A stretch of DNA of 42,634 nt from Candidatus Saccharimonadota bacterium (GTDB taxonomy: Bacteria; Patescibacteriota; Saccharimonadia; Saccharimonadales; JAGQMS01). The stretch is from positions 1-42,634 of the forward strand of contig JAGQMS010000006.1 of NCBI GenBank assembly GCA_020428535.1. The letters run 5' to 3'. The position numbers were made by a program, and so were the translations under genes. The notes beneath the pieces are model-generated. The model saw only the letters and a list, made by a program, of their open reading frames with translations, made no database searches and had not been told where the DNA came from. Positions within the stretch are counted from its first letter, which is position 1, and every line of letters starts with the position of its first letter. Below are positions 1-42,634 of this stretch, in pieces.

Positions 1-995
1 GGTATTATGGCAATTCTTAAGACCAGTTTAACTTCTTTGTTGTTGGCATTTTGTTTTTGTATTTGTTCATACATTTGCACAGAGCTAAGGTCAATTTTTC
101 CGGCATTCGATTCTGATGCAATATGTTGTTTCTTCCACCTGTTCTTCCTTATTATTTTTCTAGTAAGCGAAATGATTAGAAGGTAGAGAATATATAAAGA
201 AAGCCCGATACCAATAAAACTTAGAATCCCAGAATTATTTAGAATGAATGGCAAAACGAAATGACGAAGATCAAAGGCGTTGTCTACCTCCTCAGAAGTC
301 TCCAACACTTGACCATTATCCATCAGTTTACTCGTCTTTAGGGTATGTGAACCCGAACCTACATAACTTTGATTAAATTCTTTACTACCAAGTGAGCTGT
401 ATGAAAATTTGTTATCAATATAAAATAGAGACTTTTTAACCTCATTTATCGATGTAATTGGCTTATATTGAGCTACTCTTAACGTATCGCTATTTAGGGA
501 TATTTTTTGTGGACTTTGAAAATACTCTTTATTTTCAAATTCTACCTTGCAGTTATTGACATCTGCACAGATTTTGTCGCTTTTAGGGGAGATTAGAATG
601 GAGGGCGAGGAAGCATCAAAGGATGACTCTAGATCATCGATAGATAAATTAATGCCTACTACTTGATCATCCGGTTTTATGGCATACTCACCAGCCTTAA
701 CCCATGAAGATGAGTTTGCGAGGGCTTCGCCAAGAACTGTACAAGTTACGCCATCTAGGCTTTGTATACCAAGTGCAGAATTCGCATTTTGCTGTATTTT
801 GTTTAATTTGACATAAAAATTGTATTCTCCGGGGTCAAGCTTGATAACAGATTGATAGAAATTAGCATTATCTTGATTTTGATCACATGCGGACAATGCC
901 TGAGCTGATCGTGGCGATAGAGCAACAACAAAAGTAGAAAGATACAGAAAAGATATTAAGAATTTAATTTTTGTTTTTAACATTAACATAAGCAT
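1..995 (-). CDS. Secreted, membrane-anchored surface protein (partial, 3' end outside window)
   Basis: An open frame of 331 codons runs from an ATG at 995 to the left edge without a stop, so the C-terminus is missing. Residues 1 to about 33 form a signal peptide with a Lys-containing start, a hydrophobic core and an AQA-type end. About 210 polar residues follow, with a few Cys and a beta-rich look, then a transmembrane helix near residues 250-275 and a Lys/Arg-rich cytoplasmic tail. That is a type I membrane protein whose ectodomain faces outward. Three in-frame ATGs (995, 989, 983) open the frame; the first is arbitrary and no good ribosome site is seen. I do not recognise the ectodomain. 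A role in surface contact is possible but unproven. Confidence 0.72.
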   Translation of the reverse strand, partial: MLMLMLKTKIKFLISFLYLSTFVVALSPRSAQALSACDQNQDNANFYQSVIKLDPGEYNFYVKLNKIQQNANSALGIQSLDGVTCTVLGEALANSSSWVKAGEYAIKPDDQVVGINLSIDDLESSFDASSPSILISPKSDKICADVNNCKVEFENKEYFQSPQKISLNSDTLRVAQYKPITSINEVKKSLFYIDNKFSYSSLGSKEFNQSYVGSGSHTLKTSKLMDNGQVLETSEEVDNAFDLRHFVLPFILNNSGILSFIGIGLSLYILYLLIISLTRKIIRKNRWKKQHIASESNAGKIDLSSVQMYEQIQKQNANNKEVKLVLRIAII

Positions 996-1013
996 CGCAC
1001 AAGGAATTATTTT

Positions 1014-1042
1014 TTGCAATATTTATGGTTTTCGTATATAAA
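1014..1042 (+). promoter_or_regulatory. Promoter of the small GC-rich unit
   Basis: TTGCAA (1014-1019), a 17-base spacer and TATAAA (1037-1042) form a good sigma-70 promoter. Seven bases further, the expected transcription start at about 1049 is the first base of the inverted repeat that closes the unit. Confidence 0.6.
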
Positions 1043-1077
1043 TTTGCGAGTCGGAGCACTACCCACTAGGGGGAAAG

Positions 1078-1203
1078 ATGAATTCCAAGAAGGTGATCCA
1101 GTGGGCGGCTTACGCCGTCCTCGGACTTATCTCGCTGGTCGCCGTTGCGGCGGTGATCAGTCGAAATGACCCGGCTTTCCAGCGCAACTACACGAAGCGC
1201 TGA
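1078..1203 (+). CDS. Small single-pass membrane peptide, 41 aa
   Basis: The ORF begins with ATG four bases after a strong AGGGGG ribosome site (1068-1073) and ends in TGA. It encodes 41 residues: a short Asn-Ser-Lys-Lys head, one hydrophobic helix over about residues 6-27, and a polar tail rich in Arg, Asn and Lys. Thirty-one of 40 codons after the start end in G or C, quite unlike the AT-rich neighbours. Promoter, ORF, inner hairpin and paired ends form a compact unit between a minus-strand surface gene and topA. Size, hydrophobicity and end pairing resemble type I toxin mRNAs, but no antitoxin RNA is shown; a small regulatory membrane protein is equally possible. I do not recognise the family. 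Confidence 0.55.
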   Translation: MNSKKVIQWAAYAVLGLISLVAVAAVISRNDPAFQRNYTKR

Positions 1204-1220
1204 AAAACGGGTCCGCCACG

Positions 1221-1250
1221 CAGGGAGGGCTCATTCTCGAGCCCTCCCTG
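1221..1250 (+). other. Perfect 12-bp hairpin downstream of the 41-aa ORF
   Basis: The arms 1221-1232 (CAGGGAGGGCTC) and 1239-1250 (GAGCCCTCCCTG) pair perfectly around a 6-base loop, 17 bases after the ORF stop. No T run follows, so it is not a typical Rho-independent terminator. It may protect the RNA, and its CCCUCCC arm could also pair with the AGGGGG ribosome site. Confidence 0.6.
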
Positions 1251-1364
1251 TAGATGGCCAATTCTATGTGCTCCGACTTTTTCCAAATAGAATTATCTGT
1301 TGCATTTAATATTTTTGAGTAGTAAGCTTGGCGATTGACACTTTTGTTAATATTAATAAAGCTT

Positions 1365-3674
1365 ATGTCCAAGAATCTTGTAATCGTTGAATCGCCAGCC
1401 AAGGCAAAAACTATCTCTAAATTCCTAGAGAGTGGTTTTACAGTGCTCTCGAGCGTAGGGCATATCCGCGATATACCGAAGAAAAAGCTCAAAAACGGGA
1501 CTCCGCCGATTGACGTTGAAAACAACTTTGCGACTGTTTATGAACCAGACCCAACGAAGAAGAAGCTAATAAGTGAGCTCAGAAAAGCTGCCAAAGAAGC
1601 TGATGAAGTATGGATCGCAACCGATGAAGACCGCGAAGGAGAAGCAATCGGCTGGCATCTATGCGAGATTCTAAAACTTGACCCAACTAAAACTAAACGA
1701 ATTGTCTTCCACGAAATCACAAAGACTGCAATTATACACGCTTTAGAGAATCCTAGAACAGTAGATATGAATCTAGTTAATGCTCAACAAGCCAGAAGGG
1801 TGTTGGACCGCTTGGTCGGCTTCGACCTTTCACCAGTCGTTCAAAGAAAAGTGCCCGGAGGAAAGTCGGCTGGCCGTGTTCAATCCCCGGCAGTAAGACT
1901 TCTTGTAGAGAAAGAACGTGAGATCCTTGCTCACCAATCAAAAAGTGATTTTAAGATTACTGCTCAATTTTCTCATGAAAAAGATCAATTTGACGCCGAG
2001 CTTAATACTCGAAAACCGGACGAAGATTCTTCTAGAGTTTTTCTGGAGAGTATTGCTAAAAGTAAATTTAAAGTCAGCGAAGTTTCAACCGATCCGGGCA
2101 CAAGAAACCCCCATGCACCATTCACGACCTCCACACTTCAGCAGGCGGCTGCAAGCAGATTGAGTTTTTCAGTTAAAGCCACGATGTCGGCAGCTCAAAA
2201 ATTGTACCAGGACGGGAAGATCACCTACATGCGGACCGACTCTGTCAACTTGGCTCCTGAGGCAGTAGATAGTATTGGAAAATATATTCAATCTAAATAC
2301 GGACCGGAATACCATCAAACGCGAACATTCAGGACTAAATCTGCCTCCGCCCAGGAAGCGCACGAAGCTATCAGGCCAACTGATATATCTGTTGAACATG
2401 CATCATCTGATATTTATGAACAGAAATTATATGATCTTATTAGGAGCCGTGCTCTAGCCAGTCAGATGGCACCTGCCAAAATTGAGCGAACCAATGTGGC
2501 TGTAGCCGTTGATGGGCATAGTGAGTTGTTCACTGCCAAAGGAGAAGTAATTGTTTTCCCCGGTTTCTTGAAAGCCTATAGCTCATCAAGTAAGGAAGAT
2601 AACATCTTGCCTCCCCTTAAGACAGGTGATGACTTAACTATGTTAACAGCAAGCGCAAAGCAGGTCTTCTCTAGGCCTCCAGCGCGATTTTCAGAAGGTA
2701 GTTTAGTCAAAAAACTTGAGGAGTTAGGTATTGGCAGACCAAGCACCTACGCGACTATAATCTCTACAATTCAAGACCGTGGATATGCCCAGAAGGGTGA
2801 GAACGAAGGCGAGCCAAGGGATACAATTCTGTTAACGCTGAAAAATGGAGCTATCGATAAAGAGATTATCAGTGAAAAAACTGGTTCTGACAGAGGAAAG
2901 CTAGTACCGACAGCCAGCGGTATTGTAGTGAGTGATTTCCTGGAAAAGAACTTCACTCAAGTTGTGGACTATGGATTTACGGCAAATGTCGAGAACGATT
3001 TCGACCAAATCGCTGAAGGTAAGCTAGTCTGGTATGAGATGCTGAAAAGCTTTTATGGACCCTTCAGGCAACTAGTAGAAAAATCAGGTAATATCAGTCG
3101 CTCAGAGGCCTCACAGGCCAGGGAGGTGGGGGTAGATCCTAAGACTGGGAAAATGATTTACGCACGATTTGGTAGGTATGGCCCAATGCTACAACTAGGC
3201 AGCAATGAAAACGAGGATGATAAACCTCAATTTGCAGCGATGCCAAAAGGTGCCTTAATTGAAACTGTAACGCTAGAGCAAGCGATACAGGCCTTCAAAC
3301 TACCTCGAACGGTCGGCAAGACAAGCGAAGGAAAGGAGATAAAGGCAAATATCGGGCGATTTGGGCCTTACGTACAAGTTGAAAAAATGTATGTTTCCAT
3401 CAAGCCACTCGACCCACACGATATTACCTTAGATCAAGCCTTAGAATTGATAGAAGAAAAACTAAAAAAGGATGCTGAGAAGCATATCGCAAGTTTCGGT
3501 AATATTCAGATTTTAAACGGTCCATACGGACCATATATTACTGACGGTAAAAAGAATGCTCGTATAGCTAAAGATACCGACCCGAAAACAATCACCGAAG
3601 ATGAAGCCAAAGAACTTCTAGCAAAAGCACCCGAGAAGAAATCCCGCTGGAAGGTGCGAAAGACCAAAAAATAA
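1365..3674 (+). CDS. topA: DNA topoisomerase I (type IA)
   Basis: Relaxes negatively supercoiled DNA by cutting one strand through a tyrosine-DNA link. The protein opens with the Toprim segment (LVIVESPAKAKTI, with the metal/acid Glu), followed by DEDREGEAIGWHL and the active-site stretch ITYMRTDS with Tyr288. The C-terminus carries three GRFGPY-like Topo-C repeats (about residues 610-745) and a basic tail, and has none of the Cys4 zinc fingers of E. coli TopA. I chose the ATG at 1365 because an in-frame start at 1335 would add ten residues ahead of the conserved MSKNLVIVES start. Length is 769 residues, normal for the zinc-free form. A lone TTGACA lies at 1335-1340, but no well-spaced -10 is clear. 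Confidence 0.95.
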   Translation: MSKNLVIVESPAKAKTISKFLESGFTVLSSVGHIRDIPKKKLKNGTPPIDVENNFATVYEPDPTKKKLISELRKAAKEADEVWIATDEDREGEAIGWHLCEILKLDPTKTKRIVFHEITKTAIIHALENPRTVDMNLVNAQQARRVLDRLVGFDLSPVVQRKVPGGKSAGRVQSPAVRLLVEKEREILAHQSKSDFKITAQFSHEKDQFDAELNTRKPDEDSSRVFLESIAKSKFKVSEVSTDPGTRNPHAPFTTSTLQQAAASRLSFSVKATMSAAQKLYQDGKITYMRTDSVNLAPEAVDSIGKYIQSKYGPEYHQTRTFRTKSASAQEAHEAIRPTDISVEHASSDIYEQKLYDLIRSRALASQMAPAKIERTNVAVAVDGHSELFTAKGEVIVFPGFLKAYSSSSKEDNILPPLKTGDDLTMLTASAKQVFSRPPARFSEGSLVKKLEELGIGRPSTYATIISTIQDRGYAQKGENEGEPRDTILLTLKNGAIDKEIISEKTGSDRGKLVPTASGIVVSDFLEKNFTQVVDYGFTANVENDFDQIAEGKLVWYEMLKSFYGPFRQLVEKSGNISRSEASQAREVGVDPKTGKMIYARFGRYGPMLQLGSNENEDDKPQFAAMPKGALIETVTLEQAIQAFKLPRTVGKTSEGKEIKANIGRFGPYVQVEKMYVSIKPLDPHDITLDQALELIEEKLKKDAEKHIASFGNIQILNGPYGPYITDGKKNARIAKDTDPKTITEDEAKELLAKAPEKKSRWKVRKTKK

Positions 3675-3806
3675 CCTTAGCCTAAGCATTAAAGGTTTAT
3701 CCACAATTCTACCACTATTGCAAAGATGTTTTGTTGTAATATTCCTATAAAAGGATTGCGCAAATGAAACCAAAATATGCTACAATAACTTAGATAAATA
3801 ATTAGT

Positions 3807-3835
3807 TTGACTAATAAGTAATTGTATTTTATACT
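3807..3835 (+). promoter_or_regulatory. Sigma-70 promoter of the sigma4/HARE gene
   Basis: TTGACT (3807-3812), a 17-base spacer and TATACT (3830-3835) predict a start near 3842 and a leader of about 38 nt with an AGGAG-like ribosome site. This is one of the few conventional, leadered promoters in the window. Confidence 0.6.
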
Positions 3836-3879
3836 ATTTAGTTAGATATCCTTAAAATTAGGAAATTCAGGAGATACAG

Positions 3880-4914
3880 ATGGACCAAGAAGCAGTCGCA
3901 AGCAAATTAGACATAGAAAAAATTGTGGGCGATATTTTGGCCTCTATCGAACGAGAACGAGAACGAGAGATTATTGCACGTCGCTACGGTCTCTATGACC
4001 GAAAAGAGACTCTTGAACAGATCGGCGAACTTCTAAACATAACCCGTGAGCGAGTGAGACAGCTCGAGAAGGCTGTCATGGCCCGCCTCAAAATCATGGC
4101 CGAAAAAGATTTGCCTATGGTTAAACAGTTTGAAGAAACCGTTTTAAGCCATATCTCTTCAATGGGACATGTTGCTCGTATCAGCGATTTGGCCGCAAAA
4201 CTAACCAAAGATAATTCAAAAATTGATCAGTCTAGAGTATCTTTTTTGTCTGAACTAGCTCCATCGCTAAGTGTGATCGATGATAACGACCATTTCTACC
4301 ATGCTGTTGGTGCAAAGATAGAGCACGACGAGAAAAAGATAAAGGAAGCTGTTAGCTCAATCGTAGAAGCAATCAAAAAGTTAAATAAGCCAGTTAACGC
4401 CGACACAATTAAAGAAGCAATCGGCGCAGCAGATTCAGCACGGGTTTCTGCACTTGCAAGTGTTTCTAAGCAACTGGCTTCACTAGGGGGGCAGTGGGGG
4501 CTAGTTAAGTGGCCTTTGGTTAACCCAAAGAACATTCGGGACAAAATCTACGTGATCTTACGAGACAATGGAAAGCCAATGCACTTCGGCGAAATTGCCG
4601 GATCCATTCGTGATTCTTCTTTCAAACGTAAAGACGTGACTACGCAGGCAATTCATAATGAACTTATCAAAGACAAACGATTTGTATTAATTGGCCGAGG
4701 CATATACGCACTTAGCGAATGGGGATACAGCAAGGGTACAGTAGCTGATATTATTACTGAAGTTTTGCAAAAAGCAGGTGAGCCTCTCCACCGTGACGAA
4801 ATCGTAAAGCGTGTATTGAAACATCGCCAGGTTAAAGAAACAACCATTCTATTGAATCTCCAGGGCAAAAAACAATTCAAACGTGTTGCCAAAGCTACAT
4901 ATAACCTCGCTTAA
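3880..4914 (+). CDS. Sigma-70 region 4 / HARE-HTH fusion regulator
   Basis: A 344-residue likely transcription factor. Residues about 25-70 match sigma-70 region 4: REIIARRYGL, then LEQIGELLNITRERVRQLE, the helix-turn-helix that normally reads the -35 box. No sigma region 2 is present, so it cannot be a full sigma factor. A linker follows with a predicted helical domain, and residues about 225-340 hold two winged-helix segments of the HARE/RpoE-delta type (PMHFGEIAGSI; GEPLHRDEIVKRVL). RNA polymerase delta has a similar winged helix, so this may bind polymerase or -35 DNA as an accessory factor. The start has an AGGAG-like site and a good promoter. Domain calls are solid; the role is inferred. 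Confidence 0.8.
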   Translation: MDQEAVASKLDIEKIVGDILASIEREREREIIARRYGLYDRKETLEQIGELLNITRERVRQLEKAVMARLKIMAEKDLPMVKQFEETVLSHISSMGHVARISDLAAKLTKDNSKIDQSRVSFLSELAPSLSVIDDNDHFYHAVGAKIEHDEKKIKEAVSSIVEAIKKLNKPVNADTIKEAIGAADSARVSALASVSKQLASLGGQWGLVKWPLVNPKNIRDKIYVILRDNGKPMHFGEIAGSIRDSSFKRKDVTTQAIHNELIKDKRFVLIGRGIYALSEWGYSKGTVADIITEVLQKAGEPLHRDEIVKRVLKHRQVKETTILLNLQGKKQFKRVAKATYNLA

Positions 4915-4969
4915 AATATATTGGTCAATCTTATACATCCTAAAGTCTGGGATATTGCCAAAAGTGATA

Positions 4970-4975
4970 TACAAT
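4970..4975 (+). promoter_or_regulatory. Leaderless-type -10 element
   Basis: TACAAT ends 7 bases before the ATG at 4983, so transcription should begin at or next to the start codon. No clear -35 and no ribosome site are visible. Confidence 0.45.
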
Positions 4976-4982
4976 AATATTT

Positions 4983-5876
4983 ATGGGTGTCAGTAAAGAC
5001 GAACAACAACCCTTTAAAGGTCTTCCATCAGACACATTATTCCACGGTATTGGGGCCGATGCGCTATCTCTATATGGGGTTGGTCTTTTTGGGTTGCTCC
5101 CCGGGTCAGACCGCGAAGAGAAAAATATTTTCAACAATAACTCCGGCTTAGGTGCTTTTAACGGCACCGAGCTGGTTAGCGTCGCAATTATGCCTCAGCC
5201 CGGGAAACCCAACGAAGCATTCTTCACATACATAGAGGGCAGCCCTATAACATTTGCGATAGCAGGTGGTAATGAAAAAGAATTATCGGAGCGAGGATAC
5301 TTCGATGAAAGATTTATCGACAAAGCGAGTGGGGATGAAATTATTGGAATAGTGCTCGACTCAGACACTATGGATAAACCGATTGCCGGTCTTGAAATAC
5401 TTGGCACTAATGTCCACCCCGATAAAGTGGCTGAGAAATCTAGGGCCTTGATGAAGTTTTTTGGCAATCAATTCGGCTTAGAGATTGACAAAGAGCTAGA
5501 TGAACTTGAGAATCTTTTAGAGCCACTTAAGCATATTGATGAACACTACCTCAAAAGGACTATGGGACAGTACTTAGCCGCAGATAAAAAAGTGATTTCC
5601 GAAGTTGATGAATTTGTAAGAAGTTTATTCGCAAGAGCCTTACAATTACGTTTTCAGAATCCAAATGCAACGGTATTACAAGTCGTAAGAGATGTATTCC
5701 CAACTAAACCGGTATATGTAAATGACCACGGCCACGGTATTACTAGGATTCCGGAGGGTTCCTACTTTGAAGAATTCGTGGGTGATGATGAAACTACCGG
5801 CTATGACCGTTTTGATAACCCAAAAAGCACTCACAGGCTACGTAGTGTATTAAAGAAGTTAAACGATAGTCCTTAA
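4983..5876 (+). CDS. Hypothetical protein, possible ADP-ribosyltransferase-like fold
   Basis: A 297-residue soluble protein with no signal peptide or membrane segment. I do not recognise the family with certainty. The N-terminal half has LFHGIGADALSLYGVGL near residues 19-35, a beta-rich stretch ending in ITFAIAGG, then an ERGYFDERFI segment followed by DEIIGIVLD. This order loosely recalls ADP-ribosyltransferase-type folds (a His-Gly motif, a middle strand, a late acidic strand), but the catalytic Glu is not clear and the idea is weak. The C-terminal half is helical and Glu/Lys-rich, with a His-rich NDHGHG turn. It lies 63 bp before the VirD4-like ATPase on the same strand, each with its own leaderless-type promoter, so a functional link is possible only by position. 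Confidence 0.6.
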   Translation: MGVSKDEQQPFKGLPSDTLFHGIGADALSLYGVGLFGLLPGSDREEKNIFNNNSGLGAFNGTELVSVAIMPQPGKPNEAFFTYIEGSPITFAIAGGNEKELSERGYFDERFIDKASGDEIIGIVLDSDTMDKPIAGLEILGTNVHPDKVAEKSRALMKFFGNQFGLEIDKELDELENLLEPLKHIDEHYLKRTMGQYLAADKKVISEVDEFVRSLFARALQLRFQNPNATVLQVVRDVFPTKPVYVNDHGHGITRIPEGSYFEEFVGDDETTGYDRFDNPKSTHRLRSVLKKLNDSP

Positions 5877-5903
5877 TAGCGGGCTTACGGCTTCTGGCAT
5901 AGC

Positions 5904-5932
5904 TGTACAGTAGTATCTAAAGCATATATAAT
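5904..5932 (+). promoter_or_regulatory. Leaderless-type promoter of the VirD4-like gene
   Basis: TGTACA (5904-5909), 17 bases and a perfect TATAAT (5927-5932) stand 7 bases before the ATG at 5940. The RNA should start at the initiation codon. No ribosome site is present. Confidence 0.6.
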
Positions 5933-5939
5933 AGCGCTT

Positions 5940-8405
5940 ATGAATGGTGGCGAAACAGTAGCGCCTCACAAGCTGCTAATACTTGAGATACCTAAAGCAA
6001 ACGACAAAAAAGAACTTGCCGCTGAAGCAATGTTCGCTGCTTTACACGGAATTTTGAAGCCAAAAATTGGCGTGTTTGCTCGCACCCCGATTCAAGAGAG
6101 AATTAGTTTTGAAATAGCGTCAGTCAACAAGTTGATACGCTTTTATGTTTGGCTTCCAGAGCACTTAAAATCATTCGTAGAAGGGCAAATTTATGCTCAA
6201 TACCCGACAGCCCAAATAAAGGAATCGGCGGAAGACTACACCCTATCTTCTGACAATACTAGCATCGTGCATACCACGGAGTTAATTCTGACAGACAATG
6301 AGACATTGCCCATAAAAACCTTCCAAAGCTTTGAAGTTGACCCACTGGCGGCAATTACAGCGACTCTATCTAAACTAGACATGGATGATGAGCAGATGTG
6401 GATACAGATTACGGTCAAGCCAATTAGCGATGACTGGCATAAGCGCAGCTCGAGCATGGTCAAGAAAATCAAAGAAAAGGCAGGCAAATCCGGCTTGGGA
6501 ATTGGCGGGATTTTAGGGGCACTTGCAAAACCTCCGGAATATGATAATAAAGCCACTGGAGAAGGGGAGTTGAGTGAAAGAGATAAATCTCGCATCACCG
6601 CGATTCAAGAAAAAAGCACCAAACTTGGCTATCAAGTAAAGATCCGACTTGCGTATCTAGGAAATAATGAGGGGACTGCCCGTCTAAGAATGCAGTCGAT
6701 GGTTGGCACCTTCAAGCAGTTTAATACAACTAACCTAAATGGCTTCCAAAGCAAAAGCCCAAGCTTTGAAAAATCTCGACTTATTGCTTTTAGGCAACGA
6801 AACTTTGAAGATAAGGGCTTTATACTGAATATAGAGGAGCTAGCCAGCCTTTATCACTTACCCCACACAAATGTAGAAACCCCAAATATTGTTTGGGCAA
6901 ACTCTAAGACCGCAGAACCACCTGCAAATTTACCTACACCTGCAAAATATTCAGCCGAAGAGCTCAGCCCATTTGCTGTCACAAACTTTCGTGGTGATAA
7001 TCAGGTTTTTGGAGCACTACGTAAGGATCGTGGACGACATATCTATGTCTTAGGCCAAACCGGAGTAGGTAAGACAAAGATTCTGGAACTAATGTGCTTG
7101 TCTGACATATTCTATGACCAAGGATTTGCCGTGATAGACCCGCACGGTGATTTTGCATTTAATATGTTGAGTTTCATTCCTGAGAGAAGGCTAAAGGACG
7201 TGGTATATTTCAACCCTGCTGACACTAATTATCCGATCGGCTTTAATCCCCTTGAAGTTAGCGACCCAGCCTTCAAGACTCAAACTAGCTCTGAACTTGT
7301 TGGTATTATGAAGCGTTTATTTGATTCATGGGGCCCAAGGCTGGAATATATCCTGCGCTATACGATACTAGCACTGCTAGATTTCCCGAATTCAACTTTA
7401 CTTGATATACCTCGCATGCTGACAGAAAAAAAGTTTCGTGATGCAGTAATTAGCTACATTGAAGACCCGGTCGTAAAAACTTTTTGGACTTCTGAGTTTG
7501 CGAGCTGGGAGAATAAGTTTGCTAGTGAAGCAGTTGCCCCTGTTTTAAACAAAGTTGGGGCTTTTATTGCCAACCCGATGATCAGAAACATTGTCGGCCA
7601 ACCAAAAAGCACTTTCAACGTACGAGAAATTATGGATAACGGTAAAATCTTAATAATGAATCTCTCCCGTGGTCTAGTCGGAGAAGATAACGCTGCTATC
7701 CTGGGCGCTATGATGGTCACCAAGATTCAACTTGCGACTATGAGTCGTGCCGACATACCAGAAGAAAAACGTAGGCCATTTTATCTTTATGTTGACGAGT
7801 TCCAGAACTTTGCAACGGATAGCTTTGCAGTGATATTGAGTGAGGCTAGAAAATATGGCCTTTGCCTGTCTGTAGCAAACCAGTATATCTCACAGATGGA
7901 AGAAACAGTTCGTGACGCCGTCTTCGGGAACGTGGGTTCGATCATATCTTTCCGAGTAAGCCCAGATGACTCTGCTTTTTTGCAGAAATACTTTGAGCCT
8001 CAATTTATGGCTGGAGATATCATTCAAATGCAGAATCGAAACTTTGTGGCAACAATGATAATTAATGGCGAAAAAGCACCCGCTTTCTCTGGCACAACTT
8101 TAGTAATGCCAAAAAGCCAAAATGACTTAACTGCCGAAATCGTGTCACTCAATAGACAGAATTTCACGGCTTCCAGAGAAGAAGTTGAAGCCTATATTCG
8201 CACTTCCTCAGAAACGACACCACTAGCAAAAGGGCTAACCTCAGTTAATCAACCTGACGTTGTGACAAGTGGCCAAACAACCAATCCTGCTTCGAGCTTA
8301 TTGGGTTTAACCGGCATTAAAGTAGAGTCTGATACAGATCAGCCAAAAAAACGCAAAAGAAAACGATCCAGAAAAAAGAAAAATCAAGAAAATCAACAGA
8401 TATAA
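5940..8405 (+). CDS. VirD4/TraG-like (HerA-FtsK superfamily) ATPase
   Basis: An 821-residue P-loop ATPase of the type IV coupling-protein/HerA-FtsK group, which moves DNA or protein substrates with ATP. Walker A is GQTGVGKTK from about residue 372, followed by IDPHGDF. The Walker B region is YLYVDEFQNF near residue 616, with a sensor-like SVANQYISQM after it. The first 340 residues form an alpha/beta region of unknown role, and no transmembrane helix is evident, unlike classic VirD4. The extreme C-terminus is a Lys/Arg-rich tail that could bind nucleic acid. No VirB partner or relaxase is adjacent. Such ATPases occur in CPR genomes near type IV pilus or secretion genes. The fold is certain; the substrate is unknown. 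Confidence 0.85.
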   Translation: MNGGETVAPHKLLILEIPKANDKKELAAEAMFAALHGILKPKIGVFARTPIQERISFEIASVNKLIRFYVWLPEHLKSFVEGQIYAQYPTAQIKESAEDYTLSSDNTSIVHTTELILTDNETLPIKTFQSFEVDPLAAITATLSKLDMDDEQMWIQITVKPISDDWHKRSSSMVKKIKEKAGKSGLGIGGILGALAKPPEYDNKATGEGELSERDKSRITAIQEKSTKLGYQVKIRLAYLGNNEGTARLRMQSMVGTFKQFNTTNLNGFQSKSPSFEKSRLIAFRQRNFEDKGFILNIEELASLYHLPHTNVETPNIVWANSKTAEPPANLPTPAKYSAEELSPFAVTNFRGDNQVFGALRKDRGRHIYVLGQTGVGKTKILELMCLSDIFYDQGFAVIDPHGDFAFNMLSFIPERRLKDVVYFNPADTNYPIGFNPLEVSDPAFKTQTSSELVGIMKRLFDSWGPRLEYILRYTILALLDFPNSTLLDIPRMLTEKKFRDAVISYIEDPVVKTFWTSEFASWENKFASEAVAPVLNKVGAFIANPMIRNIVGQPKSTFNVREIMDNGKILIMNLSRGLVGEDNAAILGAMMVTKIQLATMSRADIPEEKRRPFYLYVDEFQNFATDSFAVILSEARKYGLCLSVANQYISQMEETVRDAVFGNVGSIISFRVSPDDSAFLQKYFEPQFMAGDIIQMQNRNFVATMIINGEKAPAFSGTTLVMPKSQNDLTAEIVSLNRQNFTASREEVEAYIRTSSETTPLAKGLTSVNQPDVVTSGQTTNPASSLLGLTGIKVESDTDQPKKRKRKRSRKKKNQENQQI

Positions 8406-8433
8406 AACAGGGGTGGGGTCAAACCCCTGTTTT
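8404..8433 (+). terminator. Rho-independent terminator after the VirD4-like gene
   Basis: AAAACAGGGG (8404-8413) pairs perfectly with CCCCTGTTTT (8424-8433). The left arm overlaps the TAA stop codon and the T tract is the end of the stem, so it may work in both directions. Confidence 0.8.
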
Positions 8434-9034
8434 GTTGCTATGTGGTAGTACCGGTATGACACCGTACTTTTACCGAACATTGATTATGTACAAACATGGT
8501 CAGAAAATGGGATAAAAGGTCAATTCTAATAGCTAATACTAAATTGTAATGGGGCAAGGCGAATATAATAAATATTTATTAAATGAAGTTCCAAATTTGA
8601 AACGAATCAGCTGGAGCAGAGGACTATATTCATGCTGATATCTTATGTCGCACAATATATCTTTTACGACTCTATATATGTACATTCTGATGACTAACAT
8701 ATCATTGCCTAACAGGGGGGAATACGACGCTTGGTACTTATTTCGATAAATTAATTTAAATATTCACCCGCTAATATACGTTGCCCATAGCTGAGAATAT
8801 ATGATTGTTTGCATTAACCAACTTTATGTAGATTAATATAGTTTTCCACAGTTTTTCTATGTCTTTTGCTACCTCCCCTTAAAGGGGACTTGGTAGCAGT
8901 ACTAAACCATTAACGTCAGCACTCTCCCACATTGAATGCTTACTTTTACACTATTTATAAACAAATACCGAACACGTTAGAGCATATTTGTAAATATTTG
9001 CTTTTTGTTGTTTTTTATAGTATTTTATATGTTT
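8434..9034. other. AT-rich convergent intergenic region, no gene seen
   Basis: About 600 bases between the VirD4-like gene and the end of the dcw cluster, which converge here. I see no credible ORF on either strand. The only structure is a hairpin at 8867-8898: TGCTACC and GGTAGCA arms with an inner TCCCC/GGGGA stem. It has no T run on either side. A DnaA-box-like TTTTCCACA lies near 8842-8850, alone. Confidence 0.6.
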
Positions 9035-9928
9035 TTATTTCCAGTAGACTTTTTCGCCGGCACGAACATCTATATATTCTTTCGGGCTCTCACCCCCCTC
9101 CCCTATGGTCTTGATTGATGCGTAATATGTACCCATTTCAATAAGTGGGTTATCGTCTAAATATAATTTTACGAAATAAGGCGCTCCTACGATTTTAAGC
9201 TCCGCTTCCCTTTGGGATGTCGTTAGACGGAAATATTCTACTTTTTGGTTTTTTGAGTTTAGTATTTGTTTAATTTTGATGAAGTAGTCTACATCGACCT
9301 GTCTTAGGACAATATTTCCTTTAGAAGTCTGTACACCTGATTCATCTTTAATTAATATCTGATCTTTTTGAAATGGTAATGTTTCTATTGTACCGACATT
9401 CATACCTCTTGAAGTAACTAAATAGCTAGCTCCATTAGAGTTATAGGTAATAGGAATTGAGTCTATAGAGATTCGTGCTTCAGGATGTCTTCCAACAAAA
9501 GAATACCTAATGCTAATACTGTTGATTTCAGGAAAATCCCGCATCATGTCTTTTTCTATCTGTGAACTTCTGAGAGTGATCTTGTTTGTATTAAAAATAC
9601 TTTGTTTAAGAAAACTTGTGAGTGGTTGCTTATATCGATCGGCAGTAATACCCGTGGTATTACTCGAAGTAATGTCAATTACAGGTTGGCTATTCAATGC
9701 TAGTAACATGAAAAGGACGTAACCAATAAAAATTGCTAATAGTATATTTCTTATAAATTTTCTATAGTTTCTCGTTGAAGTATCGGCTCGTTTCTTAGAA
9801 TGTCTTTTGCTAGAAGACATATCTATCTCTATAGGTCTAGTGGACGGCGTGTAGTAGTTTTGGACTTTAAAACCTTTCTTAGTAGATCTTCTACGGTCGT
9901 CGCTTTTCTTCTTGAGCTTAAATGCCAT
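9035..9928 (-). CDS. ftsQ: Cell division protein FtsQ/DivIB
   Basis: Bitopic divisome protein linking early and late division proteins at the septum. The 297 residues have the FtsQ plan: a basic cytoplasmic head (about 1-58, very Lys/Arg-rich), one transmembrane helix (about 59-80), a POTRA-like region with VGRHPEARISI near residues 145-155, and a beta-rich C-terminal domain. Its start overlaps the end of murG by 11 bp, and murG-ftsQ is the classic dcw order. Sequence identity to known FtsQ is low, as is usual for this family, so the name leans on domain order and position. It is the last gene of the cluster; ftsA and ftsZ do not follow. Confidence 0.82.
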   Translation of the reverse strand: MAFKLKKKSDDRRRSTKKGFKVQNYYTPSTRPIEIDMSSSKRHSKKRADTSTRNYRKFIRNILLAIFIGYVLFMLLALNSQPVIDITSSNTTGITADRYKQPLTSFLKQSIFNTNKITLRSSQIEKDMMRDFPEINSISIRYSFVGRHPEARISIDSIPITYNSNGASYLVTSRGMNVGTIETLPFQKDQILIKDESGVQTSKGNIVLRQVDVDYFIKIKQILNSKNQKVEYFRLTTSQREAELKIVGAPYFVKLYLDDNPLIEMGTYYASIKTIGEGGESPKEYIDVRAGEKVYWK

Positions 9929-11084
9929 TCTTCGATCCTACTTCTATTAATAGTTCTGCGATCTTACTAGCCGCCTCTGGGTTACCAAATTGCTGAATAT
10001 TCTTCGCTAGTTCGCTTACGCGTTTTTTGTCTGCTATTAGGCTGTCACATGCTTTATAAAGTGCCTCAGCGAGCTCATCATTGTCATTGAGCACTATTGC
10101 GGCATCCTGTCGAGATAGCAATTGTGCATTCTCAAGTTGATGACCGCCAGTCAACTGAGCGGCGGGGATGATAACACATGCTCTGCCAATTGTTGCAAAC
10201 TCCGCAATTGAAGTAGCCCCTGCCCTGCCTATGATTAAATCTGCAGCAGCAATATAATCAAACGCATTTTCAATAAATAGCAACTTTCTAATTCTGGATT
10301 TCAAATCACTAGACAAACCTGCGTATTGTTCTTTCTGACTATCTTCGTTAAGTCTGCCAAAGACGTGGACTAAATAGAGGTGCTTGTGACGTTCTAATAA
10401 TTTTGGTACGGCTTCGGAAAGTGCTTTGTCTATACTCCTAGAACCCTGGGTACCGGTAAAGACAAAGAGCATAAACGAATCCTCTGGGATACCGAGCACT
10501 TTTTTATATTTCTGCTGTGTTGCTTGTGCCCTTTCTAAATATTCCTTGGCTAGCGGGATCCCTGTGACTTTAGTTTTTGATAGTGGGTAGTATTTGACTT
10601 CTTTATGAACTACCGCATTATATTTTGCGCCTTTGGCGATTAATTTATTTGCAAGCCCCGGCAATGAGTCCGAATCATGAGTAATATAATCTATTCTCAA
10701 CAATCTAGCTGCCATCCCGAGCGGCACAACTACGAAACCTCCCTTGAAAAGTATCACATCCGGGCGATTAACGATTAACTTGCCAAGTGATTGAACGAAA
10801 CCCACGCAGTTATAAATTAAATCGCGTAAATTCAGCAGATTTGGGCCAAAATTAAAGACTTGGCGAACTAGACTTAACGTGTTGAAACGTCTAAATTTTC
10901 CAGAAAAGATAGTTTCTATATGAATATTTAGAGAAGAATTTTCTACAAGTTTAATATTTTTATCACCCTTGTGGCCGATGAACATCAGTTGGATTTCGGG
11001 TGACTTAACGTGCAATTCCCTAGCGATTGCTAAGAGGGGCGTTATATGCCCGGCGGTTCCCCCGCCTGATAGTAGCACTTTCAT
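9918..11084 (-). CDS. murG: UDP-GlcNAc:undecaprenyl-PP-MurNAc-pentapeptide GlcNAc transferase
   Basis: Makes lipid II from lipid I at the inner face of the membrane (GT28 family). The N-terminus carries the lipid-side glycine loop LLSGGGTAGHITPLL, and the C-terminal half has the UDP-GlcNAc site GRAGATSIAEFATIGRACV and then LTGGHQLENA. I chose ATG 11084 (388 residues) over a TTG at 11102 because a full AGGAGG ribosome site (11094-11099 on the complement) lies 9 bases upstream of it, inside ftsW. The gene therefore overlaps the ftsW end by 65 bp, which suggests coupled translation. The loop reads GGTAGH, where many bacteria have GGTGGH. Confidence 0.95.
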   Translation of the reverse strand: MKVLLSGGGTAGHITPLLAIARELHVKSPEIQLMFIGHKGDKNIKLVENSSLNIHIETIFSGKFRRFNTLSLVRQVFNFGPNLLNLRDLIYNCVGFVQSLGKLIVNRPDVILFKGGFVVVPLGMAARLLRIDYITHDSDSLPGLANKLIAKGAKYNAVVHKEVKYYPLSKTKVTGIPLAKEYLERAQATQQKYKKVLGIPEDSFMLFVFTGTQGSRSIDKALSEAVPKLLERHKHLYLVHVFGRLNEDSQKEQYAGLSSDLKSRIRKLLFIENAFDYIAAADLIIGRAGATSIAEFATIGRACVIIPAAQLTGGHQLENAQLLSRQDAAIVLNDNDELAEALYKACDSLIADKKRVSELAKNIQQFGNPEAASKIAELLIEVGSKNGI

Positions 11085-12270
11085 AACCACTTCCCTCCTC
11101 AATGTTTTCTAAATCGTGCCTTCTCTGGCTAGTATAGCAAGAAATTCTTAATGCTACACCGATGCCTAACATGACGAATATCAAACTAGATCCACCATAA
11201 CTGACGAATGGTAGTGTGATACCCTTAAGCGGTAGTAACCCCAGCATTGCGCCAACGTTGATTAGTGACTGTACCCCAAGCCAAGTCATAATGCCAACGA
11301 TAATTATTCTAGAGTGCCAATTCATAGTCCTTGATGCAATTTTTTCGAGTCTGAAAATTAGAGCACCGATTAGGCAGATTACTAATACGGAACCAATGAA
11401 GCCAAACTTTTCAGCGATGATAGCATAGATAGAATCAGTCGCCGTTTCGGGTAGATAGCCATAGGCTTGAACACTGTTGCCGACACCCAGACCGAAAATC
11501 CCACCGCTCCCAACTGTAATCAGTGCCTGACAAGCATGATAGCCCTCATTTAAGCAATCTCGTTCAGGGTTTAAAAATGTTTCTAGTCTTTGTCTTCTAT
11601 ATGGTGTGCTAACAATTGCTACCGATGCAGAGAATACGAGACCTGCGAGAATTAAAGCAAATGATTTCATCGGATAGCCAACAATGAATAAACTCGCAAC
11701 TAAAATTGATGCTAATACTACCATAGATCCAAGATCTCTTTGGATAAGAACTACAATTAGTGAAAGTACCCCAAGGATTACAAGAATCGGTCTTAGGGTG
11801 TCCTTGAAACTTGTGATTTTTGATTTTTGTTTCTGTTTAGCAAGAAAAAAACCCAACCATAGTATTAATGCTAACTTCATCATCTCCGATGGCTGGAATG
11901 AAAGTCCAGAAACTTTCAGCCATCGAAATGCGACACCGTTAATAGCAACTATAATTACACTTAAAATCACAGCGATTACAGCTAAAATATAAGAGAGTGC
12001 CTTCCAATTACTAATCTTAATCTTATAGATAATAACTGCACCAATAATACCAATCGCAAAAGATAGAAGGTGGTGTGTAAAGTAGTAATTATTGGACTCA
12101 CCACTTACTGCTGAAACGGCCGGAGATATTGCGTACATCACAATCAGGCCAAGAGCTACCAGAATACCTGATAACACCAACAACATATAATCAGGCCTGT
12201 GTTTTCTTGCTTCTAAAAGTTTATCCGAATTACTGGCTATGGAGCTATTACCGCCACCAACATACCTCAC
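11020..12270 (-). CDS. ftsW: Lipid II polymerase FtsW (SEDS family)
   Basis: SEDS glycosyltransferase that polymerises lipid II at the septum together with the FtsI-type transpeptidase. It has about ten hydrophobic helices and the family landmarks LSFQPSEMMKLALILW, RDLGSMVVL, and near the C-terminus LLPLKGITLPFVSYGGSS. I chose the GTG at 12270 because it overlaps the mraY stop as GTGA, the usual coupled arrangement; an upstream ATG at 12315 would add 15 unconserved residues inside mraY. Length is then 416 residues. The C-terminal tail of about 40 polar residues is encoded where murG begins in another frame, so it is probably less constrained. Confidence 0.93.
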   Translation of the reverse strand: MRYVGGGNSSIASNSDKLLEARKHRPDYMLLVLSGILVALGLIVMYAISPAVSAVSGESNNYYFTHHLLSFAIGIIGAVIIYKIKISNWKALSYILAVIAVILSVIIVAINGVAFRWLKVSGLSFQPSEMMKLALILWLGFFLAKQKQKSKITSFKDTLRPILVILGVLSLIVVLIQRDLGSMVVLASILVASLFIVGYPMKSFALILAGLVFSASVAIVSTPYRRQRLETFLNPERDCLNEGYHACQALITVGSGGIFGLGVGNSVQAYGYLPETATDSIYAIIAEKFGFIGSVLVICLIGALIFRLEKIASRTMNWHSRIIIVGIMTWLGVQSLINVGAMLGLLPLKGITLPFVSYGGSSLIFVMLGIGVALRISCYTSQRRHDLENIEEGSGYESATIRRGNRRAYNAPLSNR

Positions 12271-13388
12271 TTGAAATAACCACCAGCTACAAAAATTACA
12301 AGACCTAGCGAACAAAATAGCGCCGTTAATATCCAGTATCTCATTGAGACCATGTGTTTTGGCCAGCCTTTAACTTGTAAATGCAGATGCAGTGGCGAAG
12401 CAATAAATATCTTTTTACCCCCTCTAAATTTCTTCGACAAGAGCTGAAGCACTACAGAGCCAATTGACCATACTAGAGGAGCACTAATTATAGGTAAAAC
12501 AGCAACGGAATCAGTCAATATTGAGACTATTGCTAGGACTATCGTCAATGGCATACTGCCTACATCCGATAACATAAATATAGCCGGTGGGATATTAAAC
12601 CATAAGAAAGCTAATAACCCGCCTACGATCGCAAAACAAAGAGCCGCTATATCGAAGCGTCTTTCCATTAAAGCTATGATACCAACGGTAGTATAGATAA
12701 TGCTAAAAACACCTCCGGATAATCCATCTACCCCATCGATGACAGAACCGGCGTAAGTCACCACTATAGCCGCTACTACTATCGCACTAAATATGGCCCA
12801 TCCAACACTGAGGGTGCCGATAAAAGGTACATACACACTAGACATGTCTAATTTTGTGGTCATCCACCAAGCTGAGAATAGGGCTATGACAAAGGCAACA
12901 CCAAGGCGAACCTTTAACGATAGCCCATCACCGATATAGTATGATAGCTTCTTTAGTCGACCACATACTATCAAATCATCGATAAGCCCGATAAATGCCC
13001 CACCTAGCAGTGCAACAATCGGCACATAAGTTTGAGATCTACTCAGGAAATTAATTTTTCCAATTGTATCTGCAGTAAAGAAAAATGGTAAAGCTCTGAA
13101 AACCACCAAAGACCCCAAAACTCCTACTAGCGCCACTAGTCCACCCATGCGGTAGAGCGTTTTTCCTTCGTCATTATCAATCTTTGCGGCATATGTAGCC
13201 GGCCTTCCATCGATGGTGTATTTAACGTTCTTCTTTTTTTGAAGATTGAACTTCTGCATTAATTTCAAGATAGGTTTTACCGCAAAAATACCAATAAAAA
13301 AACTGACAAACGCCGGTAGGAATATCTTCAAAATATCGACTTTTTGGATTTGGATAATAATGTTTATATTATCTTGAGCGGACATCAT
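12267..13388 (-). CDS. mraY: Phospho-MurNAc-pentapeptide transferase MraY (divergent)
   Basis: Transfers phospho-MurNAc-pentapeptide to undecaprenyl phosphate, giving lipid I. About ten membrane helices are visible, with the Asp pair in GGAFIGLIDD and the VIDGVDGLSGG segment equivalent to the usual NLTDGLDGL. Several signature residues differ: the HHH motif of the last cytoplasmic loop reads SPLHLHLQVKGW, the usual MGDTGS motif reads MLSDVGS, and the Asn residues before DGVDG are lost. Position between ftsI and ftsW argues for MraY rather than WecA. Two Met codons (13388, 13385) begin the frame. A TATAAT on the coding strand (complement of 13400-13405) suggests an extra internal promoter. Confidence 0.88.
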   Translation of the reverse strand: MMSAQDNINIIIQIQKVDILKIFLPAFVSFFIGIFAVKPILKLMQKFNLQKKKNVKYTIDGRPATYAAKIDNDEGKTLYRMGGLVALVGVLGSLVVFRALPFFFTADTIGKINFLSRSQTYVPIVALLGGAFIGLIDDLIVCGRLKKLSYYIGDGLSLKVRLGVAFVIALFSAWWMTTKLDMSSVYVPFIGTLSVGWAIFSAIVVAAIVVTYAGSVIDGVDGLSGGVFSIIYTTVGIIALMERRFDIAALCFAIVGGLLAFLWFNIPPAIFMLSDVGSMPLTIVLAIVSILTDSVAVLPIISAPLVWSIGSVVLQLLSKKFRGGKKIFIASPLHLHLQVKGWPKHMVSMRYWILTALFCSLGLVIFVAGGYFK

Positions 13389-13399
13389 AGAATTCTTTG

Positions 13400-13405
13400 A
13401 TTATA
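13400..13405 (-). promoter_or_regulatory. Possible internal promoter before mraY
   Basis: A perfect TATAAT on the coding strand lies 11 bases before the first mraY ATG, in the 23-bp gap after ftsI. The -35 is poor (TTCCGA at 17 bases). It could uncouple mraY, ftsW, murG and ftsQ from the mraZ promoter. Confidence 0.4.
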
Positions 13406-13411
13406 TCATTT

Positions 13412-15175
13412 TTAATCAGATATCGGAACACCGTCTAATATATCGTTTACAATATTCACAAAAACAGGTTTTGCACTTGTGAACCCTGAGAAACCACTTA
13501 ATGCGCTACCCTCATCAAGCCTGAGAGTAATGAGATATTTTGGATTATTCTTTCCCACAAAACCTGTGAATGTAGCGTTATAAACGTCATCTCTATAGCC
13601 CGCAACACCATCAGTACGAGGTACTTGTGCTGTACCTGTTTTACCACCGATAACAAAACCTTTTCTCTCGACTTCATTGATTGATACATTCACGTATTCT
13701 TCCATGAAGTCTTTAATGGTGCTGGAAGTCTGTTGGCTTACTGCCCCTGTTCTTAATATTTTAGGATTTTGTTCCTTGAAAACTCCGTCATTTAAGGTCC
13801 CATATACAAGAGTTGGCTGATAATATGTGCCGCCGTTTAAAACTGCGCAGAGAGCCGAGCTAAACTGTTGAAGTGTCATACTTAGTCCTTGCCCGAATGA
13901 CATGTCCGCATACCTCACATTCAACCCATAACCTTCATTAGGTGGTTGTACATAACCTTTTGTAGCCTCTTGTTGTTCTATTTTTGGGTCTTGGTCAAAT
14001 AGGAATCTGTTCGTGAGGTATGTGTAGAAAGTAGTTCTTGCATGGTCGTTAATCTCTCCCCCGCCCATCTGTTTCAACATATACACAGCACCGGTATTTA
14101 GTGAGTACCTGAGAATATCAAAAATACTACGATCTCCACTCCCCAAATTCAATACATTAGTTATATTACTGTCGTCTACTTGCACATACCCCGGGTCAAA
14201 ATATACTGTATTTTTTGAAATTGCACCCGTGTCTAGTGCTGTGGCAGTGGTAAGTGTTTTTATAATTGAACCTGGCTCGATGAGGTCACTAACATTTTTG
14301 TTTGTAAATAAGCTTGCATCCTCAACTTTTGCATAATCTGATGGAGCATAACTGGGGTATGAAGCCATCGCAGCTACACGACCAGTGTCGACCTCCATAA
14401 TAGTTACGCTCCCACTTTTTGCCCCAGTTTTTTCAACACCTTCTTTAATTCTGTCTTCGGCAATTCTTTGAATAGACTGGTCGATACTGAGTACGATATT
14501 CTCTCCTGGAGTAGCGGGGGTTACAACATTATCTTTATTCTGCACCAGTGGCACTCCGTTAATATCAGTGATAGCCCTTATAGAACCTGTCTTACCTTTT
14601 AACAAATTATTCAGAGAACCTTCAATTCCATATTGCCCATCACCTTCATCGTTTACAAAACCAAGAACCGTAGACCCGATTTCACCTTGAGGGTAAATTC
14701 TTTGACGCACTTCCTTCCAAGCTATTCCTTTAAGTTTTAATCCTGCAATCTTGTCTACGACATCTTTGGAAGCCTTTTTCATTAATATTTCGTAATGCGA
14801 ACCAGTTGAAAGTTTTAATAATATCTCATTCTCGCTCATTCCCAGTAGTGGGCTTAATTCTTTGGCGGTTTGTTCTGGCTCTTTGATAAAACTTGAGTCA
14901 GCAAAAACTGTATATCGAGATTCATTAACTGCCAACGCAACATTATCATTACCATTTCTCATATAAATCGAACCTCTTTCGGGCTCGATTTCTAATTGTT
15001 TAAATTGTTCATTTCTGGCGATATCTTTATAGTGTTGTTGGTTTAATACCTGTACATAAAATAGCCTAGCAATAAATATGGCACCTACGATTATAAAAAA
15101 TAACCTAAATATAGTTAGCCTGCTGTATTTGCGCATGGAGCTACTGGTTTTTCCTGCTTGTCTGGGATAACGCAT
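13412..15175 (-). CDS. ftsI: Septal penicillin-binding protein (FtsI/PBP2-type transpeptidase)
   Basis: Class B PBP that cross-links septal peptidoglycan as the partner of FtsW. It has a basic cytoplasmic head, one transmembrane helix (about residues 22-42), a dimerisation domain starting around ERGSIYMRNG, and a transpeptidase domain with the three penicillin-binding motifs: SIIK with Ser303, SLN in RYSLNTGAVY, and KTGT in GGKTGTAQVP. Length (587) is normal. It sits 37 bp after ftsL and 23 bp before mraY, as in standard dcw clusters, although murE and murF, often found here, are missing. Confidence 0.95.
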   Translation of the reverse strand: MRYPRQAGKTSSSMRKYSRLTIFRLFFIIVGAIFIARLFYVQVLNQQHYKDIARNEQFKQLEIEPERGSIYMRNGNDNVALAVNESRYTVFADSSFIKEPEQTAKELSPLLGMSENEILLKLSTGSHYEILMKKASKDVVDKIAGLKLKGIAWKEVRQRIYPQGEIGSTVLGFVNDEGDGQYGIEGSLNNLLKGKTGSIRAITDINGVPLVQNKDNVVTPATPGENIVLSIDQSIQRIAEDRIKEGVEKTGAKSGSVTIMEVDTGRVAAMASYPSYAPSDYAKVEDASLFTNKNVSDLIEPGSIIKTLTTATALDTGAISKNTVYFDPGYVQVDDSNITNVLNLGSGDRSIFDILRYSLNTGAVYMLKQMGGGEINDHARTTFYTYLTNRFLFDQDPKIEQQEATKGYVQPPNEGYGLNVRYADMSFGQGLSMTLQQFSSALCAVLNGGTYYQPTLVYGTLNDGVFKEQNPKILRTGAVSQQTSSTIKDFMEEYVNVSINEVERKGFVIGGKTGTAQVPRTDGVAGYRDDVYNATFTGFVGKNNPKYLITLRLDEGSALSGFSGFTSAKPVFVNIVNDILDGVPISD

Positions 15176-15212
15176 AGCGAAACTTTCTTATTGTTCTAGT
15201 ATAAACGATGGT

Positions 15213-15557
15213 TTATTGAGCATAGCCAGATGGCTTGATTTGAGTCATCGCAGAAGCTACTTGAGAAGATTTTATCTTGTCTATTGATTGAAGCCTGACT
15301 GCTTCAATTTCTAGATCAGTTTTTTCTTTTTTTAGCTCATTCTCTTTTTGTTGTAGTGAAGAAAGAGAATAACCAAGTGAGTTTGTACGAGTCACCTGAG
15401 ATAGATATACAATCCCCATTAGACTTACAAGCGCAAGACAAATAATAGCCGTCGAAATTGGGCCTAGCTTGGCAGAAGAGCGAGAAGAAGAATATATATT
15501 CTGACCGCGTCTGTAAACCTGATTTTTTTGTAAAGAAACACTTTGGGAATATGTCAT
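15213..15557 (-). CDS. ftsL: FtsL-like cell division protein
   Basis: A 114-residue bitopic protein with the FtsL/DivIC plan: a basic cytoplasmic segment of about 30 residues, one transmembrane helix (about 31-52, GPISTAIICLALVSLMGIVY), and a Glu/Lys-rich coiled coil over about residues 58-95. FtsL holds FtsQ and FtsB in the divisome and helps activate FtsW-FtsI. The sequence itself is poorly conserved; position between rsmH and ftsI fixes the name. No ribosome site is visible before the ATG. Instead a 13-bp hairpin ends 17 bases upstream, followed by an A-rich stretch. Confidence 0.82.
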   Translation of the reverse strand: MTYSQSVSLQKNQVYRRGQNIYSSSRSSAKLGPISTAIICLALVSLMGIVYLSQVTRTNSLGYSLSSLQQKENELKKEKTDLEIEAVRLQSIDKIKSSQVASAMTQIKPSGYAQ

Positions 15558-15574
15558 TTTTATTTTTCTGGTTT

Positions 15575-15608
15575 GTTGCTCCTAAAATTTATTTCTTTTA
15601 GGAGCAAC
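15575..15608 (-). other. 13-bp perfect hairpin in the rsmH-ftsL gap
   Basis: GTTGCTCCTAAAA (15575-15587) pairs with TTTTAGGAGCAAC (15596-15608) around an 8-base loop. On the dcw transcript it sits between the 19-codon ORF and the ftsL start, with no T run after it in that direction. On the plus strand T-rich sequence follows it, but no plus-strand gene enters it. It is more likely a leader or mRNA-processing structure for ftsL than a terminator. Confidence 0.6.
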
Positions 15609-15632
15609 TATTTGTTTTTGTTTTATTTGCTC

Positions 15633-15692
15633 TTACAGTACTGATACTTTGATCTTTACTGCCTGAGAGCGACCTTGTACCTTAATGCGCAT
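15633..15692 (-). CDS. Candidate 19-aa peptide between rsmH and ftsL
   Basis: ATG at 15692, 22 bases after the rsmH stop, is preceded by AAAGGA at a workable distance and reads MRIKVQGRSQAVKIKVSVL before TAA. It is basic, with alternating hydrophobic residues. It lies inside the dcw operon just ahead of the 13-bp hairpin and ftsL. It may be a leader peptide or a tiny divisome-linked protein, or a chance ORF. Conservation in relatives is the only real test. Confidence 0.35.
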   Translation of the reverse strand: MRIKVQGRSQAVKIKVSVL

Positions 15693-15714
15693 AAGGGCGG
15701 TCCTTTCTTTTGTT

Positions 15715-16605
15715 TTAGTTTTTTGATACGACACGAAGCTTTGCACTCCGGGCACGCGGATTGGAACTTATTTCTGTTGGCGATGGTATATGAGGCTTTT
15801 TGTTGATAAGTGTCAGAGTAGCCTCATATCCCGTGTTAGCGTGGTCGTTGAAATATTTCTTAACTATTCTATCCTCCATACTCTGAAAAGTTATGACACC
15901 GAGTCGTCCTCCCGGGTTCAATAAACTTACAGAATTTGGTAGCATTCCTTCAAGTAAACCAAGTTCATCATTAACTGCTATCCTTAAAGCCTGAAAACTC
16001 TTGGTAGCGGGATGGCTCTTGGTGTGGGTTTTATATGCACTCTTTATTACATTCGCTAGCTCCGAAGTTGAATTAATCGGTCTAGCCTCTATAATCTTTC
16101 GTGAAATATATTTTGCCCTTGGCTCTTCCCCGTATACGCGCAGTATAGTCTCTAGCTCTGTTTCGCTTGACTTATTCACAAAATCAAAAGCGCTCAAAGT
16201 TTGAGATTGGTCCATGCGCATATCTAAGGGTCCATCCCTTAAGATGCTAAAACCACGATTCGCCTTGTCAAGGTGCGGTGATGACACTCCCAGGTCAGCT
16301 AAGATAATGTCAAATCGTCGTCCTGACTCAAGAAGAAGTTTTGTTGCATTGTAGAAGTCATTTTTTACGAATTCTATTCCTTCTTGGTCAAAAAGCGCTT
16401 TTACATGATCTATCGCCTCCTGGTCTCTGTCACATAATACTGAGCCTTTGAAGTTTTTCGTCTTACTTAATATTAGCCCCGCATGGCCTCCATACCCAGC
16501 CGTTAGGTCAAGGTAGGTTTCGCCAGCTTTTGGCTTCAACAAAGCAAGTACTTCATTAGCAAGTACTGGTGTATGCAAGATATGATTTTTTTGTTTTTGT
16601 TTCAT
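15715..16605 (-). CDS. rsmH: 16S rRNA (cytosine-1402-N4)-methyltransferase RsmH (MraW)
   Basis: Methylates N4 of C1402 in 16S rRNA using SAM. The 296 residues open with HTPVLANEVLALLKP and the SAM motif YLDLTAGYGGHAGLIL (about residues 32-47), then DIILADLGVSSPHLD, GFSILRDGPLDMRMD and KSFQALRIAVNDELG, all hallmarks of RsmH. Length is slightly below the typical 310. It is the second named gene of the dcw cluster but is separated from mraZ by an unusually long 352-bp gap. No ribosome site is present; the start lies in A-rich sequence made of repeated AAAAACA units that continues into the first codons. Confidence 0.96.
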   Translation of the reverse strand: MKQKQKNHILHTPVLANEVLALLKPKAGETYLDLTAGYGGHAGLILSKTKNFKGSVLCDRDQEAIDHVKALFDQEGIEFVKNDFYNATKLLLESGRRFDIILADLGVSSPHLDKANRGFSILRDGPLDMRMDQSQTLSAFDFVNKSSETELETILRVYGEEPRAKYISRKIIEARPINSTSELANVIKSAYKTHTKSHPATKSFQALRIAVNDELGLLEGMLPNSVSLLNPGGRLGVITFQSMEDRIVKKYFNDHANTGYEATLTLINKKPHIPSPTEISSNPRARSAKLRVVSKN

Positions 16606-16957
16606 ATTTTTGTTTTTGCAAGATCACCGAATCAGCAGTCAACGTTTTGTTTTTTTGTAGTTTTTGTTTTTGTAGTTTGCGAGGTACCGCTGGTAGAGTC
16701 CTGTTTAAAATACGCTCATTTAAAAAAGGTGCGAATAACGGCTCTATGCTCCAATCAGGTACTCGCTTTCACGTCAAGTTTTGAGAGACTTATTGTGAGG
16801 TGGAGTTTTGGGAGGTGTTTTTTAAGAGAAAGGTGCGCCTGAGCCTTTGTTAATGGTGTTCTCAGGTTATTTTCACCAGTTGACTGCCAAATCGCTAATC
16901 TCGAATCGATTTGGTTATTGATGCTACTTGTTAAAGTACTCTTAAAAACTACCGTCG
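16606..16957. other. Long mraZ-rsmH intergenic region with A-rich repeats
   Basis: In the direction of dcw transcription this 352-base stretch ends with two copies of a CTACAAAAACAAAA-like unit (complement of about 16645-16680) and then CAAAAACAAAAAT at the rsmH start. It also contains a CCTGAG/CTCAGG hairpin near 16837-16865. No convincing gene: a 74-codon frame exists but opens only with TTG inside mraZ. Most dcw clusters have mraZ and rsmH adjacent, so an RNA-level role is possible. Confidence 0.5.
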
Positions 16958-17308
16958 CTATTTGGCTTGGACTCGCCAATACTTACCTGCACGGATCGCC
17001 ACAACTTCTTTATCAATCCCGGCAAAATCCAATAGATGTTGCTCTATTGAAACCCTGCCCTGCTTTTGATCAAGGTCAACATCAACCTTACCCATCCTAA
17101 ATCTGACATTTAAATCAGCGATTTTTTCATCTAGTATTGACCCTTGGAGTTCAGGTTCAACTAGCTGATTCCATACGCTTTTAGGATAGACATGAAGATA
17201 TTTTCCGAAGCCTCTAGTTATAACTACTCCTTCAGCAAACTCGCTTCGAAGCTCGGTCGGTATAGTTAACCGCCGCTTCTCGTCAAGTTTCCTCTGGAAG
17301 AAATCCAT
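16958..17308 (-). CDS. mraZ: Transcriptional regulator MraZ
   Basis: DNA-binding regulator of the dcw cluster with two AbrB/SpoVT-like repeats. The first repeat carries DEKRRLTIPTELR (about residues 9-21), and the second carries DQKQGRVSIEQHLLDFAGIDKEVVAIRAG (about 80-108). At 116 residues it is shorter than the usual 140-150, mainly at the C-terminus. MraZ rings bind GTGGG direct repeats upstream of their own gene; two such pairs are present in this promoter, so autoregulation is likely. A TAGGA sequence precedes the ATG at 17308. glmS is transcribed away from the same intergenic region. Confidence 0.92.
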   Translation of the reverse strand: MDFFQRKLDEKRRLTIPTELRSEFAEGVVITRGFGKYLHVYPKSVWNQLVEPELQGSILDEKIADLNVRFRMGKVDVDLDQKQGRVSIEQHLLDFAGIDKEVVAIRAGKYWRVQAK

Positions 17309-17403
17309 ATCCTAAAGCTTCAGCCCTTCCTGGTCTGTTGTTAGCGTTAGTTTTTTAATTTTTTTCGAGTGGTTTTTGTTTTTTTTGGTGGATATTTCGA
17401 TTA

Positions 17404-17450
17404 CCCACTTTTTCCCACTGATTTACATAGTACTACCCACAATTACCCAC
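17404..17450 (-). promoter_or_regulatory. MraZ operator: two pairs of GTGGG repeats
   Basis: On the mraZ coding strand four GTGGG units occur (complement of 17404-17408, 17414-17418, 17436-17440 and 17446-17450). Within each pair the period is exactly 10 bp, matching the TGGG repeats one helical turn apart bound by MraZ in E. coli and other bacteria. One pair lies within the -35/-10 spacer and the other just past the predicted transcription start. Confidence 0.8.
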
Positions 17451-17455
17451 TGCAA
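17427..17455 (-). promoter_or_regulatory. Promoter of the dcw cluster
   Basis: On the coding strand TTGCAG (complement of 17450-17455), 17 bases and TACTAT (complement of 17427-17432) form a promoter whose spacer contains a GTGGG pair. The start would be near 17420, giving a leader of about 110 nt before mraZ. Confidence 0.6.
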
Positions 17456-17673
17456 GACTTTTTTTTCGAAATACCTACATTCTTCATTACTTTTCCACAG
17501 GTTTTATTTGTATTTGCCGGAATTCTATACATTTAGCGTTAGGGTGAATTCTGGAACACTATATGTGGTTGTATGAAAGGGATATGTAAAATTATTAGTT
17601 AATTTATATCACAACGAGTATCAAACATATGGTAATATCAAAGTACAGTTTAATATTTAGGAGTATAGAACAC

Positions 17674-19494
17674 ATGTGTGGAATCATAGGCTACATTGGA
17701 ACTAAGAGAGCTCGGGATATTCTTTTGACTGGCTTAAAACGAATGGAGTATCGGGGCTATGATTCTGCGGGCATCGCCACTATAGAAGAAGATAAAGTAG
17801 TATCGACTCGGTCAGTAGGAAATGTAAGTGGTCTCGTGGAAATTTTAAAGTCAAAAACACATAAAGGCATGGCTGGAATCGGCCACACTAGGTGGGCTAC
17901 GCACGGCGCTCCATCGGAAGCCAATGCCCACCCTCACACTTCTGGTAAGGTTACTTTGGTTCATAACGGCATTTTTGAGAATTATCAGGAATATAAAACA
18001 GCACTTGAGCAGGCTGGCAGGAAATTCCATAGCCAAACTGATAGTGAAGTTCTTGCGGCATTGATTGATTTCGAGTACGAGAATGAAATAAATCCTCGAA
18101 TCGCCATAACAAATGCTCTCAAAAAAGTCCGAGGAACTTTCGGGCTAGCTATTCTTTTTGAAGATCAGCCCGACATGATAGCAGTCGCAAGGCGATCAAG
18201 CCCACTATTAATTGCTAAAAATGGCTCGGCGGTGTTTATAGCATCTGATCAATACGCACTAGCCGGGCACGCTTCAAATGCCACTGTTCTCCAAGATGAT
18301 GAGATAGCAATATGCAGGGCAGATAATTTTGAAGTTTTTTCTATGAACGACTACCCAGTCGGTAAGGAAATTTTAAAAATAACTGCGAGCGAAGAATCTA
18401 TCGGTAAAGACGGCTACGAACACTTCATGCAAAAAGAGATATTTGAGCAACCTCAATCTATACAAAGGACTTTATCGGGTCGTATCAATAAACCATTAGG
18501 GACGAGTCAACTCGGGGGTATTAACCTAACCCCGAAACAATTACGCGGTGTTAAATCAATGATATTTGTAGGCTGTGGAACTGCATATTATGCAGGGTTA
18601 CTAGCAAAGTATTTGCTCGAACCAATTGTGAAAATTCCTATTTCAGTAGAGGTTGCAAGCGAATTTCGATATCGCAGTGTGGCTCTAAACGGTAATGAGC
18701 TGTCCGTTGTTATTAGCCAATCTGGCGAAACGGCTGACACGATCGCCTGCGTGGAAGAGCTTCAACTCAAGGGCATCCCAGTGCTTGGAGTTGTGAATGT
18801 CGTCGGGTCATCAATTGCTAGGTTGGTAGACGGCGGCATCTACCTTCATGCTGGTCCTGAAATATCAGTGGCGTCCACCAAGGCCTTTAGTTCACAAGTA
18901 ACAGCCCTATTACTCTTGGGTATATATCTAGCCAGGCAGAGAGATCTGAATCTTGGTGATGGGCAGGAACTGCTTGAGCAATTAGAGGCTTTGCCAAAAA
19001 TAATAGAAGAAGTGCTTAAAATCGAGAAAGAAATAAAAGTCGCTGCTCGAAAGTTTGCAAAATTACCGCATCTAATGGCTCTAGGGCGGGATCTACTTTA
19101 TCCGGTTTCTCTGGAAATTGTATTGAAGATAAAAGAACTCACCTATATCCCCGCTAGCGCCTATCCAGCCGGCGAGATGAAGCACGGGCCAAATGCATTG
19201 TTATCGCCTGAAATGGGTGTGATATATCTTCATGGAGAAGGACCTTTGTCGGAGAAGTCAGTTTCAAACTTAGCCGAAGTCAGGGCTAGAAAAGCACAGT
19301 TATTAATATTTACAGATACTGAGATTGATGCCAGCAAAGATGAGATCGTTATAAAATTGCCAAAATCATCACACTTCGCTCAAGGCATCATTTTTACAGT
19401 AGCAGGTCAGTTACTCGCCTACCACATGGCAATAGCTCTTGATAGAAACGTCGATAAGCCACGAAACTTAGCAAAATCAGTTACTGTTGAGTAG
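17674..19494 (+). CDS. glmS: Glutamine-fructose-6-phosphate aminotransferase
   Basis: Makes glucosamine-6-phosphate from fructose-6-phosphate and glutamine, the first step to UDP-GlcNAc and peptidoglycan. The start is ATG 17674: the next residue is Cys, which must become the N-terminal nucleophile (MCGIIGYIG), and AGGAG (17659-17663) precedes it; an in-frame ATG at 17629 would bury the Cys. The glutaminase part includes GHTRWATHG. Two SIS isomerase domains follow, with FVGCGTAYYAGLLAKY and VVISQSGETADT, and the C-terminus ends in the standard PRNLAKSVTVE. Length is 606, normal. It diverges from mraZ across a 365-bp region and its last 14 bp overlap the convergent GH1 gene. Confidence 0.97.
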   Translation: MCGIIGYIGTKRARDILLTGLKRMEYRGYDSAGIATIEEDKVVSTRSVGNVSGLVEILKSKTHKGMAGIGHTRWATHGAPSEANAHPHTSGKVTLVHNGIFENYQEYKTALEQAGRKFHSQTDSEVLAALIDFEYENEINPRIAITNALKKVRGTFGLAILFEDQPDMIAVARRSSPLLIAKNGSAVFIASDQYALAGHASNATVLQDDEIAICRADNFEVFSMNDYPVGKEILKITASEESIGKDGYEHFMQKEIFEQPQSIQRTLSGRINKPLGTSQLGGINLTPKQLRGVKSMIFVGCGTAYYAGLLAKYLLEPIVKIPISVEVASEFRYRSVALNGNELSVVISQSGETADTIACVEELQLKGIPVLGVVNVVGSSIARLVDGGIYLHAGPEISVASTKAFSSQVTALLLLGIYLARQRDLNLGDGQELLEQLEALPKIIEEVLKIEKEIKVAARKFAKLPHLMALGRDLLYPVSLEIVLKIKELTYIPASAYPAGEMKHGPNALLSPEMGVIYLHGEGPLSEKSVSNLAEVRARKAQLLIFTDTEIDASKDEIVIKLPKSSHFAQGIIFTVAGQLLAYHMAIALDRNVDKPRNLAKSVTVE

Positions 19495-20761
19495 CCCCCA
19501 GCCATTTTGCCCATGCTTTTGCAGAAGGTTTTACGCGTCTTTTCATGGTCTTTCGATCAACTGAAATGAGCCCAAATTTTGGCCACCAGCCATATTGCCA
19601 TTCAAAGTTATCGAGCAGACTCCAGTGAAGATAGCCAATAAGCGGGACACCCGATTTTAGCGCCCTGGACATAGCCTGGATTGTTTCTACTAGCCACCAC
19701 TCGCGGTATTGATCATGCATGTCTGCCACACCATTTTCGGTTATTAATATTGGGATATTCTTGTAGCGTTTGGAGGTTTCTTTTAGTACCCAGTCAATCC
19801 CCGAAGGTTCCATATAAAAACCTATGTCATTAATCGGCTCAGTTGGATTGGAATCGGCAAGGACAGATAAAAGTTTATTGCGATAATCCGTAAAATAATA
19901 ATTGAAACCTATAAAATCGTAATACTTTGATGCTTTGACCCAGCCCCAATTTGAGTATTGCAACTCAAACCATGTAGAAATTTTTCCACCAATTCCCTTC
20001 CCGATAGCCTTTTGAAACTGATTCGCCGATCCAACTTGAATATTAGGGAATTTATTCTTGACTATCTTATATGCAATCCGGTGCGCTAATGCTAAATTAC
20101 GATAAACTACCAGACTTTTTAAATATTTTTTTTCACCCGGTGGGAATTCGCCAACTGCATAGCCCATGCCCGAGAAAGTATTCGCTTCGTTTATTGTCAG
20201 GACGTATTTAATTCCGCTTAAATCCATATTTTGTGCAAGAACATGTACAAAATCACGCCAATATCTAAGATTAGATCTTTTTGCAAAACCACCTTTATCA
20301 GCAAACCATTGAGGGACAGACCAATGAAATAACGTTACGAATGGTTCCAATCCCTCTGCTTTCATTGCACGAAAATATTCTGAATAATGCTCAATCTCCT
20401 TTGCATCAAAAACACCTTCTTGAGGATTAATTCTCGACCATTCAATACTACTTCGAAAGGCATTCAAATTTAATGTTTTGGCAAGTTTAAAATCAAGTAA
20501 ATACTTTGAATAGTGCCCTACCCCAGAACCGCTGACATAGTTGTGTGCATCTTCGGCTTGATTTTTAATCTCATTCCAAATTGGCAAATTCCCAAGACGA
20601 TCTTCTGCGGTAGCTGCTAATCTTGCGGCAGTTTTATGCTCCCATCTCGTCCATTGATTATGATTACCACCTTCTACTTGATGTGACGCGACAGAAACCC
20701 CCCAGTAGAAGTCCTTTGGAAATTCACTTCTTTTAGGTAATTTTGGGTCACTAAGTTTCAT
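19481..20761 (-). CDS. Family GH1 glycosidase (beta-glucosidase-like)
   Basis: A 426-residue GH1 enzyme that should hydrolyse beta-glucosides or beta-galactosides with retention. It starts FPKDFYWGVSVASHQVEGG, typical of GH1. The acid/base Glu is in LTINEANTF, where most members have TFNEP, and the nucleophile Glu is in LITENGVAD. HWSLLDNFEWQYGWWPKFGL near the end is the conserved Trp/Glu aglycone region. No signal peptide is seen, so it acts in the cytoplasm on imported sugars. It follows the interrupted methyltransferase by 15 bp on the same strand and converges on glmS with a 14-bp overlap. The exact substrate cannot be read from sequence. Confidence 0.93.
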   Translation of the reverse strand: MKLSDPKLPKRSEFPKDFYWGVSVASHQVEGGNHNQWTRWEHKTAARLAATAEDRLGNLPIWNEIKNQAEDAHNYVSGSGVGHYSKYLLDFKLAKTLNLNAFRSSIEWSRINPQEGVFDAKEIEHYSEYFRAMKAEGLEPFVTLFHWSVPQWFADKGGFAKRSNLRYWRDFVHVLAQNMDLSGIKYVLTINEANTFSGMGYAVGEFPPGEKKYLKSLVVYRNLALAHRIAYKIVKNKFPNIQVGSANQFQKAIGKGIGGKISTWFELQYSNWGWVKASKYYDFIGFNYYFTDYRNKLLSVLADSNPTEPINDIGFYMEPSGIDWVLKETSKRYKNIPILITENGVADMHDQYREWWLVETIQAMSRALKSGVPLIGYLHWSLLDNFEWQYGWWPKFGLISVDRKTMKRRVKPSAKAWAKWLGATQQ

Positions 20762-20776
20762 GGGTATTACTATACG

Positions 20777-22042
20777 CTATTTAAGTTTTAGTATTATTAA
20801 GCTCTCAATGTGTGGCGTCGCTGGGAAAAAGTTATATCCACGTGCAAACTTCACTTCATACTTGCCAGTTTCTAGAATTATTGCTACATCTCGAGCTTGG
20901 GTGGCTGGGTCGCAAGATAAATAAGCTATCAGCGGTGGGGATACATCAGTAATCTTTGCGATAACTTTTCTGTGAAGACCTGCTCGAGGTGGGTCAACTA
21001 TCAAAGTTGCCTCCCCGTTGATATATTGAAGTGCTCTTTCACTTTCGCTGAGAATAACTTGGATATTTTTATTATTTTTGGCGTTTACTAGAGCTTGAAT
21101 GTTTGCCGCCGAATCTAACTCGACCGAAATAAGGTGCCGGTAAGGCATTGACATCCCTATACTGCCAACTCCCGCATACATGTCAATAACTTCTGGAGTC
21201 TTTACCCAGCTTCTCATATCGTTTAATGCAACTTCGTAGGCAGACAAATTTACCTGAAAAAAACCTTCTGGGCTATATCGGAACTGTTAACTTAAGATTT
21301 CGTCTTCTAAATACTTTTTGCCGTAACTGGCCAATAACTCCGTCCCGACCGATGCTGGCGATTTTGGTTCTGAATAATACAGAGTGAAGCTCTCAAAATT
21401 CAATGAACCCCAGTCAAAGCTCGACAAGTCTCGGTTCACTGCGTACAGTACTACCCCCACACCACCGTCTTTTTGCGACCGCAATATGACGCTTTTTAGT
21501 GATCGTGCTTCGATTTTCTGGTTATTCATATATTCAATCAATCTACGTCCAGCATTGTTTATGGCATCGCTTGCAAGCACCGATCCATCGAGCATGAATT
21601 TCTGGTGTGAGCCACGTCTGTGAAGGGCCAAACTAACTCTTTGAGTTTCGTTATCCCACCAGAAGTTATATTCCATCTTGTTGCGATAACCATATCGCTT
21701 TTTGTCAGAAAAGAAGTTTTCCCATTTAATGTTTAGATGGGCGGACGTGAATGCTTCACATAGTAGCCGGAATTTCGTATTGTTCTCAGCTTCAAAGTTC
21801 ATTATCTGCCAGGGGCTTGTACTCACATATTCCTCGGGCCCTTCCGGTGTTATCCGATCCCGAGACTCTTTCAACACTTCATCGGTAATCGCCTCAGCAT
21901 ATGACGATTTGGTTTTATATATACGCAATAATACTTTCTCTTTAGGCAAAGCACCCCATACAAAAACCTTTTTGCCGTTAGGTAGTGTACCCAACCCTTG
22001 CCCGCCCAACACGACTTTTTCTATAGTTACGATATTTTCCAT
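20777..22042 (-). pseudogene. RlmD/TrmA-type RNA uracil-5-methyltransferase interrupted by an in-frame TAA
   Basis: Two reading frames in the same phase make one RumA/TrmA-family protein. The first part (22042-21287, 251 residues) has an N-terminal TRAM-like domain (KVVLGGQGLGTLPNGKKVFV) and the family's central domain; it ends at TAA (21289-21287). The frame then continues without shift as QFRYSPEGFFQVN, the expected next motif, to 20777. The second part has the SAM site IDMYAGVGSIGM, DPPRAGLH, the nucleophile Cys in YLSCDPATQARD and the base Glu in PHIESLIIL. So every catalytic residue lies after one nonsense codon. The Fe-S cysteines of RlmD are absent (STSP in their place). It may be a recent pseudogene, a two-piece enzyme restarting at an internal TTG (21247), readthrough or an assembly error. 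Confidence 0.85.
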
Positions 22043-22067
22043 TTCCTATATATTGTAAGCTACTAGT

Positions 22068-22313
22068 ATGAGCAATGAAGATTTAGAGAAAAAATATGTT
22101 GACGTGCAGGTCAAACCAAGTAGTAAAAAAGGGCCATTGGTTCAACCCTCAATTGACGGTAGCTTGCTCGTCTATGTACGAGAACCTGCTGTAGATGGTA
22201 AAGCAAATATGGCCGTACGTGCACTTCTAGCAGAGTATTTTAGTGTTCCAAAATCGAAAGTGAACATCGTAAGTGGCTTATCAACCAGACATAAAAGATA
22301 CCAAATATTCTAG
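22068..22313 (+). CDS. DUF167 (YggU/UPF0235) family protein
   Basis: An 81-residue protein of the widespread DUF167 family, whose biochemical role is unknown. The family core is clear: DVQVKPSSKKGPLV, then VYVREPAVDGKANMAVRALLAEYF, then KVNIVSGLSTRHKRYQI. It is divergent from the RlmD-like gene over only 25 bp, whose AT-rich sequence carries -10-like elements for both directions (TACAAT on the minus strand at 22050-22055). No ribosome site precedes the ATG. Confidence 0.88.
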   Translation: MSNEDLEKKYVDVQVKPSSKKGPLVQPSIDGSLLVYVREPAVDGKANMAVRALLAEYFSVPKSKVNIVSGLSTRHKRYQIF

Positions 22314-22321
22314 TAGCGCTT

Positions 22322-22350
22322 TTGTTTAGTATTTTTACATATGAGATAAT
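22322..22350 (+). promoter_or_regulatory. Leaderless-type promoter of the CDF-like gene
   Basis: TTGTTT (22322-22327), 17 bases and GATAAT (22345-22350) lie 7 bases before the ATG at 22358, so the RNA should start at the codon itself. Confidence 0.5.
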
Positions 22351-22357
22351 GTGACTT

Positions 22358-22996
22358 ATGGCACATTATCACGGTGATCATGAGCACGATCATGAAATCG
22401 GCAGTCCACCAAACCATCACGACCACTCCAGCAAATCAAATCGCTGGATGGGACGCTTTATGGTTGCAGTTGGAGCCGTTGTTGGGTCATATTCTCTGGT
22501 TGCGGCTGGTGTGCATAATGAAGCGGACGGAGTAGTCCACTATCTACGCTCAAACGCTGAAAATACTAGTTCTTCAACTCGAAAATTCGCATTCAGAATT
22601 GGTGCTGGTATGTTGCTAATTGCCGGTGGTCTAGGCCTACATTATCTTGAAAAGTTCATCCCGGCTGAATCCGTAGCACCGATCACACCGGTGATTTTCG
22701 TAGGTGAAACATTGATTAACGGGAATAATACAATCAAGCACATTAAAAGTGGCTCTGCTTCGCACGACACACATATCGGGCTTGCTCATAACGGACTTGA
22801 CACAGCTACTTCTGTTGCATCGGCAGCGCTTACCGGGGCGTCACTCTTTGCAAACCCAAGTTCACCACTAGCCGAACAAATAGTCGGTACCGGGCATACC
22901 GCGTTGATGGCAACGCTAGGAGCATATTCTGTAGTTAAAGCAATGTACTTCAATTCCAAAGACCGCCACGCTCATACTACTGGGCAAGAAACTTAA
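22358..22996 (+). CDS. His-rich membrane protein resembling a reduced cation diffusion facilitator
   Basis: A 212-residue protein with a His/Asp-rich N-terminus (eight His within residues 3-23), about four hydrophobic helices and a late His-rich tail. Two motifs match the metal site of cation diffusion facilitators: H53-N-E-A-D57 in the first helical pair and H144-N-G-L-D148 in the second. CDF transporters hold zinc or a similar metal with exactly two (H/D)xxxD motifs in TM2 and TM5. Here the protein is shorter than normal (about 300) and lacks the cytoplasmic C-terminal domain. Transport of Zn or a similar metal is an inference from the motifs. The 3' end overlaps the convergent YbaK-like gene by 20 bp. 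Confidence 0.6.
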   Translation: MAHYHGDHEHDHEIGSPPNHHDHSSKSNRWMGRFMVAVGAVVGSYSLVAAGVHNEADGVVHYLRSNAENTSSSTRKFAFRIGAGMLLIAGGLGLHYLEKFIPAESVAPITPVIFVGETLINGNNTIKHIKSGSASHDTHIGLAHNGLDTATSVASAALTGASLFANPSSPLAEQIVGTGHTALMATLGAYSVVKAMYFNSKDRHAHTTGQET

Positions 22997-23468
22997 ATTC
23001 TACGCCTAAGTACTCCAAGAAAGTCGGTATATATTGACCATCGATCATAATAGTTTCGGTATTCAATGAAGGATGAAAGCCGATTTCTGGTTGTTCGAGC
23101 AGTCTCTGGTCAATAACGACTTCGAGCCCTTTTGAGCCTTCATGAATCAAACTAAATAATGAGGCGCTACCCGGTTCGACACCAAGCTTTGACATTAAAA
23201 TTTCTGGTTTCGCGAACTGTAACTTTTTACAACCCAAGCTTTTCGCGAGTTGTTTAGTGTCTAGTCTTTCGTCACCATTCATTACTACAAACACACACCT
23301 CTCACCCTTCTCTTCTTTGAGAAGCAAGTTCTTGACTGGATATTTATCAGGAAAATACCTACCTACATCTGCAACCGTATAGACAGGTTCGTGTTCGATA
23401 CAACGATATTTTATTCCAGCACCATCAAGCACCTCGAAAACTTTCTTTTTCATATTCAAAGTATACAT
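22977..23468 (-). CDS. YbaK/ProX-type aminoacyl-tRNA deacylase
   Basis: A 163-residue single-domain protein of the YbaK/EbsC/ProXp fold, which removes wrongly attached amino acids from tRNA. The family pattern is visible: IKYRCIEHEPVYTVADV near the N-terminus, PVKNLLLKEEKGERCVFVVMNGDERLDTKQLAK with the catalytic-type Lys, and VEPGSASLFSLI. Its substrate (for example Ala-tRNA-Pro or Cys-tRNA-Pro) cannot be told. The ATG at 23468 lies 6 bases after TATAAA on its coding strand, so it is probably leaderless; a later Met (residue 6) is an alternative. It is divergent from the HPRT gene over 19 bp. Confidence 0.88.
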   Translation of the reverse strand: MYTLNMKKKVFEVLDGAGIKYRCIEHEPVYTVADVGRYFPDKYPVKNLLLKEEKGERCVFVVMNGDERLDTKQLAKSLGCKKLQFAKPEILMSKLGVEPGSASLFSLIHEGSKGLEVVIDQRLLEQPEIGFHPSLNTETIMIDGQYIPTFLEYLGVEFKFLAQ

Positions 23469-23473
23469 TCTCG

Positions 23474-23481
23474 TTTATACT
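23474..23481. promoter_or_regulatory. Shared divergent -10 element
   Basis: The plus strand TTTATACT gives TATACT 6 bases before the HPRT ATG (23488). Its complement AGTATAAA gives TATAAA 6 bases before the YbaK-like ATG (23468). The whole intergenic region is 19 bp, so one element apparently serves both leaderless genes. Confidence 0.5.
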
Positions 23482-23487
23482 TCTTTT

Positions 23488-24096
23488 ATGAAATTACGTC
23501 TTGAGGGTGGAGATAATTATATTTCTGCGGCCGAGATAAGCCGCCGAGTTAACGAAATAGGTTCTTACCTAACTAAAAAATTTGGTGATCAAGAAATCGT
23601 TGCTATCACAATGATGAACGGAGCCAAGGTGTTTGCTACAGACCTCACCAGAGCTATCAAAAATCCAAATATTTTGGATGATAACCTAAGAGTATCAAGC
23701 TACAATAACACCGAGTCAACTGGAGAAGTAAAATTTCATTACGATTTAAGTGTTGATATTCGCGGTCATGACATTCTGGTGATCGAAGATATTCTTGATA
23801 CCGGCACTACCCTGTCAAGTGTCATCCCAGAGCTATGGAAGAGCAAACCTAAAAGCATCACATTGGTTTGTATGTTTGAGAAGCCATCTAAGAGACTCCC
23901 CGATACCGAAATTAAAGTGAACGAATTGATCATCGGTATGAAAATAGCAGACAAATTTATTTTAGGCTACGGGTTAGACTGGAAAGACCCAAATGGACTA
24001 TCACGATACCGCAATCTCCCTTTTGTTACAATTGCAGAATTCACAAAAAAAGATGGAATTGATTGGGCCAAACCAAAACGATCTTCCAACAATTAG
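23488..24096 (+). CDS. hpt: Hypoxanthine/purine phosphoribosyltransferase
   Basis: Type I phosphoribosyltransferase that salvages hypoxanthine or guanine with PRPP. The 202 residues contain the PRPP loop VIEDILDTGTTLSSV (about residues 97-111), an early MMNGAKVFATDL loop (the LKG-type loop of HPRTs), and GYGLDWKDPNGLSRYRNLPFV near the end, the purine-binding region. A cell without de novo purine synthesis, as expected for CPR bacteria, would depend on it. The TAG stop (24094-24096) lies inside the CIRCE element of the following hsp20 gene. Whether hypoxanthine or guanine is preferred is not clear. Confidence 0.9.
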   Translation: MKLRLEGGDNYISAAEISRRVNEIGSYLTKKFGDQEIVAITMMNGAKVFATDLTRAIKNPNILDDNLRVSSYNNTESTGEVKFHYDLSVDIRGHDILVIEDILDTGTTLSSVIPELWKSKPKSITLVCMFEKPSKRLPDTEIKVNELIIGMKIADKFILGYGLDWKDPNGLSRYRNLPFVTIAEFTKKDGIDWAKPKRSSNN

Positions 24097-24119
24097 CACT
24101 CTTGACATGAGAGTGCTAA
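24093..24119 (+). promoter_or_regulatory. CIRCE element (HrcA operator) of hsp20
   Basis: TTAGCACTC (24093-24101), nine bases and GAGTGCTAA (24111-24119) match the CIRCE consensus perfectly. The spacer contains TTGACA (24102-24107), the likely -35, with TATCCT 18 bases on (24126-24131). HrcA binding would block polymerase directly until heat releases it. Confidence 0.95.
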
Positions 24120-24183
24120 TTGGAGTATCCTAAAATTAGCATGAGGGTAACCCGATTGCAATAAATTTAATAAGGAGGTTCTT

Positions 24184-24606
24184 ATGAATGGTTTAATGAA
24201 GTTCGATCCATTTTCAGAGCTCCAGGCTCTGCAAAAACAATTTTTCGGAGACGATTGGCTTACAAATATTCAAGGTGTCCAGCTACCGACTACAGACATA
24301 TATACTGATGAAAAACAGTTAACACTCGAAGCACATCTACCTAACTTTGAAGAAGATGATGTCAATATTCATGTATTGGATGACGGCACCTTAGAAGTTC
24401 AAGCAGAGCGCCACGAAAAAGAAGAAGATAAGAAGAAGAAATACGTACTACGGGAATCAAGCTCAAGTTTTTATAGGCGGATTCGGCTACCAAAAAACGC
24501 CGACCAAGGAAACATCGACGCACATATGAAAAATGGTGTATTAAAAGTAGTTATCCCCTTTAAAGAGTTGCCAAAACCAAAGAAAATTTCAATAAAAAAA
24601 TCGTAA
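24184..24606 (+). CDS. Small heat-shock protein Hsp20
   Basis: ATP-independent holdase chaperone that binds unfolding proteins. The 140 residues hold an alpha-crystallin domain from about 36 to 128 (LPTTDIYTDEKQLTLEAHLPNF; RRIRLPKNADQGNIDAHMKNGVLKVVIP) and a C-terminal I-S-I motif for oligomer contacts. A strong AGGAGG ribosome site precedes the ATG. Together with the perfect CIRCE operator this is a textbook HrcA-controlled stress gene. hrcA, groEL and dnaK are not in the window. A strong terminator follows. Confidence 0.96.
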   Translation: MNGLMKFDPFSELQALQKQFFGDDWLTNIQGVQLPTTDIYTDEKQLTLEAHLPNFEEDDVNIHVLDDGTLEVQAERHEKEEDKKKKYVLRESSSSFYRRIRLPKNADQGNIDAHMKNGVLKVVIPFKELPKPKKISIKKS

Positions 24607-24620
24607 TCTAGCGTAAATTT

Positions 24621-24660
24621 AATTATAGAAGCCCGCTGATATCATCGGGCTTCTATAATT
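24621..24660. terminator. Bidirectional Rho-independent terminator
   Basis: A perfect 15-bp stem, AATTATAGAAGCCCG (24621-24635) with CGGGCTTCTATAATT (24646-24660), is flanked by A/T-rich ends that supply T tracts in both directions. It ends hsp20 and overlaps the stop codon of the convergent PH-like gene. Confidence 0.85.
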
Positions 24661-25081
24661 TTACGTCTTCTTTTTGATGTTTTAACATTTGGTATTCTAC
24701 GTATCTGTTAAAATCATGGGCGCTATTTTTATTTAGCCACCAAAATCTATACCTGACTGGACCAGAAAATAATGATACAGAAGCAAAGAACATACCGATT
24801 TGGAGTTCAACTGAGTTGACAGACCCATATGGGATATCGTCAATTTTTAACCTTCCAAAAGGTGTTATATCAATGAAAACTACCCGAATATTCGTCGCTA
24901 CCATCATACCGTAGCCACCATCGTAATAGCCTAAGATAAAAGCCTCAATAATCTCATTCTCGTATAAAATCTTCGAAAGTTCAGCAACTTCGGGTCTTTT
25001 CAGTTGTGATGGCGTAGCACCGAGCTTCACTAATTGAAGTTTTACATCCCTAGCCTCAACGCGGTCTACACGATGTCTCAT
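24653..25081 (-). CDS. Bacterial PH-like domain protein (YokE type)
   Basis: A 142-residue soluble protein. After a 35-residue helical head comes a small beta-barrel-like domain beginning LYENEIIEAFILGYYDGGYGMMVATNIRVVFID, the pattern of bacterial PH-like YokE/bPH domains. These domains are often linked to stress responses or membrane surfaces, but no activity can be assigned. A weak -10-like TAGACT lies 6 bases before the ATG. Its end lies within the bidirectional terminator shared with hsp20. Confidence 0.7.
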   Translation of the reverse strand: MRHRVDRVEARDVKLQLVKLGATPSQLKRPEVAELSKILYENEIIEAFILGYYDGGYGMMVATNIRVVFIDITPFGRLKIDDIPYGSVNSVELQIGMFFASVSLFSGPVRYRFWWLNKNSAHDFNRYVEYQMLKHQKEDVKL

Positions 25082-25166
25082 ACCTACAGTCTACATCTAT
25101 CCCACACACACCTCAACCCTACGAAAAATCTATAGATGCATAAGAGTTCTCATATACTATTTATGA

Positions 25167-25172
25167 TATAAT
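25167..25172 (+). promoter_or_regulatory. -10 element before murB
   Basis: TATAAT at 25167-25172 predicts a start near 25179 and a leader of about 30 nt. A TTGACA at 25184-25189 downstream could belong to a second promoter, but its best -10 is wrongly spaced. Confidence 0.4.
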
Positions 25173-25209
25173 TCTGTAAAATATTGACACTATATGTTAA
25201 TATACTAAT

Positions 25210-26199
25210 GTGATTATCCAAACAAACATTGATTTACACAAGTACTCAACTTTTGGCCTGAGAGCAAAAGCAAAATATATAGCTACCATCACAAAAGAAA
25301 GTGAATTCAGTGAGTTATCAGACTTCATTGCGGACGTGGATGCACCAATACTGAGCTTGGGTGGAGGATCCAACGTCCTATTCTGTGCAGACTATCCTGG
25401 AGTCATAGTAAAAAATGATCTTAAGGGAATTACCAGACAGTCTAATGGCCTTATTCGATGTGGCGCAGGTACAAAATTAGACGATATTGTCTCCTTCTCC
25501 ATCACAAATCAGTTGTACGGATTGGAGCCTTTAAGTTTCATTCCCGGAACTATTGGTGGAGCTATAGCTTTAAACGCTGGTGCCTACGGTACTACCATTT
25601 CCCAATGGCTAGATACTTTAAGGGTATACGACGTAGAATCAAGAGAATTCATAACACTAAGCCGTAAAGACCTAACATATTGGCATAGATCAAGCATTCT
25701 CAGAAAACAGCGAGGCTCAAAGTGGATAATAGTCGATGTATTGCTGGGCCTTGCTGAATTACCTGTCACATCCAACCACCCGAAAGTACCGAGTGATCTT
25801 CATGGACAAAGCCTTCGCGAGGAAATTAAGATTTTGAGAAGTCATTTACCTGATCCTGCTCAAATACAAAATGCGGGATCTTTTTTTCTAAACCCTATCG
25901 TCACAGATCAAAGAGCAAATAAAATCTTAAAAGATCACCCCGGTTGCGCAATGCGCAAATACGACAGCAAACACTTTCAATTAGCCAGCGGATGGTTGAT
26001 CGAAAAAGCAGGGCTAAAAGGCAAAGTAATAGATGATTTCTTAATTTCTAATAGCCACGCCAATATAGTTATAAATCAGAACCCCAGAGCTACCGGTCAA
26101 GACGTCAAGCGTTTTGTAGAAAAAGTTAATACCTATATTTCAGAAATGTTCGGAATTTATATTGAGCCAGAACCACTACTTATCGGGGCTATTTTGTGA
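25210..26199 (+). CDS. murB: UDP-N-acetylenolpyruvoylglucosamine reductase
   Basis: FAD enzyme that reduces UDP-GlcNAc-enolpyruvate to UDP-MurNAc. It begins HKYSTFGLRAKAKYIA and has the FAD loop LSLGGGSNVLF (about residues 53-63), PLSFIPGTIGGAIALNAGAYG, and the proton-donor Ser in NAGSFFLNP (near residue 224). The closing IEPEPLLIG supplies the catalytic Glu. Start is GTG 25210; no better in-frame ATG lies before the conserved region. Length (329) is normal. It stands apart from the dcw cluster, and its last 24 bp overlap a convergent membrane-protein gene. Confidence 0.95.
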   Translation: MIIQTNIDLHKYSTFGLRAKAKYIATITKESEFSELSDFIADVDAPILSLGGGSNVLFCADYPGVIVKNDLKGITRQSNGLIRCGAGTKLDDIVSFSITNQLYGLEPLSFIPGTIGGAIALNAGAYGTTISQWLDTLRVYDVESREFITLSRKDLTYWHRSSILRKQRGSKWIIVDVLLGLAELPVTSNHPKVPSDLHGQSLREEIKILRSHLPDPAQIQNAGSFFLNPIVTDQRANKILKDHPGCAMRKYDSKHFQLASGWLIEKAGLKGKVIDDFLISNSHANIVINQNPRATGQDVKRFVEKVNTYISEMFGIYIEPEPLLIGAIL

Positions 26200-27201
26200 T
26201 TTCTTTTTCTTTATCAATTCAAAAATTTTGCTACCCACTGCTATAAGGACAGCGATACCGGCTACCGAAAATAAAATAATTCTTAAATCTTTAAAAATTA
26301 CATTTGCCATAGCTAAGATCAAATCTTTGTCTTGTGGAGCATTTTTCATATTCTTGAATAAATTACCCGCACTCAATAATGTTGCCATTAACCCCGTAAA
26401 CACTGCCGTTAGTACAGCCATCCTGCGCAATGTTTTCATATGATGAACTGATAGCAAAACGGTTATGACTGCACTTAGAAAAGCGCATGCTAGTAAAGCT
26501 ATTCGTGCGATTTTAAAATAATTGTAGAACTTCCGTGCTTGATCAAAATTTGAACTCTCAACCTTAACGACCCCGACATCTGAAGGAATGTCAATCTTGT
26601 CAGTGATAAAATCGAATTTTGTTCCTTTGAGTAGATCAAACGTACCTACTAGAATATCGTGAAAGTCCAGCTCGAAATCTCCATCTGTGGAGTTTACTTG
26701 TTCTAATAATTTTTGATGCAAATCTCTATTTGTATCTGCCCAAAGAACTGAAAATTTGTCACTAGCCAGTACGCTTCGCAGTTGATCATGAATCAAGACA
26801 TGAAGATCTTGCTTCAACTGCTCGTCACTTTTACCATCAATTTTGTCTTGAGGGACAAGCTGACCCATAATATCTCTGATACTCGGCGAATCTTCGCCAT
26901 CTTGAATATTAGTGGTCTGATCCGTAACAGTATCTGCAAGTTTAGAAGCGACAAATTCTTGAACGGGTTCTTGTTTTGCTAGCGAACTGACAGTTGACAC
27001 ATAAGTGTTTGTGTTTGTAAGGGTATCCCCCAACCAAACAACTAAAATACTTAATAAAATCAGGTTAAGAGCAATGAACCCACTTAAGCCTGCAAAGAAT
27101 GTTCTGAAATAATGATGAACTTTTTTTGGTTGAGCCTGCGTTTCTGCGTTAGTTTTAGATGTTTGTGTATCTTTTGCTGTAGATTCTTGATTATTAGCCA
27201 T
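26176..27201 (-). CDS. Membrane protein of an actinobacterial-type family
   Basis: A 341-residue membrane protein. A polar, Lys/Gln/Thr-rich cytoplasmic head is followed by a helix at about residues 33-58, an outer domain of about 165 residues, and three more helices in the last third. The first helix ends VVWLGDTLTNTNTYVSTVSSLAKQEPVQEFVA, which resembles a widespread actinobacterial integral membrane protein family of unknown function. The likeness is from memory, not from a search. The start lies 6 bases after TTTAAT, so it may be leaderless. The gene converges on murB with a 24-bp overlap. Confidence 0.65.
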   Translation of the reverse strand: MANNQESTAKDTQTSKTNAETQAQPKKVHHYFRTFFAGLSGFIALNLILLSILVVWLGDTLTNTNTYVSTVSSLAKQEPVQEFVASKLADTVTDQTTNIQDGEDSPSIRDIMGQLVPQDKIDGKSDEQLKQDLHVLIHDQLRSVLASDKFSVLWADTNRDLHQKLLEQVNSTDGDFELDFHDILVGTFDLLKGTKFDFITDKIDIPSDVGVVKVESSNFDQARKFYNYFKIARIALLACAFLSAVITVLLSVHHMKTLRRMAVLTAVFTGLMATLLSAGNLFKNMKNAPQDKDLILAMANVIFKDLRIILFSVAGIAVLIAVGSKIFELIKKKKSQNSPDK

Positions 27202-27238
27202 AAGCTTATTAAATCAAATAATACTTCATTTATAAAAT

Positions 27239-28021
27239 TTACAAGCCTGCTCTTATACCAAGAACTCCGATTGCGGTCGCTAAATCAGGCACAATTAGGT
27301 CAGGTACTGTTGCGCATTTTAGTATTTCTTCTTCGCTATATCTCGTAGTCAAGCCCACCACCCACATATCTGCATTTCTTGCCGCTTCAAAACCTTTTGG
27401 ATCATCTTCAAATACCAAGACTGGCCGTTCGTCTCCAGGCACTCTTCTCATCGATTCAGCAGCCATTAGCATCCCTTCTGGCGATGGCTTCCCTAAGCTT
27501 ACATCTTCTTGGCCAATAATTCTTTTGTCAGTAAAGTATCTATCTAATTTAGATAAAGTCAGAAACAATAAAATTTCATCACGGTGAGCTCCCGAAGCAA
27601 TAGCTTGCCTATCAGCATATCCTCTTGAGGCGAGTAGCCTAATTATCTCTCTGGCACCCTTGATAGGCTTGACATATTCTTCCATAACACCTAGATGAAG
27701 TTCTTTTTTCTGTGCTTTTATATACTCGTAAAGTTCATCAAACTCTGATTCTGTAATATTTGGGCAAATTTCTTCAAATAGGCTTCTTAGACCACCCCGT
27801 AAATTATGCTCGGATGCGCGCCTAAATGCAGCACGCTCCTGCTCCACTGTGACATATTCGAGTGCTTCAATACCAAACAGAAGCGCTGCGCTTCTAAAGG
27901 CTGCAAACTTTGATACAGCATGAAGCGGGGTCCCATTTGGCCCACCTGAATTGTCGAGTAAAGTATCATCAAGATCAAATACAAACCCTCGAAACTGCTT
28001 ATATGATTCGATCGTGTGCAT
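27239..28021 (-). CDS. HAD-superfamily phosphatase
   Basis: A 260-residue haloacid dehalogenase-type hydrolase of the beta-phosphoglucomutase/phosphatase subgroup. Motif I is FDLDDTLLD with Asp16 as nucleophile and Asp18 as acid/base. A helical cap follows (about residues 35-110). Motif II is AIASGAH, motif III is the Lys in LGKPSPEG, and motif IV is FEDDPKGFEAA. Substrate is not readable: sugar phosphates or nucleotides are typical. It lies alone between a membrane protein and the YHYH gene, all on the minus strand. Confidence 0.9.
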   Translation of the reverse strand: MHTIESYKQFRGFVFDLDDTLLDNSGGPNGTPLHAVSKFAAFRSAALLFGIEALEYVTVEQERAAFRRASEHNLRGGLRSLFEEICPNITESEFDELYEYIKAQKKELHLGVMEEYVKPIKGAREIIRLLASRGYADRQAIASGAHRDEILLFLTLSKLDRYFTDKRIIGQEDVSLGKPSPEGMLMAAESMRRVPGDERPVLVFEDDPKGFEAARNADMWVVGLTTRYSEEEILKCATVPDLIVPDLATAIGVLGIRAGL

Positions 28022-28077
28022 AACACCCAGATTAACAGCTTAAATTTTTTGATGCTAGTTATGCTTCAATATTTTTG

Positions 28078-29037
28078 CTAATTTCTTGCACCCCTGAAAC
28101 AGCCGATAGAATAAGGATACTCAGTGGTCATAACATAGTGATACATGTTCACAATTTCGCCATCCCAGCTTATCTCGCTCGTTCTACCATGACATTCATC
28201 TAAGTCATTATTTGTTAATAGCTCACCGCCACTATTCTTTTCTATAAAGATTCCAAACCCATCCAGTGCATATCCTATTAATGTGCTATTGCTTTCTCCC
28301 TGATCCAGACAGGTACTTAGATTGTGATAGTGATATGCTCCTTGCATTTGTGGATGACCATCGCAATTATCTTGAATCTCATGCGCGGCCGCATCACGGC
28401 CCTGGTCATCAAGCGCGTTATAAAGCTCAACTCCGTTTGTCATGTAACCAATTGCACCCATTGGCACGCAAGTTGGGTTGTTCGAAAATGTTGGGTCTTT
28501 AGGTAAACTAACCACTACATTTTGAGATTTTATCGTGTTTGGGTTAGTGTCATATTGATAAGCAGGGTCAGTGCGTAAAATCGGGAATATCCCAGTGCCG
28601 TGATTATTTGGAAAATCATTGGTAGTTATATTTCTTTGACTCCCACTAATTGAAATTGAAATTTTTGCATCTGACCATTTAACATTACCTTCCACGTGAG
28701 GTTTGTTAACACTATCCCATGTTTCAGCACCTAACCAATCTCCACTTTTTGACGCTCCCCCACCATTAAATCTATTCTGACAACTCATTACGAAACCAAT
28801 TTTTGCGGTATTTGATGTTTTTCCGTCACCAAGTGGTATTTTTGTTGGGTCTATAGAAGATGTTGGTTGCGTAGTAGTTTCAGTAGTAATATTTTCACTT
28901 TGACTTTGAACATCACTTTTTGAAACTTGATTTCTGACTTTTATGAAATATATGCTTACCACTCCAGCTAATAGTAAGAATATTAATAAAACTAAGATAT
29001 AGGTGTTGCCGTTTTGATTATTTTTAGCCCACTTCAT
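28078..29037 (-). CDS. Membrane-anchored YHYH-domain protein
   Basis: A 319-residue secreted or anchored protein. A short basic head and one hydrophobic helix (about 13-33) act as signal anchor, followed by a Ser/Thr/Gln-rich linker to about residue 72. The rest is a YHYH domain (PF14240-type), recognised by GAYHYHNLSTCLD and by paired Cys residues that could form disulfides outside the cell. The function of this domain is unknown. It is separated from the SGNH gene by 48 bp. Confidence 0.82.
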   Translation of the reverse strand: MKWAKNNQNGNTYILVLLIFLLLAGVVSIYFIKVRNQVSKSDVQSQSENITTETTTQPTSSIDPTKIPLGDGKTSNTAKIGFVMSCQNRFNGGGASKSGDWLGAETWDSVNKPHVEGNVKWSDAKISISISGSQRNITTNDFPNNHGTGIFPILRTDPAYQYDTNPNTIKSQNVVVSLPKDPTFSNNPTCVPMGAIGYMTNGVELYNALDDQGRDAAAHEIQDNCDGHPQMQGAYHYHNLSTCLDQGESNSTLIGYALDGFGIFIEKNSGGELLTNNDLDECHGRTSEISWDGEIVNMYHYVMTTEYPYSIGCFRGARN

Positions 29038-29085
29038 TTATTCAATAATACCATTAACTAAAATTCACTGGTTACGTGATGTTGG

Positions 29086-29724
29086 TTATAACCAGTTGGA
29101 AATTGATTCGTACACTAAATTTGCTAAATATTCATGTCCTTCATCGTTTTCATGTAGGCCGTCACTGCTTAGATACCTTGTTATATCTTCACCTTTGTTT
29201 TGGCCATATACATCAATGAAATCCAAACCATGTTCCACGCACACTTCTGCGGTAATCTTCTCATAAACTTCGATATCGTCATTAAATGTTTCTGAATCTG
29301 GGTCCCGGGCATACGGGTGGGTTTTTGACTCATCAACACCAAGATTTCCCAAGAAAACGATATTACTAGAATATTCTTCCGCCTGATTAATCAGTTCATG
29401 CAAATTCGCTTTATATTCATGCTCTGACACCCAATAATCTCCAGTTTTCGTGTCTTTGATGCAATCATTTGTTCCAATACAGAAAATGAATATTGGATCT
29501 CCGTCAGAACCTTCCAGTAGTCGGTTGTCAGTATCGGTCTTAAAACGCGACAATAATTGACGAGTCGTATCTGAAGATATACCGCAGTTATAAACCATAT
29601 TGCAAGGATTTGGGACTATGGCTCTATCGTGTTCTTCAACTTTCTGCCGAAGCCTAGCCACCCATCCTCCTTGGCTATCCCAAGCACCCCAAGTTATTGA
29701 ATCCCCAAAACAGAATATCTTCAT
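29086..29724 (-). CDS. SGNH/GDSL-family hydrolase
   Basis: A 212-residue esterase-like enzyme. Block I is FGDSITWG with Ser9 as nucleophile, block III is GTND (84-87), and block V is SSDGLHENDEGH with Asp188 and His191, completing the triad. No signal peptide is visible, so it should act in the cytoplasm. Substrates of the family include lipid and sugar esters. Its ATG overlaps the TAA of the preceding gene by one base (TAATG), so the two are translationally coupled. Confidence 0.92.
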   Translation of the reverse strand: MKIFCFGDSITWGAWDSQGGWVARLRQKVEEHDRAIVPNPCNMVYNCGISSDTTRQLLSRFKTDTDNRLLEGSDGDPIFIFCIGTNDCIKDTKTGDYWVSEHEYKANLHELINQAEEYSSNIVFLGNLGVDESKTHPYARDPDSETFNDDIEVYEKITAEVCVEHGLDFIDVYGQNKGEDITRYLSSDGLHENDEGHEYLANLVYESISNWL

Positions 29725-30065
29725 TATTCACCCGTAAAGCCTATTCGTTTTCTATCAGCAGGTTTTGCAAGTAAACGTAAGTAGTTGAGAACTGCGTCAA
29801 TCTTACCGATTAGTATATCTCGCTCGACATATTTTTCACTGGTATAGACTGTCTCGTCCTCATCAGGATAGTATGCGGCCGTCAACCTCTTTACATGGCT
29901 ATGAGGCACCTTGAGCTTTTCTAGGTCACAATAATCTGAGCCAAGTTCCATTATCTCTTCCAATACGTCGTGGAATTCATCCACATAATACTCTGAAACA
30001 TCATTTTTAGGTATGTTCTCCTTTAGTGCCGAAAGCCTAGCATAACATAATATAAAATTGGCCAT
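29724..30065 (-). CDS. Small acidic helical protein, unknown
   Basis: A 113-residue soluble, acidic protein rich in helix-forming residues. I do not recognise the family. It contains a central DCDLEKLKVPHSHVKRL stretch and a Tyr/Glu-rich segment (YYPDEDETVYTSEKYVERD). It sits 2 bp after glyS and overlaps the SGNH hydrolase gene by one base, so the three genes form one operon. Confidence 0.7.
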   Translation of the reverse strand: MANFILCYARLSALKENIPKNDVSEYYVDEFHDVLEEIMELGSDYCDLEKLKVPHSHVKRLTAAYYPDEDETVYTSEKYVERDILIGKIDAVLNYLRLLAKPADRKRIGFTGE

Positions 30066-30067
30066 AA

Positions 30068-31426
30068 TTATATTTCATTTATTTTAATTCGGATTTGCTC
30101 AGCGGTGTCACGGTCGCGAACTGTAACTGTGTTGTCTTCGAGAGTTTGATAATCAATTGTAATGGTTTTGGGTACCCCTATCTCATCCGCGCGACGATAA
30201 CGCTTGCCGACATTCGAGTTATCATCCCAAATTACTGCACCGTATTTTTTCTTGAGCGCGCCAAACACTTCTCGTGCCTTCTCGACAAGCTCTGGTTTGT
30301 TTTTGACCAAAGGGCAAACCATGTACTTAACTGGAGCAAGGTGTTCAGGAAGAGCCAAATACATTCGTTTCTCTCCCCCGACTTCGTCCTCGCGCCATGA
30401 ATTAGAGAGTACCGCCAATACCATCCGATCAACCCCAAACGTTGGTTCAATTACGTGCGGAATAAACGGCTGCGTTCCGGGGGTTTTTGGTTGATAGCGC
30501 AATTTTACACCACTATGTTTTTCATGATTGCTAAGGTCAAAATCTGTACGATATGCGAGGCCACCAATTTCTTTTGTACCAAAAGGATATTCAAACTCAA
30601 AGTCTACGGTGCGCTTGCTATAGTGCGCACGATCTTCTTCCGGCACTTCAAGCTGATGAATTTTTTCTTTTGGCAAGCCAAGAAGTTCAAACCAGTGCAT
30701 CATGCCAGAAACCCAATCTTCGAACATTTTCTCCCAAGAAGACTCTTCAATGAAGTACTCAAGCTCTGCAATCTCAAACTCGCGAACCCTAAAAATAAAA
30801 TCACGCGGCGAGATCTCGTTCCTAAAATTGCGACCGATTTGGGCGATACCAAACGGGAGATCAGGGTAAAAACTGTCCATGATATTTTTGAAGTTCACAA
30901 ACATACCCTGTGCAGTCTCTCCTCGCATATAAACAACCGACTTTTCATCTTCCACAGAACCAGTAGAGGTTTTGAAAAGTAAGTTAAATTTGGCGGCGTT
31001 CCCTAAGTCATGACCTTCTGGAGATTTAATACCCTTTTCTTTCACCACTTCTACCATCTGTTCTAGGCTCATTCCATTAACATCAACCCCTGCATCTTCG
31101 AGAATATGATCCAAGCGATATCTCTGTTTAGTCTCAACGTCTTCGATTAACGGGTCATTAAAGGTATCGACATGCCCGCTCGCAACCCAGACATTTGGAT
31201 TCATCAAGATAGTTGTGTCGATTCCGTACATGTCTTCTCGGTCTTCAACAAAAACCTTCCACCACAAATTCAAAATATTTCGCTTTAGCTGAACGCCTAA
31301 TGGGCCGTAGTCGTAAGTTCCACGTAAACCACCATATATTTCACTACCCTGGTAGATAAAACCACGTCGCTTACAAAGTGAAACGATTTCTTCCATGGAA
31401 ACATCCTGATTTTCTGCGCTACTCAT
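30068..31426 (-). CDS. glyS: Glycyl-tRNA synthetase, alpha2 type
   Basis: Charges tRNA-Gly with glycine. This is the single-chain class II form (GlyQS-like, 452 residues), not the alpha2beta2 form of most proteobacteria. Landmarks are FIYQGSEIYGGLRGTYDYGPLG at the start, motif 2 around FRNEISPRDFIFRVREFEIAELEYF, and motif 3 EPTFGVDRMVLAVL. The C-terminal anticodon-binding domain has GVPKTITIDYQTLEDNTVTVRDRD. A TATACT on its coding strand ends 7 bases before the ATG, so it is probably leaderless. It heads an operon with two small downstream genes. Confidence 0.97.
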   Translation of the reverse strand: MSSAENQDVSMEEIVSLCKRRGFIYQGSEIYGGLRGTYDYGPLGVQLKRNILNLWWKVFVEDREDMYGIDTTILMNPNVWVASGHVDTFNDPLIEDVETKQRYRLDHILEDAGVDVNGMSLEQMVEVVKEKGIKSPEGHDLGNAAKFNLLFKTSTGSVEDEKSVVYMRGETAQGMFVNFKNIMDSFYPDLPFGIAQIGRNFRNEISPRDFIFRVREFEIAELEYFIEESSWEKMFEDWVSGMMHWFELLGLPKEKIHQLEVPEEDRAHYSKRTVDFEFEYPFGTKEIGGLAYRTDFDLSNHEKHSGVKLRYQPKTPGTQPFIPHVIEPTFGVDRMVLAVLSNSWREDEVGGEKRMYLALPEHLAPVKYMVCPLVKNKPELVEKAREVFGALKKKYGAVIWDDNSNVGKRYRRADEIGVPKTITIDYQTLEDNTVTVRDRDTAEQIRIKINEI

Positions 31427-31433
31427 TCGCTCA

Positions 31434-31439
31434 AGTATA
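31434..31439 (-). promoter_or_regulatory. Leaderless-type -10 of glyS
   Basis: TATACT on the coding strand, 7 bases (31427-31433) before the ATG at 31426. The -35 region (TGTACG at 17 bases) is weak. Confidence 0.5.
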
Positions 31440-31494
31440 GCTTTTTTTTGATTTATCGTACAGTCAAGTAGCTGTATACTTTTGCCATAGTATT

Positions 31495-31884
31495 ATGAAA
31501 AAATATTTAGCTTATCTGGTTATAGTTACTTCTGCCCTGGCCATAGTGTTTGGATTATTGGTAACCATTGGTGCGGTACCATCAAAATATGTCTGGGGCG
31601 GAAGGGTTTCGGACGCGGGTCAGTTAGTTATTTTAGAATTATTTACTTTAGTAATAAATCTGCTAATTATATGGTTCGTAGGTATGAAAGCCAACTTATT
31701 TGATCAGAAGATTAGCCCTAAGCTTCTGTCTCGCATACTCTGGATAATTGCGATTTTGATGTTTTTGAACACTATCGGAAATATAGCCGCCAAAACAATA
31801 TTTGAAAAATTCATGGCGATACCAACACTACTCACAGCTATTAGCATTGTCTACATCATAAAAAAATCTACTAATCGGGCTTAA
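31495..31884 (+). CDS. Four-helix membrane protein, unknown
   Basis: A 129-residue integral membrane protein with about four hydrophobic helices (near residues 4-27, 45-62, 78-96 and 106-122), short polar loops and a basic C-terminus. No motif points to a function. It diverges from glyS over 68 bp; TATACT lies 14 bases before its ATG. Its last 4 bp overlap the convergent zincin gene. Confidence 0.7.
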   Translation: MKKYLAYLVIVTSALAIVFGLLVTIGAVPSKYVWGGRVSDAGQLVILELFTLVINLLIIWFVGMKANLFDQKISPKLLSRILWIIAILMFLNTIGNIAAKTIFEKFMAIPTLLTAISIVYIIKKSTNRA

Positions 31885-33017
31885 TAATCCTCTTTTTGAT
31901 AATCGACTCCGAGAATAAACATATCTCTGAATTGTATTACGGGATAATACTCTTCGTAAGTCGGTACGGTAGTCTTTGGGTATAGAATTCTGTCGCCTCT
32001 TAGTATGCACCATTTTAGGATGGGCCTTTGTAGCATGGAAGAAAGTGGCATACCAACCTCATCAAATGATTGCACCAACGAGTCGACCAAGTACCCTACA
32101 TCAAAATATTTGTGCTTTTCGGGTCTATAGACCCATCTTGGGTCGTCATCACATAGCAGCATATTTGCGAATAGCCATGCAACCTCTTCGTCTAGATCAA
32201 AGTGTTTACCATCTCTAAATTTTGAGCCCTTTCTTAATTGAGCTACATTCGGCCACTTTCTTTTTAACGTAAAAGAATTTGGTACACCCGAATACCACGA
32301 ATACTCATCAAACACTTTATCATCACTCAAAATATGCCCAATTTCATGCGCCAATACTTCCTCAAATCTTCCGATTTGAGAACTGGCGAGTAGTAGATTT
32401 GATAGCCATATGGTGCATTGTTGCCTATATGCATAACCATCAGCATCAGAGGCTAAACCTTTCGGTTTGCTGATGACAATATGCTTTAAGTTATTAAATA
32501 AGTTTGACCCTACAAAAGAATAAGCTCTTGAGACAACCCTAAAGATACAATCTAATTGTTCTTGAGAAATTTGTTGATTAGAATAGTTATGTATCACTAG
32601 CGGATCCCCGTCTACATCGATAATCACTTGTTCGGTCGCGGCAGATCTTTCGGTACAGGGGAAGACATCTCTGCACTCACCCGATATCCACCACGACTCT
32701 TCGGCAACTACTTCGGAAACAACCTTAGCCACTTCATCCCGAATAGCCACTCCAGCACTTCCGCATTCATACTCACACCATTTATTAAGTACTGGACGAA
32801 ATATTTCTCGTATTCTCACTTGCGTTAGCCCCTCTGAATAAGAACGATGCACAGCATGATTTTCCCTAATGTTAGCCGATAATTCTAGTATCTGACTAGT
32901 ATGCGTAAGTCTTTCTGCACTTAAGCAGGAGCCACTGGTTTTTGGTCGAAGTGGCCCACATTGCTCTGCACGTAATTCAAAGTCATCAAGTCGGTATCTA
33001 AGGGCCTCGCAATTCAT
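31881..33017 (-). CDS. Zinc metallopeptidase-like protein (HEIGH)
   Basis: A protein of about 378 residues with a zincin site: EVLAHEIGHILSDD near residue 224, followed about 60 residues later by DLDEEVAWLFANMLL, whose Glu could be the third zinc ligand as in ImmA/IrrE-type gluzincins. The N-terminal 200 residues contain several Cys and no clear domain. No signal peptide is seen. I prefer ATG 33017 over a TTG at 33026, as a TACAAT lies 10 bases upstream of that ATG. Substrate unknown; ImmA-like proteins often cleave repressors, but there is no HTH domain here. Confidence 0.72.
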   Translation of the reverse strand: MNCEALRYRLDDFELRAEQCGPLRPKTSGSCLSAERLTHTSQILELSANIRENHAVHRSYSEGLTQVRIREIFRPVLNKWCEYECGSAGVAIRDEVAKVVSEVVAEESWWISGECRDVFPCTERSAATEQVIIDVDGDPLVIHNYSNQQISQEQLDCIFRVVSRAYSFVGSNLFNNLKHIVISKPKGLASDADGYAYRQQCTIWLSNLLLASSQIGRFEEVLAHEIGHILSDDKVFDEYSWYSGVPNSFTLKRKWPNVAQLRKGSKFRDGKHFDLDEEVAWLFANMLLCDDDPRWVYRPEKHKYFDVGYLVDSLVQSFDEVGMPLSSMLQRPILKWCILRGDRILYPKTTVPTYEEYYPVIQFRDMFILGVDYQKEDY

Positions 33018-33057
33018 AGGTACCAATATTGTACTACCAGTCTAAACTTTTCAAGCT

Positions 33058-33720
33058 TTAGCGAGTTTCGACGACTTCTGTGCGGGGTGGGTTGCGAAGA
33101 ATCCTTACTTTTGCGTACTCAAAATCAATAGCAAGTGCATCGGTAATTTGTTTTGCCACCCAAGTTGGGTCATTGAAAGTCGCAATATCATGTTTTGTAG
33201 CTTGCCAGAAGCGAGTTTTCATTCCGCCGGGGATTACTACCATCACTTTTTTTACTCTCGGATCTAGGCTGAGCGAATTAGCAAACTGAGCAAAGCCAGC
33301 TTTGCCTGCAGAATAGATAATCTCACGTTCTCGTGGTACTTCCTGCACGGTAGAAGTGATTGCGATGTACTCCTTCAAAGTCCCCTGATTCTGGAGTAAT
33401 TCCCTTGTGAACCAAATAGGAGCATTCAAGCTAACATCTAGCATCTTTGAGATACTTTGTGGCTCTAGCTCTGTAATGTTGCCTTCTTGATAAAAGCCTG
33501 CGCAATAGATAAGTCTGCTGATTTCAGGTAGTGCTGATACGAATGTATCAATCACTGATCTAAGTTGCTCTCCAAGATCTAAATCTAGCCGTTGAAACTG
33601 CAATCCCCTTTCCTCAGGGTTCTTTCTGCCAGTGATAATAACTTCATCACCTTGATCACGAAGAATCTTCGCTAACTCAAGACCAAGCCCGGACGTTCCT
33701 CCAATAATCAAACTTCTCAT
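33058..33720 (-). CDS. Short-chain dehydrogenase/reductase
   Basis: A 220-residue NAD(P)-dependent oxidoreductase of the classical SDR fold. The cofactor loop is GGTSGLG (residues 8-14), followed by an acidic/basic discriminator region, YCAG, and the catalytic Tyr-Lys pair in YSAGKAG, with ITSTVQ supplying the Ser. The substrate is unknown. TAATAT on its coding strand (complement of 33727-33732) ends 6 bases before the ATG, with TAGACT 17 bases further, another leaderless-type promoter. Confidence 0.92.
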   Translation of the reverse strand: MRSLIIGGTSGLGLELAKILRDQGDEVIITGRKNPEERGLQFQRLDLDLGEQLRSVIDTFVSALPEISRLIYCAGFYQEGNITELEPQSISKMLDVSLNAPIWFTRELLQNQGTLKEYIAITSTVQEVPREREIIYSAGKAGFAQFANSLSLDPRVKKVMVVIPGGMKTRFWQATKHDIATFNDPTWVAKQITDALAIDFEYAKVRILRNPPRTEVVETR

Positions 33721-33752
33721 GTTTTTATATTACAGAGTCTTTATATATCAGT

Positions 33753-34451
33753 CTAGTGAGTTCTGGCCGGTCTTGAATATCTATATGACAGATCCAGAAC
33801 TTCAAACGCATTTTTAGATAGTTCGTCAGAGTTTTTTATAGCCATTAGCCTCGCTGGAGTTTCTGTACCGAGAAATCTCAAAAACTTAATATCACCCGGT
33901 TTGATAAGTCCGTTCGGATCAGGGATGAATCTATTTTCCTCAAAAATAAACTTATAATTCATCTCGTCACTGAATTTCTTACCGGATGAGTCAGATTCGA
34001 CATTGACAACTTCACCTATCAACAACATTAACCTCATTAGTGCCCATGCTTTAGTAATCCTAGGATTGATCTCTTTGGTATTCATGTATATAAAAACATC
34101 TAGTGCAAGATCATAAAAATCTTTTCCCGCTTCTTGTTCGGTTACTGCGTCAATTTGTTTCAAGAACGCACTAACCGCCTGCATACGATCCATATCAATA
34201 TGAATATTCCCAAAATGTCTATTGAGTTTCGTCGACACCAACGTCCCCACTTCACCCTTCCCTTTGATGAATGAAATATCGCTCTCAGAAAAAAGCTCAA
34301 TCCCGCCTGCAAGCTTACTTTTTTCCTTCCTAACTCCCTTTGCTATGACCGTCTGTTTCCCAAAGTCTCGCGTTAGTAAGGTCAGAATCCTATCGGCTTC
34401 ACCGTAGTTTATTCTTCTGAGTATTATTGATAGGGTTCTAGACGTTTGCAT
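33753..34451 (-). CDS. recO: DNA repair protein RecO
   Basis: Recombination mediator that helps load RecA and anneals strands. The 232 residues begin with the OB fold (SIILRRINYGEADRILTLLTRDFGKQTVIAKGVRK), followed by the helical region (SKLAGGIELFSESDISFI) and a C-terminal helical bundle. The Cys4 zinc site of some RecO proteins is not visible. Its start overlaps the receiver-like gene by 14 bp, so the two are coupled. Confidence 0.9.
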   Translation of the reverse strand: MQTSRTLSIILRRINYGEADRILTLLTRDFGKQTVIAKGVRKEKSKLAGGIELFSESDISFIKGKGEVGTLVSTKLNRHFGNIHIDMDRMQAVSAFLKQIDAVTEQEAGKDFYDLALDVFIYMNTKEINPRITKAWALMRLMLLIGEVVNVESDSSGKKFSDEMNYKFIFEENRFIPDPNGLIKPGDIKFLRFLGTETPARLMAIKNSDELSKNAFEVLDLSYRYSRPARTH

Positions 34452-34809
34452 CGACGGCTCTCTTTAGATCATTAATGGAGTCAAAACTCTTTTCAAAGTA
34501 GGCAATTATCCCGAGATCACCCCTGTTTATCAAACCCCATGGTATGGTTTTTTCTTGAACAAAAGAATTGATCACAACTTTGACATTTTGCGAATCTGAG
34601 TAACTCTGAATCTCGTACAAAAACTCAAAGCCATTATTCCCTGGAAGAGCCAACTCCATGACCACTAAATCGGGAATGCATTTTTCAAGAGCTTTCACCA
34701 CCAATTGCGCGGTCGAGAAACTGACTAATTGCCTATTCTTGCCGCCAAGTATTTCGGAATATTTTGATGCAAGAATCTTATCAGGTTCAATAATGAATAT
34801 TGTCGTCAT
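34438..34809 (-). CDS. Degenerate response-regulator receiver domain
   Basis: A 123-residue single CheY-like domain. The usual DLVLLDLxLP strand reads DLVVMELALPGNNGFEF, with Glu52 where the phospho-Asp should be. The acidic pocket (E8, D10), Ser82 and Lys107 remain. A Glu at the acceptor often mimics the phosphorylated state, so this may be a permanently active adaptor. There is no output domain. It lies 6 bp after a kinase-like gene that also lacks its phosphorylation site, and overlaps recO by 14 bp. Confidence 0.82.
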   Translation of the reverse strand: MTTIFIIEPDKILASKYSEILGGKNRQLVSFSTAQLVVKALEKCIPDLVVMELALPGNNGFEFLYEIQSYSDSQNVKVVINSFVQEKTIPWGLINRGDLGIIAYFEKSFDSINDLKRAVDANV

Positions 34810-34815
34810 TTTAAA

Positions 34816-35496
34816 CTAAAATAATCCGATTTGAGTACTTGGGAAAAGCTGAAGTGCCAACCCGTGGTCTCCATTAGATTTCGCACTTCTAAGATTTAAC
34901 CCTAGTGGTTCGAGGAGTTTGCTAGCGATCACCATCCTAAGCGCTGCTAACTGCTTGAACTGACCAGCGTTAACCTGAACTCCTCCAAGCAAACGTTTTG
35001 CTACAGCCACATCACTAGCGTTCAAGTCAATATCTTCCCTATACACACCTACCCTCGGATATCCATGCCTCGTATCTGCGCGAAACATAATCTCAGGATT
35101 TTTATAGTCTGAGTTGAAATCACACATCGTCTTTGCTACCAATTCCAAACCCTGCAATAGCCGGCTTGGAACACCCAAAACAAGCTGGTGTTTACTGTGG
35201 TCATCAACTCCGACACTGATACCGTTCAGTTTTGCATACGGTTTAACCTTTTCGGCAGCATCAGTCATTATTGCCCCTAATGATATCGGTGACATCTGTA
35301 ATTGCGCACGATCATAAGAAGAGTACGTTGTAATGAAAGCTTCAATATCTCTTAGAGCATGTTCAGTAATAATTTTTAGCGCATACGGATCTTGAACACC
35401 TTCACTACTCAAGTGAAGCTGAAGTAGTGGGGTGCGCAAAGCATCGGCCAATGCAAGAATCTCGGCCATTCTCTGGTTATTACCCTCCAAATTCAT
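34816..35496 (-). CDS. Degenerate histidine-kinase-like protein
   Basis: A 226-residue soluble protein with the shape of a histidine kinase core. The H box, normally HELRTPL, reads DALRTPLLQL (D18 to P23), so the phospho-His is replaced by Asp. A two-helix hairpin follows to about residue 62, then a region like the GHKL ATPase: PSRLLQGLELVAKTMCDFN in place of the N box, and LAALRMVIASKLLEPLGLNLRSAKSNGDHG in place of the G2 box, without the glycine motifs. It therefore seems unable to bind ATP normally or to autophosphorylate. There is no sensor or membrane part. It is probably a scaffold for the adjacent receiver-like protein. This is inferred from motif comparison. Confidence 0.7.
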   Translation of the reverse strand: MNLEGNNQRMAEILALADALRTPLLQLHLSSEGVQDPYALKIITEHALRDIEAFITTYSSYDRAQLQMSPISLGAIMTDAAEKVKPYAKLNGISVGVDDHSKHQLVLGVPSRLLQGLELVAKTMCDFNSDYKNPEIMFRADTRHGYPRVGVYREDIDLNASDVAVAKRLLGGVQVNAGQFKQLAALRMVIASKLLEPLGLNLRSAKSNGDHGLALQLFPSTQIGLF

Positions 35497-35503
35497 ATTA
35501 ATT

Positions 35504-35531
35504 AGTATATATGACGCTCAGTTCGTGTCAT
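35504..35531 (-). promoter_or_regulatory. Leaderless-type promoter of the kinase-like gene
   Basis: On the coding strand ATGACA (complement of 35526-35531), 16 bases and TATACT (complement of 35504-35509) stand 7 bases before the ATG at 35496. Confidence 0.55.
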
Positions 35532-35559
35532 AGCATAAGCAAGAACGGAGTTATAAAAA

Positions 35560-36360
35560 CTAGGGTACAAACGTAAAGCTAGGCAATATTGCTGTATTTA
35601 GGTCGTTTAAGAACGTGCTATTACTTTCAGTCCATAGTTTTATTGTCTTATCTCTCAACGGCATTAGGATTAAGGTCCCTTGAATAGACTCAGCCCCCTC
35701 TTTGATAGAGCCTGTGAGCTTTGAGCCAATTGCGTTAGAAACAGATGGGAATACATAAGGCTCGCTTTTAATATTACCTTGGGTAATATCTGCATCATAC
35801 TGCTTTAATGTGTCGGCATAGGAAGAATCCGAAACTTCGATTCGTAATGCAAATGCCGTACCGACATTCATAATGTCAGGAACAAATTTAGGGTAAAAGT
35901 ATCCTTCTACAGGGGTATTGCTTTGCTCATTTTCAATTATGTAGGCGCTCCAATTTCGAGGATAATCAAATTTAATACTCCCAGATGTTGAAGGCCCAGT
36001 GTATGAATCATAAGGCGACTTGGCCTTTTCTTCAGCCGCAGCCTCAAGTTGAACTTTTTGATCAGCAAGCGCTTTTTCTACAGCTATTGTAGATTTCTGA
36101 TCTGATTTTGTCTTATAGTCTTGCATCCCCATAAATGCCCATATGCCAAAGCCAAGTGAAGCAATTAGCAATACGACCAATATAACTGTCACCATAAGAC
36201 CAGAAAAAGGTTTTTTATCTTTTGGTAACTGAATTTGCGATTGGCTGACTACCTGCTGACGAGTAGCATCTGTTGGCACCGAACTTTGAAATGCGTTCGC
36301 GACTACCGGATTAGTAGGTTGGGATGGGTTAGTATTTTGTTGTTGCACCTCTGGTTGCAT
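35560..36360 (-). CDS. Membrane-anchored extracytoplasmic protein
   Basis: A 266-residue protein starting at ATG 36360; an upstream in-frame start would place 38 residues inside xseB. A Gln/Asn/Pro-rich cytoplasmic head precedes one transmembrane helix (about residues 55-77), then a coiled-coil stretch rich in Ala, Glu and Lys, and an outer domain that opens GSIKFDYPRNWSAYI. That start is typical of PsbP-like or similar small extracytoplasmic domains, but the family is not certain. TAACAT lies 7 bases before the start. Confidence 0.68.
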   Translation of the reverse strand: MQPEVQQQNTNPSQPTNPVVANAFQSSVPTDATRQQVVSQSQIQLPKDKKPFSGLMVTVILVVLLIASLGFGIWAFMGMQDYKTKSDQKSTIAVEKALADQKVQLEAAAEEKAKSPYDSYTGPSTSGSIKFDYPRNWSAYIIENEQSNTPVEGYFYPKFVPDIMNVGTAFALRIEVSDSSYADTLKQYDADITQGNIKSEPYVFPSVSNAIGSKLTGSIKEGAESIQGTLILMPLRDKTIKLWTESNSTFLNDLNTAILPSFTFVP

Positions 36361-36394
36361 AATGCTTATGTTATCACAAAAATGAGTTTTTCTA

Positions 36395-36592
36395 CTAGTT
36401 GTCGCTTTTTTTAGATCGCTTTGTCTTTGCAGTTTTATCTTCAGACTCTGTAAGATAAGTCTGCAATTGCTCAATCAGTTTCTCTGCTTCTGCGTGCTTC
36501 TCGATAGCTAAGTCAATATCAAGATCATCCTGCTCAAACCAATCAAGCAGTTCGGTTAATTCAAGTTTTAGCTCTCTGTAGCTTCGTTTCAT
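36395..36592 (-). CDS. xseB: Exodeoxyribonuclease VII small subunit
   Basis: A 65-residue helical protein matching XseB: RELKLELTELLDWFEQDDLDIDLAIEKHAEAEKLIEQLQTYL, which binds the large subunit. A Lys-rich tail of about 15 residues follows. It overlaps the end of xseA by 4 bp (ATGA), the standard coupled arrangement. Confidence 0.9.
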   Translation of the reverse strand: MKRSYRELKLELTELLDWFEQDDLDIDLAIEKHAEAEKLIEQLQTYLTESEDKTAKTKRSKKSDN

Positions 36593-37698
36593 ATAATCTC
36601 TGCCCTTCTTGATGTATCTGTAAATATTATATCAACCGACTCGCCTTTTTGGAGGTTAGCACCTTTTGTTATAAGCTTTCCGTTCTTGTCTTTCACCATT
36701 GCATAGCCTCGTTTTAATATGGTTTTTGGGTTCAATAGTTTTAGTCTTTCGGAATAACTATTTAGCCGTTCATTTTCAGTGCTAAACATTCTGGCCATCC
36801 TTGAATTGATTAAGTTATTTGCATTAGAAAGATAATCTTTTGCCCTTTTAATTACAGAACCAAGCGCCAAAGATGTTTGCATTTTAGAATTTCTCAGCCA
36901 ATTTTGCTCTGTCTGTTTGTCGGGTACAAGCAGTTCAGCCAAATTACTAGGTGTCGATGCTCGAAGATCACAGGCCAGCTCAGCAAGCGATTCATCAATT
37001 TCATGTCCAATTGCTACACAAGTTGGGATTCGACTTGCCGAAATTGTTCTAACTACACGTTCGTCACTAAAAGCCGCCAAGTCTTCAGCGCTACCGCCTC
37101 CTCTTATCAAGACTATTGCATCATAATTAATCCCACTTTTATTAGCTTTATCGATTGATTCAACGATCTGTTCAGGAGCATTCGCGCCCTGAACCAAGCT
37201 ATCAATAGTTGAAATTTTTAAAGCAGGCCAACGTTCGGCAGTAATCTTCATGAAATCAGCATGAGCTGCCGACCCTAGTGACGTAATTAAGCATATACTT
37301 TCCGGAGGGTACGGAACTTCTCGTTTTCGTTCCACCAAGAATAGACCTTCTGCTTCAAGCTTTTTGAAAAGAAGTTCAGCTGCTTTTGCGAGCTGACCCT
37401 CTCCTACAGGAGTTATCGATTGCACATTAAGAGAAAAGTTAAATTGTGGGTGCAGTCTCGGAGAGCATACTATCCTCACGAGCATTCCATCTTCAAGTGG
37501 ACCTGGCAACATATAAACCGTTCCAAAGCATTTTACTGTTGCTTCATCATCCTTGAGGTCAAAGTAAACCCATCGGTTCTTTGAAACCCTAAAATTGCTT
37601 AGTTCTCCTTCAACAGTGACAAATGGAAAGGAATACTCTATTGATTGGTTAAATACATCAACGAATTCGGAGGGGCTAAAGATTGGGTCTTGGTTCAT
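36589..37698 (-). CDS. xseA: Exodeoxyribonuclease VII large subunit
   Basis: Degrades single-stranded DNA from both ends together with XseB. The 369 residues start with an OB fold (VEGELSNFRVSKNRWVYFDLKDDEATVKCFG), followed by the catalytic region ICLITSLGSAAHADF, VLIRGGGSAEDLAAFSDERVVRTIS and PTCVAIGHEIDESLAELACDLRASTPSNLAELLV, all family hallmarks. It is shorter than E. coli XseA (456), losing part of the C-terminal coiled coil, which fits the compact genome. It overlaps the preceding flippase-like gene by 23 bp. Confidence 0.95.
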   Translation of the reverse strand: MNQDPIFSPSEFVDVFNQSIEYSFPFVTVEGELSNFRVSKNRWVYFDLKDDEATVKCFGTVYMLPGPLEDGMLVRIVCSPRLHPQFNFSLNVQSITPVGEGQLAKAAELLFKKLEAEGLFLVERKREVPYPPESICLITSLGSAAHADFMKITAERWPALKISTIDSLVQGANAPEQIVESIDKANKSGINYDAIVLIRGGGSAEDLAAFSDERVVRTISASRIPTCVAIGHEIDESLAELACDLRASTPSNLAELLVPDKQTEQNWLRNSKMQTSLALGSVIKRAKDYLSNANNLINSRMARMFSTENERLNSYSERLKLLNPKTILKRGYAMVKDKNGKLITKGANLQKGESVDIIFTDTSRRAEII

Positions 37699-38716
37699 TC
37701 TTTCTACCCCTCAGGCCGATCTGATAAAGTACGAAGCCGACTGGCAAAAAGATCGACATGTTCAGCACTCTGTATACAAGTGTTGCTGATAGCGCCAATG
37801 CTTTAGGAATACCTGAACCCGTCAAAACGGCAGTCATTAAACCTTCGTAAACACCAAAACCACCCGGTAATACTGCAACTAATCCAGCAATATTTGCAAC
37901 AGCATAAGCGATAATAATCGCTCCAAAGTTTACTGTCTGGCCAAATGCAAAATATACCACGTTGATTGTCAGAAGCTCAGTTAGGTTCATCATCAAAGTC
38001 CAAAAAAATGGTCGACGGAGCAGTCGCCAATCACGATGGATTACAAGATAGTCCTCATGGAGCTGAGACACTAGATGATCAATCCTTTCAATGTTAATTC
38101 TGGGTAGCCTACCTCTTAAGATAATTCGTGCCACCTTGTTGATGGCTCTTGGCAAAAATGCCACGAATTTTCTCGCTCTTGATGCGCTTGAAATTACAAA
38201 CACAACCAAAGCTGTGGCGACTAGTATCAAACTGATAATCGAAGAACTCACAAGGACCATGAACCGGCTTGCATTTCCAAAAAGACTCAGCACCAATAGC
38301 GCCACAAGCATGTAGACAATGAAGCTCAGAAAAGTTAGTGTGTGGCGCATAACTTGCGTCAGCGTAGCTTTGGAAGTACTAATACCTTCATCTTTAAGTC
38401 GCATCCCGATATATCCAAAACCACTCACTCCACCACTTGGAAAAACATTGTTCACAAAATTTAGTTCTAAAGCAAGCTTGAACAGTGGCGAGAACTTAAT
38501 ATCTTCACCAAGCCCACGCAGATATGTCTGATAATACTTCGCTACTGATGTATAATTTCCGATTTGTAGAGGGATTATCATCAACAACCAAAAATAATTT
38601 AGGTCTACAAGTTTTTCGAAAGCATCAACAATCTGATGCCTTGATACGAAAATCAGCACCGCCAAAGCGATGATTGTGACGATATTTAGCCAGAGTTTGA
38701 AAGATCTTAATTTCAT
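37676..38716 (-). CDS. Lysylphosphatidylglycerol-synthase TM-region/UPF0104-like membrane protein
   Basis: A 346-residue membrane protein with about eight hydrophobic helices, of the UPF0104/MprF-flippase-like group. It shows NFVNNVFPSGGVSGFGYIGMRL in the middle and AVLPGGFGVYEGLMTAVL near the end, the two Gly/Pro-rich signatures of the family. MprF-type relatives flip aminoacylated lipids, while others are linked to glycolipid transport; no aminoacyltransferase domain is fused here. A structured leader of about 140 nt seems to precede it, driven by an extended -10 (complement of 38865-38873). Confidence 0.85.
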   Translation of the reverse strand: MKLRSFKLWLNIVTIIALAVLIFVSRHQIVDAFEKLVDLNYFWLLMIIPLQIGNYTSVAKYYQTYLRGLGEDIKFSPLFKLALELNFVNNVFPSGGVSGFGYIGMRLKDEGISTSKATLTQVMRHTLTFLSFIVYMLVALLVLSLFGNASRFMVLVSSSIISLILVATALVVFVISSASRARKFVAFLPRAINKVARIILRGRLPRINIERIDHLVSQLHEDYLVIHRDWRLLRRPFFWTLMMNLTELLTINVVYFAFGQTVNFGAIIIAYAVANIAGLVAVLPGGFGVYEGLMTAVLTGSGIPKALALSATLVYRVLNMSIFLPVGFVLYQIGLRGRKNEPRPNL

Positions 38717-38858
38717 AGCTTTAGGGTACGACCCGGGTGGGCGGGAGTCTCCTCCCTAGTCGCTACACGAGCAGATGTTCACATGCCGAAGCGTCCGGGA
38801 AGCGACGACGGGAGAGTCTTCTCCCCGTTTTCGTGAATCTACCTGAAGGTATAGGACT
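38717..38858 (-). ncRNA. Candidate structured leader of the flippase-like gene
   Basis: This GC-rich stretch stands out from its surroundings. It holds two similar short hairpins, GGGAG/CTCCC at 38743-38756 and CGGGAGA with TCTCCCCG at 38809-38827, around a larger stem GTCGCT (38759-38764)/AGCGAC (38801-38806). An extended -10, TGGTATACT on the minus strand (complement of 38865-38873), would start an RNA near 38858 that reaches the ATG at 38716. On the plus strand the 38809-38827 hairpin is followed by TTTT, so a terminator reading is possible. No known riboswitch class is recognised. Confidence 0.45.
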
Positions 38859-38891
38859 TAATTCAGTATACCAGTTTCGTATTCTTAGAGG

Positions 38892-38897
38892 TATAAT
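38892..38897 (+). promoter_or_regulatory. -10 element of the methyltransferase leader
   Basis: A perfect TATAAT predicts a start near 38904, at the base of the first stem of the leader. The -35 is poor. Confidence 0.5.
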
Positions 38898-38903
38898 AAC
38901 AAT

Positions 38904-39057
38904 CGTCAGCCGCCTGAGCGGACAACCCTTAGTGGCAACGGGAGGTTGCTGACATGCAGGGTGATGGAAGGGGCGTTGCACGCTTATTGGGTCCTGTTTG
39001 CTGCTGGATGCCCAGTAGGCGCAGCGCGCCCCTTCCTCCCCTGTTCTTACAAATCTT
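38904..39057 (+). ncRNA. Candidate structured leader RNA of the Trm11-like gene
   Basis: About 150 GC-rich bases between the TATAAT and the methyltransferase ATG can fold into a branched element. A closing stem GTCAG (38905-38909)/CTGAC (38949-38953) encloses a CCGC-CTGA-GCGG hairpin (38910-38921) and a second arm. A 10-bp stem GGAAGGGGCG (38966-38975)/CGCCCCTTCC (39027-39036) follows, with a smaller hairpin inside. It ends 21 bases before the start codon. It does not match SRP RNA, tmRNA, RNase P RNA or a riboswitch I know. A 38-codon ORF at 38954-39070 is probably incidental. Confidence 0.5.
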
Positions 39058-40230
39058 ATGCAATCAATAGCAATTTTAGGAAGACAACCGGCCTTAGGTC
39101 TAGCAGAGCTAGAGAGTCTTTTCGGGGCAGAAAAAATACATCCTCTTCACGGGGGTGGAGCTTTGCTCGATATCTCAGCTGGAGCAGTTCCCTTTGCTCG
39201 ACTTGGTGGCGTCATCAAGCTTGGCACTGTACTGACAATTCTTGATACTACCGATTGGTTTGAAATTGAGAAGTTTCTCTTGCCAGCTTGCAAAGAACAT
39301 TCGCAATATGTTCCGGAAGGAAAATTAACAATTGGTCTGAGTGTTTATGGCCTTCGTGTGTCGACCAAGATGCTGGAACGAACCAGTTTAAGTATTAAGA
39401 AGACTATAAAAACTACAGGCCGACCAGTTAGAATTGTACCGAATAAGACCCTAGAGATCTCAACCCCTCAAATACTGCACAATAAACTAACTCACGAAAA
39501 CGGTTGGGAGTTGGTTTTTTACAGAGACGGAAGCAAAACTATAGTCGCCCGAACCAACTTTGTTCAAGATATCGAAAGCTACACTGCTCGAGACCAAGCT
39601 AGACCAATGCGCGATTCGCGCGTTGGAATGCTCCCTCCTAAGTTAGCCCAAATAATAATAAATTTGGCTTCAAGTAATACTTCGCCAGAAACTGTCCTCG
39701 ATCCGTTCTGCGGTACAGGAGTGGTACTTCAAGAAGCTTCTCTAATGGGCATGAACGCATACGGTACTGACATAGAACCCAGAATGGTAGATTATTCTAT
39801 TGCCAATCTAAAGTGGATTCGAGAAAAGTGGCGCATAGACAATTATGTACGTATTGAAGTTGGTGATGCCACGAACCATCAATGGAAATTCGAGGAAGGT
39901 ACGGTTGTTGCATGCGAAGGATATTTGGGGCTTCCCTTTGCCCACCTACCTAGCGATAAACAACTCCAAGAGTCAGTTCAGGCATCGAACACTGTGATGA
40001 AAGCTTTCCTCAAGAACTTATCAACTCAAGCCGGTTCAGGTCTTAGGGCTGCTATTGCCATGCCCGCATGGCATGTCAACAAAAAAATCATTCATCTCCC
40101 CTGCCTAGCTCAAATAGAGGCTTTTGGTTGGCAAAGAGTAAATTTCAAGCATGTAAATTTTGATGATCTGATCTATCACCGTGAAGACCAAATAGTTGGT
40201 CGCGAATTAGTAGTGTTAGAGAAAATTTAG
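39058..40230 (+). CDS. Trm11/TrmG10-like methyltransferase with degenerate catalytic motif
   Basis: A 390-residue SAM-dependent methyltransferase resembling tRNA guanine-N2 enzymes. The first 170 residues would be the RNA-binding part. RDQARPMRDSRVGMLPPKLAQIIINLA is the typical lead-in, followed by the SAM motif VLDPFCGTGVVLQEA (near residues 220-234) and GTDIEPRMVDYSIANLKW. The catalytic DPPYG motif expected next reads VACEGYLGLPF, so Asp-Pro-Pro-Tyr is lost. Either the target or chemistry differs or the enzyme is inactive. It starts after a structured leader and has no ribosome site. No downstream partner: the next gene converges. Confidence 0.8.
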   Translation: MQSIAILGRQPALGLAELESLFGAEKIHPLHGGGALLDISAGAVPFARLGGVIKLGTVLTILDTTDWFEIEKFLLPACKEHSQYVPEGKLTIGLSVYGLRVSTKMLERTSLSIKKTIKTTGRPVRIVPNKTLEISTPQILHNKLTHENGWELVFYRDGSKTIVARTNFVQDIESYTARDQARPMRDSRVGMLPPKLAQIIINLASSNTSPETVLDPFCGTGVVLQEASLMGMNAYGTDIEPRMVDYSIANLKWIREKWRIDNYVRIEVGDATNHQWKFEEGTVVACEGYLGLPFAHLPSDKQLQESVQASNTVMKAFLKNLSTQAGSGLRAAIAMPAWHVNKKIIHLPCLAQIEAFGWQRVNFKHVNFDDLIYHREDQIVGRELVVLEKI

Positions 40231-40239
40231 AGATATTTC

Positions 40240-41694
40240 TCAGACTTTTTTTGTAACAATGTCTTTAATTAATGACTCCACATCCGCAAGATCGTAACTA
40301 GCGAAGATCATGGGGTCTGCTTTGTCATAGACCGCCGTAGTTGGGCAAACCGTGTCTGTGCTGGCAGACTCGAAAGTGCCCAGACTCTCACCCGTCTGGG
40401 CATTATATACTGCAATATCGTAGGTAGTAGAGTAATAGTCTACATCAACGGTGACCTTGGTCTCAGGATCAGTGATTGGGCATGCTTTTAGTTTTGTTTC
40501 ACTCCCAGCTTTTCTGCTCACACATACTACAACTTGGCCACTAGTGACGTCTTTTGAGTCAGCAGCCCATGTAGTATCTGCAAATTCAACTAAGCTCATG
40601 GCGTATTTTGAGTCACTACCTTGTTCGAAAAATACAACTTTATGTGGACTATCTCCAGCATAGGCAGAAGCATTGGTAACCTTTCCACCTCCACAAGATG
40701 CTTTGTAGTCGTCTAAAGTTGCGGCTTCGACAGTGTCACCCGGGCTTGAAGTCGTGTTTGTATCTAGTAGGACATTCGAAGTATTTCCGGAATTAGAGTT
40801 ATTATTCTCTGTGTTATTACTATCTTTCGGTTGCAGGAAATAATATGCTACAGCACCTCCGGCAAGTAGCAATGTGACTAGCACTACGATAGCTACCAAG
40901 AGTCCACGCTTTGATGATGGTTTTTTTGCTGGCTTCACATCAGCCTGGATAACTTGTGCATTTTCAGTCTTAGCTGTTTCTGGCGTACCAGTAATTGCAT
41001 TGGAGCCTGCAGTCCCTGCGGCTTCAGCAGCAGCTACGGCACTTGGTGCCACAATTTCGTCCATGGCACTATTTGTACTAACTTCTTGCGCTACCACAGC
41101 ATCTTCTTCGACTGGTTCTTGGGCTTGCGTTTCCGCAATTGATTCTTTAGCTGCTTCTTCGTTATTCATAGTCGGCTCAGCTTCAAGCGACATCATTGTA
41201 TCTTTATCTTCTGTTGCTTGGGGAGGAATTTGGTTGTTTTCGTTAAGGCTTTCAGTCTCACCACCCTGAGTCTCGTCACTGGTCTCGCCTGAGGGCATCT
41301 CAGAGGAATCTGAAGTGGTGCTATTTTGTAAACTCGACATACTTTCTGCTTCTTGGGCTTGAATTTGTTCCATCGGATCAACCCCTACAGCTGCCGGAGA
41401 TTCTTCCCCATGAGGCAATCCTTCATCTACCTGAACTTCTTCATTGTCGGCTTTAGCTTCAAAGGTTTGTAGCGCAGACTGTACTTCAGCAAGTTCCTCG
41501 TTTGATGTTTGTGGGTTAGCATCTAAAACTTCTTTCTCCGCCTCCTCCAAATTGGGTTCTTCTATTTGGTTTTCTTGGGCATCACTTGCCCCAGTTACAT
41601 TTATAGTGACCGGCACAGACTGTGGTTGCTCTATATTTTCATATGCTAAAGCTTCATTTTGATTTTGTTCATTTTGTTGATTAGTTTCGTCCAT
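40240..41694 (-). CDS. Acidic, low-complexity membrane-anchored protein
   Basis: A 484-residue protein. The first 260 residues are a low-complexity Glu/Gln/Asn/Ala-rich region, strongly acidic and presumably disordered and cytoplasmic. A KPAKKPSSKRG basic patch leads into one transmembrane helix (about residues 265-285). An Asn/Ser/Thr-rich linker and an outer domain of about 150 residues with paired Cys complete it. I prefer ATG 41694, which follows a GGGGTGAGG ribosome site, over the GTG at 41724. A TACAAT lies near 41726-41731 on its coding strand. Family unknown. Confidence 0.72.
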   Translation of the reverse strand: MDETNQQNEQNQNEALAYENIEQPQSVPVTINVTGASDAQENQIEEPNLEEAEKEVLDANPQTSNEELAEVQSALQTFEAKADNEEVQVDEGLPHGEESPAAVGVDPMEQIQAQEAESMSSLQNSTTSDSSEMPSGETSDETQGGETESLNENNQIPPQATEDKDTMMSLEAEPTMNNEEAAKESIAETQAQEPVEEDAVVAQEVSTNSAMDEIVAPSAVAAAEAAGTAGSNAITGTPETAKTENAQVIQADVKPAKKPSSKRGLLVAIVVLVTLLLAGGAVAYYFLQPKDSNNTENNNSNSGNTSNVLLDTNTTSSPGDTVEAATLDDYKASCGGGKVTNASAYAGDSPHKVVFFEQGSDSKYAMSLVEFADTTWAADSKDVTSGQVVVCVSRKAGSETKLKACPITDPETKVTVDVDYYSTTYDIAVYNAQTGESLGTFESASTDTVCPTTAVYDKADPMIFASYDLADVESLIKDIVTKKV

Positions 41695-41773
41695 TGCCTC
41701 ACCCCAATTAGTAATCGTTAGCACTATTGTAAACGCTCATCTGTTCAACGTAAAGGTTTTATTTTCTAAGGTA

Positions 41774-41802
41774 TTGCAAATGGGGCCAATACTTGCTATA
41801 CT
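41774..41802 (+). promoter_or_regulatory. Promoter of rpmA
   Basis: TTGCAA (41774-41779), 17 bases and TATACT (41797-41802) predict a start near 41809 and a leader of about 42 nt with a GAGGAA-type ribosome site. Confidence 0.6.
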
Positions 41803-41850
41803 TTACCGAAGTTAATTTACTTTTTTAGCTAAGAAAGAGGAAATAGAAGA

Positions 41851-42123
41851 ATGTCAAAGGTTAAAGCCGGTGGCTCAACTAAGAATGTTAAAGACTCTCC
41901 CGGTCAGCGACTTGGCGTAAAGCGCTTTGGTGGCCAGAAAGTCAATGAGGGCGAAGTTCTTGTTCGTCAGGTAGGTCAAACTAAAGTTCCTGGTGAAGGT
42001 ACTTTTATGAGCAGAAACTTTACTATCCACGCCGCTAAAGATGGTGTGGTTCACTTCGTACAACGCAAAGTAAAGAAATTTACAGGCCGAACAACTACTC
42101 GCACCGAAGTTCAAGTTCGATAA
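41851..42123 (+). CDS. rpmA: 50S ribosomal protein L27
   Basis: Ribosomal protein whose N-terminal tail reaches toward the peptidyl transferase centre. The 90 residues match L27: KAGGSTKNVKDSPGQRLGVKRFGGQKVNEGEVLVRQ, then HAAKDGVVHFV. rplU (L21), which usually precedes it, is absent; the gene has its own promoter. Two small hairpins at 42137-42152 and 42154-42169 fall within the end of the convergent gene and may help end transcription. Confidence 0.96.
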   Translation: MSKVKAGGSTKNVKDSPGQRLGVKRFGGQKVNEGEVLVRQVGQTKVPGEGTFMSRNFTIHAAKDGVVHFVQRKVKKFTGRTTTRTEVQVR

Positions 42124-42134
42124 TATAACAGACC

Positions 42135-42634
42135 TCACTGCTGTTGAGCAGTCAAATCAGCTGTGATTTGTTCGAGGATTTTTGATCGCCTAGAATCACC
42201 CGGAGGTAATAGCCCAAGCTGCATGCTCCGTAAAACGGAAGTTACTGTTCTGCCGACCGTACTAGATGAGTGCTCTTTTTTCATAATTGAGTTGCGTGTG
42301 TTTTCAATATAAACAGCCAAATTATTCCGTTCAGCTACATCAACCCCACCCCTCATTAACTGTTCTTGTCTGCTATGAATTATACTATCAAGAACATTCA
42401 GCATGTTCCGATCTTCCTTATCATTTGCTAAAGCTGCTAAATGGTTACGAATCTGATTACCGTAGTTAGCGGTAAGCATATTTTGGTCACCAACCGTAGC
42501 TAACAGCACACCCCAGAAAACATCTTGGTGTTCTTTTGGTAAATTACCGACACCATACGCTTTAGAATCAACATACTCAGTAATCTGTCTTGACGTTTCA
42601 CTTCCCTGCATTCTGTATCTGTCAATAACTGAGA
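42135..42634 (-). CDS. Hypothetical helical protein (possibly truncated at the right edge)
   Basis: A frame of at least 158 residues from an ATG at 42611. The frame stays open upstream to the window edge, so the true start may lie outside. The protein is soluble, helical and rich in Gln, Asn and Arg, with repeated NLRNHLAAL-like amphipathic stretches. I do not recognise it. It converges on rpmA with an 11-bp gap. Confidence 0.6.
   Translation of the reverse strand, partial: SVIDRYRMQGSETSRQITEYVDSKAYGVGNLPKEHQDVFWGVLLATVGDQNMLTANYGNQIRNHLAALANDKEDRNMLNVLDSIIHSRQEQLMRGGVDVAERNNLAVYIENTRNSIMKKEHSSSTVGRTVTSVLRSMQLGLLPPGDSRRSKILEQITADLTAQQQ

Follow-up and report, generated by a model that had tools for sequence, protein, structure and literature searches.

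Membrane-acting type I toxins are peptides of fewer than 60 amino acids, hydrophobic, with one helix and a cationic C-terminus (PMC8309996). In AapA and hok, the full-length message hides its own Shine-Dalgarno sequence (PMC6733600). A preliminary description of a short interval upstream of topA in a saccharibacterial genome had proposed a possible toxin of this type, in which pairing of the RNA ends would keep the message for a small membrane peptide silent. Computational analysis of this unit yielded a coding reading frame, an excess of RNA structure and membership in a set of about 11 units. It had escaped the preliminary description that the unit is a foreign island rich in GC and that it has others of its kind in the genome.

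Position and elements of the unit

The window, by which we mean the whole stretch of DNA that was analysed, is contig C39 with a length of 42,634 bases. It belongs to a draft assembly of 783 kb in 42 contigs, and the closest relatives available for comparison are members of the same order only. Homologues of another gene of the genome belong to named Candidatus Saccharibacteria, and on this basis the genome is regarded here as saccharibacterial. The unit sits 1 kb from a contig end and occupies the gap between a minus-strand gene for a signal-peptide or membrane protein (1–983), which is cut off by the contig end, and topA (DNA topoisomerase I; 1365–3674, plus strand), the next gene downstream. 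It lies on the same strand as topA and ends 82 nt upstream of it. The unit forms a sharp GC island (0.57–0.60, compared with 0.41 for the genome), and the GC contrast of its interval is the largest among all of the 1122 intervals in the genome that are bounded by inverted repeats.

A candidate plus-strand promoter, read from the sequence, consists of TTGCAA (1014–1019), a 17-nt spacer and TATAAA (1037–1042). The RNA start predicted from it, at about 1049, coincides with the left arm (AGTCGGAGCAC, 1049–1059, plus strand) of a terminal inverted repeat. The promoter had earlier been called complete; its sites are present and the predicted start meets the arm, but its quality is moderate only, as sites of this quality turn up roughly every 830 nt (0.17 expected in the 65-nt stretch that contains it) and a stricter promoter scan does not list it. 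A Shine-Dalgarno-like region with AGGGGG (1066–1073) is present upstream of the ORF, as had been described, and is followed by the ORF of 41 codons (1078–1203). Within the ORF, the 11 bases AGGTGATCCAG (1091–1101) are the complement of the 3′ end of 16S rRNA, as judged against the canonical bacterial end, the organism's own 16S 3′ end being missing from the assembly. A hairpin spans the stop codon (1167–1213; z −5.2) and a second hairpin (1213–1258; z −6.9), which carries no U-tract, contains a perfect 12-bp core (1221–1232/1239–1250). The right arm GTGCTCCGACT (1268–1278) and a TTTTT tract (1278–1282), the likely 3′ end, complete the unit. The T tract adjoins the closing arm and not the 12-bp hairpin.

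The inverted repeat, the T tract, the 41-residue ORF and the 12-bp hairpin were all recovered where the preliminary description had placed them. The repeat is perfect over its 11 bp. By itself it is unremarkable, since the genome contains 1122 inverted repeats with arms of at least 10 bases, which is about the number predicted by chance from the length of the sequence.

Coding capacity and folding of the RNA

The ORF product, MNSKKVIQWAAYAVLGLISLVAVAAVISRNDPAFQRNYTKR, is a peptide of 41 amino acids with one hydrophobic helix, a net positive charge and the C-terminus RNYTKR. Its 19-residue Kyte-Doolittle mean is 2.35, and the membrane topology is predicted from hydropathy alone. GC at codon positions 1, 2 and 3 is 0.56, 0.41 and 0.78, respectively, the means of 18 native genes of the window being 0.50, 0.38 and 0.37. 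None of the 41-codon windows in these 18 genes reaches a GC3 of 0.78. A codon-usage model built from 1184 codons of nine other GC-rich genes in the genome gives the ORF frame a score of +10.2 nats and none of the five remaining frames more than +0.6. The composition and codon usage of the unit are therefore foreign to the genome as a whole, and the ORF codons fit its other GC-rich genes.

An ORF can arise accidentally in a structured, GC-rich RNA, and 20,000 structure-preserving shuffles were used to address this possibility. An ORF of 41 codons arises in 35% of them, one as hydrophobic as that of the unit in 0.005% (5e-5), and a gap between GC3 and GC2 as large as the one observed never arises. 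The codon-usage and shuffle results together make it very probable that the peptide is real and that the 41-codon ORF is a genuine coding gene.

The 234-nt RNA has a minimum free energy (MFE) of −127.7 kcal/mol with a z-score of −9.35, and a second run gave a z-score of −10.2. In the MFE structure, 1049–1059 is paired with 1268–1278 and the two arms form a closing stem around six hairpins. Each segment of the RNA is significant separately, with z-scores ranging from about −3 (ORF) to −7.6 (3′ part). Compared with permuted synonymous codons, the z-score of the fold is about −3 for the ORF and −3.9 for the whole unit, and the latter is −4.9 when random synonymous codons matched in GC3 are used as the control. 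Since the fold of the unit beats the synonymous-codon controls, its structure is no by-product of coding. The RNA structure exceeds the demands of coding and of composition, and the unit as a whole is far beyond chance. The folding and coding tests thus bear out the earlier view that the unit is self-contained, with a peptide that is truly encoded and a structured RNA whose ends pair.

No close homologue of the peptide was found in the order (60 genomes), in the phylum (380 genomes) or among 84,980 species genomes, viral contigs, phages and plasmids, where a single-protein search with a peptide of 41 residues reaches close relatives only. With the same reach, the last four collections gave no donor for the unit. 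Weak matches to the peptide (E 0.004–0.25; 36–55% identity, some with stops) were judged to be due to chance. A covariance model of the element found no match upstream of topA in 29 related loci or in 392 other genomes of the order, and the arm pattern at similar spacing is absent from viral contigs. An 18-bp match to the left arm in one relative lies inside rpsS and is coincidental. No Rfam family reaches its gathering threshold on the unit; membership in CC2171 was rejected at 25.4 bits (gathering score 75). The preliminary description had taken a lack of homologues or covariation in related genomes as evidence against its proposal, and as far as the data reach neither was found. Missing homologues are equally what an orphan gene would show, and the foreign composition and codons of the unit, combined with the lack of a homologue in related genomes, are those of a horizontally acquired orphan gene.

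GC-rich units elsewhere in the genome

A scan of 774 kb of the genome, in which units were gathered by GC and partly by eye, gave about 11 GC-rich units with foreign codon usage, mostly orphan genes. These are three units on C1 (L059 4239–4610, L117 879–1259 and L117 1452–1733), one on C5 (L063), two on C11 (L101 5136–5471 and L102 3148–3711), one on C14 (L072 736–1026), two on C22 (L081, an acetyltransferase, and L105), one on C41 (L099) and the unit in the window. Two related genomes, scanned over 400 kb each, contain at most one clear unit of such kind. With the exception of the acetyltransferase, no unit scored above the family cut-off in Pfam; in PHROGs, the acetyltransferase has a match at 1.3e-10 and the other units have only weak matches (E above 0.01). 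Searches of viral contigs gave no relatives of the acetyltransferase unit, L102, L105 or L099 and no pattern match for L117a.

A perfect terminal inverted repeat, with one arm ahead of the start and the other beyond the 3′ hairpin, closes five of the units. The arm is AGTCGGAGCAC in the window, CAGCCATGGAAGA in the C1 unit, GGAACACTTG in the C11 unit, where imperfect pairing extends out to about 35 bp, and GCACCAAGGAG in both the C14 and the C41 unit. Terminal arms of at least 10 complementary bases are present in 5–6 of the 11 units as compared to 25 of 568 long ORFs (4.4%). The uncertainty concerns C5, whose arm is doubtful: the match is 12 bp long and the upstream arm is about 215 nt away, probably within the neighbouring gene. 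When both C5 and the window, which was chosen for its repeat, are omitted, 4 of 10 units have arms (binomial probability about 6e-4). End closure is not universal in the set, terminal arms being absent in 6 of the 11 units (5 of 11 if the C5 match is counted). The closing stem appears in the MFE structure of every arm-bounded span tested. Compared with permuted codons, the ORFs of the units have a mean fold z-score of −2.0 and native genes one of −0.37 (p 1e-4). The 3′ hairpin in these units is without a U-tract and is followed by the arm.

The C14 (L072 699–1042) and C41 (L099 13709–14100) units carry unrelated genes, of 96 and 101 aa, between identical inverted arms (GCACCAAGGAG/CTCCTTGGTGC) and have 16 bases, CTCCTTGGTGCATTAA, in common at their right end. 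In both of them the left arm contains the Shine-Dalgarno sequence, and therefore the 3′ end of the mRNA could mask it. These two units are candidates for silencing by end pairing.

Promoter-like sequences were seen at some of the other units. L102 and L105, which are unrelated, have an exact promoter-like 15-mer (CTTATGCTATAATAT) in common upstream of their GC-rich ORFs, and TTGACA-N17-TATAAT is located upstream of the L101 unit on C11. The acetyltransferase unit (L081 7746–8498) has homologues in 10 of 247 genomes of the order including its own (about 4%), and a donor search with it returned mainly distant homologues from Saccharibacteria. The GC3 of the acetyltransferase is above that of most neighbours in most of those homologue genomes. 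In L162, L163 and L164, a short leader peptide with the ending ..AYL.. lies in front of the acetyltransferase, and the codons of this ending can pair with a terminator arm that follows; this arrangement suggests leader-peptide attenuation.

Further structured or inserted elements were observed in the genome. The 3′ ends of four tRNA genes, for Met, Ala, Arg and Leu (L064 3337–3757, L076 32–291, L059 5771–6044 and L099 9278–9494), are repeated directly about 130–190 bp away and enclose short, often strongly folded inserts, twice in tandem in L064. They look like miniature inserts at tRNA 3′ ends. The window contains a second GC-rich (0.52–0.55), strongly folded intergenic island at 38735–39050 (z −4.2 on the plus strand), between the genes at 37676–38716 and 39058–40230. 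It has no match in Rfam, its DNA matches nothing in 79 related genomes, and it is possibly an unannotated structured RNA. On C11, a GC-rich island (L103 18817–19140) with 13-bp inverted arms (TTGAAAGGTGATA) contains tRNA-Phe, further structured sequence and a GC-rich hairpin. On C37, an island with a GC of 0.66 (L096, about 9137–9630) has several hairpins, and its terminal arms (GGTGT..AGAAGTTG) are imperfect; neither an Rfam match nor a tRNA was found in it.

Possible role of the unit and comparison with known systems

We favour, at a probability of roughly 55%, the reading of the unit as a foreign accessory gene whose mRNA is stabilised and end-closed and would encode a membrane-acting peptide. 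According to this model, a GC-rich small gene unit of foreign type would have lodged between the membrane-protein gene and topA, and its mRNA, extending from about 1049 to about 1282, is predicted to fold over nearly the whole length with the ends paired in the 11-bp stem. The closed stem and the hairpins may shield both ends of the mRNA from RNases, aid termination and insulate the unit from topA, and such protection of the ends would result in a long-lived message. Stabilisation of both ends by the stem is suggested by what is generally known of bacterial mRNA decay. It is possible that the 41-residue peptide is toxin-like or serves in contact, acting at the membrane of its own cell or at that of the host bacterium.

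A type I toxin proper, that is, a membrane-depolarising peptide whose mRNA is silenced through 5′–3′ pairing together with an antisense RNA in the manner of hok/Sok or AapA/IsoA, seems unlikely. From the earlier proposal of such a toxin, the peptide features stand, as the size, helix and cationic C-terminus match the published ones (PMC8309996), and so does the strongly folded mRNA with paired ends; the shared arm GCACCAAGGAG of the C14 and C41 sister units, which holds the Shine-Dalgarno sequence, also speaks for it. The proposed silencing found no support. The predicted opening energy of 1064–1091 is 8.9 kcal/mol for the full-length RNA and 8.8 kcal/mol both when the 3′ arm is removed and when the whole 3′ region is, and the AUG has an unpaired probability of 0.99 at full length versus 0.85 without the 3′ arm. 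The presence of the 3′ arm thus makes neither the Shine-Dalgarno region, whose predicted accessibility is the same after the loss of either end, nor the AUG less accessible. A weak GATAAT on the minus strand had been suggested to drive an antisense RNA, but no minus-strand promoter-like site was found in 984–1364 under two rules, including near the GATAAT. With a predicted accessibility that is independent of the ends and no antisense promoter-like site in this interval, a silenced toxin message is unsupported for the unit in the window. No homologue of a known toxin was found in Pfam, NCBIfam, PHROGs or Rfam either. The arms could instead be the ends of a mobile DNA cassette; a recombinase that moves small GC-rich genes would recognise them. 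Such a cassette would fit the different genes held between identical arms in C14 and C41 with CTCCTTGGTGCATTAA common at the right end, the ending of GC-rich DNA at or near the arms, and the occurrence of 3 GC-elevated intervals bounded by inverted repeats (contrast at least 0.2) where 0.15 were expected. However, the arm sequences differ between the remaining units, the units are single copies, flanking target duplication is not significant in six units, and the arm motif with its start context is absent from 99 related genomes; we regard a cassette as quite unlikely. A direct repeat at 286-bp spacing around the element, considered as a target duplication, was not significant (p 0.16), and the target-site duplication and several copies expected of a MITE-like element were not found for the unit.

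The very strong plus-strand fold, the GC-rich island and the paired ends would also suit a non-coding structured RNA gene with an incidental ORF, especially as an ORF of this length is not rare in the shuffles (35%) and the two islands in L103 and L096 look RNA-like. This is very unlikely in view of the codon usage, hydropathy and GC3-GC2 contrast of the ORF, which structure-preserving shuffles essentially never reproduce. A retron or other reverse-transcriptase RNA, considered for the paired ends, was rejected as there is no adjacent reverse transcriptase gene. The location on the same strand, 82 nt upstream of topA, raises the idea of a regulatory leader of topA, namely an attenuator with a leader peptide like the attenuator-like arrangement that precedes the acetyltransferase gene in other Saccharibacteria. 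Such a leader is highly improbable because the homologous topA genes of relatives lack the element (29 related loci and 392 other genomes of the order); the foreign codon usage of the ORF and the lack of a terminator hairpin with an adjacent U-tract also argue against it. It is just as improbable that the features were assembled by chance or are an artefact of assembly. Repeats of 11 bp commonly arise by chance, the contig end of a draft assembly is 1 kb away and the promoter is moderate, but the fold z-scores of −9 to −10, the coding tests and the recurrence of the architecture on other contigs speak against both.

Beyond the end-closed accessory gene in the window, functional terminal stems might define an undescribed class in this lineage, consisting of end-closed, hyperstructured mRNAs with GC-rich orphan accessory genes. 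The stem would control stability and, where the Shine-Dalgarno sequence lies in the arm (C14 and C41), translation. We put this forward as a tentative and rather doubtful proposal. In its extreme form, which is speculative, messages with host-like codons and resistance to nucleases would have their effect inside the actinobacterial host cell. If the class is real, it represents a distinct way for genome-reduced epibiotic bacteria to retain small foreign genes scattered over the genome, each on a self-contained message closed at its ends. In a group about whose accessory genes almost nothing is known, the units would then offer specific candidates for peptides that act at membranes or in contact. 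Since unrelated genes carry identical arms, what the stem does can be tested directly.

Three known systems resemble the unit. The Caulobacter sRNA family CC2171 of Rfam gives a weak full-length covariance match, which includes AGGTGATCCAG and the GC-rich 3′ hairpin, although a short identical stretch and GC-rich stems account for most of the score. Like AapA/IsoA of Helicobacter pylori and hok/Sok, the unit combines a small cationic membrane peptide of a single helix with a small, heavily folded mRNA whose 5′ and 3′ ends are paired (PMC6733600, PMC8309996). It differs from them in that its end pairing leaves the predicted accessibility of the Shine-Dalgarno sequence and AUG unchanged, in having no antisense promoter found and no sequence similarity, and in consisting of GC-rich foreign DNA. 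In contrast to phage morons, the unit lies outside a prophage, is closed by a terminal inverted repeat and has no match in phage or viral collections. Nevertheless, it shares with morons and similar accessory orphan units a single small gene with a promoter-like site and a 3′ hairpin, foreign composition and the lack of kindred neighbours.
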